Part shown: one piece after another, positions 1 to 41,992 of the stretch | Numbering within the stretch: position 1 is the stretch's first letter | How the letters are laid out: every line of letters begins with the position of its first letter | Origin: an uncultured Syntrophobacteraceae bacterium | GTDB lineage: Bacteria; Desulfobacterota; Syntrophobacteria; Syntrophobacterales; Syntrophobacteraceae | Direction of reading: 5' to 3' | Length of the DNA: 41,992 nt | Assembly: GCA_937889795.1 (NCBI GenBank) | Contig: CALBZH010000729.1 | Location: forward strand, 1 to 41,992 | The notes under the pieces: model-generated | The model's database searches: none | What the model was told of the DNA's origin: nothing | What the model saw: only the letters and a program-made list of their open reading frames with translations | Translations under genes and position numbers: made by a program

Positions 1-55
1 CTTCACCGATCAGGCTTTCGAATTTCTGACCGGCTTTCTCGGCGAGCTGCTCGGC
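1..55. repeat. Terminal direct repeat, copy 1 (circular join)
   Basis: These 55 bases are identical to the last 55 of the window (41938-41992). The tape measure reading frame continues through the join without a shift (2047 + 710 coding bases = 919 codons), so this is the overlap of a circular or circularly permuted assembly, not two biological repeats. The unique genome length is 41,937 bp. Confidence 0.95.
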
Positions 56-2047
56 GGCTTTAAGTGCCTCGGGCGTCTTGGCGTTGGCAACGGCTTCCTG
101 AGCACGGCGAAGAATCTCGAAAGCTTCCTTCTGCTTGTCGAGCCAGGCCTTGTCCTCGGTCATCGTCTGACGCTTGGCCGATCGAATCCGCTCCTCAAAG
201 GACATGCGGGATTCGGCCATGCGTTGCTGAATGGCGAGCACCTCCGCATGGTACTTCTTCTCGTCGGAGAGTGCCTGGAGCTGAGCCGATTGGAGGGCCT
301 TCAGCCAGTCACCGAGTGCCTTAACCTTGGCATCCTTCAGGTCGATCTCAATTTGCTTACGCTGTTCAGCAACCTGCTGCTCGGTGGCTCCGCTGGCCTG
401 AAGAATCTGCCGCTTTTGATCCGCCTCTTGCTGGGCAATCTGCATCATGGCCTGCAGCTTCTGCCGCTGGATCTGAAGAGCCGCCTGAGCGCCTTCCTGC
501 TCATTGGATGCGAGAGTCTTGGCTCGCTCGGACGCGAAATCGAAGTAACCGGAGACGCGACTGCGCAGGCCGTCATATGCTGAACCGACAGCCTTGACGG
601 TCTTTTCGAGCTGCTCGAGCTGGAAGGCGGTTAAAGCAACGGACTTCTTCTGCTCGGTTTGGGCTGCGGTGGCTTTCTTCCAGGACTGGGTCTGATTATC
701 CCATACGAGCGCGCCTTCCTTCACCAGGCGGTTGAAGTCGGCGAGGGAATTGATGTTGATACCAAGCTCCTTGCCAAGGTCGCGCGCTTTCTGGGAGGCT
801 TTATCGTCGATCTTTTGCCGCTCCTGAGAAGCCGACTTGGCGACATCCTCCCACTTCTTCATTTCCATGTAGGCTGAAACGAGATTGTAGATCTGAGTGG
901 CGGCGAAGGTGGCGGCAAGGGCGAGGCCTCCGCTCATCCAGGTGGAGAGGGCAACACCGGCAAGTCGAGCCTGGGTCGAAGCCGTGGCGATGTCCATGAG
1001 GATCTGAGCGGATTTCGCCGCGCGAAGCGCCGTCATGGCGGCCTGGAGCCCGGCGATGGTGCTGGTCAGGAGCTGCACGCCCTTGGAGACTCCCCACACC
1101 GCGCCCAGGGCGAGGAAGACGTCCTTCCACTCAAGGGCGAACTTCGCGACGTTGGCCGTAAGCGTGATAAGGTCGGCGGCAAGCTCTCCTATCGAGGCGG
1201 CATTGTCGCGGATGAATCCTGCGACGTCGCTCATGGCCTGGGCCAAGTCCTTGTTGTTCAGGACCGCGTTGTTGATCTCCTTATCGACGAGCTGCAGTGC
1301 CCCGGAAAACGTCTTCGCGCTTTCGGCAGCGCGCCCCTCGAAGGCTGCCGATTGCTCGAGGAAGACCTGATAGCGGACCTGGGCCTTCTCAAGGTCGGTC
1401 AGATCCTTCCAGGCGCGGCCGTGGGCGTTGTGGGCCTCATGCCAGGCGGTCACATAGGTTTCGTTGAGCGTGAGCCCGAGGTACTCGGAGGCCTCCGCTT
1501 CGCCGCGGAGCGCTGACGTGACCCGCTCGATTCCGCCTTCAAGATCGGTTTTGCCGGCGCTGAGGTTGGCGGTCCGCTTGATGACCTCCTGCATCTGGTC
1601 TGCGGACAACCCAAGGCGCTTCGTCATGTCGACCGTTCGAGAGACCGCGTTGGAAAGCGTGGTATCGGAATAGATGACGAGCTGCTTGGAAAGCTCTTTG
1701 ATGCGATCCTGCCAGGATTGAATGGATCCCGTGTTTTCGAATTCTCGGTTGGCTGCACGGATGCTCGCCGTCAGATTGAATTGAGCAGTCTCTCCATCCT
1801 TGAGAATCCCAACCATCGCCTCGAAACCGCGCTTGGCAGCCTCGATGCTGAGATACCCCGCAACCAGCTCCTTGACTCCAACGCCAAGCCTGCCGATAGC
1901 TTGTTGACCATTGCCTGCGGCTGCGTTGAAGGCGTCTACCGCTAGCTTCCCGCGCTTGAAGCCAGACTCGATGGAATCGGTCACGGCTTTCGCGGCCAGC
2001 TCGCCTTTGGTCTGGGTCTGGATTAGGATATTGATTGCGTCGGCCAT
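1..2047 (-). CDS. Tail tape measure protein, N-terminal part (gene continues at 41992-41228)
   Basis: Tape measure proteins set the length of the phage tail and sit in its lumen before DNA ejection. The frame starts at ATG 2047 (MADAINILIQTQTKGELAAK), has GAGG five bases upstream, and stays open to base 1. It resumes at base 41937 and stops at 41228, giving 918 residues. The N-terminal third is helical and alanine-rich. A hydrophobic stretch lies near residues 350-390 (LAGVALSTWMSGGLALAATF). After it come long charged coiled-coil segments rich in Gln, Lys and Glu. It follows the frameshifted tail chaperone pair and precedes the distal tail gene, the usual siphovirus order. No lysozyme or peptidase motif was seen in it. 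Confidence 0.93.
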   Translation of the reverse strand, partial: MADAINILIQTQTKGELAAKAVTDSIESGFKRGKLAVDAFNAAAGNGQQAIGRLGVGVKELVAGYLSIEAAKRGFEAMVGILKDGETAQFNLTASIRAANREFENTGSIQSWQDRIKELSKQLVIYSDTTLSNAVSRTVDMTKRLGLSADQMQEVIKRTANLSAGKTDLEGGIERVTSALRGEAEASEYLGLTLNETYVTAWHEAHNAHGRAWKDLTDLEKAQVRYQVFLEQSAAFEGRAAESAKTFSGALQLVDKEINNAVLNNKDLAQAMSDVAGFIRDNAASIGELAADLITLTANVAKFALEWKDVFLALGAVWGVSKGVQLLTSTIAGLQAAMTALRAAKSAQILMDIATASTQARLAGVALSTWMSGGLALAATFAATQIYNLVSAYMEMKKWEDVAKSASQERQKIDDKASQKARDLGKELGININSLADFNRLVKEGALVWDNQTQSWKKATAAQTEQKKSVALTAFQLEQLEKTVKAVGSAYDGLRSRVSGYFDFASERAKTLASNEQEGAQAALQIQRQKLQAMMQIAQQEADQKRQILQASGATEQQVAEQRKQIEIDLKDAKVKALGDWLKALQSAQLQALSDEKKYHAEVLAIQQRMAESRMSFEERIRSAKRQTMTEDKAWLDKQKEAFEILRRAQEAVANAKTPEALKAAEQLAEKAGQKFESLIGE

Positions 2048-2075
2048 GAACGCCTCAATCGTGGAGGGTGAGGTG

Positions 2076-2267
2076 ATGGTTCTGCTGCTTCAGCTGTTCT
2101 TCGGGATGGCCCTTGGTTACGCCGGAACCCATATGCTGTTCGGATCCGGTAGCCTATCCCTTCTCGGGATCCTGGCGTGCTTTACCTCAATAGTCCTTCT
2201 TATCAAGGCATCGACTCGCCTATTTCTTTGGCTCGTTTCGATTCAACGGAAAGGGCCGTGCTCATGA
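2076..2267 (+). CDS. Possible small membrane protein, antisense to tail genes
   Basis: This plus-strand frame of 63 residues begins with ATG behind GGAGGGTGAGG, a strong ribosome binding site. The product would have two hydrophobic segments (MVLLLQLFFGMALGYAGTHM and LSLLGILACFTSIVLLI) and a basic tail. It fills the gap between the tape measure start (2047) and the end of the chaperone extension (2203). It overlaps the last 65 bases of that extension in antisense. No minus-strand frame in the gap looks coding. No plus-strand promoter is obvious, so this could be chance. If real, it would be a holin-sized two-helix membrane protein. Confidence 0.35.
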   Translation: MVLLLQLFFGMALGYAGTHMLFGSGSLSLLGILACFTSIVLLIKASTRLFLWLVSIQRKGPCS

Positions 2268-2651
2268 AGCTCCAGCCGTATTCCCATGGCTTACTGTGAC
2301 CAAGTCGTATCAGATCGCAGAAGAGCTCGCCGAAGCGGTCTGCCTGATCCCCTGCAGATACCCGACGCCCTCCATGAGCGTGCCGATGATCTCGTAGAAA
2401 GGGCGGAGCATCTCGCGTGCGCCCTCCAACACCTGCCCGAATTCGGAGAGCGTGAGCTGCTTCAGCTTCTCCGAGGTGAGATCCGTCACCAGCTCAAGCA
2501 CCTCTGTGGGGATCTCTGTCGCTCCGGCCATGAACCCGATCGGGTCGAAGGTCAAGCTCTCCAATGCAAGGAGATTCCTGATCTGCCCCACGGTGGGCTC
2601 ATGGACACGGACGACGGTACTTCCAAGATCAATTGCCTTTTCGAGGCGCAC
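2203..2651 (-). CDS. Tail assembly chaperone, -1 frameshift product (GT-like)
   Basis: This is the long form of the tail chaperone, made when ribosomes slip back one base on the CCCTTTC heptamer at 2397-2403. After the slip the frame reads on past the short-form stop. It includes the segments DRFGELFCDLIRLGHSKPWE and YGWSFMSTALSVESK and ends at TGA 2203, about 149 residues in all. In lambda the G and GT proteins bind the tape measure protein while the tube assembles. The extension has the Lys-Pro-Trp-Glu-Tyr pattern of a structured domain rather than chance sequence. The slip itself is inferred from the site and the conserved gene order. Confidence 0.8.
2310..2651 (-). CDS. Tail assembly chaperone, short form (G-like)
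   Basis: This 113-residue protein starts with GTG one base after the tail tube stop codon, with GGAG upstream. Its position between the tail tube gene and the tape measure gene, its size and its helical acidic composition match the lambda gpG class of tail assembly chaperones, which bind the tape measure protein and recruit tube subunits. It is the zero-frame product. A fraction of ribosomes should shift at 2397-2403 to make the longer form. The last dozen residues, downstream of the slip site, are Ser and Ala rich and look unstructured. Confidence 0.85.
   Translation of the reverse strand: MRLEKAIDLGSTVVRVHEPTVGQIRNLLALESLTFDPIGFMAGATEIPTEVLELVTDLTSEKLKQLTLSEFGQVLEGAREMLRPFYEIIGTLMEGVGYLQGIRQTASASSSAI
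2397..2403 (-). promoter_or_regulatory. Slippery heptamer for -1 ribosomal frameshift
   Basis: On the minus strand the sequence is C CCT TTC in the zero frame, a perfect X XXY YYZ site. Both tRNAs can re-pair after a one-base slip (CCT to CCC, TTC to TTT). It lies about 90 bases before the zero-frame stop, and the -1 frame is then open for another 60 or so codons. Confidence 0.8.
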
Positions 2652-2652
2652 G

Positions 2653-3621
2653 TTACATCATCTCCGTCTTGTAATATTCCTGGCCTGCGGCTTGGGTGGT
2701 GTCGGCTATGACGGACCCGGTGCAGCTCAAAACCGCCTGCTTTTCCCCGATGAGGTTGATATCCCCGTTCAGGTTGATCTGAACCTTGTGGAAGGTCCAT
2801 CGCTGGCGGGGGCCCTGGTCGCTCTTGTCGGAAACGAAGGTGAGCCGCTTGGTCACCGAGCCGGACGACATGCCCCAGACATACTTCTTGTCCACGGCTT
2901 CGTAGTTGTAGGAGACCTCATCGGCGTCGACGAGATCGGCTCCCGCGAGCTGGCGCACATAGCCGTAATCGGGATCGATCGAGTAATCCGTGCCCTGTAC
3001 GCGCCTGGTGGCTCCGTCAGCGCTGGTGATGATGACGTCTTCGAGCTTCTCGACACCGGAGAGGGTCGCGGATATCGTGGTGCTGGTGATGGTCTCGCCG
3101 GCCACGAACGTACCACGGTTACCTCCTGCGACCTCGATGAAGCCGGAGCCGACATAGGCAATTTTCCCCGTTGCGCCGGAGGTTCCACCTGTCACGGTAA
3201 GCCCCACGGTAAACGGGCCATTGGTCACGGTGCCGTGGGAGAGCTTGTTGCTGTAGACGTTCAGGTGCCCGAGATCGACATAGGAATCGGCCGCCCAAGT
3301 CTTGGTCGTGGCGTCAACCGATCCTGCGGCTTGGTTGAGGGTGTTCACGGCGGTACCGAGAAGAGCCATCATCATGTTTTCTTCGGATTGCTCACGGAGC
3401 CCGAAGGACACGGTAGCCTCTCGGTCGGTTTCGACTTCCAGGATGGTCGCGCGCGCGGCGTTCCGGGTGGATTTGAGCTTCTCGGTCGAGACCTTGCAGT
3501 TGAAGGTCAGGTTTTCGAGCTCTCCGAGATCGACGCCAGGATCGGAGGATCCGACGGCCGCGACATAGACGCGCCCGGTTCCGTTGTAACGAATGTTTTC
3601 GACGTTGCTTGCAAGGGCCAT
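2653..3621 (-). CDS. Major tail tube protein
   Basis: This 322-residue protein would form the tail tube. The start has a strong ribosome site (GAGGAGGAGCCACG then ATG). It sits between the tail completion genes and the chaperone pair, where the tube gene of lambda and HK97-type phages is found. The beta-rich N-terminus (residues 1-110) and the C-terminal part (about 245-310) would form the tube fold. Between them, near residues 140-190, is a Gly/Thr-rich insert (VTGGTSGATGKIAYVG, then FVAGETITSTT) of a kind common in phage structural proteins, which probably points outward from the tube. Identification is by position and composition. Confidence 0.8.
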   Translation of the reverse strand: MALASNVENIRYNGTGRVYVAAVGSSDPGVDLGELENLTFNCKVSTEKLKSTRNAARATILEVETDREATVSFGLREQSEENMMMALLGTAVNTLNQAAGSVDATTKTWAADSYVDLGHLNVYSNKLSHGTVTNGPFTVGLTVTGGTSGATGKIAYVGSGFIEVAGGNRGTFVAGETITSTTISATLSGVEKLEDVIITSADGATRRVQGTDYSIDPDYGYVRQLAGADLVDADEVSYNYEAVDKKYVWGMSSGSVTKRLTFVSDKSDQGPRQRWTFHKVQINLNGDINLIGEKQAVLSCTGSVIADTTQAAGQEYYKTEMM

Positions 3622-3633
3622 CGTGGCTCCTCC

Positions 3634-3810
3634 TCATCGTTTAAAGTAAAACGCCAGCATCATGATCAAGAGAGACACCCACCATTCAGGGATCATCTTG
3701 CCCATGATGAGAAGGGCTCCGCTGATCATGACGAACATCAAAATCAGGACCGCTCGAATCGAGTATTCCGGCAGTCCGAAAGCGCGCTTATCGCGTCGTC
3801 CAATGGTCAC
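3634..3810 (-). CDS. Small two-helix membrane protein in the tail operon
   Basis: This 58-residue frame starts at GTG 3810, seven bases after the tail terminator stop, and ends just before the ribosome site of the tail tube gene, so it fills the gap exactly. The N-terminus is basic (MTIGRRDKRAFGLPEYSIRA). Two hydrophobic segments follow (VLILMFVMISGALLIMG and WWVSLLIMMLAFYF) with a Pro-Glu turn between them. The end is Lys-Arg. It reads in the same direction as its neighbours. The function is unknown. A holin-like or membrane-stress role is possible from shape alone. Confidence 0.7.
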   Translation of the reverse strand: MTIGRRDKRAFGLPEYSIRAVLILMFVMISGALLIMGKMIPEWWVSLLIMMLAFYFKR

Positions 3811-3816
3811 ATCGCA

Positions 3817-4272
3817 TCATGGTAACGCCCTTCGATTGCTCTTGAGCATGGACACGTTCACCATCGAATAGCTGACATAGAGCGGGTGGTAGCTCTCCGA
3901 GGAGGATTCCCCGGTCGTGTTGACGTCCTTGAGGCCGGCGCGATAGAGGGCGTTCTCCGCTATCTCGCGCATCTGCTCGGCCTGCAGCATGCCAGTGAAG
4001 GTCTTGACGGAGTCCGTCGACACGATCTCGCTGTTGACCACCCCAACGCCCAGGTGCAGCCTCCAGTCCGTTTCGCGCTTGGAGCTGCCGCGCTCCTGGT
4101 CGATGCCAATGATTGTGACCAGGGGATAGTCGCCCTCGTCTGGCGGGTTCTTGTCATCGAGGCCGAGCATGATCAGCGGCCCCTTTCCAAATTGCGCCGT
4201 ACACCATTCCGCGAGGATGACATCCTCCGCGAGAGCGTCCCGTGCTTCAGTGAGAATCTCATCGGTCGTCAT
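3817..4272 (-). CDS. Tail terminator / tail completion protein
   Basis: This is a 151-residue alpha/beta protein with the start MTTDEILTEARDALAEDVIL. It lies between the gp10-like completion protein and the tail tube gene, where the tail terminator (lambda gpU-like or HK97 gp10-neighbour class) is normally encoded. Terminators cap the finished tail tube and bind the head. The ATG overlaps the upstream stop by four bases (ATGA), so translation is coupled. A central strand-rich part (residues 45-85, with PLVTIIGID and LHLGVGVV) fits the small alpha/beta fold of these proteins. The assignment is by position and size. Confidence 0.65.
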   Translation of the reverse strand: MTTDEILTEARDALAEDVILAEWCTAQFGKGPLIMLGLDDKNPPDEGDYPLVTIIGIDQERGSSKRETDWRLHLGVGVVNSEIVSTDSVKTFTGMLQAEQMREIAENALYRAGLKDVNTTGESSSESYHPLYVSYSMVNVSMLKSNRRALP

Positions 4273-4904
4273 GTTTTTGCCGCTCCGGATCGGTATCGCT
4301 CAATGGCCTTCCAGAATTTGTCCTCGAAGTAGGGAAGCACTTTGGACTTCACCTTCCTAAAGACGGGGTCAATCACCGGGCGCTTCGGGATGTTCAGATA
4401 CTCCGTATCCGGCCGCAGCACGAAGTAGCCGCCAGTCACCGCCCCGCTGCGCCCGAGCTTCGTCCACTTCTGACCCTTGATCTTGGTAGATACCCAAAGC
4501 AGACGGACCTTCTTCGTGACCTTGGTCTTTCCGCCGTGCTCCGCCCGCCTGAGGGCCGCCATCAGCCACGGGTCATCCACCTGGCCGGGTTCTCCCTTGC
4601 GACTCTTCCCGAGTCCGATTTCGAGCGTGTTGGCATCCTGGTCGATCAGGTACCGCACGAAGCGCCCCAGGTAGAACAGGGGCGACGCCGGAGCCCCGCG
4701 GAACTTCCTGAACTTGAGCGTGATCGGGTGGAGCTTCGCCCAGTTGGTGCCGCCGTACTCGATGTGATTGCGCAGCTCCTGCTGAATCCAGTAACCGGTT
4801 GACCCCAACGCCGAACGCCGTGCCCGGGCGAACAGCCCCGGCAGCTGAAGGACGGCCTGCGCTGTTGCGCTCAGGCCATCGGCTTTGAGATCGACTACGA
4901 GCAT
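4269..4904 (-). CDS. Phage virion morphogenesis / tail completion protein (gpG of Mu or HK97 gp10 class)
   Basis: This 211-residue basic protein has the features of the virion morphogenesis family. An N-terminal helix leads into WIQQELRNHIEYGG and WAKLHPITLKFRKF, the pattern in which a Trp and a run of basic residues precede 'L..S G.L'. Here the latter reads PLFYLGRFVRYL. Such proteins join the tail to the head or complete the tail. It lies between the head closure gene and the tail terminator, with a four-base overlap to the latter. The ribosome site before ATG 4904 is weak. Confidence 0.7.
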   Translation of the reverse strand: MLVVDLKADGLSATAQAVLQLPGLFARARRSALGSTGYWIQQELRNHIEYGGTNWAKLHPITLKFRKFRGAPASPLFYLGRFVRYLIDQDANTLEIGLGKSRKGEPGQVDDPWLMAALRRAEHGGKTKVTKKVRLLWVSTKIKGQKWTKLGRSGAVTGGYFVLRPDTEYLNIPKRPVIDPVFRKVKSKVLPYFEDKFWKAIERYRSGAAKT

Positions 4905-4936
4905 GGGTCAACTCACAGGTGTTACTTGTTGGTTCA

Positions 4937-5266
4937 TCACTTCCTGAACGTGGGACGGAGATCCCGACGAAGCTCGATCTTCCAAATACCTGAAACCATC
5001 TTGCGCCGCCCGGTCACGGTCCATACATCTTCCCCAACGGTCAGCATGTCATTATTGGTAGGGTTGGAAACATCGCTCTCCCTCACCCATGCCGTTGCGG
5101 ACGCCTGGAGGGCCGCGCGCCATTGAGCGTCGTCCAGCTCGTCCCCTCCGAAAAACAGGACCAGGATCTCCGATGGATCACCACCGGTTGGGGTGTATGT
5201 GGCGTTCACGCTGAACTGCGTGAACGCCGAATTATTGATGCCTGGAAAATTGTCCTGAAAGCCCAT
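4937..5266 (-). CDS. Head-tail connector / head closure protein
   Basis: This protein of about 109 residues lies directly after the capsid gene and before the tail completion genes, where head-tail joining proteins are encoded. It is beta-rich with a conserved-looking end (EDVWTVTGRRKMVSGIWKIE). The start at ATG 5266 follows the capsid stop by a few bases. A GTG at 5308 would add 14 residues and overlap the capsid gene by 37 bases. Neither has a strong ribosome site. The assignment is by position and size. Confidence 0.6.
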   Translation of the reverse strand: MGFQDNFPGINNSAFTQFSVNATYTPTGGDPSEILVLFFGGDELDDAQWRAALQASATAWVRESDVSNPTNNDMLTVGEDVWTVTGRRKMVSGIWKIELRRDLRPTFRK

Positions 5267-5271
5267 GGCTT

Positions 5272-6273
5272 TTAGGTCGCCGTATTCGTGTCGATCAGGT
5301 ATCCGCACGCCTTGGAGATTTCCGACTTGGCCACTCCGTCCTCATCGTACGAGGCGAGGAACGCCTCGGCGGTGTCGTGACGGACGCGCAGGATGCGGCT
5401 TCGCACCTCTTCACTGTAGTATTCCTCGACGATCACTTCTTCCGTGGCGCCTTCATTCCAGAGAAACGTGCGGCCGACGCAGGGCTCCACGACGTCCACC
5501 GTGTCTCCCGCGGCCACCCGACAGAGCATGGCATACTCGCTGCCCCACAGATCCGAGAGAGTGGCGTCCTGGTTTTTCTTGGAGCTGTTGTACAGCGCAC
5601 CTGCCACGAGCACCCGCTCAACGTCGAAATAGGTCTTGAGGTGGTCCACGGAGACCTGCCCGGTTTTGGCCGCATCGGGAAAGAGCTGATAGATTTGAGC
5701 CTGTACGGCCGTGTTGATCTTGAGGTTCTGGAAGGCCGTCCAGTTCAGGATCAGACAGTTGGGAATGATGCCGCTCGCTCGGAGCGTGTTTTTTCCCGTT
5801 TCAACATCATTCTTGGGCAAAGACGCGATGTTCGACCAGACAGTGGTGACAGTGTGCGCCGAGAAATTGGTGCTGTTGAAGAGCTTGTTCGCGATCCTCG
5901 CCTCCTGAGCCCGGAGGATGTCGTTCATCAGGATGTTGGAGATGGTGAGCTCATAGGAGAACTTGGTGCCGTAGATCTTTGCAAACCGCTCATCAATGCG
6001 CCGCTCCAGGCCGTTTTCAGCCGTGCGATAGAATCCGGACTCGAATTCATCCTCAGAGCGGTTGTAGTGGCCCAGAGGACCCCTCTTGGTGTCGAGCAGG
6101 TTGAAAAGCGATTCTTTCGGGATGACGGGGTATTCGGCGGAGTTTTCCATCACGCGAAAAATCGGCATCACTTCGAGGCCGATAAATCCCATGGTCGGTG
6201 CTGCCTGCAGAGTCTCGTAAACCGCCATTCCGAGGTCAGGACGCTGCAGCGCGGTATCGGAAGTGGGTCTCAT
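5272..6273 (-). CDS. Major capsid protein
   Basis: At 333 residues this is in the size range of HK97-fold capsid proteins. It begins ATG 6273 behind AAGGAGG and lies between a decoration protein and the head-tail connector, downstream of portal and protease. Recognisable features are an N-arm, an extended loop region around residues 60-85 (LGHYNRSEDEFESGFYRTAE), a long spine-like helix (residues 105-130) and a beta-rich A-domain-like end. There is no obvious N-terminal delta domain, which agrees with a separate scaffold encoded inside the protease gene. The function follows from gene order as much as from sequence. Confidence 0.85.
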   Translation of the reverse strand: MRPTSDTALQRPDLGMAVYETLQAAPTMGFIGLEVMPIFRVMENSAEYPVIPKESLFNLLDTKRGPLGHYNRSEDEFESGFYRTAENGLERRIDERFAKIYGTKFSYELTISNILMNDILRAQEARIANKLFNSTNFSAHTVTTVWSNIASLPKNDVETGKNTLRASGIIPNCLILNWTAFQNLKINTAVQAQIYQLFPDAAKTGQVSVDHLKTYFDVERVLVAGALYNSSKKNQDATLSDLWGSEYAMLCRVAAGDTVDVVEPCVGRTFLWNEGATEEVIVEEYYSEEVRSRILRVRHDTAEAFLASYDEDGVAKSEISKACGYLIDTNTAT

Positions 6274-6332
6274 GGCTCTATTCCTCCTTATCGGTTGTCA
6301 TATCCTCAATGGCTGCACGTTTTTCGCGAGCA

Positions 6333-7301
6333 TCAGCTCAGTTTGGCGTATTCCACCTCCAGCCAGACAGCATAGATCAGCAGATCATCAGTCCCGAGCT
6401 CACCGGCTTTCGGACCGAACAGACATGTCAACACGGCTGGCATCGTATCCGGAACATCTCCGTGGGCAATGCTGGCGCTATATTCCGTGAGGGTTACCCC
6501 TCCATCGATCTCGTCGTCCGTTCCAGCGCAATCGGTATCACCCGCGCCGAAGTAACATTCATGCTCAAGAACCGGAGTGTCATTGGCCCCGGACATCGCC
6601 GCAAGCCAGTGGATTTCAACCGCTGCAGCTCCATCCATCTCCTGCGGCATCGGAGCAGAAAAACCGACTTTGGGAGGAGTCGCATGATTGTTGAAGCGGA
6701 GAACGATCTCCTTGTTCGATTCCTGTGAAAACCCGCAAGAAGCTGCTGCCTCGCTCACGAATTTGGTAAGTGCGGTTCCGTCTTCGAGAGTGAGCGCCCC
6801 CAACGGAATGGGGATGGTCTTCTTTGCCGTGTCGATGGACGCATAGATTTCCGCTATAGCCGCCTCAACCGTCGTTTGGGCCGTGTGACCTGCTGCATCC
6901 GCGAGCGAGGTAGTGGCTGCCGTATTGGTCAGATAGGGATCCACGGTGGCTTCGATCACGTCGTTTTCAGCCGTCGCAGCTTCCAGAGCCACGAACTGAG
7001 CGTTTCCCGATGCGGAGTCGCTGACCTTTCCGTCATTGGCTCCATAGAGATTGGCACCCACCGCGAAAGAATCAGCAGCCTCCACGAGTCTGGTTCCGCT
7101 GTCATTGAGACCCTTTACCGCAATGGGATCTCCGGATTTAGCCGGAGCCAGCGTCGTCCCGATGCAGGCCTCTCCTGCATCCGCATAGACCACCTCGGGA
7201 GGAGAGGTCGTGGTTCCGGATTTAATCTTCACCCGACGGTAGGCTTCAAGGTCCTCTCCGGCCGTGAAAGTTCTGGGGCCTTCAGTCCATACAGCAGACA
7301 T
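6333..7301 (-). CDS. Capsid decoration (cement) protein with a C-terminal extension
   Basis: The first 120 residues or so resemble the DUF2190 capsid cement family, small beta proteins that clip onto capsid surfaces: a Thr-rich start, the VKIKSGTTTSPPEVVYADAG region, then GDPIAVKGLNDSGTRLVEAA and a glycine-rich GANLYGANDGKVSD. The remaining 200 residues are extra. After a short helix (about residues 140-165) comes a beta-rich domain with two potential metal or disulphide cysteines (ECYFGAGDTDC). A free-standing cement protein is normally about 110-130 residues, so this looks like a fusion that displays a second domain on the head. The start has AAAGGAGAAGG upstream. Confidence 0.65.
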   Translation of the reverse strand: MSAVWTEGPRTFTAGEDLEAYRRVKIKSGTTTSPPEVVYADAGEACIGTTLAPAKSGDPIAVKGLNDSGTRLVEAADSFAVGANLYGANDGKVSDSASGNAQFVALEAATAENDVIEATVDPYLTNTAATTSLADAAGHTAQTTVEAAIAEIYASIDTAKKTIPIPLGALTLEDGTALTKFVSEAAASCGFSQESNKEIVLRFNNHATPPKVGFSAPMPQEMDGAAAVEIHWLAAMSGANDTPVLEHECYFGAGDTDCAGTDDEIDGGVTLTEYSASIAHGDVPDTMPAVLTCLFGPKAGELGTDDLLIYAVWLEVEYAKLS

Positions 7302-7347
7302 ATCCTTCTCCTTTGGCTATCCGTTGACGGTTATGGGATGCAGTGGA

Positions 7348-7812
7348 TCAATTCCGATTCCTCGATTCGAGCCATGCCCGATGAGACTCGGCATATTTTG
7401 CCGCGGCCGCCTTCAATGCCTCGGTTCGGCTGCAGTTGTGCTCGCGCTGATGGGATTCGACCAACTCCATGAAGTCGGATCCGGTGTTGGTTTCCTTGGA
7501 CTTGCCTGCCTGTCCAGCTGATTCAGGAGAATCCGTTGTGAGGCTCTGGAGATCCTTCTCGCGCTGATCACGGTCAGCCAGGAAGAATTGACCCATGGCG
7601 GAATCGACAGAATCTCCGGATTCGATGGCCTTCAGAGTGGTGGCCGGATCCCCTTTTGCGTTGAGGATCTCGATCACGCGGGCTCGCTCTTCGTTGGCTC
7701 CAGCCGTTTTGGCCTGATCTTTCAAAGTGGCCACATCGATGGACTTTGCTCCGAGGTCATGAATCTCCTGGTATGCGTCCGGATATTGTTCCAAGATCGC
7801 TTTGGCGTTCAT
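7348..7812 (-). CDS. Nested capsid scaffold (Nu3-like), in-frame internal start
   Basis: Inside the protease gene, in the same frame, ATG 7812 is preceded by AAGGAAGGAAA, a strong ribosome site. It would yield the 154-residue C-terminal part alone. That part is charged and helical (for example LKDQAKTAGANEERARVIEI) and lacks the catalytic domain. Lambda makes its scaffold Nu3 in just this way from within gene C, and the capsid gene here has no scaffold domain of its own. Independent translation is inferred from the site. Confidence 0.7.
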   Translation of the reverse strand: MNAKAILEQYPDAYQEIHDLGAKSIDVATLKDQAKTAGANEERARVIEILNAKGDPATTLKAIESGDSVDSAMGQFFLADRDQREKDLQSLTTDSPESAGQAGKSKETNTGSDFMELVESHQREHNCSRTEALKAAAAKYAESHRAWLESRNRN

Positions 7813-8655
7813 TTTCCTTCCTTTCTCTCTCGCCTTGGCGAGAGCCTGATCGAAATCACCAATCGAATCCACGAGGCCGGCGTCGAGAGCCTGCCGGCCG
7901 ATGAATTCTCTGCCATCTGCCATGGTATTCAGCACCGAATCGAGATCCGTTCCACGGTTGCGCGAGACAGAATCCACGAACAATTCATAGTAGGTGTCCA
8001 CGATGGATTGCAGATAGGCCTGACCTTCCTCGGAGAGGGGCTTTTCGTCGGATGCTATCCGCTTGTACTTGCCGGCAAAGATCTGGGTGCGCTTGATGCC
8101 AAGCTTTTGATCGTATTCAGATCGGTCCACGTGGGTGAGCGCTACGCCGATGCTTCCCACCATGGCCGTGTCCTCTGCCATGACCTCCGATGCCGCCGAC
8201 CCGATCCAGTAGGCGGCCGAAGCCATCATCCCGTTGGCAAACGCAAGGATGGGCTTCCGAGATCGATTCTGTGCGATGAAGTCGGCTACCGCCTTGGTAC
8301 CGTCGACAGACCCCCCGGGTGAATCCACATCGAGCAAGATCGATTCAACGGAAGGGTCGTTCAGGGCGGACTGGATGTCTCTCTTCAGAAGCTGCGTGGA
8401 CGTTCCGCCGCTCATCCGCATGAACAAGTTCGCACGCTTTTCGAGAACGCCGTAGACCGGGATCACGGCGACGCCATCCTTGATCTCATAGTTGTCGGAG
8501 GCTCGGTTGCCGCTTTTTCCGACCACCACATCAAAAGAGGCGCTTGGGTTGTTCATCCTGGCGTCGATGAAGGCTTGGATTTCTTCGAGCTTCGCCGGGT
8601 GGATCGCCCAGGCTTTGTCCTGGATCATGCCGATAAGAGTCTCTTCCTTACTCAT
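7348..8655 (-). CDS. Prohead protease, S49 (SppA/ClpP-like) family, with C-terminal scaffold
   Basis: The protein matures the prohead by cleaving scaffold and other head proteins. ATG 8655 overlaps the portal stop (ATGAGTAA) and has AGAGG six bases upstream, giving 435 residues. An upstream start in the same frame would run further into the portal gene. The S49 core shows the glycine motif (SILLDVDSPGGSVDGTKAVA), the nucleophile serine near residue 146 in MMASAAYWIGSAA, and the candidate lysine near 196-198 in FAGKYKRIAS. Residues from about 282 on form a helical scaffold domain. The order TerL, portal, S49 protease, cement, capsid is that of lambda-type heads. Confidence 0.93.
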   Translation of the reverse strand: MSKEETLIGMIQDKAWAIHPAKLEEIQAFIDARMNNPSASFDVVVGKSGNRASDNYEIKDGVAVIPVYGVLEKRANLFMRMSGGTSTQLLKRDIQSALNDPSVESILLDVDSPGGSVDGTKAVADFIAQNRSRKPILAFANGMMASAAYWIGSAASEVMAEDTAMVGSIGVALTHVDRSEYDQKLGIKRTQIFAGKYKRIASDEKPLSEEGQAYLQSIVDTYYELFVDSVSRNRGTDLDSVLNTMADGREFIGRQALDAGLVDSIGDFDQALAKAREKGRKMNAKAILEQYPDAYQEIHDLGAKSIDVATLKDQAKTAGANEERARVIEILNAKGDPATTLKAIESGDSVDSAMGQFFLADRDQREKDLQSLTTDSPESAGQAGKSKETNTGSDFMELVESHQREHNCSRTEALKAAAAKYAESHRAWLESRNRN

Positions 8656-10231
8656 CGTCATCCTCTTCGCTGGGAGCCGGTTGAGGGACAAGGGGCGTGC
8701 CATCCGTTCGGGCCACTGGTGTCAGAGCGACGTCATACTCATCCTCGAGCTGCTTGATGTAGGCTCGCTCAATTGCCGCCTGACGGAGACCAATCCGCCA
8801 ATCCTCGGACTTCTCTCCATAGATCTCGCTGTACGTCCTCGTGTACGTTTCGAGTCTTGTCTTGTCGGCGTTGGCTGCCTTATTCTTGTCGATGGGTCGG
8901 AGAGGAGGCGGGAGCCATCGTGTCCGCGTATACGGATGAAGGTTCCGCAGAAACTGGTCGACTGATTCGACCGGGAGAAGCCGGCGGATGACCGCCTCAT
9001 ATTCGAGCCACATCAGGGTCGGCTGGCAAAACCGGTTAACAATGACCTGGCGGTCCGTGTCATCGAATTTGGCGGCATTTTCGAGACTCGCCTGGCTCGC
9101 CGAGTAGCTGGCCTTATACTCACGCGAAATGTTCTCCGGGCCTCGACAAGTGGACATCCCAAGGCGTCTGATGATCGACTGGAACATGATGTCGAAGTTG
9201 GGGCCAGGAGCATCATTCGGGATGATCGTTGGTTTTTCTCCTGCGCGCCCGACGATCAAAGTCCCCTTCTCCAGTTCCTGGATACGGTCCTCCCAATTGG
9301 CTGTAGTGGTTCCTCCCTGGCCGAATGTGTCCTCAATGAACGCTGTGAACAGGTTCGAGATAAGCGCTTTGACCAGGGCGGCGTCGACGAAGTCGTTGTT
9401 GTCACGCAGCTCCTTGATGACAGAGCCCATGATTGAATCCTGGCGGTATTCGGAGACGTTGCGTACATCGCAGACAAGCAGCAGGTTGGGCAGGCCGGTT
9501 TTTGAATCGGTGATTGGCACTTTCGTGCATTCGGCCGTGGTGGCCATGCTTCGGCCATACAGCTTATTGCTTCGCTTCAGGATATAAGCCGACTGGACTT
9601 CACCTTCTGAGTCCAGATCCAGACCGTCATAGACGTCCGTGTCGCCGCTCAGATCGGTTGGTGTAACCAGCCTCGATGGATCGATAGGAAGCAGGCGCAG
9701 GAAGAATGGGCGTCCAGGCTTCTCCTTGCGAATCACCTGGAAGAGTCCGATCCCGTCGAGCTTCCACTGGAAGAGGGCGAGGGCCTGCATCATGTAGATG
9801 TTTTGGCGCCGCGTCGCATCGCAGAAATTTCTCGGGTCGAGACCCCAGATTTCGAAAAGATCGTACACCCGCTGTTGGAATTCCTGCTGCCATGCCACAT
9901 CCAGGTCGAGCCATCGGAGCATGGGTTGTGCCTGGGGAGTGAGGCCGGTCCCTATGACTTCGGTGATCAATCCTTCGATGATGCCGTGGGCCATCGCATC
10001 GTTGAGGTAGAGATCCCAGGATCGGTTAGACACTTTGAGACGCTCCGCCTCGGAGAGTCTCCTCGAAACCAGGTGAGACACCCAATTGGATAGGGTGCCC
10101 TTGATCGAAGCTCCGGCACGACGGAAAGAGCGCCCCGATGCTCCAGGACGAGGAATTGAAGGACTATTTCCAAGTCTCTGCTTGGGCAATGGCTTTTCGC
10201 TTGAACGAGAGAAGAAGGATAAGAGACTCAT
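8648..10231 (-). CDS. Portal protein, lambda gpB family
   Basis: The portal is the twelve-subunit ring at the special capsid vertex through which DNA enters and leaves. This 527-residue protein has the lambda-portal family pattern: a basic N-terminus (RRAGASIKGTLSNW), then RSWDLYLNDAMAHGIIEGLI with the family's 'G.G..P' segment (VIGTGLTPQAQP). Later come FFLRLLPIDPSRLVTP and a C-terminal ARTDGTPLVPQP followed by an acidic tail. ATG 10231 overlaps the gpW-like stop by four bases and the gene overlaps the protease start by eight, so all three are translationally coupled. The length is normal for the family. Confidence 0.92.
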   Translation of the reverse strand: MSLLSFFSRSSEKPLPKQRLGNSPSIPRPGASGRSFRRAGASIKGTLSNWVSHLVSRRLSEAERLKVSNRSWDLYLNDAMAHGIIEGLITEVIGTGLTPQAQPMLRWLDLDVAWQQEFQQRVYDLFEIWGLDPRNFCDATRRQNIYMMQALALFQWKLDGIGLFQVIRKEKPGRPFFLRLLPIDPSRLVTPTDLSGDTDVYDGLDLDSEGEVQSAYILKRSNKLYGRSMATTAECTKVPITDSKTGLPNLLLVCDVRNVSEYRQDSIMGSVIKELRDNNDFVDAALVKALISNLFTAFIEDTFGQGGTTTANWEDRIQELEKGTLIVGRAGEKPTIIPNDAPGPNFDIMFQSIIRRLGMSTCRGPENISREYKASYSASQASLENAAKFDDTDRQVIVNRFCQPTLMWLEYEAVIRRLLPVESVDQFLRNLHPYTRTRWLPPPLRPIDKNKAANADKTRLETYTRTYSEIYGEKSEDWRIGLRQAAIERAYIKQLEDEYDVALTPVARTDGTPLVPQPAPSEEDDDE

Positions 10232-10437
10232 CGGTGGGGTACCCCAGTTTTCATGCGATCGAAGACGCTGGAGCTCCCCGTAGAGGTGAGTGCCGCATAC
10301 TCTGAACGCATCTTCTGCAGGGTAGGGAGATCGGCCTTGGTGTACGTGAGTCCTTCGGCGGCCACATGCTGGCCGTTCTGGAGCACGTCCAGGATTGCCG
10401 TATCGATGGCTGAGAGAAGCTCAGCGGCTGTCGCCAC
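10228..10437 (-). CDS. Head-tail joining protein, gpW-like
   Basis: The 69-residue product from GTG 10437 matches lambda gpW in size (68) and plan: two helices (AAELLSAIDTAILDVLQNGQ and LPTLQKMRSEYAAL) around a short hairpin (HVAAEGLTYTKAD). gpW plugs the portal after packaging. The GTG has a near-perfect AAGGAGG four bases upstream. A longer in-frame start at 10512 would translate straight through the terminator hairpin at 10470-10507 and is rejected. It sits between the terminase block and portal, as in lambda. Confidence 0.8.
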   Translation of the reverse strand: MATAAELLSAIDTAILDVLQNGQHVAAEGLTYTKADLPTLQKMRSEYAALTSTGSSSVFDRMKTGVPHR

Positions 10438-10460
10438 TTTTCCTCCTTCGTCGGTAGGGC

Positions 10461-10507
10461 AATAAAAAAGGCGGCAAGTCGGATGGTGCGGGCACCCGAC
10501 TGCCGCC
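10461..10507 (-). terminator. Rho-independent terminator between packaging and head genes
   Basis: Read on the minus strand, GGCGGCAGTCGG pairs with CCGACTTGCCGCC (one bulged base) around a GC-rich loop, followed by TTTTTTATT. It lies downstream of the zinc-ribbon gene (end 10571) and upstream of the gpW-like gene. It would stop or attenuate transcription coming from the terminase genes before it enters the head operon. The plus-strand side lacks a T run. Confidence 0.85.
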
Positions 10508-10570
10508 TTCATTATTCTGACCGCCTGGAGAGTGATCAGCCCTTACCAGGCGGCGCCCTTTCAAAGATTC

Positions 10571-10891
10571 CTATTGGCTGTCACACAAATTTTCAGTGGT
10601 GTCAATGGGGTTGGTTACAGGAGCCTCCTCCGTCGATTTGAACGGCAATCTGCAACCTCGACAGCGGTGATAACGCACTCGTATGCCGTCGCTCCATGGC
10701 CTGGTGCTCTCCACGATGGTATTCAGTGATCGGCATCTTGGGCACTGAACGTCTACGCTCGCGGCATTGGAGAGCTTCACTTCGGATCCGCTCCGAGGTT
10801 GCGGCAGTTCGTTGACGAATTCCTCCACGAGCTCGACAAGATCATCAGGCGACCGAACTTCTTCCATTTGTGCGACAGTCTTCTTAGCCAT
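10571..10891 (-). CDS. Small zinc-ribbon protein next to terminase
   Basis: This 106-residue protein has an acidic helical N-terminus (VRSPDDLVELVEEFVNELPQ) and a C-terminal Cys4 zinc ribbon: CPRC, about 25 residues, then CRGC. It starts at ATG 10891, overlaps the TerL stop by eight bases and is followed by the terminator at 10461-10507, so it is the last gene of the terminase unit. Such ribbons bind nucleic acid or protein. A role at packaging or as a transcription cofactor is possible but unproven. Confidence 0.7.
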   Translation of the reverse strand: MAKKTVAQMEEVRSPDDLVELVEEFVNELPQPRSGSEVKLSNAASVDVQCPRCRSLNTIVESTRPWSDGIRVRYHRCRGCRLPFKSTEEAPVTNPIDTTENLCDSQ

Positions 10892-12800
10892 GCATTCTCC
10901 TTCCAGCCCATGGATTGATGCGACGATCCTTGAGACTTCCGTTCAGTCCTGCCTGGGAGATGACCGATGGTCTGGCACCGGTTCGGTTGTGACCGCTTCC
11001 TCCAGGCGAGGATTGCAGTAGATTCACGCCACCGCCTGGCCACTCTGGATCAGCAAGAACCAAATTCCCTATCTCACAATCCAGCAGGTGATTGTCCTTG
11101 CGAAGCTGAACCCAGTTTTCAATCCCTTTGCGGTCCCGGCGCTTTTCCTCAGCCATGATCTGCCTGAAATACACATGGTCGGTCCCAGAATGCAGATAAG
11201 CGCCCTGAGGCATATGCTCCATCGCCATCCTGAGTCGATAATGGAAGGAATCCTTTAGCTTTCCAGTATCGAGTTGAATTACCTGGAGGCCTCCTGGGAT
11301 CGGTCGACCAGATGGAGTCTTTTCCAGCGGCTTTCCGATGTGAAGCTTTCCGGCCAGACCGCCACTTGCTCCCTTTGTTCCCCAAACGGGGCAGCCTCGG
11401 CCCCTACCGTTAGCCCTGAGCCAATTGTAGGTATCCTCCGTCATGCTGATCCCACCCTCTCCGCTCCCGCCTCCAGTATCGACCCCCGCGCGCCAGATCC
11501 GCATGGAATCATCGGTCCCATCAATGGGATAAGCCGTCTCGAACAGCAGCTTTTCGACCTCATCCCAGTTGGCGAGTAGGCCATAATGGACCAGCCACGA
11601 GGTGAAATCCTTAGCCCAGGCCCGCACGGCAAACCAGCGTCCGTACTTCTGCACATCGACGAAGCAGGTGAGGGCGATGGCCTCCTGCGGGACGGTCTGA
11701 TCAGGCAGAGCGCAGCATGCCTCTTTGAGATCCGCGTCTGGCATGGTCGAGACGCGTGGAATCCAAGGCTGTGCCCACCAGGAATTAACTACGTTCATGA
11801 ACTTCTCAGGGAAGTCCTTGTTCTTGACGAAGACCTCCGCCATCTCTCCCCAGCTCAGCCAGGGAGAATAGAAGGACGGCAAATTGAACCCAACGGATCT
11901 TGGATGGACCTTCGCCTTCTCCCGAGGCCTCCACTCTCCGGCCTGAATCAGTGTTGGTCGGTGGAGGTCAGTGATGGTCTCCTGACAGTGCTCACACTCA
12001 TAGGCCGCGAGCTCGCGCACCCGTGTCACGTAATTCTGATCTGAACGATCCAGCTCTTTGGGCCACTTGATTTGATCAAATTTGAGTGTCTGGTACTTCC
12101 CACAGTGAGGACAAGGCACCCAGTAATCGTTGATCACGTCGCAGGACTCTAGCTCGCGTGTGATCTGCCCGTCTTCGGTGGTGGGTGTCGAGGTGATCAC
12201 CGTCTTCTTGTTCCAGAACGTCTTTTGACGTTCCGTAGCCAGGCTGATCGGGTCGGCTTCCTGACCGGTGAATCGAGGAAACTTGTTCACTTCGTCGAGG
12301 AAGACATAGCGACATGGCCTCGAGGCCAGAGACGCCGGCGAATTCGCTCCGGCAAGAGTCAGCACCATGCCAGGGAACAGCATTTCAAGAGTTGTGAAGT
12401 CGTCCTCGTTGGATGGCTTTCGCGCTGCAAGCTCCGGGCTGCCGTCTATCATCGGGTGGATGCGCTTTCGTGAAACGGATTTGGCCAGATCGAGAGTCGG
12501 CATGACGAACAGTGCTGGAGAAGGATCCTGATGGATAGCATAGCCGAGCATGTTGTATAGGCTTTCCGTGCCTCCGAGCTGCGATCCCTTGTTGAAAACG
12601 ATTCTCTCGATGTAAGGATCCGAGAAGGCGTCCATGATGCTAACCAGATAGGGAGTTCGCTTGTTTCTCCATTGACCAGGCTCACTGGAGGTCTCTGAGG
12701 CCAAAACGCGGTATTTGTCCGCCCATTCACTCACGGTGAGCTTCTCTGGAGGCTTCCACGACTCCTTGACCTCTCGCGGGATTGGAACAGCACGGCTCAA
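10884..12800 (-). CDS. Terminase large subunit, GpA family
   Basis: TerL is the ATPase-nuclease motor that cuts concatemers and pumps DNA into the prohead. In 638 residues it shows the GpA signature N-terminus (SEWADKYRVLASETSSEPG), a Walker A-like loop at 71-80 (KGSQLGGTES), Walker B at 165-171 (YVFLDEV), a coupling motif (TSTPTTEDG) and a zinc-binding insert (CPHC and CEHC). The nuclease region includes FVDVQKYGRW, AGVDTGGG and NHLLDCEIGN. The start is TTG at 12800, overlapping the TerS stop, with AAAGG upstream. The first in-frame ATG would remove part of the ATPase. The GpA class usually cuts at cos sites. Confidence 0.95.
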   Translation of the reverse strand: MSRAVPIPREVKESWKPPEKLTVSEWADKYRVLASETSSEPGQWRNKRTPYLVSIMDAFSDPYIERIVFNKGSQLGGTESLYNMLGYAIHQDPSPALFVMPTLDLAKSVSRKRIHPMIDGSPELAARKPSNEDDFTTLEMLFPGMVLTLAGANSPASLASRPCRYVFLDEVNKFPRFTGQEADPISLATERQKTFWNKKTVITSTPTTEDGQITRELESCDVINDYWVPCPHCGKYQTLKFDQIKWPKELDRSDQNYVTRVRELAAYECEHCQETITDLHRPTLIQAGEWRPREKAKVHPRSVGFNLPSFYSPWLSWGEMAEVFVKNKDFPEKFMNVVNSWWAQPWIPRVSTMPDADLKEACCALPDQTVPQEAIALTCFVDVQKYGRWFAVRAWAKDFTSWLVHYGLLANWDEVEKLLFETAYPIDGTDDSMRIWRAGVDTGGGSGEGGISMTEDTYNWLRANGRGRGCPVWGTKGASGGLAGKLHIGKPLEKTPSGRPIPGGLQVIQLDTGKLKDSFHYRLRMAMEHMPQGAYLHSGTDHVYFRQIMAEEKRRDRKGIENWVQLRKDNHLLDCEIGNLVLADPEWPGGGVNLLQSSPGGSGHNRTGARPSVISQAGLNGSLKDRRINPWAGRRMHG

Positions 12801-13309
12801 ACGGCATCCTTTATCTTGGAGGGCTTCTTCTCGGTCTTGATCGATCGAGCCAGCTTCTCAAGCACCTTATGAATCTCGGTTCGAATCTGCGTCTCGATGT
12901 CTCGAATCTCTGATACTCCATAAAGCACCGGAGCCAACCTCCTGGGCAGCGCCAGAAACGCCGATTTTGCCTCACTCACCAACACGGTAAGCCACTTGAT
13001 CGCCTGGTCCTTCTCGATGAGATCCCCGCGCAGCGCCGAAGCCTTCAGCTCCTGAAGATCCGCCGCTGCTATCTCTTTTCTAAGCCTCGCATCATCGAAG
13101 CTTTCGCCTCCCTCCTTGGAGGTCCGAAACTTCGGAGCGATATGGTTCTCGATATAGAGCTTTACCGCCAACTTTCCGTCATACTGTCCTTTCGCAACCC
13201 GCGCCGGAGCCAACCACTTCCCCCCCTTCGCCCAGAGGAAAATGGTGGGTTCTGAGACTCCGAGCAAGTACGCCAATTCTTTGGCTGTCAATTTGCTGAC
13301 ATCACCCAT
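12797..13309 (-). CDS. Terminase small subunit, Nu1-like
   Basis: TerS recognises the packaging site and recruits TerL. This 170-residue protein begins with a winged-helix DNA-binding region of the Nu1 type (LTAKELAYLLGVSEPTIFLW, then AKGQYDGKLAVKLYI). A long helical section follows (RLRKEIAAADLQELKASALR) and then a C-terminal helix for multimerisation and TerL contact. It precedes the GpA-type TerL with a four-base overlap. ATG 13309 has AGGG upstream. The length is close to lambda Nu1 (181). Confidence 0.88.
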   Translation of the reverse strand: MGDVSKLTAKELAYLLGVSEPTIFLWAKGGKWLAPARVAKGQYDGKLAVKLYIENHIAPKFRTSKEGGESFDDARLRKEIAAADLQELKASALRGDLIEKDQAIKWLTVLVSEAKSAFLALPRRLAPVLYGVSEIRDIETQIRTEIHKVLEKLARSIKTEKKPSKIKDAV

Positions 13310-13363
13310 ATCGCCCTAATATAACTCTGAAAATTTTGACGCTCACCAAAATTGCGGGCTGGC

Positions 13364-13386
13364 GCGACCCGTGCTGAGAGGGTCGC
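13364..13386. other. Hairpin in the gap before terS; possible packaging-site element
   Basis: GCGACCC and GGGTCGC form a perfect seven-base stem with a nine-base loop. It lies in the short non-coding gap between the HTH-nuclease gene and terS. No T run follows on either strand, so it is not a good terminator. In lambda-type phages cos lies next to the small terminase gene. Assigning this as part of cos is only a guess from position. Confidence 0.3.
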
Positions 13387-13396
13387 CTGGAAGAAC

Positions 13397-14425
13397 CTAA
13401 GCCAGAAGCCCGCATACTATCTCGCGAAGATCTGATGATGAGCAAATCTCAACTCCGGATGATACAAACAATCGCTTCAGGTCTTCATGGATATCGACAT
13501 CATCAGGAACACATAGAACCAATCCAACGTCAGCCATGTTGAATTCGCCTTTCTGCATCAGCAACTGACCCAAGGCGCGCGCCATCTCTTTCAGCTTTGT
13601 TGTGACCTTCAATTCAATAATAACGGTCCTTCCGTTTGCTTCCACTACCAAATCCGTTTCGAGCAATCCGAAGCACAAACCAACTTGAACTTTATGCTCA
13701 TGCAAAATGTTCACACAATGATCTGAAAATTGTTTTTCAAACCTGAATTGACTCGATGAGATCTGCTTTCTCCGTTGCATCTGCATAACTTTTGACGTTT
13801 TCCTTCTTAAGGCAGATGCTTCTTTGTAGCCTGGAATATGCGATATGAATTTCCAACTAATCGATGCTGCTGAATACCCTGTCTCAATCGATACTTCCTC
13901 GATGTTTTCCATCTCAAGCCAGAAGCAGTACAGATCCTCGGCAATCATTCTTGGCCTATCAGGATTCTTGACGGGACGTTTCCTTAATGCTGGAACGCCT
14001 GTCTCTCTGAACGACTGGCTTTCCCTTTCCAAGTAGTTCTTCCAGGGATCGAGGCCATGCTTCTTGAGTATTCCACAGATAACCTGCTTGTTGATTTGCA
14101 ATCTTTTCCCGATAGCCTTGGCTGACTCTCCAGCATCGTATGAATCGAGGACATGCAAATCCAGCGGATCTTTGTCTCCAAATGCCTTGACCAAGAAATT
14201 CCGGATCGTGTTGCAGTCAAGATTGAGATGCGCTGCGATCTCCGTTGTAGGTCTTAGATCCTTGCGCATCTTCACGATGAGAGCTTGATTGAGCGTCACG
14301 CACTTCTGTTTTATCCGGATCTGACGCCCTTTACCTGACCTGGTCTTGTGCAGGGCCTTGGCCTTCTGATTCTCCGTCAGGCCGTTCCAGATCGATAATT
14401 GTTGTGGATCCTTCGCCATGCTCAC
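13397..14425 (-). CDS. HTH protein with C-terminal PD-(D/E)XK nuclease-like domain
   Basis: In 342 residues there are three helix-turn-helix-like segments: TTEIAAHLNLDCNTIRNFLV (near 58-78), SAKAIGKRLQINKQVICGIL (near 100-120) and EEVSIETGYSAASISWKFIS (near 176-196). The C-terminal domain reads TDLVVEANGRTVIIELKVTT, with the D258...E271-x-K273 pattern of PD-(D/E)XK nucleases. Base composition is visibly more AT-rich than either neighbour. It overlaps the upstream gene by four bases and sits beside terS, a position used by homing-type endonucleases in other lambdoid phages. A site-specific mobile or packaging-associated nuclease is likely. The start may instead be ATG 14419. Confidence 0.65.
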   Translation of the reverse strand: MSMAKDPQQLSIWNGLTENQKAKALHKTRSGKGRQIRIKQKCVTLNQALIVKMRKDLRPTTEIAAHLNLDCNTIRNFLVKAFGDKDPLDLHVLDSYDAGESAKAIGKRLQINKQVICGILKKHGLDPWKNYLERESQSFRETGVPALRKRPVKNPDRPRMIAEDLYCFWLEMENIEEVSIETGYSAASISWKFISHIPGYKEASALRRKTSKVMQMQRRKQISSSQFRFEKQFSDHCVNILHEHKVQVGLCFGLLETDLVVEANGRTVIIELKVTTKLKEMARALGQLLMQKGEFNMADVGLVLCVPDDVDIHEDLKRLFVSSGVEICSSSDLREIVCGLLA

Positions 14426-14706
14426 TTCGATTCGACCTCAGTCCGCTTGCTGTAAGCGAGACTGGCGTAGTGGGCGATCTTGAGGAGGTCGCGAAGCTCT
14501 TCGGACTTGCCGCGCTGGCCGTTGCCGAACCTGGCTGCATAGCGTCGGATCTGGACCACGCAGTCTTGAGCCGACCATGACTCGACCTGGTCAAACGGTG
14601 CGTCACCGTATTGCTGGACGGTGTAGTTCTCGACGTGATCCATCACCAGGGCAGAGAAGCTGTTCCACTGAGCCCCACGAATTGACAGGCCTGCACCTTC
14701 AGGCAT
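14422..14706 (-). CDS. Conserved phage protein of unknown function
   Basis: ATG 14706 (AAAGGAAG upstream) gives 94 residues. The protein has the look of a conserved small phage protein: YTVQQYGDAPFDQVESWSAQ, then a helix CVVQIRRYAARFGNGQRG and a helical end (LRDLLKIAHYASLAYSKR). It overlaps the VRR-NUC gene by eight bases and the HTH-nuclease gene by four. Its place among replication and repair genes suggests a DNA metabolism accessory role, but I do not know its function. Confidence 0.7.
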   Translation of the reverse strand: MPEGAGLSIRGAQWNSFSALVMDHVENYTVQQYGDAPFDQVESWSAQDCVVQIRRYAARFGNGQRGKSEELRDLLKIAHYASLAYSKRTEVESK

Positions 14707-15073
14707 GGTCTTCCTTTCCATCCAGGATGAGAATGAACTGCTGATAGGACCGAACCTCGTGCCACTCATGACCGAGGGCTGAGAGGATCATGCGCACTCG
14801 CTTCTGATCGTCGGAGAGACGGCCGCTCTTGGACTTGAGCTCAACCCAGAGGGTGCGTCCCTTCGGCATCGCGATGACCAGGTCGGTTTGACCTGGGACG
14901 TTTGAGCCTCGGGAACGGTCGTGGAAGAAGTGATAGCCTCGTTCCCTGCAGAGCTTCTCCGCTTTGGCCTGGAGATCCTTCTCGGGGCCTGGATCGGCTG
15001 AGCAGGGTGCTGATGGTGCAGACACCATTTGGCGCGCCTGGTATTGCTCTAGCTGTTCTGTTGTCCAACGCAT
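14699..15073 (-). CDS. VRR-NUC domain nuclease
   Basis: VRR-NUC proteins are PD-(D/E)XK nucleases that cut branched or flapped DNA. The 124-residue protein has a short N-terminal extension. Its core is EKDLQAKAEKLCRERGYHFF, then PGQTDLVIAMPKGRTLWVEL followed by Lys: the D...E-L-K catalytic set, with the acidic residue in the helix before it (E31 or E39). It ends with a helix and strand that read HEWHEVRSYQQFILIL. It lies just after the DnaB helicase gene and may process recombination or replication intermediates with the RecT-like protein, since no separate exonuclease was found. Confidence 0.88.
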   Translation of the reverse strand: MRWTTEQLEQYQARQMVSAPSAPCSADPGPEKDLQAKAEKLCRERGYHFFHDRSRGSNVPGQTDLVIAMPKGRTLWVELKSKSGRLSDDQKRVRMILSALGHEWHEVRSYQQFILILDGKEDHA

Positions 15074-15081
15074 TGCGTGTC

Positions 15082-15312
15082 CTACGCTGATGGCTTCAGG
15101 TCGCGACCACGATCCACCACGACGGCTCTCGGGTGATCCATCCTCGCGTCGAGGATCTGTGCCATCCGGTCGAGCAGCTGCAGCACCGATGGCTCCAGAG
15201 CGGCGCGGATGGACATGGGGCCGCTGGAGGCGGTCAACACTGATGGAACCTCACAACGGACCGGATGGGTGGTGCCGTTCACGGTTACGGTCAACTCGAT
15301 CGATTCCTTCAT
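15082..15312 (-). CDS. Small protein following the helicase gene
   Basis: ATG 15312 overlaps the helicase stop (ATGA), giving 76 residues. The N-terminal half is a beta strand pair (SIELTVTVNGTTHPVRCEVP) and the C-terminal half is a helix (LEPSVLQLLDRMAQILDARM) with a basic end. It is coupled to the helicase and lies nine bases before the VRR-NUC gene. I do not recognise the family. The shape suggests a small helicase or nuclease partner. Confidence 0.6.
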   Translation of the reverse strand: MKESIELTVTVNGTTHPVRCEVPSVLTASSGPMSIRAALEPSVLQLLDRMAQILDARMDHPRAVVVDRGRDLKPSA

Positions 15313-16607
15313 GCCGTCATCCTTTCGAGTCGCTGGAAATGCTGGTATTGCCGCTGGAACTCCATCTGCCACACCCCCACGTCTCCATCCCGCTGTTTTG
15401 CCAGGATCATTTTGCGCATTCCGGCGGAATGATCCGCGTCCTTGTTTTGCCTGCGATCCACGTGCACGAACAGGATCGCATCCGCATCCTGCTCGATGGC
15501 GCCCGATTCTCGAAGATCGCTCAAGCGTGGGTCACGGTTCTCTTTCTCGATGTCGCGATTCAGCTGGGCCAGGAGCACGACCGGAACGTGTAGCTCCTTG
15601 GCCAGGAGTTTGAGTCTGCGCGTGATTCCTGCCAGCTCCTGGGCTCGGTTGCTGTTCTTCTCGCTTGGAGCAATCAGGCCCAGGTAATCCACCCACACGA
15701 CCTGCTTCTTGTGTCTCCTGGACTTGATCACGATGTCCAGGTCATTCACGGGGCTGTCCACGATCATCACGGGAAGCTCCGATACCTGGCCGGCCGAAGA
15801 ATACACTCGCTCAAGCTCGCTGGCATTCAACCTTCCAGCCCGGATCTTGTCGCTTTCGACTCTGGCCATTCGGGAGATTATGCGCTGTGTCAGCTTCTGC
15901 TCGCTCATTTCCAGCGAGAACACGAGCGAGGACGTTCCCCGGCGCGCGGTGTTCGCAATCCAATTCAGGGCCACGGCCGTCTTGCCCATGCTCGGCCTGC
16001 CCGCGATCACGACCAGATCTCCAGGCAGGAGCCCCCCCGTGTAGCGGTCGTAATCGCTCCATCCCGTCGATATGCCCTGCATGGCTCCGCCGTTGTCCAT
16101 TCTGTCTTCGAGCTGAGCCACGAATCTCTTGCAGCTCTCCTTGATCGGTGTCTCACGGTCTTCGCGCTCCCGGCCGTCGCTGATCTCCATCAGTCGCTGA
16201 GAATAGGCCGACACGATCTCGGAGTAGCTCTTGCCCTTCCGCTCAGACAGCCCACCCAGGAAACACACGCTCTCCATCTGCGCCTTCCTGGCCAGCCAGT
16301 AATCGAGCACGATGCGGTTGTAGGTATCGAGGTTGACGACATTGCCGCTCGACATCTGTGCCAGTTCCGCGAGATAGGTGGCTCCTCCGACCGATTCCAG
16401 GAGGCTTTTGCCCACGAGCCAGTCGGCCACCGTGACGAGGTCGGGCTGAGCCCCCTCCAAATCAACCGCCCTGATCGCCCTGGCTATGGTCTGATGCCTG
16501 TCGTGGTAGAAGGCACCAGGGTCGATCCCGTGCGTGCATCCCGCCACCAGGCAGCACCCCAAAATCGATTGCTCGGTTTCAATGCTGTAGACCGGGTTCA
16601 GCTCCAC
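15309..16607 (-). CDS. dnaB: Replicative DNA helicase, DnaB family
   Basis: This 432-residue protein is a hexameric helicase for phage DNA replication. The N-terminal domain (YSIETEQSILGCCLVAGCTH) and linker are followed by the RecA-like core. Walker A is VIAGRPSMGKTAVALNW near residue 200. The following motif is SLVFSLEMSEQKLTQRIISR and Walker B is VWVDYLGLIAP. Next come VVLLAQLNRDIE and LSDLRESGAIEQDADAILFV, all typical of DnaB. The start is GTG 16607, overlapping the initiator gene stop. A phage-coded helicase with an adjacent O-like initiator indicates a lambda/P22-style replication module that needs no host helicase loader. Confidence 0.96.
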   Translation of the reverse strand: MELNPVYSIETEQSILGCCLVAGCTHGIDPGAFYHDRHQTIARAIRAVDLEGAQPDLVTVADWLVGKSLLESVGGATYLAELAQMSSGNVVNLDTYNRIVLDYWLARKAQMESVCFLGGLSERKGKSYSEIVSAYSQRLMEISDGREREDRETPIKESCKRFVAQLEDRMDNGGAMQGISTGWSDYDRYTGGLLPGDLVVIAGRPSMGKTAVALNWIANTARRGTSSLVFSLEMSEQKLTQRIISRMARVESDKIRAGRLNASELERVYSSAGQVSELPVMIVDSPVNDLDIVIKSRRHKKQVVWVDYLGLIAPSEKNSNRAQELAGITRRLKLLAKELHVPVVLLAQLNRDIEKENRDPRLSDLRESGAIEQDADAILFVHVDRRQNKDADHSAGMRKMILAKQRDGDVGVWQMEFQRQYQHFQRLERMTA

Positions 16608-17458
16608 GTGTTGTACTTCTCCTCGTAGGCTTTCGCTTCTTCCGGGTCGATGTCCTGTGAGATGTCACGGTATGGACAGGGCTGGTATTCCTGGGTCACC
16701 TGTGGAGGGTTCGCTTTGCGTGAGCCTGTCTTACAGGAACCTCCTCTTTCCTGGCATCTCGCCAACCAGTTGGTCAGGAATCGGTGCCAATTGCGCTTGG
16801 TCTTTTGGGGATTCGCCATGAACCACGAGAAGGCCTTCGACAGCTCCAAGTCGATATCGACCGCTGGGTATGCACGCGACCACGTGTCCCGATCTTGCTC
16901 GGAGATGCCTTCCCAACCGGCGGAGTTGGGCTTGATTCTCGTTGACGGCTTGGAGCCGGGATCGTCACCCCGGTTCCAAGCTAATGGTTTTTCTTTTTTA
17001 TGTTCCTGCTCCTGCTCCTGCTCCTGATTTGCCAAACTCTTTCTAAACGGTTTGCGGAACCCTTCTGGAAACTGTTTCAGGAAATCGTTAACGTGTCGTA
17101 TTAATTGAGAAAGCATGTCGCACTCCGGAAGCATATCAAGTGCTGAATTCCATGCCTTGACTACGTTTGGATTGTCTGGCTGATTGTATTTGATGAAGTT
17201 AGGAAGCCACACAAAAGAGGCCCTTTCGTCATACTTGACGAGACCCTTCCCTAACGCTTCCCTGAACGGTTCGGCAAACCCTTTCTCGTCCCACCCAAGC
17301 TCGGCAGCCATACCCTGGACGGTGTGACGCATTGCCCCGACAGAAGTCATGTGTGGGTGAGTCAGCAATAAGAAAAACACAAGCTTGCTTTTATCGGATA
17401 GGCATCTGAACTTGGCATCATTCCAAATGCGAGGGTCTACCTTTCTGAATTTTGCCAT
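16598..17458 (-). CDS. Replication initiator / helicase loader (O-like)
   Basis: This 286-residue protein precedes the DnaB gene. The N-terminal half resembles phage replisome organiser winged helices (DPRIWNDAKFRCLSDKSKLV, then MAAELGWDEKGFAEPFREAL and WLPNFIKYNQPDNPNV). A charged linker with a tandem Gln-Glu run is followed by a C-terminal domain like the helicase-loading domain of DnaT and replication proteins (AYPAVDIDLELSKAFSWFMA, then NWHRFLTNWLARCQERGG). It would bind the origin and load the phage helicase. ATG 17458 has GGAG eight bases upstream. The frame also allows GTG 17464 but with poor spacing. The origin often lies inside such genes. Confidence 0.8.
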   Translation of the reverse strand: MAKFRKVDPRIWNDAKFRCLSDKSKLVFFLLLTHPHMTSVGAMRHTVQGMAAELGWDEKGFAEPFREALGKGLVKYDERASFVWLPNFIKYNQPDNPNVVKAWNSALDMLPECDMLSQLIRHVNDFLKQFPEGFRKPFRKSLANQEQEQEQEHKKEKPLAWNRGDDPGSKPSTRIKPNSAGWEGISEQDRDTWSRAYPAVDIDLELSKAFSWFMANPQKTKRNWHRFLTNWLARCQERGGSCKTGSRKANPPQVTQEYQPCPYRDISQDIDPEEAKAYEEKYNTWS

Positions 17459-17460
17459 GA

Positions 17461-17631
17461 TCACAGCTCCAGCTGATCGACGAACAGACGCAGTTCAATC
17501 TCATACTGATCCGGATCCAGACATCTCTCGCGCAGATCCTTCTTGAAGCTCTCGTACAAGAGCCACTTCGATGATTCGTCAGACGACGTGTCGTCCGGTA
17601 ATCTAACTGCAGGAGCGCTGTCACTGATCAT
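17461..17631 (-). CDS. Small acidic protein upstream of the initiator gene
   Basis: A 56-residue frame starts at ATG 17631 (GGTGG upstream) and ends at 17461, two bases before the initiator ATG. It is strongly charged (VRLPDDTSSDESSKWLLYES, then FKKDLRERCLDPDQYEIELR) and ends in an acidic leucine-rich helix. It fills the space between its neighbours in the same direction. Family unknown. Confidence 0.6.
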   Translation of the reverse strand: MISDSAPAVRLPDDTSSDESSKWLLYESFKKDLRERCLDPDQYEIELRLFVDQLEL

Positions 17632-17699
17632 GGTTCCACCTGGTGGCTAGAAGGGGTGCGCTGACCGGAGAAACCGCACACCCATGTTGACGCAATCTC

Positions 17700-18413
17700 T
17701 CACGCCAGGATGATCGTGCCGTCTGGGAGCGACTTCTCCAAATAGCTCTTGATTGCATCGACGGCCCGCAGCCGCCATTGCTCGCCTTCGCATTCGAATA
17801 GGGCGACTGACGGCGGCTTTCCCTCGTTGGATTTGACCCTCACGATGTAAGGGGATTCCGGCTGCGCGATCTCCCGGAAGGTGCGATAGGGCTCCAGTAT
17901 GACCGGGCTCGGCACCTTGACGTCCTCGACCAGGGCGATGCCTTTGCGGGCCTGCACGGTCTGGCTTATGCCATCGTCTGACCACTGGGCGACGGCTTCA
18001 CCCTTGACGTTGCCGAAGACTCTCAAGAGGTCCTCGATGAACTGCGTGGGAACGAAGGACGTGCGCAGCAGGATGCAGAAGGTTTCGAGGTCGTAATAGG
18101 TCCCTGGCTTGAATTGAGATGGCTCGTTGTGCGAGGCCTCGACAAATACTGTCCGCTGCTGGAAGTGTCCGTGGAGCTCGCTGAGCAGGCGTATGAGAGT
18201 TGGACTTTCGATATGGACCTTGAATGGCGATTCGAGCTGATCGAAATTGGCCTCCACGTAATCGGCCAGACTGGTGAGGGTCGACAGGTGCAACCGCTGT
18301 GGAACGGGGTCGTAAACAGGCTCAAGCTTTTTCGTGGAATACTTCCTTGTGGCCACATCGATGATTTCGGTTCTGGCCAGCTCTATCACGCGGTCAATGG
18401 CTTCCCGTATCAT
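17700..18413 (-). CDS. Conserved phage protein, possibly DUF2303/YfdQ-like
   Basis: At 237 residues, it starts with an amphipathic helix (AIDRVIELARTEIIDVATRK). It continues with LSTLTSLADYVEANFDQLES, a beta-rich middle, and a C-terminal pattern VILEPYRTFREIAQPESPYI, then PSVALFECEGEQWRLRAVDA. This C-terminus recalls a widespread phage family related to DUF2303. It is coupled by a four-base overlap to the upstream gene and belongs to the recombination-replication group. Molecular function is not known. The family call is tentative. Confidence 0.65.
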   Translation of the reverse strand: MIREAIDRVIELARTEIIDVATRKYSTKKLEPVYDPVPQRLHLSTLTSLADYVEANFDQLESPFKVHIESPTLIRLLSELHGHFQQRTVFVEASHNEPSQFKPGTYYDLETFCILLRTSFVPTQFIEDLLRVFGNVKGEAVAQWSDDGISQTVQARKGIALVEDVKVPSPVILEPYRTFREIAQPESPYIVRVKSNEGKPPSVALFECEGEQWRLRAVDAIKSYLEKSLPDGTIILA

Positions 18414-18823
18414 TCATCACCTGCTTTCCGCTCCATCTGAAGCACCTTGTCTGCGTTGCGTTTCTGTTTTTCCTTCTCGATCTCACGAAATAGGTTGCGC
18501 TGTTTTGGGTCGTTCTCGACTGCCACGACGCGATCGCCATCCTTTCCGAGGAAGATGTTGGTCGGGTATGGCCTGATCGCAGCGAGCTTGCTCGTTGCAT
18601 GGATCTCGACCGAGCAGGATTCGCGGTCTTCATCCGGTTTGATCTTGACCTTAAGCGTCACCTCGCGCGGCGCCGTGGGCTTCGTGTTCGGATCGAGGCA
18701 GTTGTCGAGCACGCGCTGGAATTCGACGTTGAACAGCTCCACCGCAGCGCTCATTCGGTCTTTCGCTCCGCCTCCCAGGGTCTCCAGGGAGACGAACTGC
18801 TCGTTGATTTCGAAGTCAGGCAT
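18410..18823 (-). CDS. Conserved phage protein, 'replication terminator protein' type
   Basis: This 137-residue protein has the arrangement of a small phage family often annotated as replication terminator protein: an N-terminal segment ending GGGAKDRMSAAVELFNVEFQ, then VLDNCLDPNTKPTAPREVTL, a beta section (LKVKIKPDEDRESCSVEIHA) and a charged end. No biochemical role is established for that family as far as I know, so the name should not be read as a function. ATG 18823 has AAGGATG upstream, overlapping the end region of the RecT-like gene. Confidence 0.65.
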   Translation of the reverse strand: MPDFEINEQFVSLETLGGGAKDRMSAAVELFNVEFQRVLDNCLDPNTKPTAPREVTLKVKIKPDEDRESCSVEIHATSKLAAIRPYPTNIFLGKDGDRVVAVENDPKQRNLFREIEKEKQKRNADKVLQMERKAGDE

Positions 18824-18826
18824 GGG

Positions 18827-19966
18827 TCATCCTTCCGTATCAAATCTTGTTTCCTCATCCATCGGCTCTTCCCCATCCACCACGGGACACCCTCCAAGAG
18901 TCTGTCGGTCTCTGCAGTTGGAGCAATATTGGCTCACGGAGACTCTGTCGCCTTTTGGGCAATCAACGAGATCGTCAGGGAGGGTTTGCGGGTCGGATGG
19001 TTCTGCTGTTGACGGTGGCTCTGAGCTTTCGGTGGGTGGATCGTTCTGGGCGGTTTGCCGTTGCCGATAGATTTCTACGGCCTCGATGAGCTGCGCGGCC
19101 TCTTCCTCGCGCATATAGGACCACTGGTCGTATCCTGTGAGCAGCTTGACCTGTGCGGTGATCCATAGCTTGCAATCCGGATCCGACTTGGCTGCAGCGT
19201 GCAGGGCCATCAATTGCTCGTCGGTGCACCCGCACGTCATGATCTCATCTGAGCCGAAGATCATGGGATCCACGCGGTATTTGTTGCGGCGCCGGCGTTG
19301 ATCAGATGCGGTATTGCCTGCGTCGATCACGGCAGGATCTGGCACGGGTGTTTTCGGGAGCTCCTCCTGAGTCGGGATTTCTTCCTCGCTGTACATGCCT
19401 TGAAAATTGTCCGGGAAGGCCTCGCGCAGTGCCTGCACCAGAGCAACTTTCCTCACCATGGTAGCCGGCTTCTCCGACCACATCCGATTGGGAGTGCCAT
19501 CGCTCTTCTTTGCCTGGTACTCGTTCAGGTCGACTTCCACCCGCAGCGGGAAAGACCAGCCATCACGGTGGACCTCGGCCCATCCTCCTACGATCTTTGA
19601 CCCGGGAGGACAGAAGCCCTCGGTGTATGTGATATTTCCCTGACCCGACGCCTGACAGATCACGCCTGCCTTGTGACCACGGAAGGATTCGCTTCGATAG
19701 GCGCGTTTCAGGAAGGCGTCCTTGGCCACGATGATGGCCGCAGGCTGATTCCCGTTGTATTTCACAAGAAAGGCCTCTCTTGTGAATGGGTTAAGATTTT
19801 GCGCTCGGCAGAGACCCAGAAAGAGAGCGATCTCCTGATCCGTCACATTACCGTTGCCATTAACGAGATACCTTCTCACGATGGCAGGAGTCAGCTTGAC
19901 GTCTCCGGCATTGGTGTGAATCACCACTTCCATTCCTGAATCGACTTCAGCGACAGCTTTTGACAT
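18827..19966 (-). CDS. RecT/Bet-type single-strand annealing protein with cysteine-rich C-terminus
   Basis: Annealing proteins of the lambda Bet family pair single strands during phage recombination. Residues about 15-210 match: VKLTPAIVRRYLVNGNGNVT, EIALFLGLCRAQNLNPFTRE, AFLVKYNGNQPAAIIVAKDA, then the strand-rich centre and KVALVQALREAFPDNFQGMY. After that the protein goes on for some 160 residues more than Bet needs. These include a second domain with CGCTDEQLMALHAAAKSDPD and a terminal cysteine cluster (CPKG, CSNC, C and GGCP) that may bind zinc. Start ATG 19966 uses GGAGAGG nine bases upstream. No lambda-exo homologue was found. Confidence 0.88.
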   Translation of the reverse strand: MSKAVAEVDSGMEVVIHTNAGDVKLTPAIVRRYLVNGNGNVTDQEIALFLGLCRAQNLNPFTREAFLVKYNGNQPAAIIVAKDAFLKRAYRSESFRGHKAGVICQASGQGNITYTEGFCPPGSKIVGGWAEVHRDGWSFPLRVEVDLNEYQAKKSDGTPNRMWSEKPATMVRKVALVQALREAFPDNFQGMYSEEEIPTQEELPKTPVPDPAVIDAGNTASDQRRRRNKYRVDPMIFGSDEIMTCGCTDEQLMALHAAAKSDPDCKLWITAQVKLLTGYDQWSYMREEEAAQLIEAVEIYRQRQTAQNDPPTESSEPPSTAEPSDPQTLPDDLVDCPKGDRVSVSQYCSNCRDRQTLGGCPVVDGEEPMDEETRFDTEG

Positions 19967-19971
19967 GGCTC

Positions 19972-20196
19972 TCATCCTCTCCAATATTTTCTTGGTCCAT
20001 GCTTAACTTTGGGTTTGTCCCCGACACCGAAATTCCACATGCCGCAGGTGTCTCGATCGCGTTTGACCGCAGGGCCCCACGAGCTTTTCCAGTAGTGGCA
20101 GAGCCTCATGTTGGGCCTCTCCTCCATGCGCTTCGAATAGACGCAGTGGGCGCAGATCTTCTCCAGCTCGTCGAGAGCGCTCTTGCGTTTTTTCAC
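19972..20196 (-). CDS. Small cysteine-containing protein before recT
   Basis: GTG 20196 (GGAGG five bases upstream) encodes 74 residues with a CAHC motif, a later single Cys (RLCHYW) and DTCGMWNF. Together with two histidines these could form one zinc site. The end is basic (KPKVKHGPRKYWRG). It overlaps the upstream gene by four bases and ends five bases before the recT start. Probably a nucleic-acid-binding zinc protein. Family not recognised. Confidence 0.65.
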   Translation of the reverse strand: MKKRKSALDELEKICAHCVYSKRMEERPNMRLCHYWKSSWGPAVKRDRDTCGMWNFGVGDKPKVKHGPRKYWRG

Positions 20197-20492
20197 TTAC
20201 GCCTCCGACAGCTCTTCCTGGAGCGCTCACGCTTGTCCATCCACTTGCCGAGATTTATCTCCACCTTGAAATCCGTCTGCGGGAGGCCGTAGAGAAACTC
20301 TCTGGCGAAGGCTTCGCAGTTCCTCGTGGCCCACAAGGGAGTCAGCATCCTGACTAGGATCGCGTAGGCCAGGCGAATGGGTTTCCCGGAGATGCCCCAG
20401 GCGAAACCGTTCACCTGGTCATCGAGCTGGATCTGGCCACCGTCCAGGTACACGGTGCCCGTGCTCCATTCACCCTGCAGAACGATTCTCAT
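20193..20492 (-). CDS. DUF6166-like protein
   Basis: The 99-residue product begins with a beta hairpin (TGTVYLDGGQIQLDDQ), then NGFAWGISGKPIRLAYAILV and a helical end containing FAREFLYGLPQTDFKVEINL. The Phe-x-Trp-Gly...Gly-Pro/Lys-x-x-Leu-Ala pattern is that of the DUF6166 domain found in phages and plasmids, whose job is unknown. The start overlaps the upstream stop (ATGA) and has GGAG upstream. Confidence 0.6.
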   Translation of the reverse strand: MRIVLQGEWSTGTVYLDGGQIQLDDQVNGFAWGISGKPIRLAYAILVRMLTPLWATRNCEAFAREFLYGLPQTDFKVEINLGKWMDKRERSRKSCRRRK

Positions 20493-20773
20493 GATCCTGC
20501 TCCATCCTGGGCATAATGTGCCGTCCGGAAGAAGGTGATGGCCCGATAGAGCTTGCCAGGATGGTAGTCGCGCCAGTCCTCATGAACGAGGATAGTGGTG
20601 TTTCCGACGACGTGCGCCATGGTCGAAATGTCGTCTTCGAATTCATCTCCAAACGACCTCAGAAGGTCTTCTGCGGCCGCGTTGTACTGACGCTCCGCCT
20701 CAAGGTACTCCCGGCGAGCGTGGAACAATCTTTTGAGGCATCCAACTATTAGGGAATCCTGAACAGTTGACAT
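20489..20773 (-). CDS. Helical protein of unknown function
   Basis: ATG 20773, with GGAG eight bases upstream, gives 94 residues. A long helix (RLFHARREYLEAERQYNAAA) is followed by an acidic stretch (FGDEFEDDISTMAHVVGN) and a beta-like part ending HYAQDGAGS. The frame extends to 20884 but the extra part would overlap the upstream zinc-ribbon gene and reads as low complexity. No family recognised. It belongs to the early operon. Confidence 0.6.
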   Translation of the reverse strand: MSTVQDSLIVGCLKRLFHARREYLEAERQYNAAAEDLLRSFGDEFEDDISTMAHVVGNTTILVHEDWRDYHPGKLYRAITFFRTAHYAQDGAGS

Positions 20774-20855
20774 CTTTGACGCTCCATGTAGAATTGAGGT
20801 GCTTGTTTGTTTGGTTTGTCCATCTCCGTTGCTGGCGGGCATTGGAGAGGGTTTT

Positions 20856-21173
20856 TCATTTGGCCTGAGCGATGGGCTCGTCAATCGGGATCCACTTCAT
20901 GCACTTGGGACATACCATCGCTTTCCAATCCCGTGGCTGACCTCTCCACCCGCAACTGGGACACAATACGTCCGCGGTTGGCCTTCCGACCGTTAATCCC
21001 TTCCGTCTCGCCTCCCTTCTGAGCGCCTCGATGGCAGATTTTCGCTTCTCCAGGCTCAAGCAGTGCCTGATCTCCTGCTCGTTGAGGTCCTTCAGCGCTG
21101 TCTTGAATCCGATATCCTGAATTGCACAGTTGAGAATCCAATCCACCTTGCTCTGCCTTACGTTCGATGCCAC
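20856..21173 (-). CDS. Zinc-ribbon protein
   Basis: GTG 21173 with GGAGG five bases upstream gives about 105 residues. The N-terminal half is helical (VDWILNCAIQDIGFKTALKD, then CLSLEKRKSAIEALRREARR), probably DNA or protein binding. The C-terminal half is a Cys4 ribbon, CPSC ... CPKC, with a Trp-Arg core (GWRGQPRDW). It is one of a run of five neighbouring cysteine-rich genes in the early operon. Confidence 0.7.
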   Translation of the reverse strand: MASNVRQSKVDWILNCAIQDIGFKTALKDLNEQEIRHCLSLEKRKSAIEALRREARRKGLTVGRPTADVLCPSCGWRGQPRDWKAMVCPKCMKWIPIDEPIAQAK

Positions 21174-21211
21174 TTTCACCTCCCATCCAGGGCGATCTCG
21201 TCACCGTCGAA

Positions 21212-21592
21212 TCAAACTACTGCGAGCGCAGGCCTGACTGATCGGCGAGCGCGCGTCTTGAACAGCCTGTTGCCGTTGACCTCAATCGATTTGAGGCAGG
21301 CTAGACAGATCCAGCGGTCCTCATCCGAATCGACCTTGATCACGGGCACATCCGACAGGCAGCACTCGCATACCGGTGTGAATGCAAGGATTCTCGGAAT
21401 TTCGTTCTCAATGGTGCCGCTCACCCTCATCCGGCCGCAGTTGAAACAATGGCCGAGGCCTGAGAAAAATCCTGGCTTACGACGGTGGTTCATCTCGATC
21501 ACCTGATTTTCCATCTTCATGAATCCACCACATACCGGACACGCGTCCACCGTGATGTTCCCTCTCATCGAAACCAATCCTGTCCCTCTCAC
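21212..21592 (-). CDS. Double zinc-ribbon protein
   Basis: The GTG start at 21592 is preceded by AGGAGGTGATCC, an unusually complete match to the ribosomal anti-Shine-Dalgarno sequence, so it should be translated very strongly. The 126-residue product has paired cysteine motifs CPVC ... CFNC and CECC ... CLAC, consistent with two zinc ribbons. A basic tail follows (RLFKTRARRSVRPAL). Probable nucleic-acid-binding regulator. No family assigned. Confidence 0.7.
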   Translation of the reverse strand: MRGTGLVSMRGNITVDACPVCGGFMKMENQVIEMNHRRKPGFFSGLGHCFNCGRMRVSGTIENEIPRILAFTPVCECCLSDVPVIKVDSDEDRWICLACLKSIEVNGNRLFKTRARRSVRPALAVV

Positions 21593-21625
21593 GGATCACC
21601 TCCTGTCGAGTGCTCCACCACCCAT

Positions 21626-22312
21626 CTATCTCTTGATCAACGTCCTCTCCAGGAGCGTTATGGCCTGGGCGACCATGGTGCGCCGCTCCTGACGCGCCGA
21701 ATCGGCGAGGGCGTCGAAAAGCTCCCTGTCCTGGTCGAAGTCGAGAGTGATGCACGACCTCAATTCCGGCTTTCTGGCGACCTTGAGTCGGTCGTTGAGG
21801 CAGTCCCTGCAATAGTTCGTGACGACGACCGCACCGGTTCGGTAGGCCTCGAAAGACGCTCCGCAGTTTCTGCATTTGCACAGCTCAGAATCGTGAACCG
21901 GAAGATCCGGTCGTTCGACCTGCGCATCGATTTCGGCTGACACCATCGGATCCAGTTGAGCAGGTGCACTCTCCTGTTCGTGAATCTCCGTGTACGTTCT
22001 CGGCTCTTCGGCCTTTCGCAGGCCTTGCCGGGCCTTGATGCACTCGACGCATTTGTCCTTCCGAGATGGATAGAACTTGGTCTCGCTTGGCGTGCGACCG
22101 CACCCGGAACAGGGCCTCTCTGGCGTTGCCTTGATCTTTGAAGAGAATCCTGTCTGTTGACTCTGACTCGTGGCGGCTGCTTCTTGTGTCACCGATCCCT
22201 CCTGTGATGGCTCGAACCCCATGCACGCGGCGCACAGCTCCATCCCGTCAGCGTAGGGTGGACGCTTGCCGCAGATTCTGCAGGGCTCCTGTTGTTTGGC
22301 TGGCTCACTCAC
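21626..22312 (-). CDS. Multi-zinc-finger protein with C-terminal ribbon-helix-helix
   Basis: From GTG 22312 (AAGGAAG upstream, overlapping the small membrane gene) the product has 228 residues and three cysteine pairs of pairs: CRIC ... CAAC near 11-30, CSGC ... CVEC near 68-92, and CRNC ... CRDC near 150-175. The last 45 residues (ELRSCITLDFDQDRELFDAL, then QERRTMVAQAITLLERTLIK) read as a strand-helix-helix of the Arc/MetJ type. Several zinc ribbons joined to a ribbon-helix-helix is an unusual build and points to a DNA-binding regulator. ATG 22330 is an alternative start. Confidence 0.65.
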   Translation of the reverse strand: MSEPAKQQEPCRICGKRPPYADGMELCAACMGFEPSQEGSVTQEAAATSQSQQTGFSSKIKATPERPCSGCGRTPSETKFYPSRKDKCVECIKARQGLRKAEEPRTYTEIHEQESAPAQLDPMVSAEIDAQVERPDLPVHDSELCKCRNCGASFEAYRTGAVVVTNYCRDCLNDRLKVARKPELRSCITLDFDQDRELFDALADSARQERRTMVAQAITLLERTLIKR

Positions 22313-22445
22313 CTTGATCTTCCTTTCCATCCGCTCGCGCAGCCACCTGGCACGACCCGGCCGCGAGCAGTCCAACGATTGACCCAAGGAACAGGCCCAG
22401 CACGAAGCTCACGCCCAGGCCTCTGGCCGCTTCACTCTCCATCGC
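22305..22445 (-). CDS. Small membrane protein
   Basis: This is a 46-residue frame from ATG 22445, overlapping the previous small gene by 37 bases in another frame and the next by eight. It has one strong membrane segment (VSFVLGLFLGSIVGLLAAGS) then a Cys and a charged tail. The ribosome site for the ATG is weak. A GTG at the start of the membrane segment has a better one. Function unknown. The nested pair of tiny membrane genes has the layout of some overlapping lysis genes but sits in the early operon. Confidence 0.5.
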   Translation of the reverse strand, partial: AMESEAARGLGVSFVLGLFLGSIVGLLAAGSCQVAARADGKEDQGE

Positions 22446-22522
22446 TCGAGATAGAGCAGACCGAACAGCACGAGCTCGACGCACATCGTGATGGTGAGGA
22501 TGCAGCAATTAGGACATTCCAT
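22409..22522 (-). CDS. Tiny membrane protein
   Basis: ATG 22522 behind GGGAGGGAAAGG starts a 37-residue product: a CPNCC cluster, a membrane helix (ILTITMCVELVLFGLLYL) and a basic end (ERWRVKRPEAWA). The ribosome site is strong, which argues that it is translated despite its size. Function unknown. Confidence 0.5.
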   Translation of the reverse strand: MECPNCCILTITMCVELVLFGLLYLERWRVKRPEAWA

Positions 22523-22562
22523 AGCCTTTCCCTCCCTGATGGTTGTGTGCTCCCATCCCCTC

Positions 22563-22639
22563 AGCTCCACCACCGGGCAGGGTGCCTGTAGCCGGGAGGG
22601 GTCTGAGGGGAACTCCGGCAAGGCGATGGTGGTGGAGCT
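22563..22639. repeat. 12-bp inverted repeat with 53-bp spacer
   Basis: AGCTCCACCACC at 22563-22574 is matched exactly by GGTGGTGGAGCT at 22628-22639. It occupies the gap of about 130 bp between the genes ending at 22652 and starting at 22522, in which I see no other coding signal. It may fold in the transcript or bind a dimeric regulator. Confidence 0.5.
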
Positions 22640-22651
22640 CAAGGGACGGAT

Positions 22652-22987
22652 TCAGTGAATGGCTCTCGCTCTCCCGAGCCAACCCCGCAACGGATCGCTC
22701 CGCAGGTGGCGTCCCAAGCGCACCCTTTTTTCAGAATGACTCCCGGCCGGCTCGGTCGACTCGGGACAAGCAAGGGATTGGCTCGGGACAGCAAGAGCAC
22801 TCACGTCGTGCCCCATCGCGAATAGTGCCTGTTTACGAGGCGACCAGGCATGCGCTCCCCTGCACAGGCAGATGAATCTCCCGATCAAAGGGAACGGAGC
22901 CTTAACCGGTCTTCCAGTGATCCACCTGGCGATCCGATCTTTCTCCTCTGCCTCGATGACGAGCAGCTCCGCGGCGGACAGATCCAT
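22652..22987 (-). CDS. Hypothetical basic protein
   Basis: ATG 22987 (GAGG eight bases upstream) gives 111 residues. An N-terminal helix (AAELLVIEAEEKDRIARWIT) is followed by a Cys-containing segment (LIGRFICLCRGAHAW) and an Arg-rich low-complexity end. An earlier start at 23026 overlaps the ribbon-helix-helix gene. The long Arg/Ser/Pro tail makes the true 3' end less certain. No family recognised. Confidence 0.5.
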   Translation of the reverse strand: MDLSAAELLVIEAEEKDRIARWITGRPVKAPFPLIGRFICLCRGAHAWSPRKQALFAMGHDVSALAVPSQSLACPESTEPAGSHSEKRVRLGRHLRSDPLRGWLGRARAIH

Positions 22988-22997
22988 CCGTATGACC

Positions 22998-23198
22998 TCA
23001 ATCAGACTCAAGTCGAAAATCGTCATCCACGACTCTCTCAAGCAAGGTGGGACAGGCTTTGAGCTGCGGGATGGCCAGCAGGAGCGACATGCGGATCAGC
23101 TTCGATGCGTCTGTGTCCAGGTCGATGACCTGGCGGCCAAGCCATTCGTGGAAGCGCTCGTCGACTCTGAATGTGAGCAGGGTCAGTTTCTTCGGCAT
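22998..23198 (-). CDS. Ribbon-helix-helix protein
   Basis: ATG 23198 with AAAGGAAGG upstream encodes 66 residues. The strand KKLTLLTFRVDERFHEWLGR followed by DTDASKLIRMSLLLAIPQL is the pattern of CopG/Arc-type DNA-binding proteins, which dimerise through the strand and bind operators. It probably regulates an early phage promoter. The upstream extension of the frame overlaps the preceding gene and has no ribosome site. Confidence 0.65.
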   Translation of the reverse strand: MPKKLTLLTFRVDERFHEWLGRQVIDLDTDASKLIRMSLLLAIPQLKACPTLLERVVDDDFRLESD

Positions 23199-23251
23199 TG
23201 CCTTCCTTTCGTGATCGACTCTCGATGAGCGCCCCGAGTACGGCGGAGCTT

Positions 23252-23491
23252 TCACCATGCCCTTCCAAGCCGTTCCAAATAAATGCTGTTGTCGAAGCGA
23301 TCGCAGATGCTCTTGGGGTTGATCCGGTATAACCGGCCACCCTTCAGGCCCATGATTTCGCAGCGTGCCGGCTGGACCTCATCATCGAGGCAGCCTTTGC
23401 TTTTGAAGTAGTTGCACTGGCTGCATGACCGGCTGGTGTAGCCAGTGCGGTAATCGAGCTCATTTTTCATCTTGAGGCGCTGTGTTCCCAT
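23252..23491 (-). CDS. Cysteine-rich small protein
   Basis: From ATG 23491 (GAGAGGAA upstream) a 79-residue product reads TGYTSRSCSQCNYFKSKGCL then PARCEIMGLKGGRLYRINPK and SICDRFDN. Five cysteines in a pattern CxxC(x7)C ... C ... C suggest an iron-sulphur or zinc site. Similar short cysteine proteins occur in other phages without known function. Its 5' end overlaps the frameshifted zinc-finger frame upstream. Confidence 0.6.
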   Translation of the reverse strand: MGTQRLKMKNELDYRTGYTSRSCSQCNYFKSKGCLDDEVQPARCEIMGLKGGRLYRINPKSICDRFDNSIYLERLGRAW

Positions 23492-23655
23492 CTCGTTCCT
23501 CTCGCGATCTCGCTGGGTGGATCTGGATGCACGGCTCTCGGCCCGAGCGATCGCATTCGAGGCAGTTCTCACCACTCGAATGGCTCGTCTTTCGCTTCCC
23601 ACCAGGCCCATCGAAGCGTGGTTGCACCGCAGTTCTTGCAGGGCGGGTTCGCCAT
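23460..23655 (-). pseudogene. Zinc-ribbon mini-gene split by a +1 frameshift
   Basis: ATG 23655 opens a 28-residue frame (CKNCGATTLRWAWWEAKDEP then FEW) stopped by TGA at 23571-23569. One base further on, the +1 frame continues as ENCLECDRSGREPCIQIHPA and ends at 23460. Joined, the two halves give a normal CxxC ... CxxC zinc ribbon. Either the gene is broken, the base is a sequence error, or translation shifts at the TGG TGA G site. The two cysteine pairs falling in adjacent frames is unlikely to be chance. Confidence 0.55.
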
Positions 23656-23658
23656 GGA

Positions 23659-24111
23659 TCACAGCCCCACCGCTTGGTACCAGCTGTCAGTCGCGCGGCT
23701 GGCGTAGGCGTAACTTTCCTGATCCTCGAGGCGCCCGTCGAATTCCCGGTTTAGCCGCTCCATCATCTCGATAAGCTCCGCTATCGCTGCGCGACGATGT
23801 CCCTTGAGGTTGACCTCCATGTCGCACAGGAGAGCCAGGGAGACTCCGCACAGCTCGGTCATGTTCCTTGGGCCGTGGAGGACCTTGTCGCCCAGGAAGT
23901 TGAGGCGGTCGCAGATCTGCTGCAGGTCGTTGGCATCCACCGGAGGCCAGAGGTCGCGCGTGGCGTGGACGTGCTCCACGATGCGCTCACAGGTGCGTCG
24001 AATCTTGCGGTTGCCCTTGTCCTCGGCGGGGCAGTCCCTCAAGACGGTCTCCGCGAGGAAACGGCTCAGAGTCAAAGCGCTGCAAAGGTTTATGAAAGAC
24101 TTTGAGCTCAT
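23659..24111 (-). CDS. Helical protein of unknown function
   Basis: This 150-residue, almost all-helical protein starts at ATG 24111, overlapping the Rha stop by four bases. Segments include INLCSALTLSRFLAETVLRD, DLQQICDRLNFLGDKVLHGP and AAIAELIEMMERLNREFDGR. No catalytic motif or membrane segment is visible. Being coupled to Rha, it may act in the same regulatory step. Family not recognised. Confidence 0.65.
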   Translation of the reverse strand: MSSKSFINLCSALTLSRFLAETVLRDCPAEDKGNRKIRRTCERIVEHVHATRDLWPPVDANDLQQICDRLNFLGDKVLHGPRNMTELCGVSLALLCDMEVNLKGHRRAAIAELIEMMERLNREFDGRLEDQESYAYASRATDSWYQAVGL

Positions 24112-24905
24112 GCGGTTGCCTCGATCAGCATCGGCTCATTCCGTGTGATTGCCAGCCGCTCGGGCTCTCCGAGATGCAAGACTCCAACGGCCGAGACGTA
24201 CTGAATCACCTTCTCCTTGACCTTCTCGAAGATCCCATCAGTGCCTTTGTAGGGTGTCCCTTTGGCGACTTCTTCCTGGATCACGCCCGCGGCCAGAAAC
24301 TCGACAACGGACAGGATGTTGAGCTGGCTGATGGTCAATTGCTCTCGATAGTCTTCTGGAAGCGCTTCCGGATCGTCGAAAAGGTGGCACTTGAGCATCT
24401 TCGAGTAGGACAGGTAGATCTTGTCCTCGGATGCCGTGCTGCCCTGAGATCGTGCGTGAGGAATCAAGATGTCGCGGATGGTATCGGTCAGTTCCTTGCG
24501 CTGCTCTTTCGTGATGGATCTCGATTCCTGCCATTCGCGCTTGCCACGTCTTTCCCGTTCTGCGGCAAGCTGCAGGATCCTCCGCTCCATCGCGTTGAAG
24601 GCGTTGATGTAGGCTTCCTTCCAGATCGCAGCCTTTTTGCCCGTGAATCCCATGGCGAGGAAGGAGAATCCGTCGCGCGTGATCAGATACATTTTTTCTT
24701 CGCGGACGGCATCCTTACCACCCTCGACATCGTATTTGCTCGGCTCAAAATTGAGCCGAGCAAATTCAGGAGAACACTCAAGCTTCTCTATCGCGCGAAG
24801 CACGTTCTTGTGCATTTTCCCGAACTTTTGAGCGACATCAAGCGACGTCGTCCACAGCTTCTGCCCCCTGGAGAGGATGACGATTTCGGAAGACTTCTTC
24901 TTCAT
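24108..24905 (-). CDS. Rha family phage regulatory protein
   Basis: Rha proteins are early regulators of temperate phages that can interfere with growth when host factors are missing. Residues 15-110 match the family: LWTTSLDVAQKFGKMHKNVL, RAIEKL, YLITRDGFSFLAMGFTGKKA, WKEAYINAFNAME. The rest (about 150 residues) is helical with a charged stretch (ERERRGKREWQESR) and a C-terminal domain ending in LAITRNEPMLIEATA. ATG 24905 has GGGAG upstream. A perfect 15-bp palindrome lies inside the gene and its core recurs upstream of the start, which suggests self-regulation. Confidence 0.88.
   Translation of the reverse strand: MKKKSSEIVILSRGQKLWTTSLDVAQKFGKMHKNVLRAIEKLECSPEFARLNFEPSKYDVEGGKDAVREEKMYLITRDGFSFLAMGFTGKKAAIWKEAYINAFNAMERRILQLAAERERRGKREWQESRSITKEQRKELTDTIRDILIPHARSQGSTASEDKIYLSYSKMLKCHLFDDPEALPEDYREQLTISQLNILSVVEFLAAGVIQEEVAKGTPYKGTDGIFEKVKEKVIQYVSAVGVLHLGEPERLAITRNEPMLIEATA
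24734..24765. repeat. Perfect 15-bp palindrome inside the rha gene
   Basis: ATTTGCTCGGCTCAA (24734-24748) and TTGAGCCGAGCAAAT (24751-24765) are exact inverted repeats with AA between. The inner 15 bases CGGCTCAAAATTGAG occur again at 24953-24967, upstream of the rha start. It encodes part of the N-terminal domain, so it must satisfy both protein and DNA constraints. An operator or a strong RNA hairpin. Confidence 0.75.
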
Positions 24906-24952
24906 GGCGGATCTCCCAAATGCTCCCTTGCGGGTTGAACCATGTCGGAGGA

Positions 24953-24967
24953 CGGCTCAAAATTGAG
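24953..24967. promoter_or_regulatory. Second copy of the rha palindrome core
   Basis: CGGCTCAAAATTGAG lies 50 bases upstream of the rha start in the 81-bp gap before the next gene. It is identical to the centre of the palindrome at 24734-24765 and contains the dyad CTCAA-AA-TTGAG. A shared binding site for one regulator is the simplest reading. Confidence 0.55.
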
Positions 24968-24986
24968 GAGTCAAAACGCTATTCCG

Positions 24987-25646
24987 TCACTGAACCACTT
25001 CAAGCTTGGGCGGCACCCGCTCCAAGCGCTCCTGCCCATCAGCGCCCACCGTGCTCCGGTACATCGGGACGCCGATCTCCTGGAGGAATTTGCCAGCCGC
25101 CTCGGCCATCGTCTCGCGCAGATCGTCGTTTTCTTCCAGGAGACGGAGCATTGAGAGGTGGGCGACTTCATAAAGCGGGGCCTGCTCCGGGAAGTCCAGG
25201 TAATCGTGGCGATGCTCGGCACCGCAGGCGTGGATCAGGGTGAAGAGCCCAAGTGGTTTTTCTCCGTCAGTAAGGACGGAACGCATGCGCGCCTGTATCC
25301 GTTCCAAGCTGATGTGGCTGATCCCGAGGACCTGGGCCTTGTCGTGGTCGGAAAGGATTTGATCGGCATCGTCGCAGAGGGAGATCAAGACCTGCCCACG
25401 AAAAGCAATCATGTCGTTGATTCTCTTTTTGACATCGGGATGGATTTCCATGGCTTCGGAAAGCGCTTCAAACTTGTGTCGGTCGAAGGGGCTGCCTCGT
25501 TCCTCAATCTTCCGCCTGGCCCTCCTGATGGACCGAAAAACCTCCGCGGATTCCGACCGCATGATCTTCAGGGCTTTTATCTCTCGCTTCAGCCACGCGA
25601 AGTCGTTAAGCAGCTCCATTCGAGTCGGCAATTCATGATCAAGCAT
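24987..25646 (-). CDS. Hypothetical early protein
   Basis: ATG 25646 (AAGGGA upstream) gives 219 residues, mostly helical and charged: MLDHELPTRMELLNDFAWLK, SAEVFRSIRRARRKIEERGS, then VLGISHISLERIQARM and APLYEVAHLSMLRLLEENDD. A coiled-coil N-terminus and a compact C-terminal part are likely. No motif identifies a function. It is transcribed away from the plus-strand gene at 25784, with a perfect inverted repeat between the two starts. Confidence 0.65.
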   Translation of the reverse strand: MLDHELPTRMELLNDFAWLKREIKALKIMRSESAEVFRSIRRARRKIEERGSPFDRHKFEALSEAMEIHPDVKKRINDMIAFRGQVLISLCDDADQILSDHDKAQVLGISHISLERIQARMRSVLTDGEKPLGLFTLIHACGAEHRHDYLDFPEQAPLYEVAHLSMLRLLEENDDLRETMAEAAGKFLQEIGVPMYRSTVGADGQERLERVPPKLEVVQ

Positions 25647-25692
25647 GGCCAGTCCCTTATCCGTTCGCAGCCTGGTCGGTTTCGGCCTGAAA

Positions 25693-25720
25693 CCTGTCCA
25701 CCCCGTAAGAGGTGGACAGG
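25693..25720. promoter_or_regulatory. Inverted repeat between divergent genes, operator-like
   Basis: CCTGTCCACC and GGTGGACAGG are perfect 10-bp arms with an 8-base spacer. They lie midway between the minus-strand start at 25646 and the plus-strand start at 25784. No T run follows on either side, so an operator is more likely than a terminator. Confidence 0.5.
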
Positions 25721-25783
25721 CCGGGCTCGATCTCATAAAGCTGTCTTTGCGGAGAACAGCCACCCATGAGAAAGGAGCCACCA

Positions 25784-26005
25784 ATGAAAGACGATCCCAT
25801 TACCCTCACCGATTTGAAAGACATCGCCAGCCAAATCATTGCGTCAAACCTCACCGTGGCCTATTTGCTCACGCCCTTGGATGGATTTCCTGATGCCCTC
25901 AAGGCACTTCCGGATATGCAACAGATGCTCGAATTCTACGGAGCTCTGTCAAAAAGCGTTCGGTCATCACTTGACCAAACGTTGGACGATGAGTCCGATC
26001 ATTGA
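25784..26005 (+). CDS. Small plus-strand protein inside the early operon
   Basis: ATG 25784 follows AAAGGAG with good spacing and encodes 73 residues: ITLTDLKDIASQIIASNLTV, then AYLLTPLDGFPDALKALPDM and an acidic C-terminus. It is helical and soluble. It faces against the surrounding minus-strand operon and its last 107 bases overlap the minus-strand gene ending at 25899. Function unknown. It could be expressed in the lysogen when the early operon is silent. Confidence 0.6.
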   Translation: MKDDPITLTDLKDIASQIIASNLTVAYLLTPLDGFPDALKALPDMQQMLEFYGALSKSVRSSLDQTLDDESDH

Positions 26006-26156
26006 CCATCAGTATGGTCACCGGGATTTCTTCAGTACCCTTGCTGAGCCGCTTGTATCCCGAGATGATGCGCTCATGAGCTTGTGCCGCTGACCTGTGC
26101 GCTTCTCTCGCCGCGAGCTCCAATACCTTCAACATTTCATCAGTGCTTTGATGCAT
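25899..26156 (-). CDS. Hypothetical helical protein
   Basis: ATG 26156 has GGAGAG six bases upstream and encodes 85 residues. The helical N-terminus is MHQSTDEMLKVLELAAREAH, followed by AQAHERIISGYKRLSKGTEE. It is the only reading of 26006-26156. Its 3' end overlaps the plus-strand gene at 25784-26005 tail to tail. Function unknown. One of the two overlapping genes could be spurious. Confidence 0.5.
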   Translation of the reverse strand: MHQSTDEMLKVLELAAREAHRSAAQAHERIISGYKRLSKGTEEIPVTILMVNDRTHRPTFGQVMTERFLTELRRIRASVAYPEVP

Positions 26157-26185
26157 GGCTGCTCTCCGTACCCTCACCCGTTTGC

Positions 26186-26569
26186 CTACAGCTTGAATTC
26201 ACGCTCCAGGATGTCCTGGATCTCATAAAGAGTGACCTTCCGACCTTCGATCCAGGCGTCCCAAGCGAGTTGGAACTTGCGGGTTTGGATGCGCCATAAC
26301 TTGCTCAGATCCTGTGGGGCGCCCGTGTTCTCGAAAAGAGAGACACCGTTACGCTCGTCTTCCACAGTCCTGGACCTGGCGTTGCGCGCATCGTTCTCCG
26401 TTGCGGTTTGCCACCATTCAATGGCGAGCAGATCCGCATCGTCGAAGACGACTCCCGTCAAGCGCTTCAGGTGCTCGCGAAACTCGGCGTTCCACAGGTC
26501 GAAGCGGGATCCCTGCGCGTTTTGCGGTTCAAACATGGACAACTGGACTGCTGCTGACGAAGATCCCAT
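26186..26569 (-). CDS. Tryptophan-rich early protein
   Basis: At 127 residues, the protein has several conserved-looking Trp segments: FDLWNAEFREHLKRLTGVVF, DLLAIEWWQTATENDARNAR and KLWRIQTRKFQLAWDAWIEG. It ends with a helix (YEIQDILEREFKL). It is the second gene of the early operon, directly after the cro-like gene. That position is used for early regulators or anti-host proteins. Function unknown. Confidence 0.65.
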   Translation of the reverse strand: MGSSSAAVQLSMFEPQNAQGSRFDLWNAEFREHLKRLTGVVFDDADLLAIEWWQTATENDARNARSRTVEDERNGVSLFENTGAPQDLSKLWRIQTRKFQLAWDAWIEGRKVTLYEIQDILEREFKL

Positions 26570-26579
26570 GGCCCGCCCC

Positions 26580-26792
26580 TTATCCGTTCACTGCCTGGTC
26601 GACGGTCGCTATATCCTGATTTCCAGGGGTGATTCGATGTTGATCCAATGTGCTCTGAATCAACTTCGCAATCGGCTTTGGAACATTGCCTTTCCTGTAG
26701 TTCAGATATGTCCTCCTAGTCACGCCGAGCGCGGCAGCAGCCGCAATGTGTGACCCGAAGATTTTCTTGAGCTCTTCAAACTGATTTTTCAT
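26580..26792 (-). CDS. Cro-like helix-turn-helix repressor
   Basis: ATG 26792 with GGAGG seven bases upstream gives 70 residues. The N-terminal helix (FEELKKIFGSHIAAAAALGV) leads into the recognition part (TRRTYLNYRKGNVPKPIAKL) of a Cro/YdaS-type helix-turn-helix. It is the first gene of the leftward early operon, divergent from the repressor gene, as cro is to cI in lambda. It would turn down the repressor promoter on lytic growth. Confidence 0.8.
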   Translation of the reverse strand: MKNQFEELKKIFGSHIAAAAALGVTRRTYLNYRKGNVPKPIAKLIQSTLDQHRITPGNQDIATVDQAVNG

Positions 26793-26816
26793 GTCACGTC
26801 CTCCAAAGTTTCCCGG

Positions 26817-26846
26817 ATTGTAGGGCAGCATTTTCCCTATCGTCAA
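26817..26846 (-). promoter_or_regulatory. Early lytic promoter (PR-like)
   Basis: On the minus strand TTGACG (26846-26841), an 18-base spacer and TACAAT (26822-26817) form a strong sigma70-type promoter. It reads into the cro-like gene and the whole early operon. Operator copy O1 fills the spacer exactly, so a bound repressor would block polymerase. Confidence 0.85.
26821..26839. promoter_or_regulatory. Operator O1
   Basis: The site reads TAGGGCAGCATTTTCCCTA: a core shared with two other sites (GGGCAGCATTTTCCC) and symmetric flanks TA...TA. It sits between the -35 and -10 of the early promoter. Confidence 0.8.
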
Positions 26847-26854
26847 GGATTTTT

Positions 26855-26883
26855 TTGTTCTCAAGGGAAATTTTTTCTAATGA
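26855..26883 (+). promoter_or_regulatory. Repressor promoter (PRM-like)
   Basis: TTGTTC (26855-26860), a 17-base spacer and TAATGA (26878-26883) read toward the repressor gene. The spacer holds a GGGAAA half-site. Transcription would begin about six bases before the ATG, so the message is nearly leaderless, as for lambda cI from PRM. Confidence 0.65.
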
Positions 26884-26895
26884 TAAGGTTGCGCC

Positions 26896-27255
26896 ATGGA
26901 AAACATCGGATACCAACTGGAACGCAAGCTCGTGGAGATGATTGACTCTGAGCGCAAGTCTCAGGGCATGGACATTTACGAACTCGGAAAGATCGCCTTC
27001 AGTGACAGAAAAGAAGGCAGGAAAGTCTTTTCACACATCATCCATGGCTACACATCCAGGGGCGTCAAAGGAAAACTGAGAGGCTTGAGCGTCGAGGATT
27101 TCTATCGATTCTGCATGGCTCTCAAGATTGATCCACTAAGGATCTTCAACGCCGCAATGATTTCCCTGCAAGGTTTTGGATCCAAAAAAGATGGGGAAAA
27201 AACCAGCAAGAGCAACCCACAGAAAGACGCTTCTCCGGGAAGCGTTGCCATCTAA
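26896..27255 (+). CDS. Prophage repressor (CI-like)
   Basis: The 119-residue product has an N-terminal helical DNA-binding region: YQLERKLVEMIDSERKSQGM, DIYELGKIAFSDRKEGRKVF, then HIIHGYTSRGVKGKLRGLSV and EDFYRFCMALKIDPLRIF, resembling short XRE-type repressors. The tail (from about residue 95) is Lys/Ser-rich and disordered. There is no S24 LexA-like cleavage domain, so induction cannot be by RecA-stimulated self-cleavage. It diverges from the cro-like gene across two promoters and operator O1, and two further operators lie downstream at the xis-int promoter. Confidence 0.7.
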   Translation: MENIGYQLERKLVEMIDSERKSQGMDIYELGKIAFSDRKEGRKVFSHIIHGYTSRGVKGKLRGLSVEDFYRFCMALKIDPLRIFNAAMISLQGFGSKKDGEKTSKSNPQKDASPGSVAI

Positions 27256-27287
27256 CCCTCATCAAGGGAACAAAGATAGTTTTTGCC

Positions 27288-27306
27288 ATGGGCAGCATTT
27301 TCCCAT
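27288..27306. promoter_or_regulatory. Operator O2
   Basis: The site reads ATGGGCAGCATTTTCCCAT: the same 15-base core with symmetric flanks AT...AT. It is followed by T7 on the plus strand, so it could also act as a weak terminator for the repressor gene. Its centre is 32 bp from that of O3, three helical turns. Confidence 0.75.
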
Positions 27307-27313
27307 TTTTTTG

Positions 27314-27342
27314 TTGAAAGCGGGCAGCATTTTCCCGATAAT
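27314..27342 (+). promoter_or_regulatory. xis-int promoter with operator O3 in its spacer
   Basis: TTGAAA (27314-27319), a 17-base spacer and GATAAT (27337-27342) form a strong promoter toward xis and int. The spacer holds CGGGCAGCATTTTCCCG (27321-27337), the third copy of the core with flanks C...G. The repressor should silence excision and integration genes together with the lytic operon. Confidence 0.8.
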
Positions 27343-27366
27343 GCTCTCCACATGGAGGGCATTGCA

Positions 27367-27762
27367 ATGGAACAAAGCGGCAAACCGTGGCGCCTGTTGA
27401 CCCCAGAGGAAGTGGCGGAGCGTCTTCAGATTTCCGTGAAATCGGTCTACCGGAACAGCAGGAATCTTGGCGGGTTCTATCCCGCCGGCATTAAAGTGCT
27501 TCGTTTCCGCGAGGAGACAATCCGTGGGCTTATGGCAAGACAAGCACAGAAAGGACTGGCGGTACAGCTTCCAGCATCAGGGCAAGACGTTCGCGGGAGG
27601 GGGTTTCAAAACCAAAGCGGCGGCCAGGGCCGGACGGGAGGAGCGTCGGAAGGCCATTTCAAACCCGCAACAAACGCCGATCCGAACAGACACGGACTTC
27701 TTGACCATATCAAACGTTTATCTGGACTGGTCAATGAAGAGGCACGCGAAAAAGACCTTTGA
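27367..27762 (+). CDS. Excisionase-type helix-turn-helix protein with long overlap into int
   Basis: ATG 27367 (GGAGGG upstream) starts a DNA-binding domain of the excisionase/MerR class: WRLLTPEEVAERLQISVKSV, YRNSRNLGGFYPAGIKVLRF, then EETIRGLMARQAQ. These about 60 residues are a complete domain. The frame then runs 75 residues further inside the integrase gene as Gln/Gly-rich text (for example VRGRGFQNQSGGQGRTGG) until 27762. It directs integrase toward excision or integration. The unusual tail suggests a lost stop codon or a former frame-shifted fusion. Confidence 0.7.
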   Translation: MEQSGKPWRLLTPEEVAERLQISVKSVYRNSRNLGGFYPAGIKVLRFREETIRGLMARQAQKGLAVQLPASGQDVRGRGFQNQSGGQGRTGGASEGHFKPATNADPNRHGLLDHIKRLSGLVNEEAREKDL

Positions 27763-28549
27763 GTACAAGCGCACTGTCTTCGCCAACTTCGTCACTCATA
27801 TGGGTGACATGGACATTCGAGAAGTCACGCCGGCCATCCTCCACTCCTACCTCGCCACCAGGCCAACCAATCACAATTACAATGTGCATCGAAAAGAGCT
27901 CTGCGCGCTCATGTCCTTCGCGATCAAGCAACTCCGGCTGCTGGAGCATTCCCCCTGCTGGACGCTGGAGAAGATGCCAGAGGAAACGAAGCGCAAGCAG
28001 ATACCGACTCAACAGGAATTCCTTAAGATCCTCGCTGCGGCCAATCCCGACGAAAAGCCCCTCCTCCTGATTCTGACCCACACCCTCGCCAGGATCGACG
28101 AAATCCTGCGCCTCACATGGCAGGACGTCAATTTTGAGAGACGGACGGTGACCCTGTGGACCCGCAAGCGCAAGGGAGGGAATCTTGAGCCGCGCACCAT
28201 CCCAATGAACAACGACCTCTATGGCGTGCTCTGGTCGCTGTGGGGAAGACGCGAGCAACAATCGTGGGTGTTCTTCAACGCCAAAGAGGGAACACGATAC
28301 AACCGCAGGCCGAAGATGATGCGATCCGTCTGCAAGCGTGCCGGAGTCGATAACTATGGATTTCATGCGATTCGTCATTTCGTTGCAACGTACCTGCACG
28401 ACGCGCTCAAGATCCCAACTGGGACAATCGGAAATATCCTTGGTCATCAGTCCAAACGAACCACGGAGATTTATCTTCATTCCGTCGACGAATCCGCACG
28501 GTTGGCAATGGATCGCCTGGAGGGGGCCTTCGATGCTTTCGGGAACTGA
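27524..28549 (+). CDS. int: Tyrosine integrase
   Basis: GTG 27524, with GAGGAGA six bases upstream, gives 341 residues. An N-terminal arm-binding domain (WRYSFQHQGKTFAGGGFKTK) and a core-binding SAM-like domain (LDWSMKRHAKKTFEYKRTVF) precede the catalytic domain. The catalytic residues are Arg in HTLARIDEILRLTWQDV, His-x-x-Arg in FHAIRHFVATYL, His in NILGHQSKRTTEIYLHSVD and the nucleophile Tyr in the same segment. It integrates the phage at the tRNA-Pro attachment site 130 bp downstream, the usual int-attP arrangement. A longer start at 27467 would lie fully inside the excisionase frame. Confidence 0.95.
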   Translation: MGLWQDKHRKDWRYSFQHQGKTFAGGGFKTKAAARAGREERRKAISNPQQTPIRTDTDFLTISNVYLDWSMKRHAKKTFEYKRTVFANFVTHMGDMDIREVTPAILHSYLATRPTNHNYNVHRKELCALMSFAIKQLRLLEHSPCWTLEKMPEETKRKQIPTQQEFLKILAAANPDEKPLLLILTHTLARIDEILRLTWQDVNFERRTVTLWTRKRKGGNLEPRTIPMNNDLYGVLWSLWGRREQQSWVFFNAKEGTRYNRRPKMMRSVCKRAGVDNYGFHAIRHFVATYLHDALKIPTGTIGNILGHQSKRTTEIYLHSVDESARLAMDRLEGAFDAFGN

Positions 28550-28554
28550 GGGAG

Positions 28555-28577
28555 CCGCAAGCAATGCTTGCGGTTTT
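28555..28577 (+). terminator. Terminator hairpin after int
   Basis: CCGCAAGC and GCTTGCGG form an eight-base stem with loop AAT, followed by TTTT. It lies five bases after the int stop. One arm belongs to the ATGCTTGCGGTT repeat that also occurs twice on the other side of attP, so it may double as an integrase arm site. Confidence 0.6.
28564..28575 (+). repeat. Integrase arm-type repeat, copy 1
   Basis: ATGCTTGCGGTT, identical to copies at 28749-28760 and 28762-28773. The three sites flank the attachment core on both sides, as arm-type sites do in lambda attP. Confidence 0.7.
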
Positions 28578-28680
28578 CCGGGAAACAGAGGCTTTTCGAG
28601 GTCAATTCCGGGGAAGCCAGACACGAAAAGGCTTGCAGAACAAGCCACTGTAAGGATTCGCGGATACTGGCGACGTTGCC

Positions 28681-28724
<44 letters not shown>

Positions 28725-28748
28725 GATATAAAACCGACCCACCTGCTC

Positions 28749-28773
28749 ATGCTTGCGGTTCATGCTTGCGGTT
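28749..28773 (+). repeat. Integrase arm-type repeats, copies 2 and 3
   Basis: Two tandem copies of ATGCTTGCGGTT (28749-28760 and 28762-28773) spaced 13 bases apart lie 25 bases beyond the attP core. With copy 1 at 28564 they bracket the core. Confidence 0.7.
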
Positions 28774-28870
28774 TTCTAAAAATCCTCGCTTGTCGATTTC
28801 CTCCTTAAGCTCATCTCCTCAAGTGTCCGAATATTATTGGGCGTATGCAATGACACCAAAAGGAGAAATC

Positions 28871-29737
28871 ATGGAAGCAGTCATTATTTTGGTTGTGGTT
28901 GGAACGAGCGTTTGGGTTCTCATGGATGCAAAGGCGCTCGGTATTGCGCCAGGTCAGAGGTCCGGTTTCTTGGACATGGGACCTATTTCCTGGTTTCTCT
29001 GTTGCCTGCTACTCTGGATTATCGCTTTCCCCGCATATCTCGTCATCAGATCACAGCAGAAGACAGCAGGATCAAACCCTGCAACTGAATCCCTGATGGA
29101 GGCTACACAGATCGGAAGATCTCAAGAGCAACATCGTGTCCCAATGGAGGAGAGGATCCCAATCAGTTGCCCAGGGTGTGGAAAGGTAAGTGGGGTACCG
29201 AGATCTAGGATCCCGGCAAGCGGAGTGAAAGCCACATGCAAACAGTGTGGGCATTCTTTCCATGTCGTTGTCCCAGCAGAGCACATTCCATCCGTGATGA
29301 AACCTCCCGTGATCGCACCCCAAACAATTCAGAGCCATGGACCATCAAAGAGTGGAATTTCTCTATTGAGGATAGGGATGGGTCTGGTTGCCGCAGTGGC
29401 TTTGATCGCGATTTATGCTCAGTTTTTGGTTTCTGGTGGAAATGCCCCTTTGAATTTTATTGGATCGAAGAACTTCACGGTGAATGTGAGAGGAGCAGAC
29501 TTGCTGCCTTACACAGGGCACATACTCATCATCAATGCGGATGGAACCAATAGATCACAGAGCGTCGACGGGAACGTTCCGAAGACGTACACGTTTTCGG
29601 ACGCGCTAAGCGTCTCATGCAGCTTCCAGAAGCATTCAGATGACAGCGCACCGCTCGCTCTTGAAATCTCAAATGGCGTGAAGCAAGAGACGGCGCGGAC
29701 CACCTCACCATTTGGCGTTGTATCCGCAGCTCTTTGA
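28871..29737 (+). CDS. Zinc-finger membrane protein, probable lysogenic conversion gene
   Basis: ATG 28871 behind AAAGGAG encodes 288 residues. Two membrane helices open the protein (AVIILVVVGTSVWVLMD and ISWFLCCLLLWIIAFPAYLV). Next is an MJ0042-type zinc ribbon (CPGC, then CKQCGHSFHVV). A third membrane helix (GMGLVAAVALIAIYAQFLV) leads to a beta-rich C-terminal domain of about 95 residues, probably outside the cytoplasmic membrane. The gene is AT-richer than the phage average, has its own orientation and lies beside attP, the classic place for genes expressed from the prophage. A role in surface change or superinfection exclusion is inference. Confidence 0.7.
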   Translation: MEAVIILVVVGTSVWVLMDAKALGIAPGQRSGFLDMGPISWFLCCLLLWIIAFPAYLVIRSQQKTAGSNPATESLMEATQIGRSQEQHRVPMEERIPISCPGCGKVSGVPRSRIPASGVKATCKQCGHSFHVVVPAEHIPSVMKPPVIAPQTIQSHGPSKSGISLLRIGMGLVAAVALIAIYAQFLVSGGNAPLNFIGSKNFTVNVRGADLLPYTGHILIINADGTNRSQSVDGNVPKTYTFSDALSVSCSFQKHSDDSAPLALEISNGVKQETARTTSPFGVVSAAL

Positions 29738-29748
29738 GTGGGTGAGCC

Positions 29749-29820
29749 CTAGACCTCCTGCAGCGTGATCTCCGACGGTAGCGAGCACGTTCCTGTTGAC
29801 GTTTCCACTGCCAAGACATA
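29749..29820 (-). pseudogene. Remnant of the 3' end of the tail gene at 30428-30688
   Basis: Read on the minus strand this stretch encodes LPSEITLQEV followed by a stop, exactly the C-terminus of the complete gene at 30428-30688, preceded by a weakly similar VLAVETSTGTCS. The DNA match is 28 of 31 bases (29753-29783 against 30432-30462). The region has no start and no ribosome site. It is the far copy of a duplication that brackets hicBA. The rest of the gap at 29738-29877 shows nothing else. Confidence 0.7.
29753..29783. repeat. Direct repeat flanking hicBA, left copy
   Basis: ACCTCCTGCAGCGTGATCTC begins this 31-base stretch, which matches 30432-30462 at 28 positions. The copies are in the same orientation, 679 bp apart, with hicB and hicA between them. 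Confidence 0.75.
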
Positions 29821-29877
29821 CAGAGAAGCTGAGTGAGTCATGGTCGTGATTCTTGCCGGTGGCTGTGGGGGTGCCAA

Positions 29878-30201
29878 ATGGATCAATATGTCGGAATTGA
29901 GATCAAAATGAGGGTGCCCATTGTCATTTCCAGGAAGGACAAGTGGGTTGTCGCGGCATGTCCGGCTATCGATGTGGTGAGTCAGGGCTCCGATGAGCAG
30001 CAGGCTCGAGCCAATCTCCTGGAAGCCATGACGCTGTTTTTTGAGTCCTGCCTGGAGAGGGGAACCCTGGACCAGGTTCTCAAGAGCTGCGGATTCTCTC
30101 TTTCTCAGTTTCCTCCGATCGATGACCAGGCCGAGTGTCTGGAAGTGCCTCTTTACATGCTCGCCAATTCCAAGGAATCCAATCAGTGTCTCCACGCATA
30201 G
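29878..30201 (+). CDS. hicB: HicB-like antitoxin
   Basis: This 107-residue protein has the HicB partial RNase-H-like fold: a beta hairpin MRVPIVISRKDKWVVAACPA, the conserved ID-V-SQG-S-EEA-NL pattern here read as IDVVSQGSDEQQARANLLEA, and a helix (MTLFFESCLERGTLDQVL). The C-terminal part would be the DNA-binding tail. HicB binds and neutralises HicA and represses the operon. The antitoxin comes first here, the less common order, and hicA follows within a few bases. ATG 29878 has GGGG upstream. Confidence 0.85.
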   Translation: MDQYVGIEIKMRVPIVISRKDKWVVAACPAIDVVSQGSDEQQARANLLEAMTLFFESCLERGTLDQVLKSCGFSLSQFPPIDDQAECLEVPLYMLANSKESNQCLHA

Positions 30202-30206
30202 GGCCA

Positions 30207-30419
30207 GTGCATTGGAAGGTCCTGGAGTGCGTGTTTCTAAGGGTTGGGTTCCAATTCGAGAGACAACGAGGCGATCACCGCGTCTATACGCGGCCAGACT
30301 GTCTCCGTCCCATCGTTATCCCCACCTACAATGAAATCGATCCTGACATCATTCTCTCAAACATGAGGACCGCCGGGATGGGGCGGGATGAATATTTCCG
30401 CCTGCTAAGGGACTGCTGA
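30207..30419 (+). CDS. hicA: HicA-like toxin
   Basis: HicA toxins are small double-stranded-RNA-binding-fold mRNA interferases. The 70-residue product from GTG 30207 shows the fold in order: VLECVFLRVGFQFERQRGDH with the catalytic histidine in G-D-H, RVYTRPDCLRPIVIPTYNEI with the conserved Pro, and the final helix (MRTAGMGRDEYFRLLRDC). It begins five bases after hicB ends. The ribosome site is weak, which would keep toxin below antitoxin. In a prophage it would favour retention of the lysogen or act against other phages. Confidence 0.8.
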   Translation: MHWKVLECVFLRVGFQFERQRGDHRVYTRPDCLRPIVIPTYNEIDPDIILSNMRTAGMGRDEYFRLLRDC

Positions 30420-30427
30420 GCGACCCC

Positions 30428-30688
30428 TCACACCTCCTGCAGCGTAATCTCCGATGGGAGCGCCGATGGAACCGCACTGATGAGGAAGGCTTGTCCTGAC
30501 GTGGTGCCGACGGCTACGGTCTGTCCTTCTGCCAGGCCTGGGAAGTCCGACGGGACGTAGTCGGCAAAGGTTTCTATTCCGGTGAGCCAGCGGATTTTCA
30601 CGCGGCGATTGCCGGGATCCGCGAGGAGGACGGTGGCGTAGCTGATTTCTTTGGGGCGCTCTCGGTTGATGAGGCGCTCAAGTCCCAT
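30428..30688 (-). CDS. Late tail-region protein, beta-rich
   Basis: ATG 30688 (GGGAG upstream) encodes 86 residues, mostly strands: ISYATVLLADPGNRRVKIRW, TFADYVPSDFPGLAEGQTVA and GQAFLISAVPSALPSEITLQ. The pattern suggests a small OB-like or SH3-like barrel, as found in tail-tip proteins. It is the last gene of the tail operon and overlaps the zinc-ribbon gene before it by 11 bases. Its 3' end is duplicated at 29749. Family not recognised. Confidence 0.65.
   Translation of the reverse strand: MGLERLINRERPKEISYATVLLADPGNRRVKIRWLTGIETFADYVPSDFPGLAEGQTVAVGTTSGQAFLISAVPSALPSEITLQEV
30432..30462. repeat. Direct repeat flanking hicBA, right copy
   Basis: This 31-base stretch matches 29753-29783 at 28 positions and encodes the C-terminal LPSEITLQEV of the tail gene on the minus strand. 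Confidence 0.75.
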
Positions 30689-30914
30689 GGCTGTCTTCTC
30701 CCGGGAGGGTGATGTGGCCGAAGTCGCGCGGCTCGGTCACCGGGCATGTTTTGCCGCAAATATCACATTTGCCCTCATGCCAAGTGGATAATTGGCCGTC
30801 TCCATACTGACGTGTCCCGCAGCGCATGCCGCAATCGTAGCAGATCCATGAGAGCGATCCTCGAGGGACGTGCTTTCCCTTTTTGGTCCCCGCAACAATC
30901 CTTGTGCTCTCCAT
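30678..30914 (-). CDS. Zinc-ribbon protein in the late operon
   Basis: In 78 residues there are two cysteine pairs, CYDCGMRCG and CDICGKTC, separated by about 20 residues with His and Trp between them, a typical Cys4 ribbon. The N-terminus is basic (VAGTKKGKHVPRG). No strong ribosome site precedes ATG 30914. It follows the 197-residue tail protein by 31 bases. Function unknown. Confidence 0.65.
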   Translation of the reverse strand: MESTRIVAGTKKGKHVPRGSLSWICYDCGMRCGTRQYGDGQLSTWHEGKCDICGKTCPVTEPRDFGHITLPGEDSHGT

Positions 30915-30945
30915 AAGATTTCTTATGCTCCAGCGTCCGACGATA

Positions 30946-31539
30946 TCACCGCTTGAGTGCCAAATACGTCGCGGCCGTGACGGACGAGGTGAGCCGCATC
31001 TCTCCCCCCTCGGAGATCTCGGCGGAGAGGCGGTGATCGACCACCTGCAGCAGCTCGTTCTTGCCGCGGCGCGTGCTGTTGAGGCGGATCACGTCTCCGG
31101 GCTCGAGCGTCGGGAGATGGCTGCCCAGGGCGATGTCCTTCGAGAGCACGGCGTGGGTGTGGGCGTCGATCTCGGCCTTTGCCCGGGTCGTGATGATGTC
31201 CGCGTTCCGATAGATGGGATGGCTGATCTCGTCCAGCTCGACGAATTCGGCCACTCGGACGATGGCGTCGGGATCCCCGGAGGCTCCGGTCACCAGGAAA
31301 TGAAAATCCTGCGTGCCTTGGAAGAAGGATATCTGGACGGTGGCGCCCGGGTCGGCCGTCAGCACGATCTCCATCGACGATCCATAGGCGCAGGATCCAG
31401 CGGCCTGGGGCGACGTATCGGCCTCCGCATCAGCCTCGGTCAGGTAGAGCGCGCATTGGATGTCGGATCCGGAATCGGACAGCTTCAGGAACCACAGCCG
31501 GTTGGGATCCACGTTCCAACTGTCTATCGAGAAAGGCAT
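30946..31539 (-). CDS. Putative tail or appendage protein
   Basis: At 197 residues this is a beta-rich protein (NRLWFLKLSDSGSDIQCALY, SMEIVLTADPGATVQISFFQ, then DFHFLVTGASGDPDAIVRVA). The central segment IYRNADIITTRAKAEIDAHT recalls structural proteins. ATG 31539 has GAGGGAG upstream. It is eight bases after the coiled-coil membrane gene and is likely a virion surface component. No firm family. Confidence 0.6.
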   Translation of the reverse strand: MPFSIDSWNVDPNRLWFLKLSDSGSDIQCALYLTEADAEADTSPQAAGSCAYGSSMEIVLTADPGATVQISFFQGTQDFHFLVTGASGDPDAIVRVAEFVELDEISHPIYRNADIITTRAKAEIDAHTHAVLSKDIALGSHLPTLEPGDVIRLNSTRRGKNELLQVVDHRLSAEISEGGEMRLTSSVTAATYLALKR

Positions 31540-31546
31540 GGCTCCC

Positions 31547-32095
31547 TCACTTTGCCACGGTGCCGTGATGATCGATGACCCATTTTAGGATCATCATTCC
31601 GATGGAGACGACGCCGGCGACGATCGCCCCGTATTTTCCCGCCAGGCTGGCGACCTTTTCCCTGACGGTGGTGAGGATCTCAACGGTTTCGTCGTGCTTC
31701 TCGTCGATCTTTTCGAGCAGATCCTTTTCCTGGTCGCGCAGACGAGCGGTCAGGTCGTTCCGCAGCGTCAAGACCTGGTTGGCCAGCGCCTGCTCGAGAG
31801 CCACCGTGCGGTCCTTGTTCTGCTCCCGCTTGACCTCGCTTTCTCGAAACTGATCGGTCACCTGCTGAATGCAGTCGGCCCTGCGCCTGTCATAATCGGA
31901 GACGACCTTTTCCAGGGTGTCGAGCTTGTTGGAGACGATCGCGAGTCGCTCTGAATGCTCGCGGAATTTGCCGACGTCGGAAACCATGGATTCAACTAGC
32001 TTGCTTGTGTTCTCGGAGAGCCGTTGCTGTTTGACCAACAGGCTCAGGATCATGGGCAAGACATCTTTATCAGGCAGAACGGCTCTCTCAGCCAC
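31547..32095 (-). CDS. Coiled-coil protein with C-terminal membrane anchor
   Basis: GTG 32095 (GGAGGGAGG upstream) overlaps the receiver gene by eight bases and gives 182 residues. Residues 15-145 form a long coiled coil (for example MVSDVGKFREHSERLAIVSN, KLDTLEKVVSDYDRRRADCI, TARLRDQEKDLLEKIDEKHD). One membrane helix ends it (GAIVAGVVSIGMMILKWVI) with DHHGTVAK outside. XhlA-like holin partners have a coiled coil plus end-anchored helix, and so do some signalling adaptors. Direct coupling to a receiver domain is the striking point. Either a lysis accessory or a membrane partner of the receiver. Confidence 0.7.
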   Translation of the reverse strand: MAERAVLPDKDVLPMILSLLVKQQRLSENTSKLVESMVSDVGKFREHSERLAIVSNKLDTLEKVVSDYDRRRADCIQQVTDQFRESEVKREQNKDRTVALEQALANQVLTLRNDLTARLRDQEKDLLEKIDEKHDETVEILTTVREKVASLAGKYGAIVAGVVSIGMMILKWVIDHHGTVAK

Positions 32096-32681
32096 TGTCG
32101 GCACCTCCCTCCACCTCGGGACCACTGTAGCCAGCGCGCCGGATCAGGTCCGACAACAATTCCTTGAGGAGTTCCTCCTCCTCACGGATCTCGGATAGAC
32201 ATTTCTTGTAGCTCACAACCCGCTCTTCCACGTACTGCTTGAGCGCCATCCGGCGAGAGTGCTTGATCTGCCATACCAGGAGCTTGGAGATTAGAAAGTC
32301 ATAATCGATGGGTTTTTTGAGAAAATCGTCCACACATTGGAGTAGCCGCTCATCGAAGAGCGGGTAGTAGCCGCTCACGGCCGCAATGAAGACGTTGTCA
32401 TCCTCGTGCCGAAATTTCACGGCCAGGTTGATTCCCTCATCGGTCGATGAGCCCAGGTGCAAGTCCACGAGGACGGCGAAATACTTGCCCGGATTAAATA
32501 GGGAGAGGGCCTCCGGCACATTTCTGGCCGACACCACCCGATACAATCCCGTGCGCATGATGTGGGTCTTGAGGATTCGAGAGACCTCCGGATCATCCTC
32601 GACAATCATAATGGCCTGCTGCTGAGTCTGCAGGGGCAGGCAATCGCAGTGTTCCATCGAGGTGGTTTCGTCGGCAATCAT
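32088..32681 (-). CDS. Stand-alone response-regulator receiver domain
   Basis: The 197-residue protein is a CheY-like receiver followed by a helical tail and has no DNA-binding or enzyme output domain. All key residues are present: acidic pair D29-D30 in IMIVEDDPEVSRILKTHI, phosphoacceptor D73 in FAVLVDLHLGSSTDEG, S103 in AAVSGYYPLF and K123 in FLKKPIDYDF. The tail (about 132-190) is a coiled coil (VSYKKCLSEIREEEELLKEL). AGGAGG lies seven bases before ATG 32681, and the gene overlaps the repeat-protein stop region and the coiled-coil gene. No histidine kinase is encoded here, so a host kinase or acetyl phosphate would have to phosphorylate it. Confidence 0.9.
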   Translation of the reverse strand: MIADETTSMEHCDCLPLQTQQQAIMIVEDDPEVSRILKTHIMRTGLYRVVSARNVPEALSLFNPGKYFAVLVDLHLGSSTDEGINLAVKFRHEDDNVFIAAVSGYYPLFDERLLQCVDDFLKKPIDYDFLISKLLVWQIKHSRRMALKQYVEERVVSYKKCLSEIREEEELLKELLSDLIRRAGYSGPEVEGGADSG

Positions 32682-32683
32682 TG

Positions 32684-33304
32684 TCATACCTCCTGGACCA
32701 CGGACGACACACGCTGTGCCATGACCGACCGAAAGGAGGGCGCTCGCTTGACGGCGGCCAGATAGGTTCCAATGGAGCTGAAGGCCAAGCCATCCGTGAC
32801 CTCGAAAGAGACTCCGAGATCCGAGAGCACCAGAGGGATCTCAGCCGCAAGATAGGTGCTCACATCATGCAGCGCGTATCCGGCTGCAACGAAATAGGAG
32901 AGAAGGTCCTCACGCGCATCGGCCAGGGCAGTGAGATCGGCTTTGAGATTCTCGAGCACCAGGGCGGCGGCATGCAGGAGGGTCGGAAAATCCTCCAGCG
33001 AATAGGTGCACGTTTGAAGGGAGGCCACCGCGTCCTCCAGCGACTGGTAGTATGCCGAGAAATCCGATCCGACGTCCTCGAGGCATTGATAGTAGGCGGA
33101 GAGGAATGACAGCAGGTCCTCGAGCTCCAGTCCGTCATGGGCGCGCAGATACGTGGCCACGTCCTCGAGGGACTGGGCGTAAACGGCCAGGTCGAGCGAG
33201 ACGTCCTCGAGCGCGGTTTGCTCCCCTTCGGGCTCGATTTGGACGTCGGTCCACAGATCGAGAGAGGAGGTCGTCCACAATCCGAGCGGATCGCTTATCC
33301 ACAT
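32684..33304 (-). CDS. Protein of tandem 14-residue repeats
   Basis: Residues about 31-165 of 206 consist of nine or ten units of 14 residues with consensus x-Leu-Glu-Asp-Val-x-x-Tyr-Leu-x-Ala-x-x-x. Examples are SLEDVATYLRAHDG, ELEDLLSFLSAYYQ, CLEDVGSDFSAYYQ, SLEDFPTLLHAAAL and ALHDVSTYLAAEIP. One unit has a one-residue insertion. The period of 14 fits two heptads or a short helix-turn unit. The N-terminus is Trp-rich (MWISDPLGLWTTSSLDLWTD). The protein is very acidic. It is followed directly by the receiver gene. I know no phage family with this repeat. Confidence 0.75.
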   Translation of the reverse strand: MWISDPLGLWTTSSLDLWTDVQIEPEGEQTALEDVSLDLAVYAQSLEDVATYLRAHDGLELEDLLSFLSAYYQCLEDVGSDFSAYYQSLEDAVASLQTCTYSLEDFPTLLHAAALVLENLKADLTALADAREDLLSYFVAAGYALHDVSTYLAAEIPLVLSDLGVSFEVTDGLAFSSIGTYLAAVKRAPSFRSVMAQRVSSVVQEV

Positions 33305-33313
33305 GCTGGCCCC

Positions 33314-34282
33314 CTACATACCGTCAGGAATGACGAAGCCAACGACATCGATTCCGATTCCATAGCGTGCCGACCCGCTGGCAGTGATTTTCTTGGCCGA
33401 GTCGCAATTGATCAGCATGTACGAGTAGATCTTGACACATGAGCCGTCGATATATCCGATTCCGGTTGAAGTGCCCCCTTTCACGTTGAGATAAGCGCTG
33501 GCAGAAGTACTGCCGTACCTGGCACCCTGATAGAAGACATAGGCTATCATGCTCGCAAGAGGCACGGTCAACGTGATATCGAGTGACGTGTTGACGTTTC
33601 CGTCTGCCCACGTCTGCGCGGTGATCAGGGCGCTCAACCTATAGATCTGGCGCGAGATCGTGAAGGCCGTGACCTGGCTCGAAGCATTGGAATAGATGAA
33701 TCCGATGCATCTCAGGTCAGTGGTCGTCGGGTGATACCACCCGCGCTTCGCCTGGTCATAGGTCGGCATGGTGCTCGAATACTCGATATCGTCCGCAACC
33801 AGTGACAAGCCATTGTCCGGTGGATCGACATAAATGGCATACCAAGTGGATGCGCTCAAGGATGTGAGCTGCTTTGTGAGCTGGCTTTGGGCACAGTAGA
33901 CGTTTTCGGCCGATCCGTTGTCGATATGCAGTGCCCCGGAATCGATATAGACCTCATCCGCGTCCTTGTAGGACAGGGTAAGCCCGCTCTTGAAACCTCG
34001 ATTCATCCAGATCAGCTGGAGAGGGACATTGCCGCCCGTCTCCTTGCTAAGAACTCTGGAGAAATCCACGGACGCCAGGTTGGCCGTGATCGCCTGGGAT
34101 TCGGTCGAGTCGAGGTACACCGTGGTATTGGGAGCCGAATAGGAGGAATAACTGACATAGCCATACTTGATGCCGTCCGCGCCGCAATCCATCCGCAGGG
34201 CCACGCCAGGATTGAAATCTGTCGTTCTATCTGTCGCTACCGTAAATTGGGTGCCGCTGACATAGGTTGCCGTGATTGACAT
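33314..34282 (-). CDS. Putative tail fibre / host-contact protein
   Basis: This 322-residue beta-rich protein begins MSITATYVSGTQFTVATDRT, the kind of hairpin start common in fibre proteins. It continues with repeated strand pairs (TTVYLDSTESQAITANLASV, EVYIDSGALHIDNGSAENVY) and ends in a Gly/Ser-rich domain (RYGSTSASAYLNVKGG, then GSARYGIGIDVVGFVIPDG), like many receptor-binding or fibre tip domains. Its place in the distal part of the tail operon supports this. No enzymatic motif is seen. Confidence 0.6.
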   Translation of the reverse strand: MSITATYVSGTQFTVATDRTTDFNPGVALRMDCGADGIKYGYVSYSSYSAPNTTVYLDSTESQAITANLASVDFSRVLSKETGGNVPLQLIWMNRGFKSGLTLSYKDADEVYIDSGALHIDNGSAENVYCAQSQLTKQLTSLSASTWYAIYVDPPDNGLSLVADDIEYSSTMPTYDQAKRGWYHPTTTDLRCIGFIYSNASSQVTAFTISRQIYRLSALITAQTWADGNVNTSLDITLTVPLASMIAYVFYQGARYGSTSASAYLNVKGGTSTGIGYIDGSCVKIYSYMLINCDSAKKITASGSARYGIGIDVVGFVIPDGM

Positions 34283-34291
34283 GAGATCCCC

Positions 34292-34771
34292 TCAGCTTTC
34301 CAGGATTGTCGAAACCGGTGCGGATCCGACCGACCCAAGCTTCCAGCCGCGCGTTGCCGACCCTCCCCACTCCTTGCCCCAGGAGCGCCGCATCCGGACC
34401 ACTTTCCCGTGCCCAACTCGCCACATTTCGACGATGTCCTGTTGAGGCAGCTTCCCGCAAAGCCAGAAGGCTTCTATGCGCGCTCCATGTTTGGCGGACA
34501 TGGAGTCCGAGGCCTCCACGAAAAAGTTGTAAGCCTCCATCCCTGAAAGCACGATGCGGTGCCCGGTTGGAAGGAAGAATTCGAGGCACTCGATCTGCCG
34601 GTTGAAGATCTCGTCGCCCCATCCGGGATTGCTGTGGCGAATGTCCGGCGTCAGGTATTGCTTCGGAGGAAGCTTGCCGGCGAAGGTGGCCCGGATGCGC
34701 CAGGCGAGGGACGGCCGGTGAGACGGCGAATGGGTGAATCGGTGAGTCGGAGAAAGCTGGACCTCGGACAT
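34292..34771 (-). CDS. Putative tail accessory protein
   Basis: At 159 residues, the N-terminus is low complexity with repeated Ser/Thr-His-Arg (SPTHRFTHSPSHRPS). A mixed domain follows (FNRQIECLEFFLPTGHRIVL, SGMEAYNFFVEASDSMSAKH) with a Gly/Trp end (RRSWGKEWGGSATRGWKLGS). It is ten bases from the fibre gene and probably a virion protein. Family unknown. Confidence 0.55.
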   Translation of the reverse strand: MSEVQLSPTHRFTHSPSHRPSLAWRIRATFAGKLPPKQYLTPDIRHSNPGWGDEIFNRQIECLEFFLPTGHRIVLSGMEAYNFFVEASDSMSAKHGARIEAFWLCGKLPQQDIVEMWRVGHGKVVRMRRSWGKEWGGSATRGWKLGSVGSAPVSTILES

Positions 34772-34789
34772 TTTGTGTCCTACCTCCTG

Positions 34790-35446
34790 TCAGGAGTAGA
34801 GATACCGGCACGTCAGCACGATCGATGTGTTGCTCTGGGGCGTGAACGTGCTGGCAATATTTTGCTTCATGTTCCAGTAGAGATTTTTCGCGCCGGCAAG
34901 GGCTCCCGTATCCAGCGCGATCCGGCTGTCAGTCCCGGAGAGGGCAGTCCCTGACCACGTCGCGGATCCAGGAGCCGCATTGGTCGTGGCGATCGCCTTG
35001 AGCGTGCTGTTGGCCGGTGTTCCGTCTCCCAGGAAGTCGTTGTCCGCGGCTGCGTGCGTGCTGTCGTTCCATGCCTCTAAATAGGGGATTCCGGCGGTGA
35101 CTCCGTCGAAATAGACGGCGAAGACATACCTATTATCGCCTCCTGATTGCCCCCCGGCCGTGGTTCCTGCGAGGGGCACCTGGTCGAAGACGCCGGCCGA
35201 GTTGTCATCGATGAATGTTTTCGGGACCTCGATCGAGCCCGAAGACGGGATGATTGCCGGGAATTTTGCACCCGTGCGCGCGTCGCCATCGAGCTGCTGA
35301 GAGTCGAGGAACATGATTTTGTCGTTCACGGTGTCCATGACGACCCAGTTTGAGCTTGAACCTCCTGCTCCACCTGAAGCATTTCCAGAATTCGCACCGT
35401 CGTTACTGGTATTGTTAAAAAGCCAAGTGAGGTTGGGGCGGGACAT
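34790..35446 (-). CDS. Virion surface protein, beta-sandwich type
   Basis: ATG 35446 with GGAG nine bases upstream gives 218 residues. After LTWLFNNTSNDG and a Gly/Ser/Asn-rich linker, the rest is strand-rich (NWVVMDTVNDKIMFLDSQQL, DNRYVFAVYFDGVTAGIPYL, TSIVLTCRYLYS). A tail or fibre accessory protein is likely from position. The flanking HNH-type gene begins just upstream. Confidence 0.55.
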   Translation of the reverse strand: MSRPNLTWLFNNTSNDGANSGNASGGAGGSSSNWVVMDTVNDKIMFLDSQQLDGDARTGAKFPAIIPSSGSIEVPKTFIDDNSAGVFDQVPLAGTTAGGQSGGDNRYVFAVYFDGVTAGIPYLEAWNDSTHAAADNDFLGDGTPANSTLKAIATTNAAPGSATWSGTALSGTDSRIALDTGALAGAKNLYWNMKQNIASTFTPQSNTSIVLTCRYLYS

Positions 35447-35450
35447 GGCA

Positions 35451-36089
35451 TCATCTCCTTCCACTTATTGATAAAGCTTCATCAAATGGCCATCCGTGCG
35501 CAAGTCGCATCTGGATAACATTCACTTTCATGCCTAGTTCTTCTGCCCATGCCGAAAGGCATTGTGACTTTCCGTTGAGACAAAGGAGGTGGTTGTTCCT
35601 CCGGTTCCTTTGCTGTTCTTTCATGCTAGCCCACCGGCAGTTTTCTGGAGAATATGGACCATTGGAATCGATACGCTCCAATGACAATCCTCCTGGAGGT
35701 TCGCCCATGTCATCAAGGAAATTTTCAAAGACTTTCCAGCGCTCACAGACTGTAATTCCCCTGCCTCCATAGCAATGCCAGAATTCATCTTTCTCCCTGC
35801 GGCATCGATTCAGCATGTTTTGCCAAATCCGGTAGACTCTGCTCCCTGTCTTTCCATGGCGCCGGTTGATCCTTCCTGTAACCTCATTGTGGAAGCATCC
35901 ACAGGAAGTTGAATCTCCGTTTTTCAGGGTGTTGCCGCAGACTTCTCGGATGACACCGCAATCGCATCGGCACGTCCAATAGATGATTCGAGATTTCCCA
36001 TGGTATCGAGGCTGTCCTTCTGAGATGACAGTCCATCTGCCATAGCGACGTCCTGAGAGATCTTCTCTTGGCTTGCCTCTTCGAGCCAT
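35451..36089 (-). CDS. Free-standing homing endonuclease-like protein (HNH/AP2 type)
   Basis: In 212 residues the order is characteristic. A DNA-binding start reads RRYGRWTVISEGQPRYHGKS, with CRCDCGVIREVCGNTLKNGD and STSCGC. The catalytic-type segment LSLERIDSNGPYSPENCRWA is followed by QRNRRNN. A C-terminal helix-turn-helix reads CLSAWAEELGMKVNVIQMRL then GWPFDEAL. Such genes spread by cutting and copying themselves into phage genomes. It is AT-richer than its neighbours and sits between two tail genes with four-base and ten-base gaps. Start ATG 36089 has GGAAGGG upstream. Confidence 0.85.
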   Translation of the reverse strand: MARRGKPREDLSGRRYGRWTVISEGQPRYHGKSRIIYWTCRCDCGVIREVCGNTLKNGDSTSCGCFHNEVTGRINRRHGKTGSRVYRIWQNMLNRCRREKDEFWHCYGGRGITVCERWKVFENFLDDMGEPPGGLSLERIDSNGPYSPENCRWASMKEQQRNRRNNHLLCLNGKSQCLSAWAEELGMKVNVIQMRLAHGWPFDEALSISGRR

Positions 36090-36099
36090 TTCCCTTCCT

Positions 36100-36564
36100 C
36101 TAAAGCGCCACCGTGTAATCGCATTCCCCGCAGAGGAGCCGCACTTTTAGCCCGCGCCGCCCTTCATCGCACCCTGGGCAGATGCCTTCCTTGAACATTT
36201 CGCCTCCGCAGGACGGACACTTCAGCTCCTGCACCCGCTTGACGGATGTGTCGGCCCTTTTCCGAGCGGGACGCTTCCGTGCCTCTGTGTTCTGCTGGAC
36301 GGTGACGCGCGTGGGATCGTTGACGGCCGCCGCGCGATCACGAATGAAGATCTTGCTTCCGATCTGTTGCCACTCATATCCCTTGGGAATGGCGCCGACA
36401 TGTTCCGACCATCCGGATTCCTTCATTCTGGCGATCGCATTATTCCTGTGCTCAGTGACCTGTCTGACGTGGTCCTGGTTGAGGCGCTTGAAGGCTTCCT
36501 TGACGTCATCCCAGTCATAGGCTGACAGGTGATTGAAAATCAGGCTGATTCGGTCTTCCGACAT
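36100..36564 (-). CDS. Zinc-ribbon protein after the tail tip gene
   Basis: ATG 36564 lies two bases after the tail tip stop with GGAG nine bases upstream. The 154-residue product has a helical N-terminus (ISLIFNHLSAYDWDDVKEAF), a basic middle (EARKRPARKRADTSVKRV) and a C-terminal zinc region with CPSC, CPGC and CGEC. It may bind DNA or the cysteine-rich tail tip during assembly. Family unknown. Confidence 0.6.
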   Translation of the reverse strand: MSEDRISLIFNHLSAYDWDDVKEAFKRLNQDHVRQVTEHRNNAIARMKESGWSEHVGAIPKGYEWQQIGSKIFIRDRAAAVNDPTRVTVQQNTEARKRPARKRADTSVKRVQELKCPSCGGEMFKEGICPGCDEGRRGLKVRLLCGECDYTVAL

Positions 36565-36566
36565 GG

Positions 36567-39500
36567 TCAGCAACTCCATTCATAGATATCGACGCATTGC
36601 AGGAAGCAATACGTCGTCTTCTGGCATCCTGCGCAGATGTAGCAATCGTAGTACTCACTGATGACCTCGGGGCCCTTCGGAGGAGACGCACAGTCAGGCA
36701 GTACGGATTCGAACGTCTGCCCCGCGCTCGAGCACACCGTGATAGCTGTGGCACCATAACAGTCCACATACTTCTTGACGCCCTCTATCCAGTTGGATCC
36801 CCATGGATTCGGGCTCGGGCAAGCGAAGGCATGATATTTACAGGTTCCCGTGATGTCCTGTCGCTCGAGAAGGACCCAGCTCCCGGCATTGGTGACCCGC
36901 GCCTGCATGGTGGCACTCGACCCGCATCCATCCGTGACTGTGACCGTGAAGGTTCCGCAGGCGGAAGCATCAAGAGTCACGAGGCCATCCTCGGAGATCG
37001 TCGCCCCCGTCCCAGCCACCTCCCACGTGTAAGGCTGGAACCCGCCGGCCGCCGTGAATTGGTAGCCTCCTGGCTTTGTAACGGCATCGGATCCCGTGAG
37101 AGTCAGCTCGGGAGCTTGAGCGCAGGCGCCGCAGGCGGTGCGGCATTCATCGAAGGCCTCCTGGCGGATCTCGCCGTACTTTTCCCAGTACTCCTGAGTG
37201 TCGGCGGTCAGGCCGTAGTCTTCCTCGACGATCTGCTCGAAGGTGCGGTAGCTGCCGCCGTCGTAGCTCTGGATGGTGCCGTACTTGGAGAACTCCTCCT
37301 CACAAAGCTCGTCACACGTGCATCCGTGGGCGGTGGCTCCGAAACGGCCGGCGAGGCAGTTTTGATCGGCTGAATCCTGGCAAGGCGTGGTGACGCATCC
37401 AGCGCCGCCCCCGTCGCACTCATTGGAGGCGTAGCAGTCGCGCTTTCCGCCTTTTTCGCAGCAGGTCTTCCCTTCACCGCAGGTGACCACGGAGCCATCG
37501 GGCTTCTTGCACTTGGTTCCCTTGGAGCTGTCGTGCTCCTTTTTGCCTCCGGAGCCGCCCTTGCTGCCGGATCCGGCTTTGCACTCCACGGAATAGTAGC
37601 AGCCCTTCTTGAGCGTGGTTCTGTGCTCGCAGCACTGTTTCCCAGGGGCGCACTCCTCGGTGCTGCCGCCGTAGGCCGAATCGCAGTCCTCGACGGGCCA
37701 GCATCCAAGCTCGCCGTCCTTGTAGCACCTGACGCTTTCATTGGCGCATTGCTCGAGCTCGTCAGAAGCATAACAGCCGTCGGTGCCGTCTTTTTTTCCA
37801 TAGACTTTCCCGACGCCCCCGTCGACGTGGTCGGTGTCGCACTCGTTGGAGGGATAACAGCCGGGCTCTCGCGCCTTGGTGCAGGTGATCTTCCCGGAGT
37901 CGCAGACATCGCATTCCGAGGCCGCATAGCATCCGTAGACGCCTGATCGAGCGCACCAGACTTTTCCGGAGTCGCACGCGACGGGCTCGGAGTCGCATGG
38001 GGTCGCTTCGGTCTCGCACAGGCCGTCATTGCAGCATCCATCGGGGTCGTCCCCGCTGCCGTCTTCTTTCGAGACCGATATGGACACGCGCGCCTCGGTG
38101 GGCTCCTCCCGGGTCGTCATGATCATGGCCCGCACGACGTCCGTGCCGGCGGTGATGCCATCGTAGATATTCGATGCCGCGCCAACGGCCACGTAATCGA
38201 CGATGAGTCGGTCTCCAGTCGTGACCTCGGCCGTGAGGTTGATCACCTTCTGGACATGGGAACCGTAGATCGATCCACCCGATTTGACGAGGTTCCCGTC
38301 ATCGTCCTCGGTCGTGCGCCAGACGCCCGTCACGGAATCCGGGAACATGGAGATCTCGCATTGGGTGACGCCCGAGATGACGTTCTGTGCCTGGGTCTCC
38401 TCGTTGGTGATCGTGACCCGTCCGAGATAGGCCTCGGTCCAGTCGATGTGTCCGTGAACGGGAGAGGAGTCGAGCGTCATCCAGATGGACCGGCCGTCCC
38501 GGACAGGGGCCCCGCCGATCTCGACGTAAGCGATGAGCCCGGAGGATTCACCGATCTTGATCGAGGACGGGTCGGCGCGCAGCGTAAGACTCGCCGGGCA
38601 GTTGCACGGATTGTCGAGGTAGACGTCCTGCGTGGCAACGTTTCCGGCGACTTCTGCCGAGACCTTGTCGGTCCCCGGGGTATCGCCGGCCGACATCCAG
38701 TTTACCGCGATCCCGGCGGACATATAACTCACCACCAACGCCTGGTCGCAGTACGAGAGCTTGCGGGTCAGGCGGATCGTGCTTCCGTCCACCGTGTAGC
38801 CATCGAGGGCGATGTCATCGGCCTTAGCAAAATCGCGGTAGGCGAAGACGCTGATGACCAGGTTCGGTGGGAACTGGACCTCAACCTCGTAGAAATTCTT
38901 GGCGCGGACCTGCTCGTCGGTGAAAACGACCGTCTGCGTGTTGGTCGTGGGCTCGTCGAAGACCACCAGATCCTGAGAAGAGGACCAATTGACCGGGACG
39001 TCGTTGACGGCGATCCCGTCCGAGTCCGTCACCCTCGCAAGGAGCTTCCCGCGCGTTTCGGTGTCGGCCGAAAGACAGGAGGAAGGAGCCACCAGGCGCA
39101 CGGAATATCCCGAGAGAGAACCAGCTGATGAGATCCGGATCCGGTTTCCGAAATCGGGCCACTCGGGATCCTCGGAGATGCTGACGGCGATGGGATCGGT
39201 GATGGTGTGATCGGCAAGGGCCGGAGCGCGATCGGTCTTCTTGATGCACACATGCCCGGCGGCATCCGTTGTGAGGAAGGCATCGTCACCATAGGCGAGC
39301 TGCAGCAGTTCCTTGATGATCTCGACCGGGTGTTTCAGCTCAGCCTGATAGGTGCGGCCGTGGACCAGGAAGTCATTCACGTCGGAGTAGGATGGATCCC
39401 AGGTCAGGCCCGAGGCCTCGAGGAGCTCCGCCGCGATCGCGAAGAAGGTCGTGTCGGTTTCCCAGGTCTGTGTGAGCTTGACGGCGAAGGGAGGCCCGAG

Positions 39501-39800
39501 GAGCGCCGTCTTCGAGCGCCCCCAGAGCCCCGTCTGAGTGGCATGAATCCCAACCTGGTACGTCGGTTTTTCGATGAAGAACAGGCCCTGACTCACCCAG
39601 TTGGTGTCGATACGGGTTTGCACCTCGAGGACGGGCTCGGTCGGCAGGATTGAAAAATCGATGGTGTCATAAAGATCCGGGTCGGCGATGTCGAGGGACA
39701 GCTCACGGCAGTAGGTGTCGAGCCTGGAGGAGATTTCCAGCTTTGAAACCTGGTCGGTGATGTCCGTGCCATCGAGGAGGATCTTTATGCCGTAGGCCAT
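36567..39800 (-). CDS. Tail tip / central hub protein with Ig-like domains and knottin-like cysteine repeats
   Basis: This 1077-residue protein is probably the tail hub and host-contact protein. Residues 1-200 resemble hub/late-control proteins (MAYGIKILLDGTDITDQVSK, then ELLEASGLTWDPSYSDVNDF). Residues about 240-560 hold Ig-like beta domains (LLARVTDSDGIAVNDVPVNW; SLTLRADPSSIKIGESSGLI). Residues about 588-840 contain 34 cysteines, mostly in six copies of Cys-x-x-Gly-Lys-x-x-Cys ... Gly-Cys-Tyr-x-x-x-Glu-Cys (about 608-796). A further Ig-like domain (GYQFTAAGGFQPYTWEVAGT) and a Cys-rich end close it. The third cysteine unit has lost three of its four cysteines. Confidence 0.8.
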   Translation of the reverse strand: MAYGIKILLDGTDITDQVSKLEISSRLDTYCRELSLDIADPDLYDTIDFSILPTEPVLEVQTRIDTNWVSQGLFFIEKPTYQVGIHATQTGLWGRSKTALLGPPFAVKLTQTWETDTTFFAIAAELLEASGLTWDPSYSDVNDFLVHGRTYQAELKHPVEIIKELLQLAYGDDAFLTTDAAGHVCIKKTDRAPALADHTITDPIAVSISEDPEWPDFGNRIRISSAGSLSGYSVRLVAPSSCLSADTETRGKLLARVTDSDGIAVNDVPVNWSSSQDLVVFDEPTTNTQTVVFTDEQVRAKNFYEVEVQFPPNLVISVFAYRDFAKADDIALDGYTVDGSTIRLTRKLSYCDQALVVSYMSAGIAVNWMSAGDTPGTDKVSAEVAGNVATQDVYLDNPCNCPASLTLRADPSSIKIGESSGLIAYVEIGGAPVRDGRSIWMTLDSSPVHGHIDWTEAYLGRVTITNEETQAQNVISGVTQCEISMFPDSVTGVWRTTEDDDGNLVKSGGSIYGSHVQKVINLTAEVTTGDRLIVDYVAVGAASNIYDGITAGTDVVRAMIMTTREEPTEARVSISVSKEDGSGDDPDGCCNDGLCETEATPCDSEPVACDSGKVWCARSGVYGCYAASECDVCDSGKITCTKAREPGCYPSNECDTDHVDGGVGKVYGKKDGTDGCYASDELEQCANESVRCYKDGELGCWPVEDCDSAYGGSTEECAPGKQCCEHRTTLKKGCYYSVECKAGSGSKGGSGGKKEHDSSKGTKCKKPDGSVVTCGEGKTCCEKGGKRDCYASNECDGGGAGCVTTPCQDSADQNCLAGRFGATAHGCTCDELCEEEFSKYGTIQSYDGGSYRTFEQIVEEDYGLTADTQEYWEKYGEIRQEAFDECRTACGACAQAPELTLTGSDAVTKPGGYQFTAAGGFQPYTWEVAGTGATISEDGLVTLDASACGTFTVTVTDGCGSSATMQARVTNAGSWVLLERQDITGTCKYHAFACPSPNPWGSNWIEGVKKYVDCYGATAITVCSSAGQTFESVLPDCASPPKGPEVISEYYDCYICAGCQKTTYCFLQCVDIYEWSC

Positions 39801-39812
39801 GCATGAAGCCTT

Positions 39813-40403
39813 TTATTTCAAGTCGATCAGGGTGGCCAGCTTCTCGTCTATCCGATCGAGGGTGGCCGAGATTTGTTGCACCAGATCGAGCATGGACGGT
39901 GCTCCGGGCGGAAGCAGATCAAACTGCACGTCAACCGTTGTGCGCTTGCTAACGTTGGTGATCGTGTAGGGTGCCTCGATGGGGTTACCATCCACCTTGA
40001 CGGTCAAGATCCGATTCCCTGTCGACGGAGTCACCATCAAAGTCACGCTTCTCCCCTGCTGCACGAAGAAGCTTCCGTTTGGAGAGACAAGCCCTCCCGT
40101 ATTGCTGGTGACGACCACCGGGTGGCAGAGGATCTCATTCGAGAAGGCGCTTTCCCTCTTCGCGGCATCGTAAGCGGTTGCGGCCACATACCGGGAGGCA
40201 ACAGGGTCCATCTCCATGGTTCCAGTCGTCCCGGTCCCAGGAACATCCTGCGAGCTGGTATATGTGCCGCTGACGGTCCCCTGGTGGAGCTTATATCCTG
40301 CGACAGCCCCGGTGCTCGCGTTCCACTGGAACTTGACCGGGATGGCCCAGGCGGACGTCGCCAGGAAGACCGAGCAGACAACGAGCAATATGAAACGTTT
40401 CAT
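39813..40403 (-). CDS. Secreted-type fibronectin III protein in the tail operon
   Basis: ATG 40403 follows GAGGTGAAG. The first 20 residues (MKRFILLVVCSVFLATSAWA) are a clear signal peptide with an Ala-x-Ala cleavage site. Then come a fibronectin III-like domain (IPVKFQWNASTGAVAGYKLH to YVAATAYDAAKRESAFSNEI) and a bacterial-repeat-like beta domain (GGLVSPNGSFFVQQGRSVTL). The end is a short coiled coil (LVQQISATLDRIDEKLATLI). A signal peptide is odd for a virion part. It may be placed in the host envelope or be processed after recruitment from a host gene. Confidence 0.7.
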   Translation of the reverse strand: MKRFILLVVCSVFLATSAWAIPVKFQWNASTGAVAGYKLHQGTVSGTYTSSQDVPGTGTTGTMEMDPVASRYVAATAYDAAKRESAFSNEILCHPVVVTSNTGGLVSPNGSFFVQQGRSVTLMVTPSTGNRILTVKVDGNPIEAPYTITNVSKRTTVDVQFDLLPPGAPSMLDLVQQISATLDRIDEKLATLIDLK

Positions 40404-40412
40404 GGCTTCACC

Positions 40413-41231
40413 TCAGATATCTTTGGAGTCGATGTTGAGCAGCATCTCGATGCTGTACACATTCTCGTTGGCCGCAGCCTTGTACCAGAGGTTTTGATAG
40501 ACCTTGAGCCCGTCCGGCTTGGCGAATTTGACCTTCCAGCAGTTGATGGAGTCCGTGAAGTAGTACTGGGTTGCGATCGCCTCATAGAGTGCCTTGAGGC
40601 TGGCAATGAGCGTGCTCGATAGCGCGACGTCGGTTAGAGAGAGGGCAATCCTGCCATCTTGCGCGAATTGGCCGAAGTCCTGATCAACGGCACCCCCGAG
40701 GGTCTGGATCCGAGTGCCTCGTCCGTAGCCGCCCGCGTTGGGATCATACTGGCCGGAGAGGGGCTCCTCGGCGAAATCGATGAAGCTCACGGGGATCTGC
40801 GCCAGGCTGAAGTTGTCGAAGGTTCCGGCGGAGTTGATCTCGTTTGCCGCCAGGCGGATGCCGCCCGAGGTGGTCGCTGTCCACTGGATCTCCTGCGCCC
40901 CGGTCGCGATCACCGTGCCGTAGGTCTTGGTCCCGTCGAAAGACTTGACCGTCCATGTGCCGGTGAGGCCGGATACGTCGAAGGTCAGGCGGTATTTCTT
41001 GGTGGCCGTGGTGGGAGCGCTTGCGACCGGGCAGGTGCAGTATTGACCGATGGCCGATGCGACAAGGGATAGGTCGCCGGTCTCGTCATAGGCATTCAGG
41101 TCCACGTTCTCCCAGGCCGACGCTCCGGAGAAGCTGCGGTCCACGGCGTTGGGCATCAGCTCGGTTTCGGCCCACGGGTTGATCGAGGCTCCGAAGTCGG
41201 TCGTGAAGATCGCGAATTGGATGGTCATCAT
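40413..41231 (-). CDS. Distal tail-type protein with inserted carbohydrate-binding-like domain
   Basis: This 272-residue protein starts ATG 41231 overlapping the tape measure stop, where the distal tail protein is normally encoded. The outer parts (FAIFTTDFGASINPWAETEL and the end from AVDQDFGQFAQDGRIALSLT to YSIEMLLNIDSKDI) fit a tail-ring protein. Between about residues 35 and 155 lies a beta-sandwich of carbohydrate-binding type (TKKYRLTFDVSGLTGTWTVK, IQWTATTSGGIRLAANEINS, then GTFDNFSLAQI), probably for host surface contact. Confidence 0.6.
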   Translation of the reverse strand: MMTIQFAIFTTDFGASINPWAETELMPNAVDRSFSGASAWENVDLNAYDETGDLSLVASAIGQYCTCPVASAPTTATKKYRLTFDVSGLTGTWTVKSFDGTKTYGTVIATGAQEIQWTATTSGGIRLAANEINSAGTFDNFSLAQIPVSFIDFAEEPLSGQYDPNAGGYGRGTRIQTLGGAVDQDFGQFAQDGRIALSLTDVALSSTLIASLKALYEAIATQYYFTDSINCWKVKFAKPDGLKVYQNLWYKAAANENVYSIEMLLNIDSKDI

Positions 41232-41992
41232 CGCCCCCCGGTCAGCCGCATCTTTTCCAGCTCACGCTTGAACTGCTTCACCATGGCAGCCCCGTTGGGG
41301 CCTTTGACCTGCACCGGCAGCTCTACCTCACCGGCGCGCAGGCGGAGAGTGCCGAAGTCGGAGGCGGAGCCGACCGGGCCGCCGGTGGCATATCCAATTC
41401 TAGGCAACGCCGGCATGGCGTCACCGAAGATCCGTGGAAGATCGAACCTCATGGAGTTCAGCATCTGGAAGAATCCAGCGCCATATTTGGAAACGGCTTC
41501 CTTTCGGACGACGAACTCTCCAGCCTCGAGAAGTGCCTTGATTTGATCGCCGCCACCCCAGCCGGGGAGCTTTCCGCCCTCGGACATAAGCCCCCCCCAG
41601 CGACTTTCCTGAACAGACTGAACGTGAATCACATGAGTGGAATGGGTGACCGTGTTGTTGAGCTCCTGAAGCTTTGCGTCGATGGCTCCGGAATCAACCT
41701 TGATTTCAGCCGTTGGAGCGATCACCGTCCGGTTCAGCTCCTCAATCTTGGTCGAGACCTTCTCCAGCTCCGCCTGGTAGGACTGCGCAGCGGTCTTGCT
41801 CGCCTCCTCATTCTTCTTGGCCTGTTCTTCTTGTCTTTTGAGGGCCTCCTCGAGGACTGCCTGACTCTTGGTCATTCCCTCCGTGGCGGCCTTGACCGTT
41901 TGGTCGAGAGTCTTGAAGGTGGTGTCGCCGACCTTCACTTCACCGATCAGGCTTTCGAATTTCTGACCGGCTTTCTCGGCGAGCTGCTCGGC
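41228..41992 (-). CDS. Tail tape measure protein, C-terminal part (continues from base 1)
   Basis: This is the last 236 or so codons of the tape measure gene that begins at 2047 and crosses the join. The segment has coiled-coil sequence (AVLEEALKRQEEQAKKNEEA, YQAELEKVSTKIEELNRTVI). A Gly-rich region follows (RWGGLMSEGGKLPGWGGGDQ), then the FVVRKEAVSKYGAGFFQMLN motif seen at the end of many tape measure proteins. It ends at 41228, overlapping the next gene. A GTG at 41938 is internal and not a separate start. Confidence 0.92.
   Translation of the reverse strand, partial: AEQLAEKAGQKFESLIGEVKVGDTTFKTLDQTVKAATEGMTKSQAVLEEALKRQEEQAKKNEEASKTAAQSYQAELEKVSTKIEELNRTVIAPTAEIKVDSGAIDAKLQELNNTVTHSTHVIHVQSVQESRWGGLMSEGGKLPGWGGGDQIKALLEAGEFVVRKEAVSKYGAGFFQMLNSMRFDLPRIFGDAMPALPRIGYATGGPVGSASDFGTLRLRAGEVELPVQVKGPNGAAMVKQFKRELEKMRLTGGR
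41938..41992. repeat. Terminal direct repeat, copy 2 (circular join)
   Basis: Exact copy of bases 1-55. See the first copy for interpretation. Confidence 0.95.

Follow-up and report, generated by a model that had tools for sequence, protein, structure and literature searches.

Why would a phage carry a stand-alone receiver gene between two genes of its tail module, and on what could such a receiver act? The question is raised by a stretch of DNA of 41,992 nucleotides (the window, by which we mean the whole stretch analyzed), in which the receiver gene follows the gene of a protein with 14-residue repeats and overlaps the gene of a membrane-anchored coiled-coil protein, hereafter called the coil (Table 1). 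Because the ends of the window are an exact 55-bp repeat and a 932-residue tape-measure frame runs across the junction once this overlap is removed, we regard the window as a circular phage contig of approximately 41.9 kb. Pfam searches with ten window ORFs identified an integrase, a GpA-type terminase, a lambda-type portal, an S49 protease and Rha, and PHROGs added a tape measure, which agrees with the original prediction of a phage late operon. The tailed phage is probably temperate. An endolysin was not recognized in the window, where it could have been missed by inspection of the ORF lists by eye and by comparison of selected ORFs with Pfam and PHROGs.

Table 1. Positions of the discussed features in the window
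Feature	Coordinates	Strand	Remarks
Small late protein, two genes past the insert	30428..30688	-	phmmer matches in L007, L024 and L015
'SWN' protein, 197 aa, conserved tail-module protein downstream of the insert	30946..31539	-	alignment A3; in 24/28 related records
Membrane-anchored coiled-coil protein (coil)	31547..32095	-	182 aa with GTG 32095 as start; single hydrophobic segment, C-terminal
Stand-alone receiver	32088..32681	-	197 aa from second ATG (199 aa from first ATG, 32687); REC, long α-5 and extra C-terminal helix
Protein of 14-residue repeats (core tail gene), upstream of the insert	32684..33304	-	homologues P0008–P0012; profile matches in 24/28 related records
Most conserved tail-module protein (A4), used to find relatives	34790..35464	-	69–78% identity to L001–L003; alignment A4

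Relatives of the A4 protein were found at 28 loci, on 22 virus contigs and on 6 genome contigs assigned to Desulfobacterales, Desulfobacteraceae, Desulfonema, Desulfobacterium or Desulfobacter. Since tail-module relatives thus occur in Desulfobacterota genomes, the host is probably a sulfate-reducing bacterium. None of 50,697 annotated phage records matched the A4 protein. The tail module common to Desulfobacterota phages comprises window positions 30946-31539, 34292-34771, 34790-35464 and 36567-39800; the products of the first three had no significant match to a named family in Pfam, PHROGs or NCBIfam, and the fourth (1077 aa) has a weak PHROG tail-protein match (E = 0.0054) and Ig-like domains below the cut-off.

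The receiver ORF (32088-32687) matches the Pfam family Response_reg (PF00072) with E = 3.4e-11 and 43.7 bits against a cut-off of 30.2. Translation likely starts at the second ATG, which has AGGAGGT six bases upstream, and the first ATG overlaps the stop codon of the repeat gene. Counted from the second ATG, the protein contains E28-D29-D30, D73, S103 and K123. With the (β-α)5 fold and the full set of switch residues, the description as a CheY-like receiver holds and, judged by its sequence, the protein should be phospho-competent. D73, S103 and K123 had been called correctly, but the acidic pair had been placed at D29/D30, whereas we take it to be E28/D29 from the alignment with CheY. In the structure model, a long α-5 (129–155) is followed by a further helix (160–184, both in first-ATG numbering), so that the predicted 'coiled-coil tail' was right in kind, at a pLDDT of only 56–73 from about residue 101 on, a region covering the output face and the extension. 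That an output domain is lacking proved accurate: neither Pfam (above cut-off) nor NCBIfam revealed an effector domain attached to REC, be it DNA-binding, enzymatic or of another kind, and the model contains only helices after REC. Residues 25–138 are additionally matched by PHROG 731, annotated as of unknown function (41.2 bits).

Relatives of the receiver were detected neither in viral_contigs and genome_contigs (both scanned with short exact patterns) or plasmids nor, at E ≤ 1e-3, among the 50,697 phage records, and none of the 22 related virus records, many of them fragments, contained PF00072. Some viral receivers exist in BFVD, a few of them from tailed phages, so the notion that stand-alone receivers are rare in phages is broadly right. 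When 389 class genomes were sampled, the profile of the receiver family matched six at E ≤ 1e-12 (ORFs of 129–158 aa; best E = 9.2e-15), and there is no close host source in this sample. The GC content of the receiver and coil stretch is similar to that of its surroundings.

The coil ORF as listed starts at 32125. Homologues and a Shine-Dalgarno site point to GTG 32095 as the most likely start, from which the gene overlaps the receiver gene by 8 nt, as claimed initially for a coiled-coil membrane protein. The only strongly hydrophobic stretch of the coil is C-terminal (Kyte-Doolittle peak of 2.06, at residue 166 when counted along the longest ORF). For the minus strand, positions 30428–41992, the threshold for hydrophobic segments (19-residue mean >1.8) was otherwise exceeded only by a signal-like N-terminus at 39813-40403. 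The coil presumably faces the cytosol. XhlA-type lysis proteins (PF10779) likewise consist of a coil followed by one C-terminal transmembrane segment. The window coil shares this build and its late gene position, whereas it is longer than XhlA, and PF10779 was not among its Pfam matches at E up to 0.1. Pfam and NCBIfam contained no lysis family for the coil; PHROG matches were weak, namely to PHROG 1103 (unknown function) for four of ten members and to an Rz-like spanin family (E = 0.0026) for one of ten. No endolysin gene adjoins the coil gene, whose neighbors in the window are the receiver and SWN genes. The protein search yielded ten coils including that of the window (alignment A6), one of which, P0016, ends in unrelated residues at its C-terminus and may be chimeric.

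Outside of this set, coil relatives were found neither in viral_contigs or phages nor as sequence relatives in the PDB; the search of 389 class genomes, run without a positive control, returned an empty result, and 395 phylum genomes contained a single match, L081. There the coil gene comes after phage-like sequence that encodes a portal (PHROG 1497) and an Ulx-like anti-restriction protein, and the 19.5 kb fetched around it contain neither a match to the receiver profile nor a repeat protein. Since the coil occurs without the receiver in L081, it should have a basic role of its own, which the receiver may modulate. The L081 homologue lies between the portal module and genes that by eye resemble BREX-type defense (L081:9203-16635).

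The original prediction combined receiver, coil and repeat protein into one unit. That the repeat protein has a 14-residue period was borne out: self-similarity of the window copy is highest at an offset of 14 residues (0.06 compared to −0.09 for the best of 200 shuffles), and in eight of nine repeat proteins, L002 being the exception, the best shift was 14, 28 or 42 and beat all 200 shuffles. Five repeat proteins were retrieved by the protein search; the repeat protein alone had no match in viral_contigs, and an alignment of repeat proteins matched three loci. Repeat ORFs in relatives range from 166 to 1757 aa (one, of 70 aa, is truncated by a contig end), with the repeat block as the matched part. 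Pfam analysis of the repeat proteins of five loci identified LamG in three, SPRY in one and an F5/8-type domain below cut-off in one; DUF2341 was present in two of the three LamG proteins, in one of them below cut-off. These domains, which lie ahead of the repeat block, suggest that the repeat protein could serve at the tail tip or in receptor binding. Among the relatives examined, this front part varies (LamG, SPRY, F5/8-like), a pattern that would fit a receptor-binding protein of modular build. PF22448 on P0012 remained below cut-off (22.7 against 26.1 bits), and an AF2 model of the repeat protein was too poor to be used (pLDDT 40).

The junction between the repeat gene and the SWN gene ('SWN' being a label coined in this analysis) was surveyed in the 28 related records, 22 viral and 6 genomic, by a profile search of the ORFs in the fetched stretches. 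In 15 records SWN directly follows the repeat gene, with gaps of −139 to +67 nt based on mechanical starts. The order repeat, A4 protein, p159, SWN is found in nine, where repeat and SWN genes are 1023–1424 nt apart, L018 having approximately 370 nt more than the other eight between A4 and p159, and four records stop too early to show the junction. L004 and L026 gave identical scores and may represent one phage. None of the 15 records contains an insert at the junction that is occupied by receiver and coil in the window, where the cassette is fitted in seamlessly: adjoining genes overlap at their ends or are separated by 2 to 7 nt, with the coil stop 7 nt ahead of the next tail-module gene.

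The trio as one unit is thus not supported: the repeat protein is a tail-module gene occurring without the receiver, and the search for the trio in related records found no receiver at that place beside any of the 24 repeat proteins. What stands of the predicted unit is the receiver and the coil, which overlap and seem to travel together. Three outside receivers share their longest-contig size with a coil (P0003/P0014, 1565; P0005/P0017, 4934; P0004/P0018, 27959, which is also the size for repeat protein P0012), and in these three pairs receiver and coil diverge in step from those of the window (0.78/0.77, 0.65/0.57 and 0.65/0.60). These equal contig sizes make it likely that the pair recurs in other environmental DNA for three of the six outside receivers; P0003 and P0014 would lie within a few hundred bases of each other if the 1565 bases are one contig. 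Equal-size partners are lacking for the other three receivers (P0002, P0006 and P0007) and for six of the nine outside coils (P0015, P0016 and P0019–P0022), most contigs being short. A receiver standing alone among unrelated neighbors, named in advance as evidence against a unit, was not seen, with the neighbors of most homologues out of view, and the reverse case of a coil without a receiver is that of L081. A two-gene accessory cassette in the late (tail-to-lysis) operon is the best explanation for receiver and coil.

The conservation pattern of the receiver is the most telling result. Seven receivers, including that of the window, were obtained by the protein search, and D73, on whose conservation the original prediction hinged, is invariant in all six outside homologues, as are D29, S103 and K123; position 28 is E or D (D/D in P0005). 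Mean pairwise identity among six full-length receivers is 0.30 in the N-tail and 0.37 in α-1, compared to 0.84 in β-4, 0.89 in α-4, 0.90 in β-5, 0.87 in α-5, 0.85 in the α-5 extension and 0.75 in α-6. P0007, which has an internal gap in the α-5 region, was left out of these figures; those for all seven rows are within 0.04. In known receiver complexes, α-1 is the side at which histidine kinases dock. A near-fixed output face combined with a variable α-1 therefore implies that the output partner should be constant and phage-encoded, and that the source of the phosphate may vary with the host. As the product of the neighboring gene, the coil is the obvious candidate for this partner. Alternatively, the extension might simply dimerise, and six homologues are few.

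We tentatively propose that the receiver is charged by host donors and then binds and gates the membrane coil of the phage. The receiver would be made late, along with the virion proteins, and D73 would be phosphorylated by whatever donor the host offers, be it several histidine kinases or acetyl phosphate; any host donor could serve because the kinase-docking side is free to vary. Phosphorylation would alter the near-invariant α-4/β-5/α-5 face and the helical extension, which would then bind the membrane-anchored coil encoded by the phage itself. Gated in this way at the inner membrane, the coil would most likely hold back or set off a late event at the membrane, for instance lysis.

A somewhat unlikely alternative is that the receiver, having no output of its own, acts as a decoy that drains phosphoryl groups from host histidine kinases and thereby silences stress signaling of the host late in infection, with the coil merely holding it at the membrane near the kinases or being unrelated. 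An intact phosphorylation site without a DNA-binding or enzymatic output domain would fit this function, and potential targets are numerous, given 45 to 112 PF00072 matches in each of the six searched genomes with related prophage genes. However, a pure sink should keep the kinase-docking α-1 and vary elsewhere, which is the opposite of the pattern found, and a long conserved helical extension would be superfluous. That phage proteins can act on two-component systems of the host is exemplified by PIT4 of Pseudomonas phage LSL4, which binds several host histidine kinases via their kinase domains; in contrast to the window receiver, PIT4 is an early gene product and, in the available text of that report, is characterized by kinase binding and not as a receiver (PMC10714779).

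For lysis as the step controlled by receiver and coil, the main contextual support comes from a second receiver, encoded in a lysis-like operon of L026, a Desulfobacterales genome contig (prophage locus) with the same tail module. Here the tail module is followed by a small late protein, an ORF that appears Fn3-like by eye, a 77-aa membrane protein and a 169-aa receiver (PF00072, E = 7.1e-19), and next by an M23-like peptidase below the Pfam cut-off (25.7 against 28.7 bits), an ORF that is lipoprotein-like by eye with no Pfam or PHROG match, and a C92-type peptidase just above cut-off. The receiver gene overlaps the gene of the membrane protein by 4 nt and that of the peptidase by 35 nt. A hybrid kinase is encoded beyond the operon on the other strand. 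At the same place, relatives encode an endolysin (L023; PHROG 90, E = 3.6e-40) and an Rz-like protein (L007; E = 1.2e-6), the gene of the latter (L007:13029-13454) being preceded by a weak relative of the small late protein of the window. Timing of lysis by the receiver-coil pair is thus possible, and control of lysogeny found no support in this analysis. In the 16 records showing 1 kb or more past SWN, the receiver profile detected a receiver in phage-like sequence only in L026; one in L027 lies approximately 6 kb downstream, beyond host-like genes. In L019, a late protein (L019:15060-15839) that looks PAS-like by eye lies next to a small membrane protein; as a second sensor in the equivalent place it was rejected, the PAS_4 match being below cut-off (E = 0.15).

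The L026 receiver seems to be an ordinary one that resembles receivers of many host genomes: matches at E up to 1e-14 occur in 192 of the 389 class genomes, among them its own, and it is 35–43% identical to its 15 best outside matches. It had no match in viral_contigs and matched 25 of the 50,697 phage records at <60% identity, many of them unannotated and some apparently host DNA by size or name. Because the L026 receiver resembles those of many host genomes and the window family is further off, the two were probably recruited separately. Common ancestry of the L026 membrane protein and the window coil was not supported, as the score of the best of ten rows was reached by 32 of 300 shuffles. 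In its most extended form, our proposal would describe a phage-made switch, in which a receiver charged by several host kinases makes the coil set or hold back lysis and which would have been invented at least twice, in the lineage of the window and in the L026 prophage; taken as a whole, we consider this unlikely.

Quite unlikely, too, is a role in late membrane protection, by which receiver and coil would mediate superinfection exclusion or maintain envelope integrity while virions are assembled; envelope stress would be sensed by the receiver. The late operon, the membrane anchor and the accessory distribution (the junction is empty in 15 of the 15 records that show it) are consistent with such a role, as is the coil of L081, which stands without a receiver behind a phage stretch with the Ulx-like gene. 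Superinfection genes are, however, usually expressed from the prophage, and the gene ends, overlapping or at most 7 nt apart, leave no intergenic room for a promoter. We regard it as very unlikely that receiver and coil are tail-associated virion components, either injected or structural: both genes lie without a gap between two conserved tail-module genes, but 15 related records have the module without them, and neither a C-terminal transmembrane segment nor an intact phosphorylation site is expected in a tail protein. An accidentally acquired, drifting host receiver gene would account for the accessory distribution but is highly improbable in view of six outside homologues with an invariant active site and a near-invariant output face and of the missing close host source in the sampled class genomes.

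In its fold and its full set of switch residues, the receiver resembles the stand-alone receivers CheY, Spo0F and DivK (PF00072), and as in these the output must be protein-protein contact. It differs from them in being a phage late gene product with extra helices past α-5, in the overlap of its gene with a membrane-coil gene and in that no kinase was recognized in the window phage, as judged with one kinase query. This hybrid kinase, used as sole phmmer query against the 344 window ORFs, matched only the receiver (E = 5.6e-5), and the same query did retrieve other signaling proteins in the fetched loci. Phage response regulators are already known from Alteromonas phage R8W, Helicobacter pylori prophages and the BFVD entries, and so is a phage protein that acts on host kinases. 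R8W g48, likewise from a tailed phage, is annotated as a PhoB-like DNA-binding response regulator (PMC8228385), whereas no DNA-binding domain was found in the window receiver, which has an adjacent gene for a putative membrane partner. In H. pylori prophages, control of late genes was proposed for an ArsR-like response regulator together with a histidine-kinase-like gene (PMC11321410), which places two-component-type proteins in the late program as we propose here; that regulator is transcriptional, in contrast to the window receiver, in which no DNA-binding domain was found and whose proposed target is a membrane protein. Among the titles and abstract openings searched, which mostly lay outside subscription journals, no phage that pairs a receiver with a membrane coil was described.

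Peptides, autoinducers and DNA damage are among the cues that phages read. If the receiver is coupled to the phage's own membrane protein, host two-component signaling would bypass transcription and bear directly on a late stage of infection. The phages concerned would be those of sulfate reducers, whose most conserved tail-module protein is without a match in the annotated phage collection, and with just two genes the pair is a small, testable system.

Two further regions of the window deserve mention. Beside the integrase, an ORF on the plus strand (28568-29737) encodes a zinc-ribbon (PF13717) and a hydrophobic segment, and by eye the start of its frame resembles a read-through of a tRNA 3' end, which may mark a possible att site; ARAGORN detected no tRNA in the window and Rfam no RNA family in 28300-30900. 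At 29833-30419, also on the plus strand and thus opposite to the late genes, a HicA toxin is encoded (PF07927, E = 1.1e-7), and the ORF ahead of it, which had no Pfam match at E ≤ 0.001, resembles a HicB antitoxin by eye.
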